DNA from: Burkholderiales bacterium
Lineage (GTDB): Bacteria; Pseudomonadota; Gammaproteobacteria; Burkholderiales; JAEUOS01
Direction of reading: 5' to 3'
Length of the DNA: 52,844 bases
Assembly: GCA_947473125.1 (NCBI GenBank)
Contig: CANJDH010000022.1
Coordinates: 1-52,844 of the forward strand
Made by a program: the position numbers and the translations under genes. Below the pieces are notes generated by a model. It was not told the DNA's origin. It saw only the letters and a program-made list of their open reading frames with translations, and searched no databases. Shown one piece after another: positions 1-52,844 of the stretch; position 1 is the first letter of the stretch; each line of letters starts with the position of its first letter.

Positions 1-21
1 GATCGGGGGGTTGAGCGACAT
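1..21 (-). CDS. Possible 5' end of the next gene of the leftward lipid operon (partial)
   Basis: An ATG on the minus strand at 21-19 opens a frame (MSLNPPI) that runs off the left edge, 11 bp after the stop of the DUF3833 lipoprotein gene. Only seven codons are visible, so no family can be assigned from sequence. Related clusters in other proteobacteria often carry a short-chain dehydrogenase at this place, which is an inference from context only. No good Shine-Dalgarno sequence is visible. Confidence 0.25.
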
Positions 22-32
22 CGCGTACTGGC

Positions 33-569
33 TCAGGGACGCTTGGTGAACGACAACGTGACCTCACCGAGGGTGAAGCCGAACTTGCTCATGTGCGCAC
101 GGTTGAGCATGACCTTGTCGTCCATCTGGAACATCCAGTCGTCAAAATTGACCTCCACCACTTTACCGTCAACCGGCAGCTTCAGGACGTATTTCCAGTT
201 GAGGGCGTTGCCGCTGGCCACGCCCTGCGCTTTACCCAAGACATCGGCCGCGGTGCCGACATAGCGCCCGCCCCCCAGTTTATTGATGGTCCAGATGCGT
301 TTCTCTTTGGTGCCGTCGGAGTAGGTAAAGTCTTCGTCGAGCGTGCCGGTGTCGCCGACCCAGGTGCAGCGCATCACCACCGTGAAGCGTTTGATCACCT
401 TGCCGGAGCGATCCTGGAACATGCCCCAGGCATCGAGGGTGCCGTTGAAATACTGGTCGAGCGCCAATGCCGGTTTCTCGGTCTGGTAGGCATCGGGAGT
501 GATGCTGGAGCAGGCGGAGAGCAGTACGGCGGTGAAAAGCACCAGTACCTTCTTGACGAATCGGTTCAT
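33..569 (-). CDS. DUF3833 family lipoprotein
   Basis: This is a 178-residue protein with a lipoprotein signal peptide: basic start, hydrophobic stretch, and an LLSAC lipobox with the acylated Cys at position 20. Ser at +2 suggests outer-membrane sorting. The mature part, rich in Trp and Asp/Gly (DAWGMFQDRSG, then DGTKEKRIW), matches DUF3833. The biochemical role of that family is unknown. It is the distal visible gene of the leftward cluster containing a CFA-synthase-type enzyme, DUF1365 and an FAD oxidoreductase, 9 bp after the MFS gene. Proteins of this type co-occur with that gene set, which suggests an envelope role linked to modified lipids. The family call is fairly secure and the function is inferred. 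Confidence 0.8.
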   Translation of the reverse strand: MNRFVKKVLVLFTAVLLSACSSITPDAYQTEKPALALDQYFNGTLDAWGMFQDRSGKVIKRFTVVMRCTWVGDTGTLDEDFTYSDGTKEKRIWTINKLGGGRYVGTAADVLGKAQGVASGNALNWKYVLKLPVDGKVVEVNFDDWMFQMDDKVMLNRAHMSKFGFTLGEVTLSFTKRP

Positions 570-578
570 GCTATTTCC

Positions 579-1859
579 TTAGCGGTCGAAATCGGATTTG
601 AACAACAGCCCTGCGGCGCACAGCTTGAGCGCGCAGGGCACCAGGCAATAGGCAAACGCCAGCGCACCGGCCGACCCTGCGACCGCGCCGGCGCCCATCC
701 CCGGCTGATACCCGGCCCACGCGAGAGCCGGCAACACCAGACCTGCGGCGAGCGCAAGGTTGAGTTTGGTGACCAGGTTCCAGACGCCGAAGTACCTGCC
801 CTCGCCGCCCCCGGCCTGGTCACGCTCGATGACGTCGGCGAGCATCGACGGCGGCAATGCGAGGTCTGCCCCGAGCGCCACGCCGGAGGCCAGGCAGATT
901 ACGGTGAAGGCTGTGTCATCGCCGGGCCCCAGCCAGAATGCCCAGCCAAACGCCGCAATCGCCAGTGCCATGGCGCACAGCCAGGCGACGCGCTTGCCGA
1001 TGTGGCGTGACGCCCTCACCCAGAGCGGTAGCGCACACGCGGCAGCCACAAAATAAAGGGCCAGGAAGCGCCCGCTAGCCGCTTCCGCCTGCAACACGTC
1101 GGCAACGAAAAACAGGAACAGCGTCGCCGGAATGCTCGATGCAATGCCGTTGAGGGCAAACACCAGCAGCAGGCGCCGCATGCGCGGACTCGCCAGTGTG
1201 GCGCGCAGACCGGCTGAAGAATGGCTGCTGGAGCGGCTCTCCGGTGGTTCCCCGGATGGAGTGAACCACAGCGTGACGACCGCAGCTGCCGCCAGGATGC
1301 CGAGAAACCAGAGGCTCGCAGGCGGCAGGCCGCCCTCCACGGTCGGCACCACCCCGGGTGCGGTAGCCGATACCAGTGCCTGCGGCAACAGCGAGGCCAG
1401 CACCACGCCCACCAGCCCCAGACCTTCGCGGCTGGCGCTGACCAGCGTGCGTTCATGGGAGTCGTGCGCGATACGCGCGCCCCATGCCTGGTAAGCGATG
1501 TTGGCCGCAGAGAACCCAAGATACACCACTGCCAAACACGCGCACAGCCACAGGCTGAGCCAGGCGCCGGCCTGCGCCGGCGGATGAAACAGCGCGGCCA
1601 TGCCAAGGCCGAGCGGGATCAGGAACAGCGCAATGAAGCGCTTGCGGTTGCGTACGCGATCCGACCACGCGCCAAGCAAGGGGTCGATGAAGGCATCGGC
1701 CAGACGTGCAGCCAGCAAAATCGCTCCCGCAGCCGCCAGCGACAGGCCCAGCCCCGCATAAAATTTTGGTGCGTAGACATACACCGGCAGCGCCGCAAAC
1801 GCCAGCGGTAAGCCGAGCATGCCGTAGGCGAATATCTGGGTGCGCGTCAGCGCGGTCAC
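579..1859 (-). CDS. MFS transporter of the GPH (glycoside-pentoside-hexuronide:cation symporter) type
   Basis: This is a 426-residue polytopic membrane protein with about twelve hydrophobic segments. It has GPH/MelB-like motifs after helix 2 (AARLADAFIDPLLGAWSDR) and a charged loop with an RNRKRF stretch. The chosen start is GTG at 1859, because it overlaps the TGA of the upstream gene (GTGA) and the preceding frame has no transporter features. The substrate cannot be told from sequence. Its position between a chalcone-isomerase-like gene and DUF3833, downstream of a CFA-type methyltransferase, argues for a lipid-related cargo rather than a sugar. In Rhodobacter sphaeroides a GPH-family gene also sits beside DUF1365 and FAD-oxidoreductase genes in the singlet-oxygen regulon (established knowledge). 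The function here is inferred. Confidence 0.8.
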   Translation of the reverse strand: MTALTRTQIFAYGMLGLPLAFAALPVYVYAPKFYAGLGLSLAAAGAILLAARLADAFIDPLLGAWSDRVRNRKRFIALFLIPLGLGMAALFHPPAQAGAWLSLWLCACLAVVYLGFSAANIAYQAWGARIAHDSHERTLVSASREGLGLVGVVLASLLPQALVSATAPGVVPTVEGGLPPASLWFLGILAAAAVVTLWFTPSGEPPESRSSSHSSAGLRATLASPRMRRLLLVFALNGIASSIPATLFLFFVADVLQAEAASGRFLALYFVAAACALPLWVRASRHIGKRVAWLCAMALAIAAFGWAFWLGPGDDTAFTVICLASGVALGADLALPPSMLADVIERDQAGGGEGRYFGVWNLVTKLNLALAAGLVLPALAWAGYQPGMGAGAVAGSAGALAFAYCLVPCALKLCAAGLLFKSDFDR

Positions 1860-2404
1860 TTGTCGAGGCCGAGCAGCTTCTTGCGAAATGCCGGGGCACT
1901 GGTACGGGCATCGAGCCAGATCGCGAAAAACGCGCGCGCCAGTTTTGCGTCGGTGATCTCGCCGGCCGGCCGGCCGTTGTGAAAGAACACTGCCCTGGCA
2001 CCGGCCCACACGCCGGTGATGCGATCATTCTCGCGCACATCGGGAAAAATTTTTGTTAGCAACGGCAGCCAGGCACTGCGCTCGGCCTCGCTGCCGACCC
2101 CCAACCCGGCGATCTCGTCAATGCTGCGCTCGGCAATCTTCAAGCCCTTGAGGTCGCGCGCGTAGGTCAGCTCCAGTGCGAACGGCTGATCGGCAACCAC
2201 CCGCCCTTCGGGCGCGAACAGCATGCCGTCATAGACGTGAAAGCCAAAATAGGTGAAACGCCCCTGGCCGACCAATGCTGCCTTGGGCACGAGATCACGA
2301 ATGTGCGTGCCCGGTTCGGCCGCCAGAACCGAATTGGCTCCGCCCATGCCTGCCAGCAGACCAAGGCTGGCTGCGAAATGACGCAGCAACGTGGTTGGGC
2401 GCAT
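1856..2404 (-). CDS. Chalcone isomerase-like periplasmic protein
   Basis: This 182-residue protein has an N-terminal Sec signal peptide ending near SVLA|AEP. The mature sequence (GRFTYFGFHVYDGMLF, then LELTYARDLKG and a C-terminal LARAFFAIWLD) is typical of bacterial chalcone-isomerase-like proteins (Chalcone_3 type). In bacteria these are not flavonoid enzymes, and a fatty-acid-binding or envelope role has been proposed. The ATG at 2404 is preferred: it lies 7 bp after the CFA-synthase stop and gives a clean signal peptide, whereas the frame can be extended only to a TTG at 2431 inside the upstream gene. The stop overlaps the GTG of the MFS gene, so the two are translationally coupled. Confidence 0.8.
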   Translation of the reverse strand: MRPTTLLRHFAASLGLLAGMGGANSVLAAEPGTHIRDLVPKAALVGQGRFTYFGFHVYDGMLFAPEGRVVADQPFALELTYARDLKGLKIAERSIDEIAGLGVGSEAERSAWLPLLTKIFPDVRENDRITGVWAGARAVFFHNGRPAGEITDAKLARAFFAIWLDARTSAPAFRKKLLGLDK

Positions 2405-2411
2405 CGGGCGG

Positions 2412-3644
2412 TCAGGCGTGTTCGAGGTCAAACTGGATCACGTCAGTCGAGCCGGCGTTGAACGCGCCTTCGCAATAGCCGAGGTAAAACTCCCACAGGC
2501 GCACGAAGCGCTGGTCAAAGCCCTGCTCCCGGACTTGCGGCAACACCGTCATGAAACTGGCACGCCAGCGCTTGAGGGTCTCGGCATAATCGTGGCCAAA
2601 GCGCACACCCTCGGCTGCCTTCAGGCCGGCTGTTGCGGCGCGCGCGCGAAATTCGGTCGGGGAAGGCAGCATGCCGCCCGGGAAAATGTATTGCTGGATG
2701 AAGTCGGTGCTGGTGCGATAGCGCGCAAACAGCGCTTCGTCAATCGTGATCGATTGCACCACCGCGCGGCCGCCCGGCTTCAGGTTGCGTTTGACCGCGG
2801 CGAAATAAGTATCCCAGTATTGTTCACCGACTGCCTCGAACATTTCGATCGAGACAATGTGGTCGAACTGGCCGGCAAGGTCGCGGTAGTCGGTCAGGCG
2901 CAGGTCGGCATTGGCGGCCAAACCGGCGCGCTCCAGTCGCGATTGCGCCCACGCGAGCTGCTCGGAAGACAGGGTGAGCCCGGTCAGGTGCACGCCGAAA
3001 TCCCGGATCGCCACTTCGGCAAAACCGCCCCAGCCGCAGCCGATTTCGAGGATGCGATCGCCCGGCCGCGCCTGCAGCACCTCGAGGATGCGCCGGTACT
3101 TGGCATGCTGCGCCTGTTCCATTGGTTGCGCCGGATTGCCTGCAAACAGCGCGCTTGAGTAGGTCATCGACGGATCCAGCCACAACTTGTAAAAATCGTT
3201 GCCCAGGTCGTAGTGCGCTTCGATGTTTTTTTTGGCTTGCGCTTTTGTGTTGGCGTTGAACAGGTGGCGCAGGCGGTAGGCAAGGTTGCCGAACCAGGAG
3301 CCGTAGATCGCGGTTTCCATAGCGCTGCGGTTGCGACAAAACAGCGCAATCAACCCCGGCAGGTCGTCGCACTGCCAGCGTCCCTCCATCCATGTTTCAG
3401 CAAAGCCGATGTCGCCGCTCTTGAGGCAGCGCTTGAGAACGTCCCAATCCTGCAGGGTGATGCGCACCGCGTGGCCGTGGGCGTCGTGGCCGAAGGTTTC
3501 GCTAAAACCGTCCGGGCCTTCGACGATCAGCATGCCGTGCTGCAGGCGCTGCAGGAAGCCGAAGATGGCGCGCACCGCATACGGCGGGCGCGGGGCGTAG
3601 CGGGCGGGTGATGAAGTGGCGGTGGCGACAGTGCGAGTATTCAT
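2412..3644 (-). CDS. cfa: Cyclopropane-fatty-acyl-phospholipid synthase family methyltransferase
   Basis: This 410-residue SAM-dependent enzyme modifies unsaturated acyl chains of membrane phospholipids by methylene or methyl transfer. The N-terminal lipid-binding part (about 20-130) is followed by the family signature HYDLGNDFYKLWLD near 144-157. The SAM-binding motif ILEIGCGWGG is at about 198-207, and the usual C-terminus has the FYLGYCEGAF element. Length fits the Cfa family (about 380-420). It lies in an operon with DUF1365 and an FAD oxidoreductase. The same trio is linked in Rhodobacter to singlet-oxygen-induced unusual fatty acids, including furan fatty acids, so the product could be a methylated or furan fatty acid rather than plain cyclopropane. 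Which product is made cannot be read from sequence. Confidence 0.92.
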   Translation of the reverse strand: MNTRTVATATSSPARYAPRPPYAVRAIFGFLQRLQHGMLIVEGPDGFSETFGHDAHGHAVRITLQDWDVLKRCLKSGDIGFAETWMEGRWQCDDLPGLIALFCRNRSAMETAIYGSWFGNLAYRLRHLFNANTKAQAKKNIEAHYDLGNDFYKLWLDPSMTYSSALFAGNPAQPMEQAQHAKYRRILEVLQARPGDRILEIGCGWGGFAEVAIRDFGVHLTGLTLSSEQLAWAQSRLERAGLAANADLRLTDYRDLAGQFDHIVSIEMFEAVGEQYWDTYFAAVKRNLKPGGRAVVQSITIDEALFARYRTSTDFIQQYIFPGGMLPSPTEFRARAATAGLKAAEGVRFGHDYAETLKRWRASFMTVLPQVREQGFDQRFVRLWEFYLGYCEGAFNAGSTDVIQFDLEHA

Positions 3645-3659
3645 GGAGTGTTCAGTTGG

Positions 3660-4448
3660 TCAGCGGGTAACGAATCGTGAAGGAGGCACCGGCTTGCGGT
3701 GGAACGGCACGTGTTTGAGCCAGAGGCGCAGCGCCTGCCAGTGAATCCGGGCGACGACGCCGAAGGTCATCATCGGGTACCGCACAAACGCCGCTAGCAG
3801 GGCTGTGGCCGCAAAGGGCCGCGCGGCACCACTGATGCTGGTGAGAATCAGGTCGCCGACGGTATCGTGATAGTCGATCCGTGCCACGTTGCGGCAGGCG
3901 GCGGAAGCGCTTTGCGTGCGCGCCTCGAGGAAACGAAATCGATAGCCGCCTTCGACCGTGCAGAACGGCGAGACATGGAATACCTTGCGTACCGCGAGCA
4001 GCTGGCCGTTGCGGATCACCGCTTCCCCCCCGGCCTGTGGCGGCGCTTCGAGCAGATAGCAATGGCGCTCGCCGAAGGTATTGTTCACTTGCGTGACGAT
4101 GGCGCGCAGGCGGCCGTCGGCGCGATGGCAGAAAAAGAAGCTCACGGGATTGAACACATAGCCGAGCACGCGCGGAAAGCATTGCAGCCAGATCTCGCCA
4201 TCGGCGTCGCTGACGCCTTCGCGCACCAGCAGTTCGCGCGCCCACGTCAGAACGTCCCCCGTCCCGTCGCCATGGTCGGCGTGGTGAAACGACAGCAGGT
4301 TGAAGCGATCCACCGCAAACACGGCGTTCGACAGTTCCGCCACCCGCTGTAGCGGGAATTTGAGGAAGAACACGCGATAGCGAAATGCATGGACCACCGG
4401 CTTGACGCGCCGGTGCAGCACTTCACCCAGGTAGAGCCAGTCTTTCAT
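3660..4448 (-). CDS. DUF1365 domain-containing protein
   Basis: This 262-residue protein matches DUF1365 over its whole length: N-terminal LYLGEVLHRRVKPVVHAF, central RVLGYVFNPVSFFFCH, then FHVSPFC. The biochemical function is not established, but the family is consistently encoded between a CFA-type methyltransferase and an FAD-dependent oxidoreductase, and is reported as needed for or linked to unusual fatty-acid formation. Here its start codon overlaps the stop of the FAD oxidoreductase gene (ATGA), and the CFA gene follows after 15 bp. This tight coupling supports a shared pathway. The family call is secure and the role is inferred. Confidence 0.88.
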   Translation of the reverse strand: MKDWLYLGEVLHRRVKPVVHAFRYRVFFLKFPLQRVAELSNAVFAVDRFNLLSFHHADHGDGTGDVLTWARELLVREGVSDADGEIWLQCFPRVLGYVFNPVSFFFCHRADGRLRAIVTQVNNTFGERHCYLLEAPPQAGGEAVIRNGQLLAVRKVFHVSPFCTVEGGYRFRFLEARTQSASAACRNVARIDYHDTVGDLILTSISGAARPFAATALLAAFVRYPMMTFGVVARIHWQALRLWLKHVPFHRKPVPPSRFVTR

Positions 4449-5755
4449 GCTGCGGCTTGCAGCGGCGGCGTGCCCTGCGCCACCGGCTGCTGCAGCGCCG
4501 CGGCGACGGCCTCGCCCGATTTGAGGCCGTCTTCATGGAAGCCGTATCCAGTCCAGGCGCCGGCAAACCAGATGCGGTCCGCGCCCTGGATCGCGCCGAG
4601 CCGCTGTTGCGCAGCAATCGCCGCGACATCAAACACCGGGTGGGCGTATTCGATGCGCGCGATCACCTTGGCGGCATCCGGTTCGACGAACGGGTTGAGC
4701 GTCACCATGACCGGGGTGGTGAACGGCAGGGGTTGGAGCTTGTTGATCAGGTAGGTCACCGCGACCTCGCGCGCGTCGAGCGTGCTGGTGCCGCGCGCAA
4801 GGTAGTTCCAGGCGGCCCAGGCGGCGCGGCGTTTCGGCATCAACGCAGTATCGGTGTGCAACCAGGCGGTGTTGGTCTGGTAGCGCACCGACGAAAGGAT
4901 GGAACGCTCGGCCGCCGTCGGCTGCTCGATCAATGCCAGGGACTGGTCCGAGTGGCAGGCCATCACGACCGCATCGAATCGCTCGGTGCCACCGGTGCAT
5001 TCGACCAGCACCCCGACGCTGCTGCGCCGCACGGCCCGAACCGGCGTATTGAGGCGGGCATCATCGAGCTGCGAGGTGAGCCGGCGCACGTACTCGCGCG
5101 CGCCGTTGCGCACCGTGAACCACTGCGGGCGGTTGGTGACCTGCAACAGGCCGTGGTTGTGGCAAAAGCGCGCAAACGTGGCGAACGGATACGCCATCAT
5201 GGTCTCGGTGGGGCAGGACCAGATCGCGCCTGCCATCGGCAGCAGGTACCAGTCGCGGAATGCGGTGCCGTAACGGCCATCCTCAAGGTAGGCGCCAACC
5301 GACACGGTGCTGCTTGGCATACTGGTGATGGCGGCCTCCGTCGCCTCGCGATTGAAGCGCATGATGTCGCGCAGCATTCCCAGAAAGCGCGGGTTGAGCA
5401 GGTTCCCCGGTTGCGCAAACACGCTTGCAAGGCTTGTACCGGCCCATTCGAGCTTGCCGCCGAGACTGACGGAAAACGACATCTCGCTCTTCGCGGTGGG
5501 AACCTCGAGCTGCTCGAACAGGCGGATCAGGTTCGGGTAGGTGCGCTCGTTGAACACCAGGAAGCCGGTATCGACCGGATGGGTGATGCCATCGAGGCTG
5601 ACGTCAACAGTATTGCTGTGCCCGCCGAAATGCGCGCCCGCTTCATACACTGTGATGCGATGGCCGCCCTGCCCGGACAGGGCGTAGGCGCACGACAACC
5701 CGGCGATGCCGCTGCCGATGATCGCAATGCGTTGGGGGGGATGGGGGATGTTCAT
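4445..5755 (-). CDS. FAD-dependent oxidoreductase (amine-oxidase fold) of the DUF1365/CFA cluster
   Basis: This is a 436-residue flavoprotein. The N-terminal dinucleotide-binding motif IAIIGSGIAGLSCAYAL starts about residue 9, followed by the E-(x)-GGHSNTV segment. A C-terminal FAD motif (IWFAGAWTGYGFHEDG) is typical of the NAD/FAD amine-oxidase superfamily. The ATG at 5755 is used because the Rossmann motif begins nine residues later; the longer frame upstream has no domain sequence. Homologues in this context act as acyl-chain desaturases or dehydrogenases in furan fatty-acid synthesis in alphaproteobacteria (established for the Rhodobacter pathway). The same role here is an inference. It overlaps DUF1365 by 4 bp and is first in the tight operon, 181 bp after folE2. 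Confidence 0.85.
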   Translation of the reverse strand: MNIPHPPQRIAIIGSGIAGLSCAYALSGQGGHRITVYEAGAHFGGHSNTVDVSLDGITHPVDTGFLVFNERTYPNLIRLFEQLEVPTAKSEMSFSVSLGGKLEWAGTSLASVFAQPGNLLNPRFLGMLRDIMRFNREATEAAITSMPSSTVSVGAYLEDGRYGTAFRDWYLLPMAGAIWSCPTETMMAYPFATFARFCHNHGLLQVTNRPQWFTVRNGAREYVRRLTSQLDDARLNTPVRAVRRSSVGVLVECTGGTERFDAVVMACHSDQSLALIEQPTAAERSILSSVRYQTNTAWLHTDTALMPKRRAAWAAWNYLARGTSTLDAREVAVTYLINKLQPLPFTTPVMVTLNPFVEPDAAKVIARIEYAHPVFDVAAIAAQQRLGAIQGADRIWFAGAWTGYGFHEDGLKSGEAVAAALQQPVAQGTPPLQAAA

Positions 5756-5827
5756 GGGCAGGTGAAGGAGACACTGTGGCCGCAGCGACAATCCGCTTTG
5801 GCGGAACACCACACTCGACACAACAGG

Positions 5828-5902
5828 TAAGTCACGGGGAGACGGAACCGAAGGGAAGGAGGGGAGGATCGCCCGGCTCACATCTTTGGTCCCCGTGACT
5901 TA
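5828..5902. repeat. 13-bp perfect inverted repeat between folE2 and the lipid operon
   Basis: TAAGTCACGGGGA at 5828-5840 is repeated as its exact reverse complement at 5890-5902, separated by 49 nt. It lies in the 181-bp gap between the folE2 stop and the FAD oxidoreductase start. It could form a long-loop hairpin in the transcript or be a pair of oppositely oriented protein-binding sites. A small CCCCG/CGGGG dyad (5891-5909) overlaps the right copy. There is no T-run, so a simple terminator is unlikely. Confidence 0.6.
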
Positions 5903-5936
5903 TTCGGGGCAGCATATCGGGTGCGTTTGTTGCAGG

Positions 5937-6758
5937 TCAGGGAGCTCGCTTGTCGAAGTCGATGCGCGCATAGGCCGAGTGGTTGTGGATCGACTCAAAG
6001 TTCTCGGATTCGACCGAAAACGCACCGATGCCGTCTTCGGCCTGCAATTCGAGGGCGATGTCGCGCACCAGGTCCTCGACGAATTTCGGGTTTTCGTAGG
6101 CGCGCTCGGTGACATACTTTTCGTCCGTCCGCTTGAGCAGCCCGTAGAGCTCGCAGGAGGCGGCACGCTCGGCGATGCCCACCAGGCGCTCGATCGAGAT
6201 CGCATCTGCATGCGCTGCGCGGATCAACGCCTTGATGGTGACGTGAGAGCGCTGGTTGTGGGCGCCATAGGCGGAAATTTCCTTCGAGCACGGGCACAGG
6301 CTGGTTACCGGCACCAGCACCTGCAGCCAGTGGTCTGTGGCGCCCTGTACGGCCGTCTTTTCGCGCCGCAGGGTGACGTCGTAGTCCATCAGGCTCTTGA
6401 CGCCGGAGACGGGCGCGGTCTTTTCCATGAAATACGGAAAGCGCATTTCGACGTAACCGGTGTCTGCTTCGAGGCGCACCAGCATGCGTTCAAACATGGT
6501 CGCAAATCCGGCGCTCGACAGATCCCGGCCGTGGTGTTCCAGAATTTCGATGAAGCGCGACATGTGCGTACCCTTCTGGTCCGCCGGCAGGCCTACATAC
6601 ATGTCCACGCTCGCCACCGTCATCAATTCGCCACCATCGGCAGCAACCAACCGGACCGGGTGGCGCACGCTGCGAATGCCGACCCTGCCGATCGCCAGTT
6701 GGCGCGTATCCGGGGTGGCCTGAATGTCGGGAAGCGGGAGGCGCTCTGGTGCATTCAT
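5937..6758 (-). CDS. folE2: GTP cyclohydrolase FolE2 (type IB)
   Basis: This 273-residue enzyme converts GTP to 7,8-dihydroneopterin triphosphate, the first step of folate (and pterin) synthesis. The FolE2 signature [18 protein letters not shown] is near residues 175-195 and carries the catalytic Cys and nearby His. An N-terminal DVG-like strand and the KGTHMSRF motif also fit. Type IB enzymes are unrelated in sequence to FolE and work with metals other than zinc, so they often serve under zinc limitation. Here the gene is divergent from a cobalamin-binding LitR/CarH-type regulator, which points to light control; folE2 is also light-induced in Burkholderia multivorans. No obvious Zur box is visible. 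The start ATG at 6758 has a weak AGGG upstream. Confidence 0.95.
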
Positions 6759-6792
6759 TACAATTTGCCCTAGTCAATAATGTATATTTGAG

Positions 6793-6823
6793 ATAATATG
6801 AACCAATAAGTTCATTTTGTCAA
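6793..6823 (-). promoter_or_regulatory. folE2 promoter with 19-bp spacer containing a dyad
   Basis: On the minus strand TTGACA (6823-6818) and TATTAT (6798-6793) are near-consensus -35 and -10 boxes separated by 19 bp. An over-long spacer is the hallmark of MerR-family-controlled promoters. The dyad ATGAAC-N6-GTTCAT (6798-6815) lies in the spacer. Predicted transcription would start about 28 nt before the folE2 ATG. Assignment to the adjacent regulator is inferred from position. Confidence 0.6.
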
Positions 6824-6843
6824 ATAATTGACCTAGACAAAAT
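6814..6843. promoter_or_regulatory. Candidate operator: nested dyads between folE2 and litR
   Basis: ATTTTGTC (6814-6821) and GACAAAAT (6836-6843) form an 8-bp-arm dyad with a 14-nt centre. It encloses a second dyad, GTCAA-N4-TTGAC (6819-6832). The site covers the -35 box of the folE2 promoter and ends just before the litR ribosome-binding site, so a bound regulator could control both genes. This is inferred from sequence symmetry only. Confidence 0.5.
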
Positions 6844-6853
6844 AGGGTATTGT

Positions 6854-7789
6854 ATGAGTGAGTCAGCCTCAACGCTTGAAACGGCTTCCCTGAAGGCCCC
6901 CAATCTGGGCATTGGCGCGGTTGAGCGCGACACCGGCTTGTCCAAGGACACCTTGCGTATCTGGGAGCGGCGCTACCAGTTTCCGGTGCCGGCGCGCGAC
7001 GCATACGGCGAACGCGTCTACCCGCTAGACCAGGTCGACAAACTACGCATCATCAAGCGCCTGATGGACCAGGGCATGCGCCCCGGGAAGATCATGCACC
7101 ACAGCCTTGACGAGTTGCGCGCCATCAAACGCGCCCATCCTGAAGCTGCGCCCACGTCGCCCGAACTGCAGGGTCTGGTTTCCCTGATTCTCGAGCATCG
7201 CGTGGACGAGCTGCGTAGCGCGCTGGCGCAGCAGGTATTGCGCCTCGGACTGGCGCGCTTCGTGATCGACATCGTGGCCCCCCTGAACAACGCGGTCGGT
7301 GAAGCATGGGTCGGCGGCGACCTGGCGATCTTCGAAGAACACCTGTACACCGAGTCGATCAAGGTCGTGTTGCGCAACGCCATCGCTACCGTACCGCGCC
7401 ACACGGGCTCGCCGCGCATCCTGCTCACGACCTTCCCGAAAGAGGAGCACGGCCTTGGACTATTGATGGCCGAAGCAGTTCTGGCCCTCGAAGGCGCCCA
7501 CTGCGTATCACTCGGGGTTGAAACGCCAATCCCGGACATCGTACGCGCGGCGGCCTCACAGCGGGCCGACATCGTGGCGCTGTCTTTCAGCGCCGCGTAC
7601 GCCGCCAATGGCCTGCTGGATGGTCTGGCGGAACTGCGCGCGATGCTGCCACGCAATGTCGAGGTATGGGCGGGCGGTTCGGCCATGGCGCTGGTGCGGC
7701 GCGCACCCGAAAACTTGCGCATCATGCGCGATCTGGACGCAATTCGTGACGCGCTCATGCTGTGGCGCGCCGAGGGCGTCGGCACCTGA
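6854..7789 (+). CDS. litR: MerR-family regulator with cobalamin-binding domain (LitR/CarH-type photoreceptor)
   Basis: This is a 311-residue DNA-binding sensor. A MerR winged-helix HTH spans about 18-90 (TLRIWERRYQFP). A four-helix cap (about 105-180) carries W152-x9-E162-H163, and a Rossmann-type B12 domain (about 187-300) carries E197-x-H199-x-x-G202 and a GG pair at 274-275. In Thermus CarH the equivalent Trp, Glu-His and His cradle adenosylcobalamin, the His of the second motif being the lower axial or light-adduct ligand. These residues are present, so light sensing is likely. AGGG lies 6 nt before the ATG. It is divergent from folE2 with dyads between them and probably autoregulates. 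The exact LitR class is unsure. Confidence 0.88.
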   Translation: MSESASTLETASLKAPNLGIGAVERDTGLSKDTLRIWERRYQFPVPARDAYGERVYPLDQVDKLRIIKRLMDQGMRPGKIMHHSLDELRAIKRAHPEAAPTSPELQGLVSLILEHRVDELRSALAQQVLRLGLARFVIDIVAPLNNAVGEAWVGGDLAIFEEHLYTESIKVVLRNAIATVPRHTGSPRILLTTFPKEEHGLGLLMAEAVLALEGAHCVSLGVETPIPDIVRAAASQRADIVALSFSAAYAANGLLDGLAELRAMLPRNVEVWAGGSAMALVRRAPENLRIMRDLDAIRDALMLWRAEGVGT

Positions 7790-7975
7790 ACAACAGTGTA
7801 CGACCGGATGCGCGCGGCTCGCACGCCCCAGCACACCGTCTGAAGAAAATGGTTATCTGGCTGTCACGCGAACTTCGTATGATGCACCGAGTCACAGAGC
7901 TGAACGCCGTCTATTGGCACATTGATTAGTTGGTCAGGTAGTCGACAGGGTGAAGCCACTCAAAGGAGCAACGCC

Positions 7976-8863
7976 ATGCTGTACCCAGAATTGTTCAAAT
8001 CCCTCGAAGCGGTGCGCTGGAACATGGAAACCGATGTTCCGTGGGACAGCTTCGATGCAGGCAAGCTGTCGGACGAGCAGGCGCAGACCATCAAGATGAA
8101 CGCGATCACCGAATGGGCGGCGTTGCCGGCGACCGAGATGTTCCTGCGCGACAACATCCACGACAGCGATTTTTCGGCGTTCGTCAGCGTCTGGTTCTTC
8201 GAGGAGCAAAAACACTCGCTGGTGCTGCTCGAATACCTGAAACGCTTCCGGCCCGACCTGATGCCGACCGAAGAGGAGCTGCACGCGGTGCGCTTCACGT
8301 TCGATCCGGCCCCGGCACTCGAAACCCTGATGCTGCATTTTTGCGGCGAGATCCGCCTCAACCACTGGTACCGGCGCGCCTCGGAATGGCACACCGAACC
8401 CGTAATCAAGCATATCTACGGCCTGATCTCGCGCGATGAGGCGCGCCACGGCGGCGCCTACCTGCAATACATGAAGCGCGCCATCGGCAACTTTGGCGAC
8501 CAGGCGCGCAGCGCCTTTGCCAAGATCGGCGTGCTGATGGCCTCGGCGAGCCGCACCGCGCAAGCCTTGCACCCGACCAACCTGCACGTCAACCAGGCGA
8601 TGTTTCCAAACGATACGGTGCAATCGAAGTTGCCGGATCCGAACTGGCTCGAGAAATGGCTCGACAAGCAGATCCAGTTTGACCGCCACTGGGAGCGCAA
8701 GGTGGTCGAACGCATCCTGCACAACGCGTCGATCCTGTTTGAGCGCACGTTCGAGTCGGTGCAGGACCTGAACCGCTACCGCAAGGAGCTGGCCCGCGAC
8801 GTCGCCAAGCGTGTCGGGCAGAAGATGGAGTCAACATTGACGCTACAATCTTCGGCTACATGA
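7976..8863 (+). CDS. Ferritin-like di-iron protein, acyl-ACP desaturase-like
   Basis: This 295-residue helical protein has two E-x-x-H motifs of the ferritin-like/R2 superfamily: EEQKH near 76-80 and DEARH near 154-158. Additional candidate iron-ligand Glu residues are in TEW (46) and CGEI (125). The layout is closest to type-2 fatty acid desaturases and soluble di-iron oxygenases. The start at 7976 is chosen for the AAAGGAG ribosome-binding site 7 nt upstream. It follows the litR gene in the same direction after 186 bp and precedes a GST by 19 bp. Context suggests lipid desaturation or oxidative-stress defence under the same control. Substrate and electron donor are unknown. Confidence 0.8.
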   Translation: MLYPELFKSLEAVRWNMETDVPWDSFDAGKLSDEQAQTIKMNAITEWAALPATEMFLRDNIHDSDFSAFVSVWFFEEQKHSLVLLEYLKRFRPDLMPTEEELHAVRFTFDPAPALETLMLHFCGEIRLNHWYRRASEWHTEPVIKHIYGLISRDEARHGGAYLQYMKRAIGNFGDQARSAFAKIGVLMASASRTAQALHPTNLHVNQAMFPNDTVQSKLPDPNWLEKWLDKQIQFDRHWERKVVERILHNASILFERTFESVQDLNRYRKELARDVAKRVGQKMESTLTLQSSAT

Positions 8864-8882
8864 GCCCCTCTTTCAGGATCGC

Positions 8883-9527
8883 GTGATTACCTTTTATTAC
8901 GGCTCGGGCTCGGCCCCGGCATGGCGTGTATGGCTGGCGCTGGAATACAAACAGCTTGCCTATGAGTTCAAACTGATGTCGTTTTCCGCAGGCGAGCTCA
9001 AGACCCCGGCGTTTCGCGCCCTCAACCCGCGCGGCAAGGTGCCGCTGCTCATCGACGACGGCTTCGCCCTCTGGGAATCGAATGCGATCGTTGAATATCT
9101 CGAAGAGCAATACCCGGCAACACTGCGCCTGTTTCCCGGCGCGACCCGGCAACGCTCGATCGTACGGCGCTGGGTATCGGAGATTGACGACAACTTTGGC
9201 GCGGCCTTGTCCAAGCTGACCGGCTGGGTCATGTGGACGCCGAAAGAAAAATGGAAGGAAGAGCGCATCGTCGAGGCGCGCCAGGCGGTGATCGACGAGC
9301 TCGAGTACCTGGGGACGCACATGGGTGGAAATTTCATCGCCGGCAACGCAATCACGGCAGCCGATTTCGCCCTTTACCCGCAGGTCGCCACACTGGCGCG
9401 CTGCGACTTGCGCAAACCCGCGCTTGGCATGGTAGCGGCATGTCCGCCCGCCATCGCGGCCTGGGCCAAGCGCATCGAAGCCCTGCCTTTTTTCGACAAA
9501 ACGATCCCGCCGCACTGGAAAGAATAG
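8883..9527 (+). CDS. gst: Glutathione S-transferase family protein
   Basis: This 214-residue protein has an N-terminal thioredoxin-like domain (FYYGSGSAPAWRVWLALE, then NPRGKVPLL with the cis-Pro, and WESNAIVEYL for the glutathione glutamyl group). An all-helical C-terminal domain follows, with AITAADFALYPQ. The start is GTG at 8883 with an AGGA box a few bases upstream. It probably conjugates glutathione to electrophiles such as lipid peroxidation products. It lies 19 bp after the di-iron gene and is likely cotranscribed with it. The Ser-rich N-terminus suggests a Ser-type enzyme; the substrate is unknown. Confidence 0.9.
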   Translation: MITFYYGSGSAPAWRVWLALEYKQLAYEFKLMSFSAGELKTPAFRALNPRGKVPLLIDDGFALWESNAIVEYLEEQYPATLRLFPGATRQRSIVRRWVSEIDDNFGAALSKLTGWVMWTPKEKWKEERIVEARQAVIDELEYLGTHMGGNFIAGNAITAADFALYPQVATLARCDLRKPALGMVAACPPAIAAWAKRIEALPFFDKTIPPHWKE

Positions 9528-9535
9528 GCGCACCC

Positions 9536-10024
9536 ATGGAGCACGCGGCACCGGGGTTTGAAGGCAAGCTGTGCGAACCGGGCGACCTGCCGGCGCGCGC
9601 GCGACTGCTGCCCAGGCCCCTGGTGTTCACCAACGGCGTGTTCGACCTGCTCCATCGCGGCCACGTCACCTACCTTGCGCAAGCGCGCGCACTCGGCGCC
9701 AGCCTGATCGTCGGCGTGAACAGCGACGCCTCGGTCAGGCGCCTGGGCAAGGGCGACGACCGGCCGATCAACAGCGAACAGGACCGCATGGCGGTGCTGG
9801 CCGCCCTCGAGTGCGTGAGCCTGGTGGTCTGTTTCACCGAGGACACGCCGCTCGGTGTCATCCTGACGGCGCACCCCGACATACTCGTCAAGGGCGGCGA
9901 CTGGACGCCGGAGAACATGGTCGGTGCCCCGCAAGTGCAGGCTTGGGGAGGCGCCGTGCATTCGATCCCGTTCCACTTCGAGCGCTCAACCACGGCAACC
10001 CTTGCCAAGGTACGCTCGGGCTGA
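9536..10024 (+). CDS. rfaE2: D-glycero-beta-D-manno-heptose 1-phosphate adenylyltransferase
   Basis: This 162-residue stand-alone nucleotidyltransferase makes ADP-heptose for the lipopolysaccharide inner core. Key motifs are TNGVFDLLHRGHVTYL near 33-48 (with the HxGH-type signature as HRGH), the VNSDASVRRLGKG segment, and KGGDW near 120. It corresponds to the C-terminal half of the fused E. coli HldE; betaproteobacteria usually carry separate hldA and hldC/rfaE2 genes, as here. The ATG at 9536 lies 9 bp after the GST stop. It converges on the SPOR-protein gene, with a shared inverted repeat over both stop codons. Confidence 0.93.
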   Translation: MEHAAPGFEGKLCEPGDLPARARLLPRPLVFTNGVFDLLHRGHVTYLAQARALGASLIVGVNSDASVRRLGKGDDRPINSEQDRMAVLAALECVSLVVCFTEDTPLGVILTAHPDILVKGGDWTPENMVGAPQVQAWGGAVHSIPFHFERSTTATLAKVRSG

Positions 10025-10080
10025 AACCGGACTGCCTCCAGGAACGGCTACCGGAGCCATTCTCAGGCCGGTTTCAGCCC
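10018..10080. terminator. Inverted repeat spanning both convergent stop codons (possible bidirectional terminator)
   Basis: GGGCTGAAACCGG (10018-10030) is matched by its exact reverse complement at 10068-10080, 13 bp per arm with a 37-nt loop. The left arm contains the rfaE2 stop and the right arm the stop of the leftward SPOR gene. A smaller GGCT/AGCC stem sits in the loop. T-runs are poor, so termination would not be the classical type. Confidence 0.45.
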
Positions 10081-10775
10081 TTCTTGTCGTCGGCCTTTTT
10101 CTCGTCCGGCCTGGCCTTGGCGTCATCAGGCGTGCAATCACGCGCCTCGTGCCCGGGAAAATCCTTTTTCAGTACGTCGAATTTGGCCGTGGCCGCCTCA
10201 TCGAGGCCGCTCAGGCGAAACAGGGTCTTCTGCACTTTGGTGTCGCGCTGGCCCACGCTGGCGGTCTTGACGCCCTTGGCTGAGAGCGACGCGAGATAGT
10301 TCCTGGCGGCGTCTTCGGTGCGAAACACACCGAGGGAAATCGCGAATTTGTTTGGCCCGTCGTCCTGAACGATGAAAAAATCGGCAACGCCGAGGCGCTT
10401 CAATTCGTCCACCTTCTTGTCCGCATTGGGTTTGTTGCCCTGCGACGCCATGAATACCCACCAGCCGGCGGTTTCCTCGACGCTGCGTGTCACAAGGCGA
10501 TTGCCGAGGTTCAGCGCCGCCAGGGCTTCGGTGGCCTTTTCGGCTTCCTGCGCCGGAAACGTGCCCCATTCGACGCAACTTGCAGCGCGCGACTTGCCCG
10601 ACTCGGCAAGCCTTTTCGCTTCCTGAGGCGTCAGGATGCGGATCTTTTCGGGCGATATCTGCTGCGACAGGCGCTCGCCCTCGTCCTTGCTCGATTCGCC
10701 CGGCCCGATATACCCGGCATGCCATCCGTAAAACAGCAGGTTGGCCAGCACCAGCAGAAAAAACAGCACGCGCAT
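10074..10775 (-). CDS. SPOR domain-containing protein
   Basis: This 233-residue protein has an N-terminal membrane anchor (MRVLFFLLVLANLLFYGW), a linker, and a SPOR-like domain (about 70-195: WGTFPAQEAEKA, then GWWVFMAS, FAISLGVFRTEDAARNY). It ends in a charged Lys/Asp-rich tail. SPOR domains bind denuded septal peptidoglycan, so a periplasmic, cell-envelope location is likely. It lies 16 bp after coaX and is last in a tight operon. coaX followed by a SPOR gene is a common betaproteobacterial arrangement. The precise role is unknown. Confidence 0.8.
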   Translation of the reverse strand: MRVLFFLLVLANLLFYGWHAGYIGPGESSKDEGERLSQQISPEKIRILTPQEAKRLAESGKSRAASCVEWGTFPAQEAEKATEALAALNLGNRLVTRSVEETAGWWVFMASQGNKPNADKKVDELKRLGVADFFIVQDDGPNKFAISLGVFRTEDAARNYLASLSAKGVKTASVGQRDTKVQKTLFRLSGLDEAATAKFDVLKKDFPGHEARDCTPDDAKARPDEKKADDKKG

Positions 10776-10791
10776 CGAGAAGCCTCCTCTG

Positions 10792-11583
10792 TCAGGTCAG
10801 TGATTGACTGATCCGGTACAAGCCCTCGAGCACGAGGTTGTCGTGATGCTTGTGGGGGATCGTCAGGCGCGGCACCAGCGCGCGGCCCGACCCGCCCGAA
10901 ATGATGCACATGAGATCGTGGTACTCGGCGCGATGGCGCCGGTACAGGCGCTCGATCGCACCCGCTTGTGCGTGATGACAGCCGGACACGATGGCGTCGA
11001 CCGTCTGATTCGGGTGATCGACGTAATCGCCGTCTGCGTCGGGCAGCGCCGCCGTGTTGGTATGCAGCGAGCGCAGCATCAACCCGACCCCCGGCATGAT
11101 GTTGCCGCCGAGAAACTGACCTTCCGGCGAGAGCAGGTCGATCGTCGTGGCCGTGCCGCACACCACCACCAGCACCGCCTGGTCCGGCAACAATGCGCGG
11201 GCACCGATCATCGCGGCCCATCGGTCGGTGCCGAGCTGGGCTGGATTGCGGTAACCATTGGTGACGCCGCATTGCTCGGCCTGCGCGCCGATCCAGTAGG
11301 CGGGCCTGGCATCGGGCCAGATCTCGAGTACATGCATGAGCGTGTTGCGTGCCTTGGTGCCGGCCACATTCGACACCACCGTGTGGCGCGGCGTGGGCGA
11401 GCGCCGAAATGTGCCCACCAGTGACGGGATCTCATCGAGGAGGGTGGTGCCGAACTCGAGGCAGTTGTCATGCGCCCAGCCTTGCGCGGGAATCGGCCCG
11501 GTGGCGACCGACCGCGTTTTATAGCGGCCCCATTTGACGAAGGTATTGCCGACGTCGATGAGCAGGTTGTAGTTATCGGGCAT
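10792..11583 (-). CDS. coaX: Type III pantothenate kinase
   Basis: This 263-residue enzyme phosphorylates pantothenate in the first committed step of coenzyme A synthesis. Visible motifs are DVGNTFVKWG (10-19, ATP phosphate binding), GTDRWAA, VVCGTATTIDL and GGNIMPGVGLM, all typical of CoaX of the ASKHA fold. The start at 11583 is the ATG of MPDNYNL; the longer upstream open frame is antisense or out-of-frame read-through of the M81 gene. The gap to the upstream M81 gene is 17 bp and to the SPOR gene 16 bp, so it is cotranscribed with both. Confidence 0.95.
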   Translation of the reverse strand: MPDNYNLLIDVGNTFVKWGRYKTRSVATGPIPAQGWAHDNCLEFGTTLLDEIPSLVGTFRRSPTPRHTVVSNVAGTKARNTLMHVLEIWPDARPAYWIGAQAEQCGVTNGYRNPAQLGTDRWAAMIGARALLPDQAVLVVVCGTATTIDLLSPEGQFLGGNIMPGVGLMLRSLHTNTAALPDADGDYVDHPNQTVDAIVSGCHHAQAGAIERLYRRHRAEYHDLMCIISGGSGRALVPRLTIPHKHHDNLVLEGLYRISQSLT

Positions 11584-11600
11584 GGGCGGTTTGTCGCATT

Positions 11601-13118
11601 CTACGCAATCAGCAGGTCGGCTTTCACATGTCGGTAACGATAGGCGGAAAGATCGGCGCTGGTCACGCCCTCTCCCTGGCAATCGACGATGTGGCGGGCA
11701 ATCGGTTTGAACCCGGCGCGGTAGTGGATGCGGCTCTTGAGCATGATGAATCGCTTCTTGGTGGGCTCGATGCCGCAATGGCGAAAGATCACCAGGTCGA
11801 AAGGCTCGTGGTGCAGGCTGGTAACGACAATCTCGGTGCGTCCGCGCGTGCCGCTGACCTCGAGCACGGCGGTGGGCCCCAGATGCGACTTGAGGCCGGT
11901 GTACATCGGCCCACGAAACACGATCTCGCCGTCGGTGATGGTCCTGACCTTGCCGGAGATGGCGAGCGGCCGGCCATTGAGCCCGATCGACGGCATGGCG
12001 GTATTGCCGCCGAGTTGCAGAGTGACGTTGTTGCCGATGCCGGCAGCGATCATTTTTCGCACCGCGTCGGGATCGCGGATCGGCGCGATCGCGACGTCGT
12101 CGAGCCCCTGTCTGAGGATTTCCTCGACCACCATCATCACGTCCTGGGTGCCGCCCGAGCCGCAGTTGTCGCAATGGTCGATCAGCAGCACCGGGCCCAC
12201 ATCACCCGGCTTGGCGCCGGCATCGCCAAGTACCTTGGCGCGCGCGACTGATTCGGCCAGCACGGTGCGCTGGTAACTGAAACCGACCTTGCCGTCGTGC
12301 GCGATGCGCAGCATGGCGTCGCAGACTTGTGCAGCGTTGGCTTCACCGTTCGGCTTCATCGCATCGCCAACCACCACCACCGACACGCCGGTGAAGGGGG
12401 TATCGGCATGCGCGAACGCCGGCAGCAGCGTGGCGGCGAGCACGTCGCCGCGCTGCTCGGCGGCGCGCGCCACAATGAGGATTGCGCCGGCCGGACCATC
12501 TTCGGGCGCGTGGCGCATGATCGACGGCACGATCGGCAGCCAACCCCACTTCATCACCGGCTTGACGCGACCCTTCATCGCATTGACCAGAATCTCGCCG
12601 GCGAGCTGCCCGGCCTGGTACATGTCGACATGCGGATAGGTCTTGTAACCGGTGATCACGGTGGCGCATTGCACCGTCTCGGGCGAGAGGTTGGTGTGGT
12701 AATCGAAGGTCACCGCGATCGGCACGGTGGCATGGATGCGGCGCAGGCGTCTCAATATTTCGCCTTCGGCATCCAGACAATCATCGACCACCATCGCGCC
12801 GTGCAGATCAAGAAAGACGGCGTCGCAACCCTGCCTCACCGCGTCTTCGAGCGGCCGTACCAGTTGCTCGAAGGTGGCACGCGTGCAGGCGGCGGACGGC
12901 CATGATTCCGCCGCGACCGGCGTGATGATCTCGGCGCCCTCGCGCTTGGCAATATCAATGAAGGCCGCCATCGGCGTCGCCGAGCCTTCGAACGCGTCGC
13001 GCGCCGCGCGGCCGAATGCCGGGCCCTGGCCGTGGCCGAATTTTTCCAACGGCGTCGGGATCGGTGAGAACGTGTTGGTCTCGTGCTTGATCAGGGCGAT
13101 GACAAAGCGCTGCGTCAT
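11601..13118 (-). CDS. M81 family metallopeptidase (MlrC-like), copy 1
   Basis: This 505-residue protein is full length for M81. It has HETNTF at 12-17, DLHGAMVVDD near 103, FDYHTNLS, YKTYPHVDM and, in the C-terminal half, LIDHCDNCGSGG. The His/Asp set is consistent with a metal site. The characterised relative is MlrC, which opens linearised microcystin peptides; most members have unknown natural substrates. It follows the second M81 gene after 9 bp and precedes coaX by 17 bp in a leftward operon. The two copies are clearly paralogous but divergent, so this is an old duplication rather than a recent one. The substrate is unknown. Confidence 0.88.
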   Translation of the reverse strand: MTQRFVIALIKHETNTFSPIPTPLEKFGHGQGPAFGRAARDAFEGSATPMAAFIDIAKREGAEIITPVAAESWPSAACTRATFEQLVRPLEDAVRQGCDAVFLDLHGAMVVDDCLDAEGEILRRLRRIHATVPIAVTFDYHTNLSPETVQCATVITGYKTYPHVDMYQAGQLAGEILVNAMKGRVKPVMKWGWLPIVPSIMRHAPEDGPAGAILIVARAAEQRGDVLAATLLPAFAHADTPFTGVSVVVVGDAMKPNGEANAAQVCDAMLRIAHDGKVGFSYQRTVLAESVARAKVLGDAGAKPGDVGPVLLIDHCDNCGSGGTQDVMMVVEEILRQGLDDVAIAPIRDPDAVRKMIAAGIGNNVTLQLGGNTAMPSIGLNGRPLAISGKVRTITDGEIVFRGPMYTGLKSHLGPTAVLEVSGTRGRTEIVVTSLHHEPFDLVIFRHCGIEPTKKRFIMLKSRIHYRAGFKPIARHIVDCQGEGVTSADLSAYRYRHVKADLLIA

Positions 13119-13127
13119 TAGGGCGTC

Positions 13128-14642
13128 CTACGCAAGCACCGGACTGAATTGAGGGCCAAGGGGGCCCAGGCGGATACCCTTGCGCAGTTTCTTCCAGTCA
13201 AACTCGACCGGGTCGGCCAGCGCCGGGCCGGGCGCCTTGACCACCAGCACTTCCTTGGCAATCGGCTGGAAGTCGGCGCGAAAATGCACCGAGCTTTTCA
13301 CCGCGACAATGCGCTGCAGCCTGGGTTCGATACCGACATGGCGAAACATCTCCTGGTCGGCGGTCTGGCATTTGGTTGTGGCCAGCACCACGCGCACCCC
13401 CGGCGCATCGACGCTGCGCAGCGCCACCATCGGCCCCATGTGCATCCTGAAGCCGCGATAGAAAGGACCGGTGCCGGTGAAGCTGCCGTCGCCGAGCGCT
13501 TCGACCTTGAAGCGCGCGCGCACCGGTTCAATGCCTTCGACGCCGGAGATTGCGCCAATCGAGAATTCCGTGGTGGTATTGCGCCCGACTTCATGTGCAA
13601 AGCGCGCCGCGGCCGGATCGATGATCATGCCCAGCACTGCATCGGACGGTTTGATCGCGAGCAGTGCCGCGAGCAGTCCAGTGGTGTCGCCGTTGCCGCC
13701 GGCACCGGGATTGTCCTGGGTGTCGGCCAGCACCGTAGGCAGGCCGACTGCGCCGGTTTGCATGGCGCGACGGATCGCGTCGGCCGGCGCATACAGGTCC
13801 AGCACGAATTCCTTTTCGGCCTCCTCGATGCGCACGCGCAGCTCGGTCATGGCGCGCACCAGAGCCGCGTCGTCGTTGCCGTAGCCGACGATCGACATGC
13901 CGCATTCGGCAAAGTCGGCCATCGGGAATCCCGGGGCAAACGACAGGCTCACGCCATGCCGCTGTTCGAGCATTTCCAGCAAGGCATAAATGCTCTGGCA
14001 CGGCTCGATAAACGTGCACTGTGATGGGATCCCGGTCAGGAAGTCGAAAGTGTGAAAGCGCTTGGCCGGGCGACGTCCGGAGTCGAGCATGCGCATCAGC
14101 AGGTTGGCGGCGCGCGCACCGGTCTCCGCCATGTCCACGTGCGGATAGGTGCGGTAGATCACCATACCATCTGCCACGGCGAACATCTGGCGCGTCACGT
14201 TGGCGTGCAGGTCGAGGCTGACAACGATCGGTACCTTGTCGCCCACCACGCGGCGCACGCGGGCCAGCAGCTCGCCCTCGCCGTCGTCGTGGTGCTCGGC
14301 CACCATCGCGCCGTGCAGGTCCAGGTACACGCCATCGACCGGCAGGGCTTTCTGCAGCCGCGCAACCATCTCGCCAGCGATGCGCTCATAGGCATCGCGC
14401 GTGACGCGATCCGAAGGTGAGGCCGCGCCCCATACCAGGCCGACGGTGCCGTGACCGCCGCGATGGAATGCATCGAACGCCCCACCCGCCGGAATATTCG
14501 CCCCGGAAACCGTTGGCGCAAGCGCCTCTCCGAAGCATAGCCCGGGCCAGCCGCCGCCGGATTCGAAGGCCGCATAGTCAGCCGGGGCAGGGGCGAAGGT
14601 GTTGGTTTCGTGCTGGAAGCCGCCGACGGCAATACGGGCCAT
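13128..14642 (-). CDS. M81 family metallopeptidase (MlrC-like), copy 2
   Basis: This 504-residue M81 protein has HETNTFAP at 11-18, DLHGAMVAEHHDDGEGE near 108-124, SLDLHANVTRQM, YRTYPHVDMAETG, and a C-terminal MFRHVGIEP segment. Its length and motif order match the adjacent copy, but the sequences differ over most of their length, arguing for distinct substrates. It lies 15 bp after an aminotransferase gene. This pairing suggests breakdown of an unusual peptide or amide whose amino acid is then transaminated, which is inference. No signal peptide is visible, so it is cytoplasmic. Confidence 0.88.
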   Translation of the reverse strand: MARIAVGGFQHETNTFAPAPADYAAFESGGGWPGLCFGEALAPTVSGANIPAGGAFDAFHRGGHGTVGLVWGAASPSDRVTRDAYERIAGEMVARLQKALPVDGVYLDLHGAMVAEHHDDGEGELLARVRRVVGDKVPIVVSLDLHANVTRQMFAVADGMVIYRTYPHVDMAETGARAANLLMRMLDSGRRPAKRFHTFDFLTGIPSQCTFIEPCQSIYALLEMLEQRHGVSLSFAPGFPMADFAECGMSIVGYGNDDAALVRAMTELRVRIEEAEKEFVLDLYAPADAIRRAMQTGAVGLPTVLADTQDNPGAGGNGDTTGLLAALLAIKPSDAVLGMIIDPAAARFAHEVGRNTTTEFSIGAISGVEGIEPVRARFKVEALGDGSFTGTGPFYRGFRMHMGPMVALRSVDAPGVRVVLATTKCQTADQEMFRHVGIEPRLQRIVAVKSSVHFRADFQPIAKEVLVVKAPGPALADPVEFDWKKLRKGIRLGPLGPQFSPVLA

Positions 14643-14657
14643 GCGCCAATCCTTAGG

Positions 14658-15866
14658 TTATTTTTTGAGAAACGCCTTGATGCGCAACACCACTTCCTGC
14701 AGTTGCGCAATATCAATGGTGTAGGTGAAGCGCACGTACCTGTGGGCATCGACATCGCCGAAGTCGCGGCCCGGTGTGATTGCCACGCCGGCACCGTGCA
14801 GCAGTTCGGTGCAGAAGCGGAAGCTGTCGTCGGACAGCGCCGATACATCGGCGTAAACGTAGAACGCGCCTTGCGGCGTATTCGGAATCCTGAAGCCGAG
14901 CTCACGCAGGGCCGGCACCAGGTAGTCGCGGCGCGCGGCAAACTGGGCGCGACGTTCTTCATAGATGGACAGCGATGCCGGAGAAAAGCATTCGAGTGCG
15001 GCGTGTTGCGCGATGGTTGAGGGGCAGATGAACAGGTTTTGCGCAAGCTTCTCGATGTGCCCCAGGTGCGACACCGGCGCCACCAGCCAGCCGAGACGCC
15101 AGCCCGTCATGCTGAAGTATTTGGAAAAGCTGTTGATGACGAAGACGTCGTCGCCGAGCTCAAGAGCAGTCGGTTCTTCCGCGAATGTCCCGGAGCGGTC
15201 GCGCATGTAGGTCAAGCCGTGATAAATCTCGTCCACCACCAGTGCGCCACCGCGCGCGCGCACCGCCTCGTGGATGCCGCGCAGCGCCGCAGCGGGCACC
15301 GTCGTGCCGGTCGGGTTGGAGGGCGAAGCGAGCATCACGCCGCGGGTGTTCGGCCCCCAGTGGCGCTCGACCATTTCCGGGGTGAGCTGGTAGTTCTCCG
15401 CGGCACCACACGGCACCAGTTTGGTGGTGCCGCCAAACAGCGACACGAAGCGCCGGTTGCACGGGTAGGTCGGGTCCGGCATTAGCCACTCATCGCCGGG
15501 ATTGACCAGCGTGCCGAACAAAATCAGCAGCGCACCCGACGCACCCGCCGTGACCGCCACGCGCTTGGCCGGCAAGGCAAAGCCATAGCGGGTCTGGTAG
15601 AAGGCGGCAATCGCGCGGCGCAAGGGTTCGATGCCGAGTGCCACGGTGTAGTGGGTATCACCGCGCCGCGTTGCGGCATCGGCGGCATCCATCACGGCCG
15701 CGGTCGCGACAAAGTCGGGCTCGCCCACGCACAGGTAGATGATCGAGCGCCCGGCCTGTTCCAGTGCGGTGGCCTCGCGCATGATCTCCATCGCGTAAAA
15801 CGATTCGATCTGGGCCATGCGCTCGGCAACGGCCGGCGGACGCCATGCAGGAAGTGGGGCGTTCAT
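14658..15866 (-). CDS. Pyridoxal phosphate-dependent aminotransferase (class I/II)
   Basis: This 402-residue fold-type I aminotransferase has the CVGEPDF segment, GASGALLILFG and SPSNPTGT. The PLP lysine lies in NSFSKYFSMTGWRLGW, and RFTYTIDI is near the C-terminus. The start ATG at 15866 precedes MNAPLPAW; the upstream extension is non-coding in character. It resembles aspartate or aromatic/branched-chain aminotransferases of the AspB/AlaT group, but the substrate cannot be fixed. It is first in the leftward operon aminotransferase-M81-M81-coaX-SPOR and divergent from maeB, with 130 bp between. Confidence 0.88.
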   Translation of the reverse strand: MNAPLPAWRPPAVAERMAQIESFYAMEIMREATALEQAGRSIIYLCVGEPDFVATAAVMDAADAATRRGDTHYTVALGIEPLRRAIAAFYQTRYGFALPAKRVAVTAGASGALLILFGTLVNPGDEWLMPDPTYPCNRRFVSLFGGTTKLVPCGAAENYQLTPEMVERHWGPNTRGVMLASPSNPTGTTVPAAALRGIHEAVRARGGALVVDEIYHGLTYMRDRSGTFAEEPTALELGDDVFVINSFSKYFSMTGWRLGWLVAPVSHLGHIEKLAQNLFICPSTIAQHAALECFSPASLSIYEERRAQFAARRDYLVPALRELGFRIPNTPQGAFYVYADVSALSDDSFRFCTELLHGAGVAITPGRDFGDVDAHRYVRFTYTIDIAQLQEVVLRIKAFLKK

Positions 15867-15996
15867 GGACGCATTGTAACTTTGAGCAGTTTTGATGCTT
15901 CTCATGGCTGGCTTTGCGCAATGCGGCAACCAAAAATGCGGGCACAGGAGTAGACTCACGCCCCCCGCCGCAATTTATCTGCCTTCACTTTTCCCC

Positions 15997-18300
<2,304 letters not shown>

Positions 18301-18328
18301 AGGCGGGCGCCGCACTTGGTGGTAGCCC

Positions 18329-18403
18329 TTGCGGCGCGTCTTCAACTTGTCGGCACTCACCATGGTGGACGCCAACGGCGGACGCTCCCTGCTGGCGGTG
18401 TGA
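18329..18403 (+). pseudogene. Fossil C-terminus of a second malic enzyme gene
   Basis: Twenty-four codons plus a TGA read LRRVFNLSALTMVDANGGRS and then LLAV. This aligns with the last 24 residues of the intact upstream gene at 19 of 24 positions and 57 of 75 bases by my hand count. Many differences are in third codon positions, so the copy was under protein-level selection before being truncated and is not a fresh tandem duplication. Nothing recognisable from the rest of the gene precedes it. Confidence 0.75.
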
Positions 18404-18494
18404 ACGCAGGCGCAACGCGGTAAAAGCCTGAAACCCGCCCTTGCAGGGCGCATCGGCACTGACACGCGCCAATCGTCGCGCAGGCGCCTCTCAA

Positions 18495-18540
18495 GCGAGG
18501 CGAAAAGCGAGGCGAAAAGCGAGGCGAAAAGCGAGGCGAA
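18495..18540. repeat. Tandem 12-bp repeat, about 3.8 copies
   Basis: The unit GCGAGGCGAAAA is repeated without mismatch at 18495-18506, 18507-18518 and 18519-18530, with a partial fourth copy to 18540. It lies between the malic enzyme fossil and the convergent YkgJ-family gene. It is non-coding and probably arose by slippage. No function is visible. Confidence 0.85.
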
Positions 18541-18577
18541 TTCCCTGCTCCACCCCACCAAGGGTTTCCGGCCGGTT

Positions 18578-18964
18578 TTACAGGGTGCCGGCGTTGGGCA
18601 CGAAGGCCGGATCTTCCTGGTGCTTGCGCTCGAACTTGATGAAATCGTAGTAGCCGCATTTCTTGCCGTCCGGATACTCACGACATACCGAGGGACGCCC
18701 CTTGTAGATGGTGCAGCGCCGCGCCTCGGTATCGAAAAACATGCAAACCGATTTGTAGACTGTGTCCTTTTGATGGCGCAGGATGCGCTCGGTCTTGCCT
18801 TCCCACGTATAGGTTTTGGTAAAGCGCGTGGTGGCCTGGGCAATGGTTACGCCGTGATACTTGGCTAGCCGGGCAATGTCGGCAGGTTTGGTTTCGATGC
18901 GGTCGTAGGTGCAGCAGTAACCGGGGCACTTGGCGCAGTCGAAAGTCACTTTGGTGGCTGGCAT
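18578..18964 (-). CDS. YkgJ family cysteine-cluster protein
   Basis: This 128-residue protein has a conserved Cys cluster: CAKCPGYCC near 10-18, C near 74, then C..YKGRPSVCREYPDGKKCGYYD. This is the YkgJ (Fe-S or zinc binding, CxxCxxxCC) family, in which the Cys set is thought to bind a metal cofactor. Function is unknown; some relatives occur near oxidoreductases. It converges on maeB and is divergent from the patatin gene. It is a complete, ordinary member of the family. Confidence 0.85.
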   Translation of the reverse strand: MPATKVTFDCAKCPGYCCTYDRIETKPADIARLAKYHGVTIAQATTRFTKTYTWEGKTERILRHQKDTVYKSVCMFFDTEARRCTIYKGRPSVCREYPDGKKCGYYDFIKFERKHQEDPAFVPNAGTL

Positions 18965-19066
18965 CGGAAAGGGGTGGGGTTTGCTGGATGACGGGAGCGC
19001 ATGTTAGCCTAAGCCTGTTCCGCATTGCAGCTCAACAAATTCAGCGGCACAACACGGGGGAGTGGC

Positions 19067-20212
19067 GTGACAGCGGGGAGCGAAGCAAAGACCTCACATA
19101 CGGGTCTGGTACTCACGGGCGGCGGCGCCCGCGCGGCCTACCAGGTTGGCGTCTTGAAGGCGATCGCGGAACTGCTGCCCGACAAGACGCGCAATCCGTT
19201 CCCGATCATCTGCGGCACCTCGGCGGGGGCGATCAACGCCGTGTCGCTCGCCTGCTACTCGCGTGATTTCGGGCAGGCGGTGCAATACCTGCGGCGCGTC
19301 TGGGAAGGCTTTCACGCGCACCACGTGTACCGCTCGGACCCGCTCGGCATTGCCAAGACCGGTGCCCACTGGCTCGGCGCCCTGATGGCGGGCTGGGTAG
19401 TTCGGTCTACGCCGAAATCGCTGCTCGACAATGCCCCCTTGCGCGAATTGCTCAAACGCACCCTGACGCTGTCCGACATCGACGCCGCCGTAGCCGACGG
19501 CGCCCTGCGCGCGATCTGCATCACGGCCTCGGGGTATGCATCGGGCCAAAGCGTCAACTTTTACGACGGCGTCGAGACCATCGAATCCTGGACGCGTCAT
19601 GCGCGCGTCTCCTGCCGTTGCAAGCTCAGCGTCGAGCACTTGATGGCATCGAGCGCGATCCCGTTCCTGTTTCCGGCAGTGCGGCTCAATCGCGAGTATT
19701 TCGGCGACGGCTCGATGCGCCAGCTGGCGCCGATCAGCCCGGCGATCCACCTGGGCGCATCGAAAATCCTGGTGGTGGGCGCCGGGCGCATTGCCGAGCC
19801 CTCGGACCGGATCCGCGGCGAGTCCTACCCCTCGCTTGCCCAGATCGCCGGCCATGCCCTGTCGTCCATTTTCCTTGACAGCCTGAACGTCGACATCGAG
19901 CGGGTGCAGCGCATCAACAACACCATTGATCTGCTTTCCCCGGAAGCGCGCGCCGCCGCGTCCTTGCGCCCGGTTGAGGTGCTGGTGATCGCGCCGTCGC
20001 AACGGCTCGACACGCTCGCCGCACGACATGTCAAGAGCCTGCCGTGGCCGGTGCGCGCGCTGCTGCGCGGCATCGGCGCGATGAATCGCAAAGGCTCGGC
20101 GCTGGCAAGCTACCTGCTGTTCGAGCAGGAATACACCGGGGCGCTGATCGACCTGGGCTACGCCGATACCATGGAGCGCAGCGACGAGGTCATGCGCTTT
20201 CTAATTACATAG
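19067..20212 (+). CDS. Patatin-like phospholipase
   Basis: This is a 381-residue predicted lipid acyl hydrolase. The oxyanion-hole motif GGGARAAYQVG is at 18-28, the nucleophile elbow GTSAG has Ser at residue 52, and the catalytic Asp lies in FGDGSMRQ at about 210. It has no signal peptide. The GTG at 19067 is preferred because a strong GGGGGAG lies 4 nt upstream; a TTG at 19025 would add 14 residues. Bacterial patatins act on phospholipids, and some are effectors or stress-linked. It is followed after 39 bp by a secreted RNase gene, and the two may be cotranscribed. Confidence 0.9.
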   Translation: MTAGSEAKTSHTGLVLTGGGARAAYQVGVLKAIAELLPDKTRNPFPIICGTSAGAINAVSLACYSRDFGQAVQYLRRVWEGFHAHHVYRSDPLGIAKTGAHWLGALMAGWVVRSTPKSLLDNAPLRELLKRTLTLSDIDAAVADGALRAICITASGYASGQSVNFYDGVETIESWTRHARVSCRCKLSVEHLMASSAIPFLFPAVRLNREYFGDGSMRQLAPISPAIHLGASKILVVGAGRIAEPSDRIRGESYPSLAQIAGHALSSIFLDSLNVDIERVQRINNTIDLLSPEARAAASLRPVEVLVIAPSQRLDTLAARHVKSLPWPVRALLRGIGAMNRKGSALASYLLFEQEYTGALIDLGYADTMERSDEVMRFLIT

Positions 20213-20251
20213 GCTATCCTCGCCTCCTGACCCTTTTTCCGGGGCATCGCC

Positions 20252-20626
20252 ATGTTGTTGAAACTCCTGGGTCGTCGCGCGGCAGCCGCGCTTGCCGCAA
20301 TGGCGATTGCGGGGTCGGCATTCGCGGCAGAGGTCGCCCTGACGAATTTGCCCAGGGAAGCGCAAGCCACGCATGCGCTGATCCTCAAGGGGGGCCCGTT
20401 TCCGTATCCGAAGGACGGTGTCACGTTCGGCAATTTCGAAGGCAACCTGCCCAAACAGAAGCGTGGCTACTACCGCGAATTCACCGTACCCACGCCGGGC
20501 GCGCGCACTCGCGGCGCGCGCCGCATCGTGTGCGGCGCCGAGACGCGCCGGTGGAGCAGCAATGCGCCGGCCGCCTGCTGGTACACCGGCGACCACTACC
20601 AGTCGTTCCAGAAAATCAGGGGCTGA
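20252..20626 (+). CDS. Secreted guanyl-specific ribonuclease (barnase/RNase Sa-type)
   Basis: This is a 124-residue protein with a Sec signal peptide (cleavage near AFA|AEV, residue 25) and a complete microbial RNase N1/T1-type domain. HALILKGGPFPYPKDG is followed by the catalytic Glu in GYYREF (76), Arg in GARRIV (90-91) and His in DHYQSF (115). Cys94 and Cys109 could form a disulfide. The sequence resembles Streptomyces RNase Sa-type enzymes. It cleaves single-stranded RNA after G outside the producing cell or in competitors. The inhibitor gene starts 2 bp after its stop, so toxin and inhibitor are coupled. Confidence 0.92.
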   Translation: MLLKLLGRRAAAALAAMAIAGSAFAAEVALTNLPREAQATHALILKGGPFPYPKDGVTFGNFEGNLPKQKRGYYREFTVPTPGARTRGARRIVCGAETRRWSSNAPAACWYTGDHYQSFQKIRG

Positions 20627-20628
20627 AC

Positions 20629-20925
20629 ATGCCGACACCTACCCGACAAACAATTCGCATCGACTTCACCGGTGCCCGCTCGCGGGATGCCATGCTGCAG
20701 GTGGTGGCCAAGGCCCTCAAGTTTCCGCGCCACTTCGGCATGAACCTTGACGCCCTGCACGATTGCCTGACCGATCTCGCCTTCGGCTCCGCCGGCAGCA
20801 CCATCACCCTGATTAAACTGGCGCGCACGCCGACCGGCGAATCGGTTTATGGCGTGTTCCGTGAAGCCGCACGCTATTGGTCCAGGCAAGGGTTTAAAGT
20901 GAGCCTGCTACGCGAGCCGGCCTAG
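20629..20925 (+). CDS. Barstar family ribonuclease inhibitor
   Basis: This 98-residue cytoplasmic protein has the barstar signature FGMNLDALHDCLTDL (36-50). Asp41 and Asp45 correspond to barstar Asp35 and Asp39, which plug the RNase active site; barstar Trp38 is replaced by His44. It protects the producer from RNase that folds in the cytoplasm. It starts 2 bp after the RNase stop, which supports stoichiometric expression. The annotation is secure; binding to the neighbouring RNase is inferred from adjacency. Confidence 0.93.
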   Translation: MPTPTRQTIRIDFTGARSRDAMLQVVAKALKFPRHFGMNLDALHDCLTDLAFGSAGSTITLIKLARTPTGESVYGVFREAARYWSRQGFKVSLLREPA

Positions 20926-20937
20926 CCGCCACGCCAG

Positions 20938-22773
20938 ATGCAACGCCGCGCACTACCGGTCAAGCTCCGCATCAGCTACCTGATCTATGGCGCCGTCGTG
21001 CTGCTGGTGGCGATCATCGTCATCCTGGCGCAGGGGCGCTACGAGCAGCTCGACGCTATCGAGCAGGACTTCTCGAACCTGGAGCGCGTCTCGCAGACCA
21101 ACCGCCTCGCTGCCGAACTGGGCGAACGTCTCGCCGAAATGACCTCGTCGATCCGCGAATACGTGGCCGCCGACGCGATCGAGCCGCCACCGCGCATCGG
21201 CCAGCTGGCACGTGAGCTGCTGAGCGCAGCCGAGGGCAAGCGCGGCGGGTTGGCCAAGGACGCGTTCGAGATCGACCGGGTGCGCATGGAGGTCACCGAC
21301 TATCTGGCGACCTTCGATACCATCGTCACCGCACGGCGCCAGCGGCAACGGCGCCTGGTGCGGCTCGCCGAACTTGCCGCCAGGCTCTCGATCGAGTCCG
21401 CCGCGGCGGGGCAAACCCTGCGCTTCCTGCGCCTGCGCGATGCCGAGCTCACCTTCCTGCTGAACCGGAAAGGCGACGGCGCCTCGCGCGTCGTCGCCGC
21501 CAGCCGCGCCCTCTCAGCGACGCTCAAGACCGCGGCCGCCATGGATACCGCCTCCGAATATGTGCTCGCCTTTGCGCGCGTCGTCGAAATCTACGACGTG
21601 CTCGACCAGGCCACGCTGCTGGTACTCAATGAACACGACCAGCGCCTGCGCGGCTTTACGGCGATGCTCGGCCAGCGCTCGCTGGTCGGCGAGGGTGCGG
21701 CGGCCGGCGACTTCCGCAAGCGGCTGGCCACTGCGGTAAGTCGCAATATCGAGGTTTCGATCATCGCCGTGCTGGTGGCCCTGCTCGGCGCCACGTTGTT
21801 GCTGCGCTTTGTGCTTCAGCCCCTGAATCGGATGACCGACGCGATGACGGCCGTGGCCGGCGGCCAGTACGCGCACCCGATCCCCTACTCGGGGCGACGC
21901 GACGAAATCGGCGCGATGTCCGATGCCCTGACAACCTTCAAGAGTGCGCTGCTCGGGCTCAAGGCGGCGCAATCGCAGGCGGAAACCGCGAGCCGGCACA
22001 AGAGCGAATTTCTGGCCAACATGAGCCACGAACTGCGCACCCCGCTCAATGCCATCATCGGCCTGTCGGGCATGCTGCTCGAGGACGCCGCAAATCCCGA
22101 CACGTTAGAGCTCAAGGAGTCACTGACGCGCATTGGCGCATCGGCCAAGCATCTGCTCGGCCTGATCAATGACATCCTTGACCTGTCGCGCATCGAAGCC
22201 GGGCGCATGCCGGTGCGCATCGAAGCGTTTGCACCGGGCCCCCTGGCCGAAGAAGCCCTGGCCACGGTGGCCCTGATGGCGCGCGAAAAGGGGATCCGGC
22301 TCGAATCGCATTACGCGACCGGGTTGCCGGTCATCGAGAGTGACGCGCAACGGGTGCGCCAGATTTTGATCAACCTGCTCGGCAACGCGGTCAAATTCAC
22401 CGATGCCGGTGTGGTGCGCCTCGAGGCGTCGATGGCCGACGGCATGCTGGTGTTCGCCGTCAGTGATACCGGCACCGGCATCGCCTCGGCACACCTGCCG
22501 CGGCTGTTCCAGGAGTTCTCGCAAATTGACAACTCCTCGACGCGCAAGCATGGCGGCACCGGCCTCGGGCTGGCGATCTCGCGGCGCATGGCGCGATTGC
22601 TCGGCGGTGACATCTCGGTGCGCAGCGAACCGGAGCATGGATCTACGTTTACGGTTGTCTTGCCGCTGTCGGCGCCGCGCAGCGCGCTGGGCGACGCCTT
22701 GCCGGCCATCAATGCGCCGTCGAGCCCTTCCCTCGATGCACTGGCTCGCGCACAATCCGCTGTGGCACACTAA
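20938..22773 (+). CDS. Membrane sensor histidine kinase
   Basis: This is a 611-residue sensor. TM1 is at about 12-31, a helical periplasmic sensing region at about 35-270, and TM2 at about 272-293. HAMP (about 290-343) is followed by a HisKA domain with phospho-acceptor His364 in NMSHELRTPL. The HATPase_c domain has N box LLGNAVKF, G1 DTGTG and G2 GGTGLGLAIS. There is no receiver domain. The periplasmic part has no recognised small-molecule fold. It starts 12 bp after barstar and is followed by a response regulator with a GGDEF output, its probable partner. The signal is unknown. Confidence 0.93.
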   Translation: MQRRALPVKLRISYLIYGAVVLLVAIIVILAQGRYEQLDAIEQDFSNLERVSQTNRLAAELGERLAEMTSSIREYVAADAIEPPPRIGQLARELLSAAEGKRGGLAKDAFEIDRVRMEVTDYLATFDTIVTARRQRQRRLVRLAELAARLSIESAAAGQTLRFLRLRDAELTFLLNRKGDGASRVVAASRALSATLKTAAAMDTASEYVLAFARVVEIYDVLDQATLLVLNEHDQRLRGFTAMLGQRSLVGEGAAAGDFRKRLATAVSRNIEVSIIAVLVALLGATLLLRFVLQPLNRMTDAMTAVAGGQYAHPIPYSGRRDEIGAMSDALTTFKSALLGLKAAQSQAETASRHKSEFLANMSHELRTPLNAIIGLSGMLLEDAANPDTLELKESLTRIGASAKHLLGLINDILDLSRIEAGRMPVRIEAFAPGPLAEEALATVALMAREKGIRLESHYATGLPVIESDAQRVRQILINLLGNAVKFTDAGVVRLEASMADGMLVFAVSDTGTGIASAHLPRLFQEFSQIDNSSTRKHGGTGLGLAISRRMARLLGGDISVRSEPEHGSTFTVVLPLSAPRSALGDALPAINAPSSPSLDALARAQSAVAH

Positions 22774-22825
22774 GGCCAACGGATCGGCGTCGATCCGCGC
22801 ACACTAGGGAGCCGCACCAAAAGCC

Positions 22826-24133
22826 ATGTCCGCCGTATCTGCCGTATCCACAGACATCGCACAGATGTCATTGCTCATCGTCGACGACGACGAAACCAAT
22901 CGCTATACGCTGGCACGGCGCCTGACCCGCGACGGGCTTGCCAACCTGGCGATGGCCGGCAACGGCATCGAAGCCCTGGCGGCCATGCGCCACGACCATT
23001 TCGACCTGATCCTGCTCGACATCATGATGCCCGAACTCGACGGCTTCGGCGTGCTTGAGGCGATGCGCTCCGACCCGGCGCTCAAAGGCATTCCGGTCAT
23101 CGTGATCTCTGCGCATGATGATCAGGCCAACGTGATCCGGGCCATCGAGCTGGGCGCGACCGACTACCTGGCAAAACCGTTCGATGCGGTGCTGCTGCGC
23201 GCACGGGTGCGCGCCAGCCTCGAACGGCGCCGCCTGCAGACCGAGCTCGAGGAATTGCTAGGCGAAACCCGCGCCATGCTCGAGATCAGCCCGGTCGCCA
23301 CGTTTTTCCTCAAGCAGCTCAAGGTCGTGTGGATGAATGCCATGGGCACCCAGCTGCTCGGCTATTCGATGGCCGAAATGATCGGCAAGCCCACCAAGCA
23401 GCTTTCGCTCAACGAGGAAGACTACCGCAATCTGTTCACCAAGTCCGAGGCTGCGCTCAAGACCGGCGCCGTGTTTCGCGGTGATGTGCACTTTCGCCGC
23501 AAGGATGGCAAGGTCATCCTGACGCGCGTCGCCGCCAAGGCAATTGCACCCTGGGACCTGTTGCGCGGGGTGGTATGGATCGTCGAGGATGTTACCGAGC
23601 AGCGCGCCGATGCCGCCCGGATCGCCTTCATGGCCCACCATGACCAGCTCACCGGCCTGCCAAACCGGCTGCTGCTTGCCGACCGCACCAAAGTGGCCTT
23701 GTCACAGGCATTGCGCAACAAGGCCCAGTGCGCGGTCATGTTCCTGGACCTCGACAGATTCAAGAACATTAACGACTCACTCGGTCACGCCATCGGCGAC
23801 GAGTTGCTGATCGAAGTGGCACGCCGGCTCAAGGCGCAGGTGCGCGACTCCGACACCGTAGCGCGCCTGGGCGGCGATGAATTCGTCGTCGTCTTGCCCG
23901 CCATCAAGGTGCGTGAGGACGCCGAAAGAATCGCCGCGAAGATCCGCGTTTCCCTGGCCACACCCTACATCCTCAACGGCAACCCGGTCGACACCACGCC
24001 GTCCATCGGCATTGCCCTGTACCCGGAACACGGCGACGATGCCGAAGCCTTGTTCAAGTGCGCCGACGAGGCCATGTACGCGGTCAAGAACGCGGGTCGC
24101 AACGGTTACCGTTTTTACGGCACCTCGACCTGA
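22826..24133 (+). CDS. Response regulator with PAS and GGDEF domains (diguanylate cyclase)
   Basis: This is a 435-residue output protein. The receiver domain is at about 14-130, with phospho-acceptor Asp65 in LLDIMMPE and Lys117. A PAS domain (about 145-260) and a GGDEF domain (about 268-433) follow. The active-site GGDEF at 349-353 is intact, and an RDSD inhibitory I-site lies five residues before it. It should therefore make c-di-GMP and be product-inhibited. No EAL domain is present. It lies 52 bp after the kinase gene, forming a two-gene signalling unit that would connect the kinase signal to biofilm or motility control. Confidence 0.94.
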   Translation: MSAVSAVSTDIAQMSLLIVDDDETNRYTLARRLTRDGLANLAMAGNGIEALAAMRHDHFDLILLDIMMPELDGFGVLEAMRSDPALKGIPVIVISAHDDQANVIRAIELGATDYLAKPFDAVLLRARVRASLERRRLQTELEELLGETRAMLEISPVATFFLKQLKVVWMNAMGTQLLGYSMAEMIGKPTKQLSLNEEDYRNLFTKSEAALKTGAVFRGDVHFRRKDGKVILTRVAAKAIAPWDLLRGVVWIVEDVTEQRADAARIAFMAHHDQLTGLPNRLLLADRTKVALSQALRNKAQCAVMFLDLDRFKNINDSLGHAIGDELLIEVARRLKAQVRDSDTVARLGGDEFVVVLPAIKVREDAERIAAKIRVSLATPYILNGNPVDTTPSIGIALYPEHGDDAEALFKCADEAMYAVKNAGRNGYRFYGTST

Positions 24134-24169
24134 CAGCTTCAGCGCCACACATCTGCAGCGCCGACAGGC

Positions 24170-24616
24170 TCACGGGTTGCCGGTTTGCCCAGCCGCCGCA
24201 GGGTTGGAAAATTCCCGTGCAATCTCGCTCCTGGCCAGCGCCACCACGCCGGACAAGGCCGTCTTGAGCAGGGCGCGCATTTCGGGGGGAACAACCGCTC
24301 CACCATCGGCGCTTCGGCCAGCCTGATCCACCAGGCGCTCGACGGCGGCATTGATGTCGCGGCTTGCCAGCGCACTCCGGAACGCAGCCTCGATGGCCGG
24401 CCCGGGGTCGAAGCCCTCGAGAGAGCCCTTAGCCGCATTCGCGGCAAAGCTCGTCAGCACCGAGGTAGCCAGCGTCATGAGGAGCCGCTGCATCTCGGGG
24501 TCAAGGGCCGGTGCCAAAACCGGCGTTGGCGCACCCTGGGCGCGCGCCGAGACCGGGCCAAACACGGCGGCTATGCCGATGGAAACCGCGACGATTGTTG
24601 CAGCGATTCGTTTCAT
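24170..24616 (-). CDS. Hypothetical periplasmic protein
   Basis: This 148-residue protein has a Sec signal peptide (MKRIAATIVAVSIGIAAVFG, cleavage near ARAQ). The mature part is mostly helical and Ala-rich (LLMTLATSVLTSF, ALKTALSGVVALARSEI). I do not recognise a family. The ATG at 24616 is chosen for the GGGAGG six bases upstream; a longer frame exists but lacks a signal. It lies 41 bp after the YidB-like gene and converges on the GGDEF gene. Cotranscription with the YidB-like gene is likely; no function can be assigned. Confidence 0.65.
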   Translation of the reverse strand: MKRIAATIVAVSIGIAAVFGPVSARAQGAPTPVLAPALDPEMQRLLMTLATSVLTSFAANAAKGSLEGFDPGPAIEAAFRSALASRDINAAVERLVDQAGRSADGGAVVPPEMRALLKTALSGVVALARSEIAREFSNPAAAGQTGNP

Positions 24617-24657
24617 GCCTGCCTCCCTGGGTGATGGCCGGCAGAACATTCCGTCGG

Positions 24658-25065
24658 CTACTTCTTCAACAAGCCCTGCAACATGCCCAGCGCCTGGCTC
24701 GCATCGAACCCGCCGCCAACCTCGCCGTTCGGGGTGAGCTTGTCGACGATCTGCGGCAGCAGGCCGGATAGCTGGCTCGACAACTGGTCATTCGAAACGC
24801 CCAGTTGCGCGGCCATCTGCCCTAGTGTTTCATTGCCCAACACGCCCTTCAACTGATCTGCGGAAATCGGCAGGTTTTCGCCGGTTCCGACCCAGGACGC
24901 GGCAACGTCACCAAGCCCCTTGTCCCTAAACTGCTGCACCAGGCTGGCAACGCCGCCCTCCTGGTTTTGCAACATGCCGAGCACGCTTTGCAATAACGGG
25001 TGGTTGCCCCCGCCGGATGACAGCGCTTGGGTGGCCATGCCGGCAATCGAATCGAGTAGTCCCAT
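24658..25065 (-). CDS. YidB family protein (DUF937)
   Basis: This 135-residue protein matches YidB/DUF937. It has an N-terminal MGLLDSIAGMATQ, a Gly/Gln-rich linker, then repeated short helices (LVQQFRDKGLGDVAASWVG, LKGVLGNETLGQMAAQLGVS, QLSGLLPQIVDKLTP). The family is widespread and of unknown function. It is divergent from nothing: rsmE also reads leftward, 193 bp upstream. A 12-bp palindrome in that gap may mark its control region. Confidence 0.82.
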   Translation of the reverse strand: MGLLDSIAGMATQALSSGGGNHPLLQSVLGMLQNQEGGVASLVQQFRDKGLGDVAASWVGTGENLPISADQLKGVLGNETLGQMAAQLGVSNDQLSSQLSGLLPQIVDKLTPNGEVGGGFDASQALGMLQGLLKK

Positions 25066-25193
25066 CTTGTTCTCCTAGGTAAACCGGTTTAACAGCCCCC
25101 TGAAAACCGTTGGTGCTCAAGGGCTTGGGGCCGATGCTGCATACCGCCGGTTGCAGGCACTGACCATCGGGGTCGATTTGACCCGATTTGCGG

Positions 25194-25205
25194 CAACAAT
25201 TGTTG
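25194..25205. promoter_or_regulatory. 12-bp perfect palindrome upstream of the YidB-like gene
   Basis: CAACAATTGTTG is a perfect dyad 129 bp before the YidB-like start. A second small dyad GGGTC-N5-GACCC lies at 25170-25184. Both sit in the only non-coding stretch between rsmE and the YidB-like gene, so they may be regulator sites. No factor can be named. Confidence 0.35.
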
Positions 25206-25258
25206 ACCTTTGCGATCAAGACAAACAATTTAATCGCGGAAGGCGCCCATGAGTTGGT

Positions 25259-25996
25259 TCAAAAATCGCCCCAACGCCCATGGATTGCCGCGAGCGCAGC
25301 CGGCGCCGCCGTTTCGGTACGCATGACGCGCGGCCCCAGGGTAACGCCTTCAAAGCCGGCGGCGCGCGCCTGGGCTTCTTCAGCATCCGACAGCCCGGCC
25401 TCCGGACCGATCAGCAGATGGATCGCCGTATCGTGCGCGGGTGCCGGAATGTTGCGGAACGGCACGTCGGCAACCGGCGAGAGCATCAGCTTGAGCCCCG
25501 CCGCCCCCTTGACTGTCGCGAGGTACGCGTCGAGGCTGGTGACCGGCGCCACCAGCGCCAGACGGTTGCGGCCGCACTGCTCGCAAGCGGCCCGCGCAAT
25601 CGCCTGCCAGTGCGCGACACGCCTGGCAGCACGTTCGGTATTGAGGCGCAACACCGACCTTTCTGCGATCACCGGGATTACGCAAGCGGCACCGAGTTCG
25701 ACCGCTTTTTCAACCACCCAGTCCATTTTGTCGCCGGTCGCGAGGCTTTGCACCACGGTAATGGCAAACGGGGATTCCGCGTCACGCTCGGCGCACGAAA
25801 CCACTTCTGCCTCGACCAGCCTGCGGCTCACCAGCGTCAGCCGTGCCTGATACTCGCTGCCCAGGCCATTGAGCAGAACGACCTCGTCGCCCACCTCCAG
25901 ACGCAGCACGTCGCGCGCGTGGTGCGCCGGGGCATCCGGCAACATGACGCTGCGGCCCACCGCCAATGGCGTCTCGCAAAACAGGCGCACCTTCAT
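25259..25996 (-). CDS. rsmE: 16S rRNA (uracil(1498)-N3)-methyltransferase RsmE
   Basis: This 245-residue SPOUT-class methyltransferase modifies U1498 in the decoding region of 16S rRNA. It has an N-terminal PUA-like part (HHARDVLRLEVGDEV), the central SLATGDKMDWVVEKAVELG, and the C-terminal trefoil-knot SAM site LLIGPEAGLSDAEE ... LGPRVMRTETA. Length is normal. Its ATG overlaps the speD stop (ATGA), so it is translated with speD. Confidence 0.95.
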   Translation of the reverse strand: MKVRLFCETPLAVGRSVMLPDAPAHHARDVLRLEVGDEVVLLNGLGSEYQARLTLVSRRLVEAEVVSCAERDAESPFAITVVQSLATGDKMDWVVEKAVELGAACVIPVIAERSVLRLNTERAARRVAHWQAIARAACEQCGRNRLALVAPVTSLDAYLATVKGAAGLKLMLSPVADVPFRNIPAPAHDTAIHLLIGPEAGLSDAEEAQARAAGFEGVTLGPRVMRTETAAPAALAAIHGRWGDF

Positions 25997-26358
25997 GCAG
26001 GGCCGCCGCGTTGCAAGGTGTGCGATTGGATGCCGACCGGCATGAATGCGGCGCTGAGCGCGTCAAACAGCGCACGTGCCCTGGCGGAGTTGTCGCTGCC
26101 GTAGTTACAGACATAGACATCCAGGGTCACGCCGGCCATTTCGGGCCAGGTGTGGACTGCGATATGCGATTCGGCCAACAACACCACGCCGGTCACGCCC
26201 GACCCTGGTGCGAACGCGTGAAACAGTTGATTCACGCGCCTCAGGCCCGCCGATTCCACCGCAGCCACGCAGCAAGCCTCGAGCGCTGCGGGATCAGTCA
26301 GCAGCAGAGCCGCGCAACGACAGCCGGCGAGGTCTCCGGTAAGGTGCAATCCCTTCAT
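25993..26358 (-). CDS. speD: S-adenosylmethionine decarboxylase proenzyme (SpeD)
   Basis: This 121-residue class 1B-type proenzyme has the self-cleavage site in AESHIAVHTWPE; Ser64 would become the pyruvoyl cofactor. Decarboxylated AdoMet is the aminopropyl donor for spermidine. No speE is adjacent, and some SpeD homologues have changed substrate, so the AdoMet specificity is likely but not proven. It is divergent from tkt (197 bp between) and overlaps rsmE by 4 bp. Confidence 0.9.
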   Translation of the reverse strand: MKGLHLTGDLAGCRCAALLLTDPAALEACCVAAVESAGLRRVNQLFHAFAPGSGVTGVVLLAESHIAVHTWPEMAGVTLDVYVCNYGSDNSARARALFDALSAAFMPVGIQSHTLQRGGPA

Positions 26359-26400
26359 GGCGTCAGGTCTGAGATGCGCAAATGCAGTGGGGGAACGGCG

Positions 26401-26406
26401 TATAAT
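26401..26406 (+). promoter_or_regulatory. Consensus -10 box for tkt
   Basis: A perfect TATAAT lies 150 bp before the tkt start codon. No clear -35 box is present at 16-18 bp. If used, it gives a leader of about 140 nt containing the complementary segments described separately. Confidence 0.5.
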
Positions 26407-26418
26407 TTATAGTTTCCC

Positions 26419-26519
26419 GCGACCCGACCATGCGCCGGCGATGTGCCGAAATCGAGGGTGCAAATCCGGAGGGTCGCCGGGGATTGTAGGGCAGAACAAA
26501 TTACGTCGTCGTTGCACCC
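26419..26519 (+). ncRNA. Possible structured 5' leader of tkt (pseudoknot-capable)
   Basis: GCGACCC (26419-26425) pairs with GGGTCGC (26471-26477). GGGTGCAA (26456-26463), inside the loop of that stem, pairs with TTGCACCC (26512-26519) outside it. The pairings interleave, as in an H-type pseudoknot. The segment lies between the TATAAT box and the tkt start. I do not recognise a known riboswitch class. The pairing is visible in sequence; regulatory function is inferred. Confidence 0.4.
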
Positions 26520-26555
26520 TGTCACTCCTCGAAATCCGCTCGCTTCCTCCGTTCC

Positions 26556-28574
26556 ATGGCCGCCCCTACACCTTCGATTCTGGCCAACGCGATCCGCGCG
26601 CTGGCAATGGACGCTGTCCAGCAAGCCAACTCCGGCCACCCCGGCATGCCGATGGGCATGGCCGACATTGCGGTGGCGCTCTGGACGCGGCACCTCAAGC
26701 ACAACCCGGCCAACCCGAAATGGCCGGACCGTGACCGCTTCGTGGTCTCGAACGGCCACGGCTCGATGCTGCTGTATGCGCTGCTGCACCTGACCGGCTA
26801 CGATCTGCCGATCGAAGAGATCAAGCGCTTCCGCCAACTGCACTCGAAGACCCCGGGCCACCCCGAATACGGCATGACGCCGGGCGTCGAAACCACCACC
26901 GGCCCGCTCGGGCAAGGCATCACCAACGCGGTCGGGATGGCCTTGGCCGAGCGCCTGCTCGCCGCCACCTTCAATCGCGACGGCCACGCCATCGTCGACC
27001 ACCACACCTACGTGGTGCTGGGTGACGGCTGCCTGATGGAAGGCATTTCGCACGAGGCCGCCTCGCTCGCCGGAACACTGGGGTTGGGCAAGCTGATCTG
27101 CCTGTATGACGACAATGGCATTTCGATCGACGGCAAGACGGAAGGCTGGTTCACCGACGACACGCCGAAGCGCTTCGAGGCCTATGGCTGGCAGGTGATC
27201 CGCAATGTCGACGGGCACAATGTCGACGCCGTCGATGCGGCGATCCAGGCGGCGCGTGCCGACACCGCCAGGCCCACGATGATCTGCTGCAAGACCGTGA
27301 TCGGCAAGGGCTCGCCGAACCGCCAGGGCACCGCCAAGACCCATGGCGAGCCGCTCGGCAAGGACGAAATCGCCGCCACGCGCGCCGCGCTCGGCTGGAA
27401 CCATGAACCCTTCGTGATTCCGCAGGATGTCTACGACGCCTGGAATGCCAAGGCGGCCGGCGCAGCAGGCGAGAAGGCATGGAACGACAAGTTCGCCGCT
27501 TACGCAAAAGCGCACCCCGACCTCGCCGCCGAATACACGCGTCGCATCAGCGGCGCACTGCCGGTAAACTGGAATGCGGCCGTGACCGCGATGGTCAATG
27601 CGGCCAACGAGAAGGCCGAGACCGTCGCGACCCGCAAGGCCTCGCAAGGCGCGCTCGCGGCACTCGCCCCGGTGCTCCCGGAACTCATCGGCGGCTCGGC
27701 CGACCTGATGGGCAGCGTGTTCACCAACTGGCCGGGCAGTGTGGCGGTCAAGCCCGGCGTCGGCGGTGCGAACCCCGCGCCGCTCGCCGGCAACATCGTC
27801 AACTTCGGCGTACGCGAATTCGCCATGGCGGCGATCACCAACGGCATGGTGCTGCACGGCGGCTTCATCACCGAGACCGGCACCTTCCTGACCTTCGCCG
27901 ACTACTCGCGCAATGCGCTGCGCATGGCCAGCCTGATGAAGTTGCGCAACATCTTCGTGTTCACCCACGATTCGATCGGCGTCGGTGAAGACGGTCCGAC
28001 GCACCAGCCGGTCGAGCATGTGTCAAGCCTGCGCCTGATCCCCGGCATGCACGTCTGGCGCCCCTGCGACACGGTTGAGTCGGCACTGGCCTGGAGCCAC
28101 GCAATCGAGCGCCGCGACGGCCCGACCTGCCTGATCTTCACGCGCCAGAATTCGGTATTCCAGAAGCGCAGCGCCGACGTGATCGAGTCGATCGCGCGCG
28201 GCGGCTACATCCTGGCCGACTGCAAGGGCACGCCGCAGGCAATCATCATCGCCACCGGCTCGGAAGTGGAAATCGCCACCAAAGCAAAGGAGTTGCTTGC
28301 CGCCGAGGGTATCAACGTGCGCGTCGTCTCGATGCCCTGCACCCAGGTGTTCGATGCGCAGGACCAGGCCTACCGCGATGCCGTGCTGCCGCTGAACGTG
28401 CCGGCACTCGCCATCGAAGCCGGCGTCACCGACTTCTGGCACAAGTACGTGGGCCGCACCGGCGCGGTGATCGGCATCAACACGTTTGGCGAATCAGCCC
28501 CGTTCAAGGATTTGTTCACCCATTTCGGCTTCACGGCAGACCACGCGGTCAAGGCTGTGAAGGGCATTCTGTAA
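26556..28574 (+). CDS. tkt: Transketolase
   Basis: This 672-residue thiamine-diphosphate enzyme moves two-carbon units in the pentose phosphate (or Calvin) pathway. It has [11 protein letters not shown] near the N-terminus, the ThDP motif [18 protein letters not shown] and the [10 protein letters not shown] metal-binding region. The second half has [11 protein letters not shown] and the [16 protein letters not shown] loop. It is full length and first in the rightward series tkt-gapA-pgk-pyk-fba. No RuBisCO genes are present, so a housekeeping role is most likely. Confidence 0.97.
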
Positions 28575-28692
28575 GCTGCGCGACCACGCGGCATCCAAGT
28601 ATTCCCTGATAAACCGGCAAATTGAAATATCAAATCTGCGACGAGGGCCACTCTGCAACACTTCGTGTGGAAATGAATGTTTGAGCGATTGA

Positions 28693-28713
28693 TCAGGGAG
28701 CCCTGACTTTTTT
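28693..28713 (+). terminator. Short hairpin plus T-run in the tkt-gapA gap
   Basis: TCAGGG-AG-CCCTGA (28693-28706) followed by CTTTTTT forms a small intrinsic terminator. It ends directly before the gapA ribosome-binding site GGAGAG (28714-28719). It either ends tkt transcripts or attenuates gapA. Confidence 0.6.
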
Positions 28714-28725
28714 GGAGAGACCGGC

Positions 28726-29739
28726 ATGACCATCAAGGTAGCAATCAACGGCTACGGCCGCATCGGCCGCAACATCCTGCGCGCCCATTACGAAGGCGGC
28801 AAGAAGCATGACATCCAGATCGTTGCGATCAACGACCTGGGCGACGTCAAGACCAATGTGCACCTGACCAAATACGACACCGCGCACGGCAAGTTTCCCG
28901 GCACGGTCGGCATCGACGGCGATTACATGGTCGTCAACGGCGACAAGATCAAGGTGCTGGCGAACCGCGACCCGTCCAAGCTGCCGTGGGGCGAGCTCGG
29001 CGTCGACGTGGTGCTCGAGTGCACCGGCTTCTTCACCACCAAGGAAAAGGCCTCGGCGCACATTGCCGGCGGTGCGAAAAAGGTCATCATCTCCGCCCCG
29101 GGCGGCAAGGACGTCGATGCCACCGTCGTGTACGGCGTCAACCACAATGTGCTCAAGGCTGCGCACACCGTGATCTCCAACGCCTCGTGCACCACCAACT
29201 GCCTGGCGCCGCTGGTGAAACCCCTGCATGACAAGATCGGCATCGTCGCCGGCCTGATGACCACCGTGCACGCCTACACCAACGACCAGGTGCTGACCGA
29301 CGTGTACCACGAAGACCTGCGCCGCGCGCGGTCCGCCTCGATGAACATGATCCCGACCAAGACCGGCGCCGCCGCCGCGGTCGGCCTGGTGCTGCCGGAA
29401 CTGAACGGCAAGCTCGACGGCTACGCGATCCGCGTGCCGACCATCAATGTCTCGATCGTCGACCTCACCTTCACGGCGCGCCGCCCGACCAGCGTCGATG
29501 AAGTCAACACCATCATGCGCGAGGCCGCCAACGGTTCGCTCAAGGGCATCCTCGACTACACCACCGAGCCGCTGGTGTCGTCGGACTTCAACCATAACCC
29601 GGCCTCCTCCACGTTTGACTCCTCGCTCACCAAAGTGGCCGAAGGTACGCTGGTCAAAGTGGGCAGCTGGTACGACAACGAGTGGGGGTTCAGCAACCGG
29701 ATGCTCGACACCACCGTCGCGCTGATGGCGGCCAAGTAA
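28726..29739 (+). CDS. gapA: Type I glyceraldehyde-3-phosphate dehydrogenase
   Basis: This 337-residue glycolytic enzyme has NGYGRIGRN near residue 8 for NAD binding. Asp37 (INDLGD) indicates NAD preference. The catalytic SNASCTTNC has Cys155, and the C-terminal [12 protein letters not shown] is present. GGAGAG lies 6 nt before the ATG. It lies 151 bp after tkt and is separated from pgk by a strong terminator, so gapA may be its own transcription unit. Confidence 0.97.
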
Positions 29740-29752
29740 GTCCACCAAAACC

Positions 29753-29777
29753 GGGGCGCGCAAGCGCCCCTTTTGTT
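29753..29777 (+). terminator. Rho-independent terminator after gapA
   Basis: GGGGCGC (29753-29759), loop GCAA (a GNRA tetraloop), GCGCCCC (29764-29770), then TTTTGTTT. It starts 13 bp after the gapA stop and ends before pgk. Confidence 0.88.
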
Positions 29778-29805
29778 TCCGCTGTTTCCGCAGTTTCCGA
29801 TACCC

Positions 29806-30999
<1,194 letters not shown>

Positions 31000-31031
31000 G
31001 CTGCGCGCTGCCCTCCCGACAGGACCACGCC

Positions 31032-32462
31032 ATGCCCCGTTCCACCAAGATCGTCGCCACCCTCGGCCCCGCCTCCAGCGATCCGGAGATGCTCGACCGC
31101 CTGATCGCGGCCGGGGTCGACGTGGTGCGTCTCAATTTTTCGCACGGCCGTGCCCACGACCACATCGAGCGCGCGCGCCTGGTGCGCGAGATCGCGGCCA
31201 AACACAAGCGCGGCATCGCGATCCTGGCCGACCTGCAGGGCCCGAAGATCCGGGTCGGTAAGTTCAAGGAAGGCAAGATCACCCTGGAGAACGGCGCCCC
31301 GTTCGTGCTCGACGCCGACGCCGAGATCGGCGACGAACATTCGGTCGGGACCGATTACAAGGAATTGCCGCAGGACGTCAAGACCGGCGACGTGCTGCTG
31401 CTCGACGACGGCAAGATCGTGCTCACGGTCGGAAAGGTGGTCGGCAACCGCGTCAACACCATCGTCAAGGTCGGCGGTGTGCTGTCGAACAACAAGGGCA
31501 TCAACAAGCAGGGCGGCGGCCTCACCGCGCCGCCGCTGACCTCGAAGGACATCGAGGACATCCACACTGCGGTGGCGTTGCGCGCCGACTACCTGGCGAT
31601 CTCGTTTCCCAAGAGTGGCGCCGACATGTACATGGCGCGCGAGCTGATGCGCGCCAGCGGCGGCAAGTCGCTGCTGATCGCCAAGATCGAGCGTGCCGAG
31701 GCGATTCCCGCACTCGAGGAAATCCTCAAGGCCTCGGACGGCATCATGGTGGCGCGCGGCGACCTCGCCATTGAGGTCGGCGACGCCGCCGTGCCGGCGC
31801 TGCAAAAGCGCATGATCCGGATGGCGCGCGAAATGAACAAGCTCACCATCACCGCGACGCAGATGATGGAGTCGATGATCTCCTCACCGGTACCGACACG
31901 CGCCGAAGTCAGCGACTGCGCCAACGCGGTGCTCGACGGTACCGATGCGGTGATGCTGTCGGCCGAATCGGCCTCCGGCAAGTTTCCGGTCGAAGCGGTC
32001 GAGGCGATGGCGCGCATCTGCAGCGTCACTGACAAGTCGATGGACGCCGAGGTCAAGCTCGACCAGGATTTTTTAAACCGCGTATTCACGCGAATCGACC
32101 AGTCGATTGCGATGGCAACCTTGTTCACCGCGCACCACCTGAAGATCAAGGCGATCGTGGCCCTGACCCAGTCAGGCTCGACCGCGCTATGGATGAGCCG
32201 GCTCAATTCGGGCGTGCCGATTTACGCCCTCACGCCCGACCCCGACACCTACACCAAGCTCGCCCTGTTCCGCGACACGCGCACTTTCCTGATGACCAAC
32301 CAGAGTACCGACCGCGACCTGCTGCTGCAGGAATCCGAGGATTTCCTGGTGGCTCAAGGCGTGCTCGAAAAAGGCGACCTGATCGTGATCACCATCGGCG
32401 AGCCGATCGGCAAGACCGGCGGTACCAACACGATGAAGATCGTTCGCGTCGGCGAGCAGTAG
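31032..32462 (+). CDS. pyk: Pyruvate kinase
   Basis: This 476-residue glycolytic enzyme has KIVATLGPASS at the start, VRLNFSHG and DLQGPKIRVG. ISFPKSGADMYMARELM and MVARGDLAIEVG hold Mg/K and phosphate contacts; TQMMESMI and the C-terminal allosteric domain are also present. The central IAKIERAEAI is intact. It lies 32 bp after pgk and shares its transcript. Confidence 0.96.
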   Translation: MPRSTKIVATLGPASSDPEMLDRLIAAGVDVVRLNFSHGRAHDHIERARLVREIAAKHKRGIAILADLQGPKIRVGKFKEGKITLENGAPFVLDADAEIGDEHSVGTDYKELPQDVKTGDVLLLDDGKIVLTVGKVVGNRVNTIVKVGGVLSNNKGINKQGGGLTAPPLTSKDIEDIHTAVALRADYLAISFPKSGADMYMARELMRASGGKSLLIAKIERAEAIPALEEILKASDGIMVARGDLAIEVGDAAVPALQKRMIRMAREMNKLTITATQMMESMISSPVPTRAEVSDCANAVLDGTDAVMLSAESASGKFPVEAVEAMARICSVTDKSMDAEVKLDQDFLNRVFTRIDQSIAMATLFTAHHLKIKAIVALTQSGSTALWMSRLNSGVPIYALTPDPDTYTKLALFRDTRTFLMTNQSTDRDLLLQESEDFLVAQGVLEKGDLIVITIGEPIGKTGGTNTMKIVRVGEQ

Positions 32463-32631
32463 GCGTACGAACCGGTTTTCGGTGAGCCATAGCCCCGATA
32501 TCGTTGGTACGAGCGGCCCGGCGCGACATAGCGCCAGAAACCATTTGAGGCATCGCACACCACCAAGTCCCACGGAAGCCGCGGTGGCTTAAAATCGTGG
32601 ACTTCCCCCGCACCCTCTTTTCGGAGCCACC

Positions 32632-33696
32632 ATGCCTCTCGTCTCGATGCGCCAGCTGCTCGACCATGCCGCCGAAAACGGCTATGGCCTGCCCGCCTTC
32701 AACGTCAACAATCTGGAACAGGTCCAGGCCATCATGGAGGCCGCCGCCGAGACCGATTCGCCGGTAATCATGCAGGCCTCGGCCGGCGCGCGCAAGTACG
32801 CAGGCGAGACCTTCCTCAAGTACCTGATCCAGGCGGCCGTCGATACCTACCCGAACATTCCGGTGGTGATGCACCAGGATCACGGCCAGTCACCCGACGT
32901 CTGTGCCGGCGCGATCAAGCTGGGATTTTCGTCGGTGATGATGGACGGCTCGCTGATGGCCGACGGCAAGACCATCGCCGACTACGACTACAACGTCGAC
33001 GTGACGCAAAAGGTGGTGGCAATGGCGCACAAGATCGGCGTCACCGTCGAGGGCGAGCTCGGTTGCTTAGGTTCGCTCGAAACCATGCAGGGCGACAAGG
33101 AAGACGGCCACGGCACCGAATCGACCATGACCCGCGAGCAGCTGCTCACCGACCCGGACCAGGCTGCCGACTTCGTCAAGCGCACCCAGCTCGACGCGCT
33201 GGCCATCGCGATCGGCACCTCGCACGGCGCCTACAAGTTTTCGCGCAAGCCTACCGGCGACATTCTCGCCATCAACCGCATCAAGGCGATCAACCTGCGC
33301 ATTCCCAATACCCACCTGGTGATGCACGGTTCTTCTTCGGTACCACAGGACCTGCTCGCGATCATCCGCGCCAACGGCGGCGAGATGAAGGAGACCTACG
33401 GCGTGCCGGTCGAGGAGATCCAGGAAGGCATCAAGCACGGCGTGCGCAAGATCAACATCGACACCGACATCCGCCTCGCCATGACCGCCGCGATTCGCAA
33501 ATTCATGAACGAGAACAAGAGCCACTTCGACCCGCGCGATTACCTGAAACCGGCGCGCGCCGCCGCCAAGGCGATCTGCAAGGAACGCTACCAGCAGTTC
33601 GGCTGTGCGGGCCAGGGGTCGAAGATCAAGCCGGTACCGCTCTCGGATATTGCCGCCAGGTATGCAGCCGGCACATTGAAGCAAGTCGTCCAGTAA
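32632..33696 (+). CDS. fba: Class II fructose-bisphosphate aldolase
   Basis: This 354-residue zinc aldolase cleaves or condenses fructose-1,6-bisphosphate. It has [10 protein letters not shown], the zinc-site [21 protein letters not shown] and [10 protein letters not shown], then the [13 protein letters not shown] phosphate loop. It is the CbbA-like class II type usual in betaproteobacteria. A TAAAAT box lies 37 bp before the ATG in the 169-bp gap after pyk, so it may also have its own promoter. Confidence 0.96.
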
Positions 33697-33724
33697 CACG
33701 GCCCGAGCAGTACGAAGGCTCTCC

Positions 33725-34005
33725 ATGCGCACCAACATTCCCGCGTTTCGCCGCATGCGCCAGATGTTTGTCGGCAGGCCCGATTTTGTCGAGTATGCCG
33801 GGCTGCTGGTGATCGCCTTCGCCACCACCGTGGAGTGGTGCAGGACGTCAAGAACATGTCCGAGTGGCGCATGGTGGGCATGACGAGCGCCATCTTCCTG
33901 TTGACCGTTTCGGTACTGGTGATTCGTTACGGCCACATCCGGTATCTGTACGAAGACAATCCCGATGGCGACATCGCCGCGCCGCCGCGCGGCTCCCACA
34001 ACTGA
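33725..34005 (+). pseudogene. Frameshifted two-TM small membrane protein gene
   Basis: An ATG at 33725 opens a frame (MRTNIPAFRRMRQMFVGRP, then a hydrophobic segment LLVIAFATTV) that goes off frame near 33830-33840. A second frame continues with QDVKNMSEWRMVGMTSAIF, a second hydrophobic segment LLTVSVLVIRYGH, and ends at 34005. Together they make a plausible protein of about 90 residues with two membrane helices. A net +2/-1 change at GTGGAGTGGTG explains the break. It may be a real pseudogene or a sequence error. No family is recognised. It fills the fba-purC gap. Confidence 0.6.
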
Positions 34006-34032
34006 CGCGCTGCCAACCTCTCCCTAGCGACC

Positions 34033-34926
34033 ATGGTGTCATCCCTGTACGAGTCATCCCTCAAGAGCCTGCCGCTGGTGTATCGCGGCAAGGTGCGCGA
34101 TACCTATGCGGTTGGCGCGAGCCATCTCCTGATGGTCACCACCGACCGCCTGTCGGCGTTTGACGTGGTGATGGCCGAGCCGATTCCCGACAAAGGCAAG
34201 GTCTTGAACCAGATGGCCAACTTCTGGTTCGGCCGCCTCGGCAACGTCGTACCCAACCATCTGACGGCGATTACGCCGGAAAGTGTGGTCGCCCCCGAGG
34301 AGGTCGAACAGGTGCGCGGCCGCGCGGTGGTGGCCAAGCGGCTCAAGCCCTTGCTGGTCGAAGCGGTGGTACGCGGCTACCTGATCGGTTCGGGCTGGAA
34401 GGACTACCAGGCCGGCGGCCAGGTGTGCGGCATCAGCCTGCCCCCCGGCCTGCGCCAGGCCGAGCGCCTGCCGCAGCCGATCTTCACGCCCGCCGCCAAG
34501 GCCGAGGCCGGCGAGCATGACGAAAACATTTCCTTCGACCGCGTCATCGAAATCATCGGCGCACCGCTTGCGGAAAAAATGCGCGCGATCAGCCTCGCCC
34601 TGTATGAAGAGGCGACGCGCTACGCCGCAACGCGCGGCATCATCATTGCCGATACCAAATTCGAATTCGGCCTCGGCGTGGACGGCACCCTCACCCTGAT
34701 GGACGAAGTGCTGACGGCCGACTCGTCGCGCTTCTGGCCCGCCGACGAGTACCGGGTCGGCATCAGCCCGCCCTCGTTTGACAAGCAGTACGTGCGCGAC
34801 TACCTCGAAACCCTCGACTGGGACAAGCGCCCGCCGCCGCCGCCACTGCCCGCCGATGTCGTGGCACGCACTGCGGAGAAGTATCGCGAAGCCCTGAAAC
34901 GCCTTACCGGCACGGAGCTGCAATGA
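34033..34926 (+). CDS. purC: Phosphoribosylaminoimidazole-succinocarboxamide synthase
   Basis: This 297-residue SAICAR synthase ligates aspartate to CAIR with ATP in purine synthesis. It has [12 protein letters not shown] near 17, [26 protein letters not shown] and [10 protein letters not shown] with [12 protein letters not shown]. Length is typical of the longer bacterial/fungal-type PurC. Its stop overlaps the purE start (ATGA). Confidence 0.96.
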
Positions 34927-35456
34927 ACACGCGCATCAAGGCCAGGCCGGTGGTCGGCGTCGTGATGGGCTCGTCGAGCGACTGGGACACCATGGAAGCG
35001 GCGGTGAAGGTGCTCGACGAATTCGGCATCGCCCACGAAGCCCAGGTGCTGTCAGCGCATCGCATGCCCGACGAAATGTTTGCCTACGCCGAAGGCGCGG
35101 CCGCGCGCGGCCTTGCGGCAATCATTGCTGGTGCCGGCGGTGCGGCGCACCTGCCGGGCATGCTCGCTGCGAAAACCATCGTGCCGGTGCTGGGTGTGCC
35201 GGTGCCCTCGCGCCACCTCAAAGGGCAGGATTCTCTGCTCTCGATCGTACAGATGCCCAAGGGCATTCCGGTGGCCACCTTCGCCATCGGCGAGGCCGGC
35301 GCCTTCAATGCCGCGTTGTTTGCCGTCGCCCTGTTGGCGCGCGATGATGCGGTGCTGACGAAACGGCTGCAGACGTTTCGCGCGCGCCAGAACCGCGCGG
35401 CCAAGGCGATGGTGCTGCCGCCCGAGCCGGCGGCGCCGTGCGCCGTCAAGCGATGA
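34923..35456 (+). CDS. purE: 5-(carboxyamino)imidazole ribonucleotide mutase (class I PurE)
   Basis: This 177-residue enzyme converts N5-CAIR to CAIR. It has [12 protein letters not shown] near 13-24, VLSAHRMPD with the catalytic His, [13 protein letters not shown] and [20 protein letters not shown]. The class I type requires PurK, which follows. It overlaps purC by 4 bp and is 7 bp before purK. Confidence 0.96.
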
Positions 35457-35463
35457 GCAACGG

Positions 35464-36609
35464 GTGAGCAAGACGATCGCGCCCGGTGCGTGGCTGGGCT
35501 TGCTGGGAGGCGGCCAGCTTGGCCGCATGTTCTGCATGGCGGCGCAAAGCATGGGATACAAGGTCGCCGTCCTCGACCCGGGCACGGAAAGCCCGGCCGG
35601 CACGGTTGCCGACCTGCACATCCGCAAGGATTACCTCGACCCGCAAGGCCTCGAAGAGCTGGCGCGCCTGTGCCAGGGCGTGACCACCGAATTCGAAAAC
35701 GTGCCGGCCAAGGCCCTTGAATTCCTCGCCGGGCATTGCCTGGTGAGCCCGATGGCCGACAGCGTGGCCATTGCCCAAGACCGGATTCGCGAAAAGCGGT
35801 TTGTCGCCGCAACCGGCGTCGGCGTCGCTCCCTACGCGGTGATTCGCCACCTCGAAGACATCGACGCGTTGGCGCCGACGCTGTTCCCCGGCATCCTCAA
35901 GGTGGCACGGCTTGGCTACGACGGCAAGGGTCAGGCGCGGGTGGCTTCGAGCGAGGACGCGCGCGCCGCCTTCGGCGAACTGGGCGGCGCCCCCTGCGTG
36001 CTCGAAAAACGGCTGGACCTGCGGTTTGAGTTGTCGGTCATCGTCGCGCGTACCCGCGAGGGGGCAGTCGCCACCTACCCGGTTGCCGAGAACGAGCACA
36101 AGGGCGGCATCCTCGATACCAGCATCGTGCCGGCACGCGTGGGGTCCGACATCGCCGCCGCGGCGCGCGATGCCGCACTCAAGATCGCCGCGCAGCTCGA
36201 TTACGTCGGCGTGCTGTGTGTCGAGTTTTTCGTGCTCGGCGACGGCAGCCTGCTGGTCAACGAACTGGCGCCGCGCCCGCACAACAGCGGCCACTACACG
36301 ATCGACGCGTGTATCACGAGCCAGTTCGAACAACAGGCGCGCATCCTCGCCGGCCTGCCGCTCGGCGATACGCGCCAGCACACGCCGGCGGTGATGCTCA
36401 ATATCCTCGGCGACAGCTGGCACGGCACGCACCTCAGCGAAGCGCCGGATTGGCCCGCGGTACTGCGCCACGGCTCGGCGAAATTACATTTGTACGGCAA
36501 GTCGCAGGCGCGCGAAGGGCGCAAGATGGGGCACGTGACGGTGCTCGGCGCGACCGCGCCGGAAGCCCTTGCAACGGCAGCCGCCGTGCGCGCCGCGCTG
36601 GGCTCGTGA
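35464..36609 (+). CDS. purK: 5-(carboxyamino)imidazole ribonucleotide synthase
   Basis: This 381-residue ATP-grasp enzyme carboxylates AIR. The N-terminal [15 protein letters not shown], central [15 protein letters not shown] and [19 protein letters not shown], and C-terminal [18 protein letters not shown] are all present. The start is GTG at 35464, 7 bp after the purE stop. Its TGA overlaps the GTG of tsaC. Confidence 0.95.
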
Positions 36610-37652
36610 GCGCGCGAGCGAACCGCAACGCGGCGCACATCGCCCGTGCGATCGCCGTGTTGAACGCCGGCGGCCTGATCGGACTGCCGACGGAAACCGT
36701 CTACGGCCTCGCCGCCGATGCCTCAAACCCACTTGCAGTCGCCAAGATATTTGCCGCCAAGGGGCGCCCGGCCGATCATCCGGTGATCGTGCATCTGGCC
36801 AACGCGCAGCAGATTCGTGACTGGGCGACCGACATACCAGATGCAGCATGGACGCTCGCCGCCGCCTTCTGGCCCGGCCCGCTCACCCTGATCCTGAAAC
36901 GGGCTCCGCACGTGCTCGATGCCGTCACCGGCGGCCAAGCCACCGTCGGCCTGCGCGTGCCGTCGCATCCGATGGCCCACGCGGTGCTCGCAGGATTCGC
37001 CGCCACCCGCCCCGGCCGACCGGCCGGCATCGCCGCCCCTTCCGCCAACCAGTTCGGACGCGTCAGCCCGACCACGGCCCAGCATGTGCGCGACGAGTTC
37101 GGCAGCGCCGTGGAACTGGTGCTCGACGGCGGCGCCTGCGAGGTCGGCATCGAATCGACCATCATCGATTGCAGCGCCGGGACGCCGCGCATCCTGCGGC
37201 CGGGATTTATTAATGCCGATGCCATGGCAGCCGCTCTGGGAGACGTTCTTGAGGGAAACCCTCCCGAAGAGCCGCATCCACCAACGGTCCTGGCGAAGCC
37301 CGCCGCCACGTCTGCCGCTACGCCGCGGGTATCGGGAAGCCTCGATGCGCATTACGCACCACGCACGCCCACCATCGTGGCGGCCGGCCCCGAGTTCGCC
37401 GCAGCGCTGGCCGCGCAGGGGGAAAAGCGCATCGCGGTGCTTTCCTTCAGCACCACGCGTGTTCCCAATACGCGCCATTGGCTGGCCTCAACGCAACCGT
37501 CGATTTATGCCCACAATTTGTACTCGCACCTGCGCGCCATGGACATCGCCGCTTGCGACCTGATCCTGGTCGAGGCGCCGCCGCAAGGCCCGGAATGGGA
37601 CGGCGTGAACGACCGCCTGCGGCGTGCCGCCCACGGATCGCAATTCGGTTAG
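36606..37652 (+). CDS. tsaC: Threonylcarbamoyl-AMP synthase (Sua5 type)
   Basis: This 348-residue enzyme makes threonylcarbamoyl-AMP for the t6A37 modification of ANN-decoding tRNAs. The YrdC-type domain (about 10-200) has [35 protein letters not shown] and [15 protein letters not shown]. The C-terminal Sua5 domain (about 235-348) has [13 protein letters not shown] at its start. The GTG at 36606 overlaps the purK stop. It converges on glcB with overlapping stop codons (TTAG). Confidence 0.93.
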
Positions 37653-39835
37653 CCGACCTTGCGCATCTGGCGATACTTGTGCAGCAGCGGTTCGGTGTAG
37701 CCGGAAGGCTGGGCAATGCCCTCGAATACCAGCGCACAGGCCGCCTTGAACGCAACCGATTTGCCAAATCGCCCTGCCATTTTTTCGTACAGCGGGTCGC
37801 CGGCGTTCTGGCCATCGACCACCTTGGCCATGCGGCGGAAGGTCTCCTTGACCTGCTCGCGCGTCACCACGCCGTGGTGCAGCCAGTTGGCGATGTGCTG
37901 GCTGGAAATGCGCAAGGTAGCGCGGTCTTCCATCAGGCCGACATTGTTGATGTCCGGCACCTTGGAACAACCGACACCCTGGTCGATCCAGCGCACCACG
38001 TAACCCAGGATGCCCTGGCAGTTGTTGTCCAGTTCGCGCTGGCGCTCTTGGGCAGACCAGTCGGGCTTGTCGGTCACAGGAACTGTCAACAACCCGTTGA
38101 GCAGTTCATCGGCCACGCTGGCGAGCGAAGTCTTCTCCAGTTCTTGTTGTATCGCCTGCACGTCGATCTGATGGTAGTGCAGCGCATGCAGCGTGGCGGC
38201 CGTGGGTGACGGCACCCAGGCGGTGTTGGCGCCGGCTTTCGGATGGGCGATCTTTTGTTCGAGCATCGCGGCCATCAGGTCGGGCATGGCCCACATGCCC
38301 TTGCCGATCTGGGCGCGGCCGCGCAGGCCACAATCGAGACCGATCAACACATTGCTGCGCTCGTACGCAGCGATCCAGGCGGTCGATTTCATGTCGCCTT
38401 TTTTGAGCATCGGGCCGGCCTCCATCGCGGTGCGCATTTCGTCGCCGGTGCGATCGAGGAACCCGGTATTGATGAAGGCGACGCGCGCCGGTGCAGCGCC
38501 GATGGCGGCCTTGAGGTTGACGCTCATGCGCCGCTCTTCGTCCATGATGCCCATCTTCATGGTGTTGCGCGGCAGACCGAGCAGGTCTTCGGTGCGCGCG
38601 AACAACTCGTCGGCAAACGCCACTTCGGCCGGGCCGTGCATCTTCGGCTTGACCACATAGAACGAGCCGGTGCGCGAGTTGAGCTTGCGCTTCAAATCGA
38701 CCATGGCACAGGCCGAGCACACCACGGCGTCGAGAATGCCTTCCGGAATTTCGTTGCCGTCGCGGTCAAGGATCGCCGGGTTGCTCATCAGGTGGCCGAC
38801 ATGGCGCACGAACATCAGCGAGCGGCCGTGCAGGGTCAGCGTGCCGCCGCCCGGCCTGGTGTAGCTGCGATCCGGATTGAGGCGGCGCGTGAAGGTCTTG
38901 CCGCCCTTGCTGACTTTTTCGGTGAGGTCACCCTTCATCAGGCCCAGCCAGTTGCGATAGATGTTGACCTTGTCCTCGGCATCGACGGCTGCGACCGAAT
39001 CTTCGCAATCCATGATGGTGGTGAGCGCGGCTTCCATCAGGACGTCCTTGATGTGCGCGCTGTCGGTCTTGCCGATCGGATCCCTGGCGTCGAACTGGAT
39101 TTCGAAATGCAGGCCGTTGTGCCCGAACAGCAAGGCGGTCGGCGCTGCGGCTTTGCCCAGGTACCCGGCAAACTGCGTCGGATTGGCGAGGCCCGTAGCA
39201 CCCGTGCTGTTGGCACCGGGCTTGAGCTTGACCACCAGCTTGCCGGCCACCACGGCATACGCGACGGCATCGGCGTGCGAGCCGGCCGCCAGCGGCGCCG
39301 CCTGGTCAAGGAACACGCGTGCACGCGCAATCACCAGGTTGCCGCGTACCGGGTTGAAGGACTTGCCTTTTTCCGCGCCGCTGGTTTCAGGCAGGGCATC
39401 GGTGCCGTAAAGTGCGTCATACAGGCTGCCCCAGCGCGCGTTGGCGGCGTTGAGCGAATAGCGCGGGTTGGACATCGGCACCACCAGTTGCGGCCCGGCC
39501 TGTGTGGCGATTTCACTATCGACATTGGCGGTGGTCGCCTTCACCTGGCTTGGTTGCGGCACCAGATAGTGAATGCGCTCCAGAAAGGCGCGGTAGGCCG
39601 GCATGTCGCGAATCGGCCCGGGATGCGCGACATGCCAGGCATCAAGCTCAGCCTGCAGGCGTTCGCGCTCGGCCAGCAAGGCGCGATTTCGCGGTGCCAG
39701 ATCGTGCACCAGGGCATCGAAGCCACTCCAGAAAACAGCACTGTCCAGGCCTGCCGCCTTGAGCACCTCGCGTTCGATGAACTGGTCGAGGATGGTCGCC
39801 ACCTGCAGGCCATGTCGTTTGATGCGTTTGGTCAC
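37649..39835 (-). CDS. glcB: Malate synthase G
   Basis: This 728-residue monomeric enzyme condenses glyoxylate and acetyl-CoA to malate. It has the [19 protein letters not shown]-type active-site segment near 270, [43 protein letters not shown] with the catalytic Asp region further on, and [11 protein letters not shown]. The GTG at 39835 ([13 protein letters not shown]) is preferred, with TGGAGA upstream; a TTG at 39853 is possible. It uses glyoxylate from acetate or glycolate metabolism; no aceA or glc genes are adjacent. Confidence 0.95.
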
Positions 39836-39934
39836 AATGTCGCGTCTCCACAATGCAGATTTTGAAAATATTTCGGTACCGCCAACTACCCTGATTCTTT
39901 ACCCGGTGGTCATGCCACGCCTGAGTGCCCAGCC

Positions 39935-40474
39935 TCAGTGCCCGGAAAAAGCGCATAGGGTAAACGGCCGGAAACCCTCGTCCACCAACGATTTCGAGCC
40001 GCCCAACTCGGGCAGGTCAATGATTGCCGCGGGCAGGATCGCGCCGGCCCCGAGGCGTTGCAGCAGACGCACCGCCGCCTGCATGGTGCCACCGGTAGCA
40101 ATCAGGTCATCCATTAGCAAGACACGTGCCCCCGGTGCAATCGCATCGGCGTGGATCTGGATCGAGGCGCTGCCGTATTCGAGCGCGTATTCTTCGGTCA
40201 GGGTATCGAATGGCAGCTTGCCGGCCTTGCGCACCGGCACGAATCCGCGATTGAGGCCGTAGGCCACGACGGAACCGAGGATGAAGCCGCGTGCATCGAT
40301 GCCGGCGACCACATCAACGCCCTGGTCCAGAAATTGTTCGACAAACGCATCGATCAGGATGCGAAAGGTCTTGGCGTCCGACAGCAAGGTCGTGATATCC
40401 CGAAACATCACCCCTGTTTCGGGCCAGTCGGGCACGGTGCGCACCTGCGTGCGCACCAGTTCGGCGATGTCCAT
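39935..40474 (-). CDS. apt: Adenine phosphoribosyltransferase
   Basis: This 179-residue purine-salvage enzyme makes AMP from adenine and PRPP. It has PGVMFRD-type N-terminus ([14 protein letters not shown]), [21 protein letters not shown], and the PRPP loop [14 protein letters not shown]. The ATG at 40474 is used; a GTG at 40501 would add nine residues that are not family-like. It follows gltD after 42 bp in the same direction and precedes glcB by 99 bp. Confidence 0.95.
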
Positions 40475-40516
40475 GCTGCGAAACCCGGGGCGGCCCGACA
40501 CTCTCCGACGCGCGCC

Positions 40517-41989
40517 TCAGCGCGGCAGGTCGGAAGCGCCCATCAGGAACTCGTCGACCGCGCGCGCGCACTGGCGCCCTTCGCGGATCGCCCACACCAC
40601 CAGCGACTGGCCGCGGCGCATATCGCCTGCGGCAAACACCTTGGCCACGTTGGTCTTGTAGGCCTTGTCGCCCTCGGTCGCCGCCTTGGCGTTCTGGCGC
40701 TGGTCGCGCTCGACACCAAAGGCATCGACCACGGCCTGGATCGGCGAGACGAAACCCATTGCCAGCAGGACCAGGTCAGCCTTCATCTCGAATTCGCTGT
40801 TCGGCACTTCGGACATCTTGCTGTCTTTCCACTCGAGGCGGCAGGCAACCAGTTTTTCAACCTTGCCGTTCTTGCCTTCGAAGCGCTTGGTGGCGACACT
40901 CCAGTCACGTTCGCAACCTTCTTCGTGGCTCGACGAGGTGCGCAGCTTGGTCGGCCAGTAGGGCCACACCAAAGGCTTGTTCTCGTGCTCGGGCGGCTGC
41001 GGCAGGAGTTCGAACTGGGCAACCGATTTGGCTTCGTGGCGATTCGAGGTGCCAACGCAATCCGAACCGGTATCACCGCCGCCGATCACGACCACGTTTT
41101 TGCCGGTGGCGAGGATCTGGTCCTTGAGCTTGTCGCCAGCATTGACGCGGTTTTGCAGCGGCAGGAACTCCATCGCGAAGTGGATGCCGCCCAGCTCGCG
41201 CCCCGGTACCGGCAGGTCGCGCGGCTGCTCGGCACCGCCGGAGATCACGACCGCATCGAAATCGGCCAGCAGCTGCGGCGGCGCGATCACTTCCCTGGCA
41301 AGGTTGGTGATGCGCGGGTCGAGCGCATCTATCTTGTCTGCCACCAGCACGCCGGTGCGGAAGGCCACCCCTTCGGCCTGCATCTGTTCGACACGGCGGT
41401 CAATCAGGTGCTTTTCCATCTTGAAGTCGGGGATTCCATAGCGTAGCAGGCCGCCGATGCGGTCATTTTTTTCGAACACGGTGACGGCGTGGCCGGCACG
41501 TGCCAGCTGCTGCGCCGCCGCCATGCCGGCAGGACCCGCACCGACCACGGCAACGGTCTTTCCGGTTTTTTGTTGGGCCGGTTGCGGCTTCACCCAGCCT
41601 GAATCCCAGCCCTTGTCGATGATGAAATGCTCGATCGACTTGATGCCGACCGCGTCATCGTTGATGTTCAGGGTGCAGGCGGCCTCGCATGGCGCCGGGC
41701 AGATGCGGCCGGTGAACTCAGGGAAGTTGTTGGTCGAGTGCAGCACATCGAGCGCTTCGCGATAGTTGCCGCGATAGACCAGGTCGTTCCAGTCGGGAAT
41801 GATGTTGTTGACCGGGCAGCCGTTGTTGCAAAACGGAATGCCGCAGTCCATGCAGCGCGCGCCCTGCTTTTTCGCGGCATCGTCGGACAGGTGCATGACG
41901 AACTCGCGATAGTGCTTCTTGCGCAGTTGCGGCGCTTCGTATTGTTCTTCCTCGCGTGCAAGTTCGAGGAATCCGGTGACTTTACCCAT
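40517..41989 (-). CDS. gltD: Glutamate synthase [NADPH] small subunit
   Basis: This 490-residue subunit supplies electrons from NADPH to GltB for glutamate formation. The N-terminal Fe-S Cys set is in [19 protein letters not shown] and [14 protein letters not shown]. The FAD motif [18 protein letters not shown] and NADPH motif [17 protein letters not shown] follow, then [15 protein letters not shown] at the C-terminus. It lies 21 bp after gltB. Confidence 0.97.
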
Positions 41990-42010
41990 GATGTTTTCCC
42001 AGGTTGGTTC

Positions 42011-46747
<4,737 letters not shown>

Positions 46748-46828
46748 GGTGTAGGTCCCGCGCAGGGTTTATTGCGCCGCACAAAAACGGGAAGGGAAGT
46801 CTACGCCTAAGCCATTGATCAAGCAACG

Positions 46829-46859
46829 AAATTAAATGGGGTCTGACCCCATTTAATTT
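46829..46859. repeat. REP-like palindrome with 15-bp arms beside the transposase
   Basis: AAATTAAATGGGGTC (46829-46843), a single T, then its exact reverse complement (46845-46859). It lies 20 bp after the end of the transposase gene. A GGGGTC/GACCC core in AT-rich flanks is commonly associated with this transposase type. It is probably the DNA substrate of the enzyme. Confidence 0.8.
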
Positions 46860-46879
46860 ACGCACAATCCTGATGCGGA

Positions 46880-47587
46880 TTAATTGGGGACGGAGTTGAT
46901 TTTCAAGCTTGGGCGCCCTCGTTTGGGGCTTGGAACCGGTCGACGCGATGCCGCGTCTGCTATGCTGGCATTGAAAGCATCACTGCCGAGGGCCCAACCC
47001 TTATTGGTAGCGTCGCTGATCCGCTGGGAATCACTCGCGGACATGCCCTCGGCGCACAGTTCGCGCCAGGCTTGCTGGCGCGCAAACGGGGTGTTGCCCA
47101 ATGCCCAATAACGGGGCGGATCAGTAAGGGCCGGGTCGATTTGACCGCCGGCATGATGATGGTAGCTGGACCATTTGAACGCGGCAGGTTCGCGCGCCAC
47201 GCCTGCCCGCACCGGGTTGAGGTCGATATAGCACATACACTCTATGAGATAGCGCTCACTATCGATAATCGTAGCTCTGTATCTACCTTCCCATAGGGTT
47301 CCGGATTGCTCATGGCGATCGTTGAAATAGCGCACATAGCGCCGCCCGAGCGCTTGCATGGCGCGCCCCAGCGCCCCCTCGGCTGGAGGCAGCACGAGCA
47401 GGTGAACATGGTTTTCCATCAACACGTAGGCGAACAGGGTGATGCGATAGCCGCGCATCACCTCGCCCAACCAGGCCAGATACGCGGCACGGTCCGCATC
47501 GTCACGAAACACCAGGCGGCGCGCGTTGCCGCGCTGGATCACATGTTGCGGACAGCCCGGGACGTACAAGCGCGGCAGCCTTGCCAT
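46880..47587 (-). CDS. REP-associated tyrosine transposase (RAYT, Transposase_17)
   Basis: This 235-residue Y1 (HUH-type) nuclease has RLPRLYVPGCPQHVIQRGN at the start, the metal-binding HVH in MENHVHLLV (His60 and His62), candidate catalytic Tyr84/Tyr87 in GRRYVRYFND, and CYIDLNPVRAG with KWSSYHHHAG. Such enzymes nick single-stranded REP palindromes. It appears complete. It begins 12 bp after the ccsB stop in the same direction and lies before gltB. Its last codons are formed by the TTAATTGGGGACGG terminal motif (46878-46891), which suggests the gene and its end moved together. Confidence 0.9.
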   Translation of the reverse strand: MARLPRLYVPGCPQHVIQRGNARRLVFRDDADRAAYLAWLGEVMRGYRITLFAYVLMENHVHLLVLPPAEGALGRAMQALGRRYVRYFNDRHEQSGTLWEGRYRATIIDSERYLIECMCYIDLNPVRAGVAREPAAFKWSSYHHHAGGQIDPALTDPPRYWALGNTPFARQQAWRELCAEGMSASDSQRISDATNKGWALGSDAFNASIADAASRRPVPSPKRGRPSLKINSVPN

Positions 47588-47599
47588 GCCGCGACCTGC

Positions 47600-48922
47600 C
47601 TACAGCGTTCCGTACGAGTGCAGGCCCGACAGGAAGATGTTGACGCCGAGAAATGCAAAGGTCGTCACCAGCAGTCCGCCCAGCGCCCACCACGCCAGCA
47701 TCACGCCGCGCACGCCGCCAATGAGGCGCATGTGAAGCCAGGCCGCGTAGTTGAGCCAGACGATCAGCGCCCAGGTCTCCTTCGGGTCCCAACTCCAGTA
47801 GGAGCCCCACGCTTCGGCCGCCCACAAGGCGCCGAGGATCGTGGCAACGGTAAAGAAGGCGAAGCCAATCGCGATGGCGCGATACATCAGGTCGTCCAGC
47901 ACCGGCAGTGCCGGCAACTGCGGTGCAATGCGGCCGCGCAGCATCACAATGCCGCCGAAAATTGCAAACGTCAGGGCAAAGTAGGCCATCCAGTAGGGTG
48001 ACGCGCCGGACTTGCGAAACACAATCGACTCGAGCGCCAATGCCGCCGCAAGCGCAAACCCGGCAACCCACACCGACATGAGGCTCTTGCGGCTCGGGTT
48101 TTCATGGTTCGATTTGAGCAGCGTCGCAAAGCCCACCATGGCTGCGAGCGAGAACGCGCCGTAGCCGACAAAATTGGCCGGCACGTGGATCTTCATCCAC
48201 CAGCTTTGCAAGGCCGGCACCAGCGGCTGGATTTCATGCGCGCCGCGCTCGAAGGTGTACCAGAGCAGGAAACCGACGGCGGCCGACACCACCAGCATCA
48301 CGAATGCGCCCAGGCCGCGGGTGGCATAGCGCCGCTCGTAGTGCAGATACATCAGCGAGGTGATGAGACAGAACAGTACGAACACTTCATACAGGTTGCT
48401 CACCGGGATGTGGCCCACATCCGGACTAATGAGATAGCTCTCGTACCAGCGCACCATCAGGCCGATGAAGCCCAAGGCGATGGCGATCCAGGTGAGCGCC
48501 GAGCCGGTGCGCGCGGCGAAATCCGATTTGGCAAGGAGCCCCAGCCAGTACGAGCCGGTGGCGAAAAAGATCAGCGCGGACATCCAGACAATCGCGGACT
48601 GGCTCGACAGGAAATACTTGAGCAGGAACGTCTTCTCGGCGTCGGCCAGGGAGCCGCCGTACAGGCTGATCGCCAGCAGGCTCAGTACGGCCACCAACAC
48701 GACCAGCACGCGCACCGGTTTGAAAAACCAGCCCAGCCAAGCGATGGCCGGGACGGCACAGACCAGAATGGCCTTCTCGTAACCGTCCATGAAGGCGCCA
48801 TAGCGCGACAGCGCAAACAGGGCACCGCCGGCGAGCACGGCGGCAAACAGCCAATCGGGCAGCCCGATACGTTTGAGCAGCGGCAACGGCGCCGCGTAAT
48901 TTGCTTGTGCCAACTCCATCAT
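47600..48922 (-). CDS. ccsB: Cytochrome c biogenesis protein CcsB (ResC), heme handling
   Basis: This 440-residue polytopic membrane protein of System II delivers and positions heme for ligation to apocytochromes. It has several TM helices and the periplasmic Trp-rich WWD-type motif WGSYWSWDPKETWALIVW. Conserved His residues in flanking helices (for example in KIHVPANFVGYG and AAWLHMRL) could ligate heme. Its ATG overlaps the resB stop (ATGA). Confidence 0.93.
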   Translation of the reverse strand: MMELAQANYAAPLPLLKRIGLPDWLFAAVLAGGALFALSRYGAFMDGYEKAILVCAVPAIAWLGWFFKPVRVLVVLVAVLSLLAISLYGGSLADAEKTFLLKYFLSSQSAIVWMSALIFFATGSYWLGLLAKSDFAARTGSALTWIAIALGFIGLMVRWYESYLISPDVGHIPVSNLYEVFVLFCLITSLMYLHYERRYATRGLGAFVMLVVSAAVGFLLWYTFERGAHEIQPLVPALQSWWMKIHVPANFVGYGAFSLAAMVGFATLLKSNHENPSRKSLMSVWVAGFALAAALALESIVFRKSGASPYWMAYFALTFAIFGGIVMLRGRIAPQLPALPVLDDLMYRAIAIGFAFFTVATILGALWAAEAWGSYWSWDPKETWALIVWLNYAAWLHMRLIGGVRGVMLAWWALGGLLVTTFAFLGVNIFLSGLHSYGTL

Positions 48923-51036
48923 GCTACTCCTGGTGATCCGTTACCCTCAGCGCCCGACTGGGCACCCCTCTGAGCACCTATCTGAGCACCCAACTGTGCG
49001 CGCAGCCGGGCAAATTCGCGGTCATCATCCACGCCGCGGCGCAACGCCGACATCGCAAACAATACCCGACCGTCCGGTTTGACCAGCACCCACGCGCGGC
49101 GTTCCCGAATATAAAGCATGGCAAATACACCCAGCACCAGCAACAGCGACCCCAGGTAAACAATATTCTTGCCCGGCGATCGCGTCAACTGAAACACGCT
49201 CGCCTTGACTTCGTCGAACGAGTTCAGGTGCAGATAAACCGGGGCGCCGTAGAAAAAGCTGTCCGACATGGCATTGAGGCTGTCTTGCGCAAACCGTGTC
49301 GTGGCGTCGTCGGCAGGCAAGCGCCTCTGGCCATCTTTCTCGCGTCGCAACTGCCACGCCTCAAACGCCGCGCCGTTGAGGAGCCGAACGAAGATATCTG
49401 CAGCACGTTCACGCTCCGCTTCGAGTACGCCCTTTTCGATGAACGCTGCAACCGACTGATAACCCTTCGCACCGAAGGTTTCCAGGGCGCGGCGCGCCGA
49501 TTCCGCCAGTTGGCGGCGAAACGTATCCGTGGCATCGGGCGGCAACATCTGGCGCGCCAGCGTGGCGCTGGCGGCCTCGCGCAGGCTTCGGTCAAGCACG
49601 GCGGCGCGAAATCGCATGAATTCGGCCAACGAGCCATCGGTATCGATCGGCAAACGCAAATAGCGAAACGATTCATTCGGGTTTTCACGCATCCCGGCCA
49701 GCAATACCTGACGGCCGTCGATGAACATCGGCAGCATGTAATTGTGAAACTCGCGCGCCTGGCCGGCCGCATCACGCAACTTGTAGCCGATCGAAGGACC
49801 GACGTTGCGCATTTCCTTTTCCTTGCCTGGCGAGGTGCCGGGCCCCAGACCCTGCTTGAGCTTCTCCGACAGCGTCGGCATCACTGGCACCGCGCCCTCC
49901 GGCTCACCGCGGCCGACGCGCTCGACGTTGAACAGCCGAAAGCTGGTGAACTCGAGCGTCAGGGCCTTTTCGGCGGAGTCTGGCGTAAGCACGGTGGTGC
50001 CGCCGATTTCACCGGAAATGGTGAAGCTGTAGTCGCGCTCTCCGCTCATCGGAAAGCCCTTGAGCTTGACGTGCGTGCCACCGTCGTCAAAGCTCGACTG
50101 ATAGACCGCCACGCCCTTGTGGATCAGCGGGTGGTTGACCTCAATGCGCTGCTCGAAACTCTTGCCAGTGTCCTTGTCGGTGACCACGACGTCGCTGGCA
50201 AAGAGCTTGGGTTGGCCGGTCGGGTAATGCTCGATCACGAAACGCTTCAGGTCGATCTTGAATGGCAACTCCTGCAGGAGCAGGCCGTCGGCGTAATTGA
50301 GGAGCGCGAAGTCGCGTGCACCGCCTTCCGGGATCAGGATATTGCCGCGAAAACTCGGGTTGCCCGCCGCCAAACGGCTCTTCTCCGGAATCTCGCTGAT
50401 CAACGGGTTGCCCCTGACAATTTCCTTGCCGCCAAACGCCATTTGCGCACGCAGCAGAAGGTCGCCGTCAAGCAACCCACCGACGCAGATGATGATGATG
50501 CCGCAGTGGGCAAAGATATACCCGAGGCGATTCGCGCTGCCTGCCTTGGCTGCCACCATCGTGCCCACCTCACCGACCGCCAACTTGGTGTTGAACCCGG
50601 CCTGCTTCAGCCCCGCTGCCACACGGGCCACGACATCCGGCCCGCTGGCGTCGAACTCGGCGCGATGGGCAAACGCCGCGAACGATTGCTCGCGCATGTT
50701 TTCCTTGAAGGTGCGCATCTGCGCCAGCATCTTGGGCGCATTGCGCAGCACGCACAGGCTCGTGGACGTCACCAGGAAAGTGAGGATCAGCATGAACCAC
50801 CACGCGTTGTACACGGCGTACAGCGACAGCGTTTCGAATACGGCGAACCAGAACTGGCCGAACTGGTTGAGGTAGTTGTTGTAGGGCTCGTTTTGCTTGA
50901 GGATGGTGCCGATCACCGAAGCGACGGCAAGGAAGCTCAGCAAGCTGATGGCGAAGCGCATCGAACTGAGGAGTTCGACAGCCTGGCGGAGAAGCGCGGT
51001 GCGCGGCACTGCGCGCGATGCGGCACCACTGGTCAT
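48919..51036 (-). CDS. resB: Cytochrome c biogenesis protein ResB
   Basis: This 705-residue System II membrane protein has three N-terminal TM helices (SMRFAISLLSFLAVASVIGT, WWFMLILTFLVTSTSL, YIFAHCGIIIICVGGLL), a large periplasmic domain, and a C-terminal TM (NIVYLGSLLLVLGVFAMLYI). It forms the heme export/ligation complex with CcsB. The ATG at 51036 is preferred; a TTG lies upstream. The C-terminal tail contains a GAQ tetrapeptide repeat. It lies downstream of the cytochrome c gene, separated by a terminator. Confidence 0.92.
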   Translation of the reverse strand: MTSGAASRAVPRTALLRQAVELLSSMRFAISLLSFLAVASVIGTILKQNEPYNNYLNQFGQFWFAVFETLSLYAVYNAWWFMLILTFLVTSTSLCVLRNAPKMLAQMRTFKENMREQSFAAFAHRAEFDASGPDVVARVAAGLKQAGFNTKLAVGEVGTMVAAKAGSANRLGYIFAHCGIIIICVGGLLDGDLLLRAQMAFGGKEIVRGNPLISEIPEKSRLAAGNPSFRGNILIPEGGARDFALLNYADGLLLQELPFKIDLKRFVIEHYPTGQPKLFASDVVVTDKDTGKSFEQRIEVNHPLIHKGVAVYQSSFDDGGTHVKLKGFPMSGERDYSFTISGEIGGTTVLTPDSAEKALTLEFTSFRLFNVERVGRGEPEGAVPVMPTLSEKLKQGLGPGTSPGKEKEMRNVGPSIGYKLRDAAGQAREFHNYMLPMFIDGRQVLLAGMRENPNESFRYLRLPIDTDGSLAEFMRFRAAVLDRSLREAASATLARQMLPPDATDTFRRQLAESARRALETFGAKGYQSVAAFIEKGVLEAERERAADIFVRLLNGAAFEAWQLRREKDGQRRLPADDATTRFAQDSLNAMSDSFFYGAPVYLHLNSFDEVKASVFQLTRSPGKNIVYLGSLLLVLGVFAMLYIRERRAWVLVKPDGRVLFAMSALRRGVDDDREFARLRAQLGAQIGAQRGAQSGAEGNGSPGVA
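48950..48997. repeat. 12-nt tandem repeat encoding the ResB C-terminal GAQ repeats
   Basis: Four imperfect 12-nt units (48950-48961, 48962-48973, 48974-48985, 48986-48997) encode [LIRS]GAQ-type repeats ending GAE near the ResB C-terminus. They probably arose by slippage. Confidence 0.7.
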
Positions 51037-51051
51037 AGGGGGAAGCCCTGC

Positions 51052-51085
51052 AAAAAACAAAAAGGGTGGCCGAAAGCCACCCTTT
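51052..51085 (-). terminator. Rho-independent terminator of the cytochrome c gene
   Basis: On the minus strand AAAGGGTGGC (51085-51076), loop TTTCG, GCCACCCTTT (51070-51061), then TTGTTTTTT. It follows the cytochrome stop by 18 bp and overlaps the upstream edge of resB. Confidence 0.88.
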
Positions 51086-51103
51086 GGAGTCTGATCTGGC
51101 TGA

Positions 51104-51745
51104 TTAGTTTGATTGCTTCAACCCGGCGATGTAATCGGACACTGCATCAATCTCCTTGTCCGACAACTTGGCAGCAACACCGCGCATCATGCCCTGCGGG
51201 TCGTTCTGGCGCTCACCGGTGCGGAACGCCATCAGCTGCGCCTTGGTGTACTCGCCCCATTGCCCGGCAAGTCGCGGGTATTGCGCCGGAATGCCTGCGC
51301 CAGCCGGCCCGTGACAACCAGCGCAAGCAGCGATGCCCTTGTCGGCTACGCCGCCACGGTAGATTTTTTCGCCCAGTTTCAATGTCGCGGCATTGCGTGC
51401 CGCGCCCTCCTTGGGCTTCTGCGCGGCATAGTGTGCCGCGACGTTCGCCATGTCTTCCGGCGTCAAGGCGCCCGCAAAACCGAGCATCACGGCATTTTTG
51501 CGAGCCTTGTTTTCCTTGAAATTGGCCAGTTGCTTGGCCAGATATTCAGGGTGCTGGCCGGCGAGTTTCGGATTGGCCGCAGCGGGACTGTTGCCGTCGG
51601 CGGCGTGGCACGCAACGCACACCTGGCTGGCGATCTGCGAACCGCGCGCCGTATCGACTTTGGCAGCCGGTTTCACATCGGCGGCAAGCGCCGCAGCGGA
51701 GGCCGACCACAACAAGACGGCGGCAAGTGAAAAAGCGGATTTCAT
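51104..51745 (-). CDS. Diheme cytochrome c (c4-like)
   Basis: This 213-residue exported cytochrome has a signal peptide MKSAFSLAAVLLWSASAAAL with cleavage near ALA|AD. Two heme sites are CVACH (about 43-47) and CAGCH (about 141-145), each followed by a PKLAGQ / PRLAGQ segment and a later Met ligand region. This is the c4 layout: two related domains, an electron carrier to terminal oxidases. The ATG at 51745 gives the signal peptide. It is the likely client of the ResB/CcsB pair downstream. Confidence 0.93.
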   Translation of the reverse strand: MKSAFSLAAVLLWSASAAALAADVKPAAKVDTARGSQIASQVCVACHAADGNSPAAANPKLAGQHPEYLAKQLANFKENKARKNAVMLGFAGALTPEDMANVAAHYAAQKPKEGAARNAATLKLGEKIYRGGVADKGIAACAGCHGPAGAGIPAQYPRLAGQWGEYTKAQLMAFRTGERQNDPQGMMRGVAAKLSDKEIDAVSDYIAGLKQSN

Positions 51746-51904
51746 GAGGCTTTTCCTGCTAAAAATGGGTGAATGCTTTACCAAACCTGTTATTCTACCG
51801 CAACTCCCCCGCAGGTTCGAGGGTTTCGACACCGGGATTGCCCCGGCTCCCGCCCCGCCAGACCCGTCCGGCGCTGTCGTTACGCGAACCGCCCCTCAGG
51901 CTTC

Positions 51905-52591
51905 ATGTCCTTCCTGCATCGCGCCACTTTTTTCACCACCGTTGCGGCACTGACCGACCTTGCGTTCGAGTCAAACGGCGAAGTCGCGTTCGCCGGCCGC
52001 TCCAATGCCGGCAAATCAAGCGCCATCAACACGCTGGCCAATCAGCGACGCCTCGCCTTCACGAGCAAGACGCCGGGCCGCACCCAGCACCTCAACTATT
52101 TCGGGTTGGGCGACGACAAATACCTGGTCGACCTGCCCGGCTACGGCTACGCCAAGATACAACGCTCGGCCAAGGCAGGCTGGGACGCGTTTCTCAGCGG
52201 CTACCTGCAAACGCGCGAGCAGCTGGCCGGCATGGTGCTGATCATGGATGCGCGCCACCCGCTCACCGAGCTCGACCTGCAAATGCTTGACTGGTTTGCG
52301 GACGCACAAAAGCCGGTGCACGTGCTGCTCACCAAAGCCGACAAGCTAACCCGCAATGACCAGCGCGCCACGCTGCTCAAGGTGAGGAGCACGCTCAACC
52401 AGCGCATTGGCACCAACACAGTCAGCCTGTTCTCCAGCCTCAAGAAAACTGGTGTGGAGGAAGCCGAAGCGGTCATCGCCAAGTGGCTTGGGATTGAACT
52501 GCCGGCGAAAAAGCCCGTCAAGGTTCCGGCACCAAAGGGCCGTCCTGCGGCGCACTCTGCCAAGACACCCGGGCCGGAAAACGCGGGCTAA
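51905..52591 (+). CDS. engB: Ribosome biogenesis GTP-binding protein YsxC/EngB
   Basis: This 228-residue essential GTPase is involved in large-subunit assembly. G1 is GRSNAGKSS, the switch [12 protein letters not shown]3 DLPGYG, G4 TKADK and G5 near [11 protein letters not shown]. The C-terminal tail is Lys/Pro/Ala-rich (about 200-228) and longer than in E. coli. The ATG at 51905 precedes MSFLHRATF; the longer upstream frame is not family-like. It is divergent from the cytochrome c gene, with a 159-bp gap. Confidence 0.95.
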
Positions 52592-52692
52592 TCCCCGGCT
52601 ACGCGAGGCAACCCGCGAGGCGCAGGGAGGCCTGCAAACAAGACCGAACGACAAGACCGGCCCACGCGCTCGCAGCGGCTCCGCGCGGCCAG

Positions 52693-52731
52693 AAAAAAAC
52701 AGGCCGTGAAGAAAGGGGAATCTTCACGGCC
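52693..52731 (-). terminator. Strong leftward rho-independent terminator near the right edge
   Basis: On the minus strand the 11-bp-arm stem GGCCGTGAAGA / TCTTCACGGCC (52731-52702) with an 8-nt loop is followed by TGTTTTTTT. It must end a leftward transcript entering from beyond 52731. Confidence 0.85.
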
Positions 52732-52735
52732 CAAC

Positions 52736-52790
52736 GCCTTAAAATACAAGGCCCCGCTCAGGGAGGTTAAGCGGGAGACGCGCAAACGTC
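52736..52790 (-). ncRNA. Consecutive small hairpins before the terminator; possible 3' part of an RNA
   Basis: Three stems lie in a row: GCCTT/AAGGC (52736-52752), CCCGCT/AGCGGG (52753-52775) and GACG/CGTC (52777-52790), directly upstream of the leftward terminator. Open frames here have no codon bias like the neighbouring genes. An RNA gene entering from the right is possible; no family is recognised. The remaining 52592-52692 after engB shows nothing. Confidence 0.3.
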
Positions 52791-52844
52791 TGTTGAAGAC
52801 AATAGTCCGATCGCTCGAAAGTTTCAAGCGTTTTGAGAGTGCCA

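Follow-up and report, generated by a model that had tools for sequence, protein, structure and literature searches.

A probable cobalamin-type LitR regulator, divergent from a folE2-led operon, and its conserved pair of putative control sites in Burkholderiales

The stretch of DNA analyzed here (the window, 52,844 nucleotides) contains a gene for a LitR/CarH-type regulator and, divergent from it, an operon headed by folE2, which encodes a type IB GTP cyclohydrolase (Table 1). The interval of 95 bp between the two start codons contains both of the putative control sites described below. An earlier note on this DNA had placed the regulator gene divergent from folE2 and had assigned the motifs W152-x9-E162-H163 and E197-x-H199-x2-G202 to its product; the two open reading frames are arranged as it stated, and both motifs are found at the residues named.

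Table 1. Genes and predicted sites in the litR–folE2 part of the window
Feature	Position	Strand	Evidence and remarks
DUF3833 protein	33..569	-	Last operon gene visible; the window begins at contig base 1
MFS_2 (GPH-type) transporter	579..2009	-	Pfam; true start probably inside the ORF
Chalcone_3 (chalcone-isomerase-like) protein	1856..2431	-	Pfam
CFA-synthase-like SAM methyltransferase, UfaM candidate	2412..3644	-	NF008686, 285 bits (Cfa cut-off 400)
DUF1365 protein, UfaO candidate	3660..4448	-	PF07103, 265.4 bits
FAD-dependent amine-oxidase-like protein, UfaD candidate	4445..5881	-	Amino_oxidase, NAD_binding_8; true start probably inside the ORF
folE2, type IB GTP cyclohydrolase, 273 aa	5937..6758	-	PF02649; first gene of the divergent operon
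Putative LitR box 2 (TTTGCCCTAGTCAAT)	6764..6778		14.8 bits, second-best site; 5 bases upstream of the folE2 start
Weak candidate litR promoter	6771..6797	+	TAGTCA inside box 2, 15-bp spacer, GATAAT; consensus only
Predicted folE2-operon promoter	6793..6823	-	TTGACA 6823-6818, 19-bp spacer, TATTAT 6798-6793; consensus only
Putative LitR box 1 (ATTGACCTAGACAAA)	6827..6841		19.1 bits, best site in the window; 12 bases before the litR start
litR, 311 aa	6854..7789	+	MerR-family HTH, B12-binding_2 and B12-binding regulator; W152x9EH and E197xH199x2G intact
FA_desaturase_2/AurF-like protein	7976..8863	+	Directly 3' of litR, same strand; tied to the regulon by neighbourhood only

FolE2 scores 313.7 bits against Pfam PF02649 (cut-off 25) and 286.1 bits against NCBIfam NF010200 (cut-off 215). 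Domains of the UfaD, UfaO and UfaM family types are present in adjacent genes of the operon, the assignment being made from domains and gene order only. A cfa-like gene is found in the operon as the CFA-synthase-like SAM methyltransferase, and since its score lies below the Cfa cut-off the label “a cfa gene” may mislead. In Rhodobacter sphaeroides, NAD/FAD binding is predicted for UfaD, a DUF1365 domain is carried by UfaO, and UfaM acts as a SAM-dependent methylase (PMC7380195); the same three types recur in the window. By analogy, the folE2-led operon probably makes furan fatty acids. The R. sphaeroides genes differ in that ufaM lies outside the ufaD-ufaO operon, no folE2 is named in the accessible part of that report, and a chrR mutant makes more product, which indicates another regulator (PMC7380195).

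Homologues of the regulator were collected by a scan of genome contigs, which gave 306 relatives; the best 80 were kept. In 15 of these 80 homologous loci, a relative of the FA_desaturase_2/AurF-like protein is encoded on the same strand as LitR. Farther into the window, two adjacent ORFs on the minus strand (11601-14642; 505 and 504 aa) resemble each other by eye, and we take them to resemble M81/MlrC-type proteins.

All three domains of LitR (MerR_1, B12-binding_2, and B12-binding) score over the Pfam cut-offs. Residues 152–163 read WVGGDLAIFEEH, with the Wx9EH motif present, and residues 197–202 read EEHGLG. Among the best 80 of the 306 relatives, G149, W152, E162, H163, H199, G202, G221, and P225 are identical in every sequence, and position 197 is Glu in 79 and Asp in one. 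The intact ligand motif in LitR is not unusual. Searches with phmmer give Thermus LitR/CarH structures as the best PDB matches (3whp, 2.9e-26; 5c8d, 3.2e-26), and the top fold matches of an AlphaFold model computed from 34 sequences (pLDDT 88.5) are likewise CarH entries (5c8e, E 3.7e-17). The model aligns with the cobalamin-binding domain of TtCarH (8c73_B) with a TMt of 0.87 and 2.4 Å over 200 alignment columns. Against 5c8e_G at full length the rmsd is 18.2 Å, a large value that is expected if the two domains differ in placement. Sequence and model together point to a cobalamin-type, CarH-like LitR divergent from folE2.

LitR shares with CarH of T. thermophilus, a class I LitR (5C8D), its domain order, fold, Wx9EH, ExHx2G, GxxW, and GxxxP, and would share its role as a repressor. 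The two proteins differ at the positions of His132, which is Val in LitR, and of the Gly of GxxH, which is Lys. As V153 directly follows W152, the His132 of the TtCarH bis-His light state is absent; His is found at this position in none of the best 80 of 306 homologues. CtMerR, which is also light-responsive, has Arg at the TtCarH bis-His position (PMC11796333). The published light signature comprises GxxW, EH, GxxH, and GxxxP (PMC11796333). LitR contains three of these four elements; the fourth, GxxH, corresponds to K196-E-E-H199, and Gly occupies its first position in three of the best 80 of 306 homologues. Since this Gly is reported to act via its main-chain carbonyl (PMC11796333), its loss in LitR may be harmless, and a strict GxxH criterion would miss most of the LitR group (77 of the best 80 of 306 homologues are without the Gly). 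For the longer pattern E/DxHx2G-x41-SxT/V-x22-27-GG, LitR has the ligand His, the spacing, and the GG, with S246 where T/V is expected. LitR scores 122.8 bits against the NCBIfam CarH equivalog NF052513, far below the cut-off of 400. It is proposed that LitR works like CarH; it is not claimed as CarH in the strict light-signature sense.

Both motifs together define CarH homologues (PMC8156234), and an intact Wx9EH separates CarH from CarA (PMC9304148). B12 can be bound by CarA of M. xanthus but is dispensable for it (PMC8156234), so the motifs by themselves do not prove light sensing. The regulator could be a CarA-like repressor that binds its operator and perhaps B12. B12 would not in that case be the light sensor, and a partner protein (a short LOV protein, as for class II PmlR2, or an antirepressor) would bring relief. 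CarA does keep the lower-ligand motif while being B12-independent (PMC8156234, PMC9304148), repression by class II LitR is lifted by a LOV partner (PMC9758184), and in genus g40, discussed below, folE2 lies beside LitR in six loci despite lost ligand residues, so that the circuit may run without them. This is nevertheless considered unlikely for the window, given that CarA is without the Trp of Wx9EH (PMC9304148), a residue present in the window LitR and in all of the best 80 of 306 homologues.

The genome encodes cobalamin adenosyltransferases of both types (PF01923 and PF02572), and the B12-binding domain has five further matches in it, four of them above cut-off. A second LitR-like paralogue of the same genome (L006, G000:C140, 294-1199; 302 aa) has Wx9EH and GERHxxG intact, with Asn replacing the Gly of GxxW; upstream of it, at 219-233, lies a 13-bit box of the kind described next. 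Identical LitR motif stretches are found in the MAGs of L013, L014, and L015; the title of L014, Bordetella parapertussis, may be wrong.

A 15-bp palindrome, TTTGTC-N3-GACAAA, is found upstream of litR homologues, usually in two copies 62–64 bp apart. The operator set consisted of 134 regions, taken upstream of LitRs of at least 300 bits only, and the matrix was built without the window. In an analysis of gapped words, halves of the palindrome were the most frequent; its six-base halves occur together in 37 of the 134 regions, against at most three for any pair in one shuffle. Boxes of more than 9 bits number at least one in 113 of the 134 regions and at least two in 76; 37 regions have one only, and 21 have none. 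Spacings between adjacent boxes (n = 87) are 62 bp in 30 cases, 63 bp in 26, and 64 bp in nine, which places 65 of the 87 at 62–64 bp. Counting the window and the training regions, 95 of 135 regions contain a site above 9 bits; the corresponding figure for their shuffles is 0.6%. Regions with paired boxes are mutually related, and so are not independent evidence.

In the window, boxes 1 and 2 are the two top matrix sites in all 52,844 bases and lie 63 bp apart; the third site, at 52789, reaches 9.1 bits. Of 399 genomes of the order searched with a strict form of the two-box pattern, 13, from nine genera, contain it, and in each of the 13 the match immediately precedes a LitR gene; the reversed control gave none among the matches listed. 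The window boxes depart from this strict pattern, and the window is therefore not among the 13 genomes. The exact 13-base pattern TTGWCYWRGWCAA occurs at six places in the genome (one for the reversed control). The five that lie elsewhere than the window are inside long open frames and were treated as chance, and because the pattern misses box 2 it does not amount to a regulon survey. For the single photolyase gene found in the genome, the best site in its small locus is 8.6 bits, with no clear link to the boxes.

CarH proteins of Thermus and Bacillus read 11-bp direct repeats (PMC8156234), in contrast to the palindromic paired putative boxes of the window. In 28 of 67 paired regions, a second ACA lies 11 bp farther out than the one in the litR-side box; it was considered as a CarH-type direct repeat. 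This candidate was rejected: the ACA coincides with the -35 element, and may thus be no part of the operator, and an ACA at -22 is present in 10 of the 67. No report of this operator, or of a B12-type LitR with folE2, was found in a search that left most subscription papers outside; as far as that search reaches, the conserved pair of putative control sites is a new element.

The placement of the boxes relative to the predicted promoters suggests how they may act. In the 67 paired regions (window included), the best -35 usually lies three bases beyond the litR-side box. The commonest best spacer is 20 bp (21 regions), the edge of the range allowed, which makes the promoter predictions soft. 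In the window, box 1 directly adjoins the -35 predicted for the folE2 operon, and the stretch from the likely transcription start to the ATG of folE2 contains box 2. A similar layout is reported for the class II LitRs of Pseudomonas: PplR/PmlR have a pair of operator sites placed around a single sigma-70-type promoter, and those of Pseudomonas mendocina PmlR2 are positioned one over the -35 and the other between the start site and the ATG (PMC9758184). Sites 1 and 2 of PmlR2 are thus placed much like boxes 1 and 2, with a different sequence. PplR/PmlR also regulate ufaM together with folate/pterin genes (PMC9758184). Class II LitR differs from the window regulator in its operator (TGTACA-N12-TGTACA), in that no cobalamin binding is expected, and in its relief by a LOV partner (PMC9758184). 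In Vibrio cholerae, VCA0056 is likewise of MerR type and is needed with ChrR for the blue-light response, in which a CFA-type gene is induced (PMC5241685).

The gene order, the ligand motifs, the CarH-like model, and the conserved and phased boxes are observed here; the binding of AdoCbl and of the boxes, the oligomer state, the promoters, the response to light, and the furan product are proposed. In the dark, AdoCbl-loaded LitR oligomers would occupy the two 15-bp palindromic boxes, 63 bp or about six helical turns apart, and the bound boxes would shut both of the interleaved divergent promoters. The constant phase of the boxes suggests that one oligomer, or two that cooperate, contacts both. 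In the light, cleavage of the Co-C bond would cause the LitR oligomer to fall apart, allowing expression of folE2 (pterin/folate supply), of the probable furan-fatty-acid genes, and of litR itself. It is likely, on balance, that the regulator is a repressor of the LitR/CarH superfamily that works in a CarH-like manner, with AdoCbl as its light-sensitive cofactor, and that it represses both promoters until released by light. The targets of CarH in T. thermophilus are carotenoid genes, whereas those proposed for the window are folate and probable furan-lipid genes; the neighbours of this cobalamin-type LitR would be genes for folate and membrane lipids in place of carotenoid genes. The arrangement of boxes also yields an operator model that can be tested in many bacteria of fresh water and soil.

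The folE2-operon/litR arrangement recurs in Burkholderiales relatives. Among the 80 homologous loci, a FolE2 relative is present in at least 22 and an FAD oxidase or CFA-like relative in at least 56, both counts being lower bounds as contig ends cut some loci. Locus L061, from the culturable Limnobacter litoralis NBRC 105857, likewise has a FolE2 relative on its divergent side. These neighbours bear on the possibility that LitR is a sensor of cobalamin status, in which AdoCbl-LitR would repress folE2 according to B12 supply and so couple B12 and folate metabolism. FolE2 does adjoin the regulator, and an AdoCbl corepressor would be expected to act alike. We nonetheless regard such a role as very unlikely: FolE2 accompanies LitR much less often than the FAD oxidase or CFA-like proteins do, and furan fatty acids are described as protective against membrane-damaging agents (PMC7380195), a role more in keeping with light stress than with B12 supply.

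Conservation of the ligand residues was compared across 162 LitR rows (window included, TtCarH not). Rows below 115 bits were excluded, as were, by hand, 24 loci consisting of copies under other ids, seven class-III-like loci (L184–L190), and the short L162 and L163; of these 24, L096 and L097 are not known to be copies. The ligand residues W, E, H, and H are kept in 150 of the 162 rows and missing in 12, a fraction that leans to intact because the homologues were found with the window protein or its relatives. Among the Burkholderiales LitRs compared, an intact motif is the norm and no relic. A quick tree of 116 rows requires at least seven changes of motif state, five of them forced by starred branches, and 12 changes in the presence of folE2. 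The rows of this tree were thinned at 78% identity, which leaves nine of the 12 motif-lost rows, and it has no bootstrap, weak forks, and several long branches that meet. The intact motif is the common, and probably the older, state of LitR in this group, and folE2 beside LitR comes and goes among relatives. The earlier note had looked to phylogeny to place the regulator; the window groups with L009 (SH-aLRT 89), but no starred set contains it, and it could not be assigned to a single well-supported clade.

In the rows compared, loss of the ligand residues in a folE2-linked setting is confined to one genus. Of 40 LitR rows with a FolE2 relative, 34 are motif-intact (window included) and six are motif-lost, the latter all belonging to genus g40 of family f38 (L119, L120, L165, L167, L168, and L169). 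The same genus has folE2-linked LitRs that keep the ligand residues (L121, L164, L166, L170, and L171). Each of the six motif-lost loci has one box above 9 bits; the five motif-intact loci have a 63-bp pair in two cases, one box in one, and none in two. A link between loss of the motif and loss of a box is suggestive, the loci being few and the pattern not clean. With motif-intact and motif-lost relatives side by side, genus g40 offers a natural setting in which to ask how the chromophore of a B12 photoreceptor is lost or exchanged.

Considered together, the window encodes a real LitR of cobalamin type, probably functional, that belongs to a circuit recurring in Burkholderiales. Its features agree with a CarH-like mode of action except in one element of the light signature. 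It is tempting to go further and describe a recurrent Burkholderiales B12 photoswitch, in which an AdoCbl-LitR oligomer would clamp a pair of palindromes six turns apart around interleaved promoters, unlike the 11-bp repeats of CarH, and in which at least one genus has retained the regulator, folE2, and a box after decay of the ligand residues. This fuller description is tentative, and our judgement leans slightly against its holding in every part.

The class III LitR of Burkholderia multivorans is reported (Sumi et al. 2018) to govern folE2 and cfa in response to light. The earlier note had taken the window for an ancestral or functional-photosensor version of that circuit. No paper joining LitR, Burkholderia multivorans, and folE2 was found, most subscription papers lying outside the search. 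The best class III LitR candidate found is that of locus L184, a class assignment that we infer. Its regulator contains an HTH and, by Pfam at E 1e-4, no cobalamin domain, whereas the window LitR has both B12 domains, as opposed to a class III C-terminus without cobalamin-domain similarity. The surroundings of L184 comprise FAD-oxidase, DUF1365, CFA-like, Chalcone_3, type IA GTP cyclohydrolase (PF01227), and photolyase genes. A functional ancestor of the class III circuit would account for the fact that both clusters combine a MerR-type regulator, a GTP cyclohydrolase, an FAD oxidase, DUF1365, and CFA-like genes. When the L184 and window families are aligned, however, only the HTH does so (hhalign A1 vs A3, 93 columns), and the cyclohydrolases belong to different families (PF02649 in the window, PF01227 in L184). 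The two circuits therefore share a theme and a DNA-binding domain, and differ in sensor domain and cyclohydrolase family. Descent of class III from a motif-lost LitR was rejected on the HTH-only alignment, and the ancestral claim of the earlier note does not stand against these comparisons; we consider it highly improbable.

The only folE2 of PF02649 type found in the L184 genome lies outside the LitR-like cluster, beside dxs-like and tsaD-like ORFs (read from translations). Two sites of 11–13 bits are present in each of L184 and L185, and no box above 9 bits was found near L186–L190. In L184, the type IA GTP cyclohydrolase and the HTH-only LitR-like regulator are encoded at 6254-6982 and 9788-10756, and the regulator has a conserved CxCPRH...FExYS stretch close to its C-terminus.
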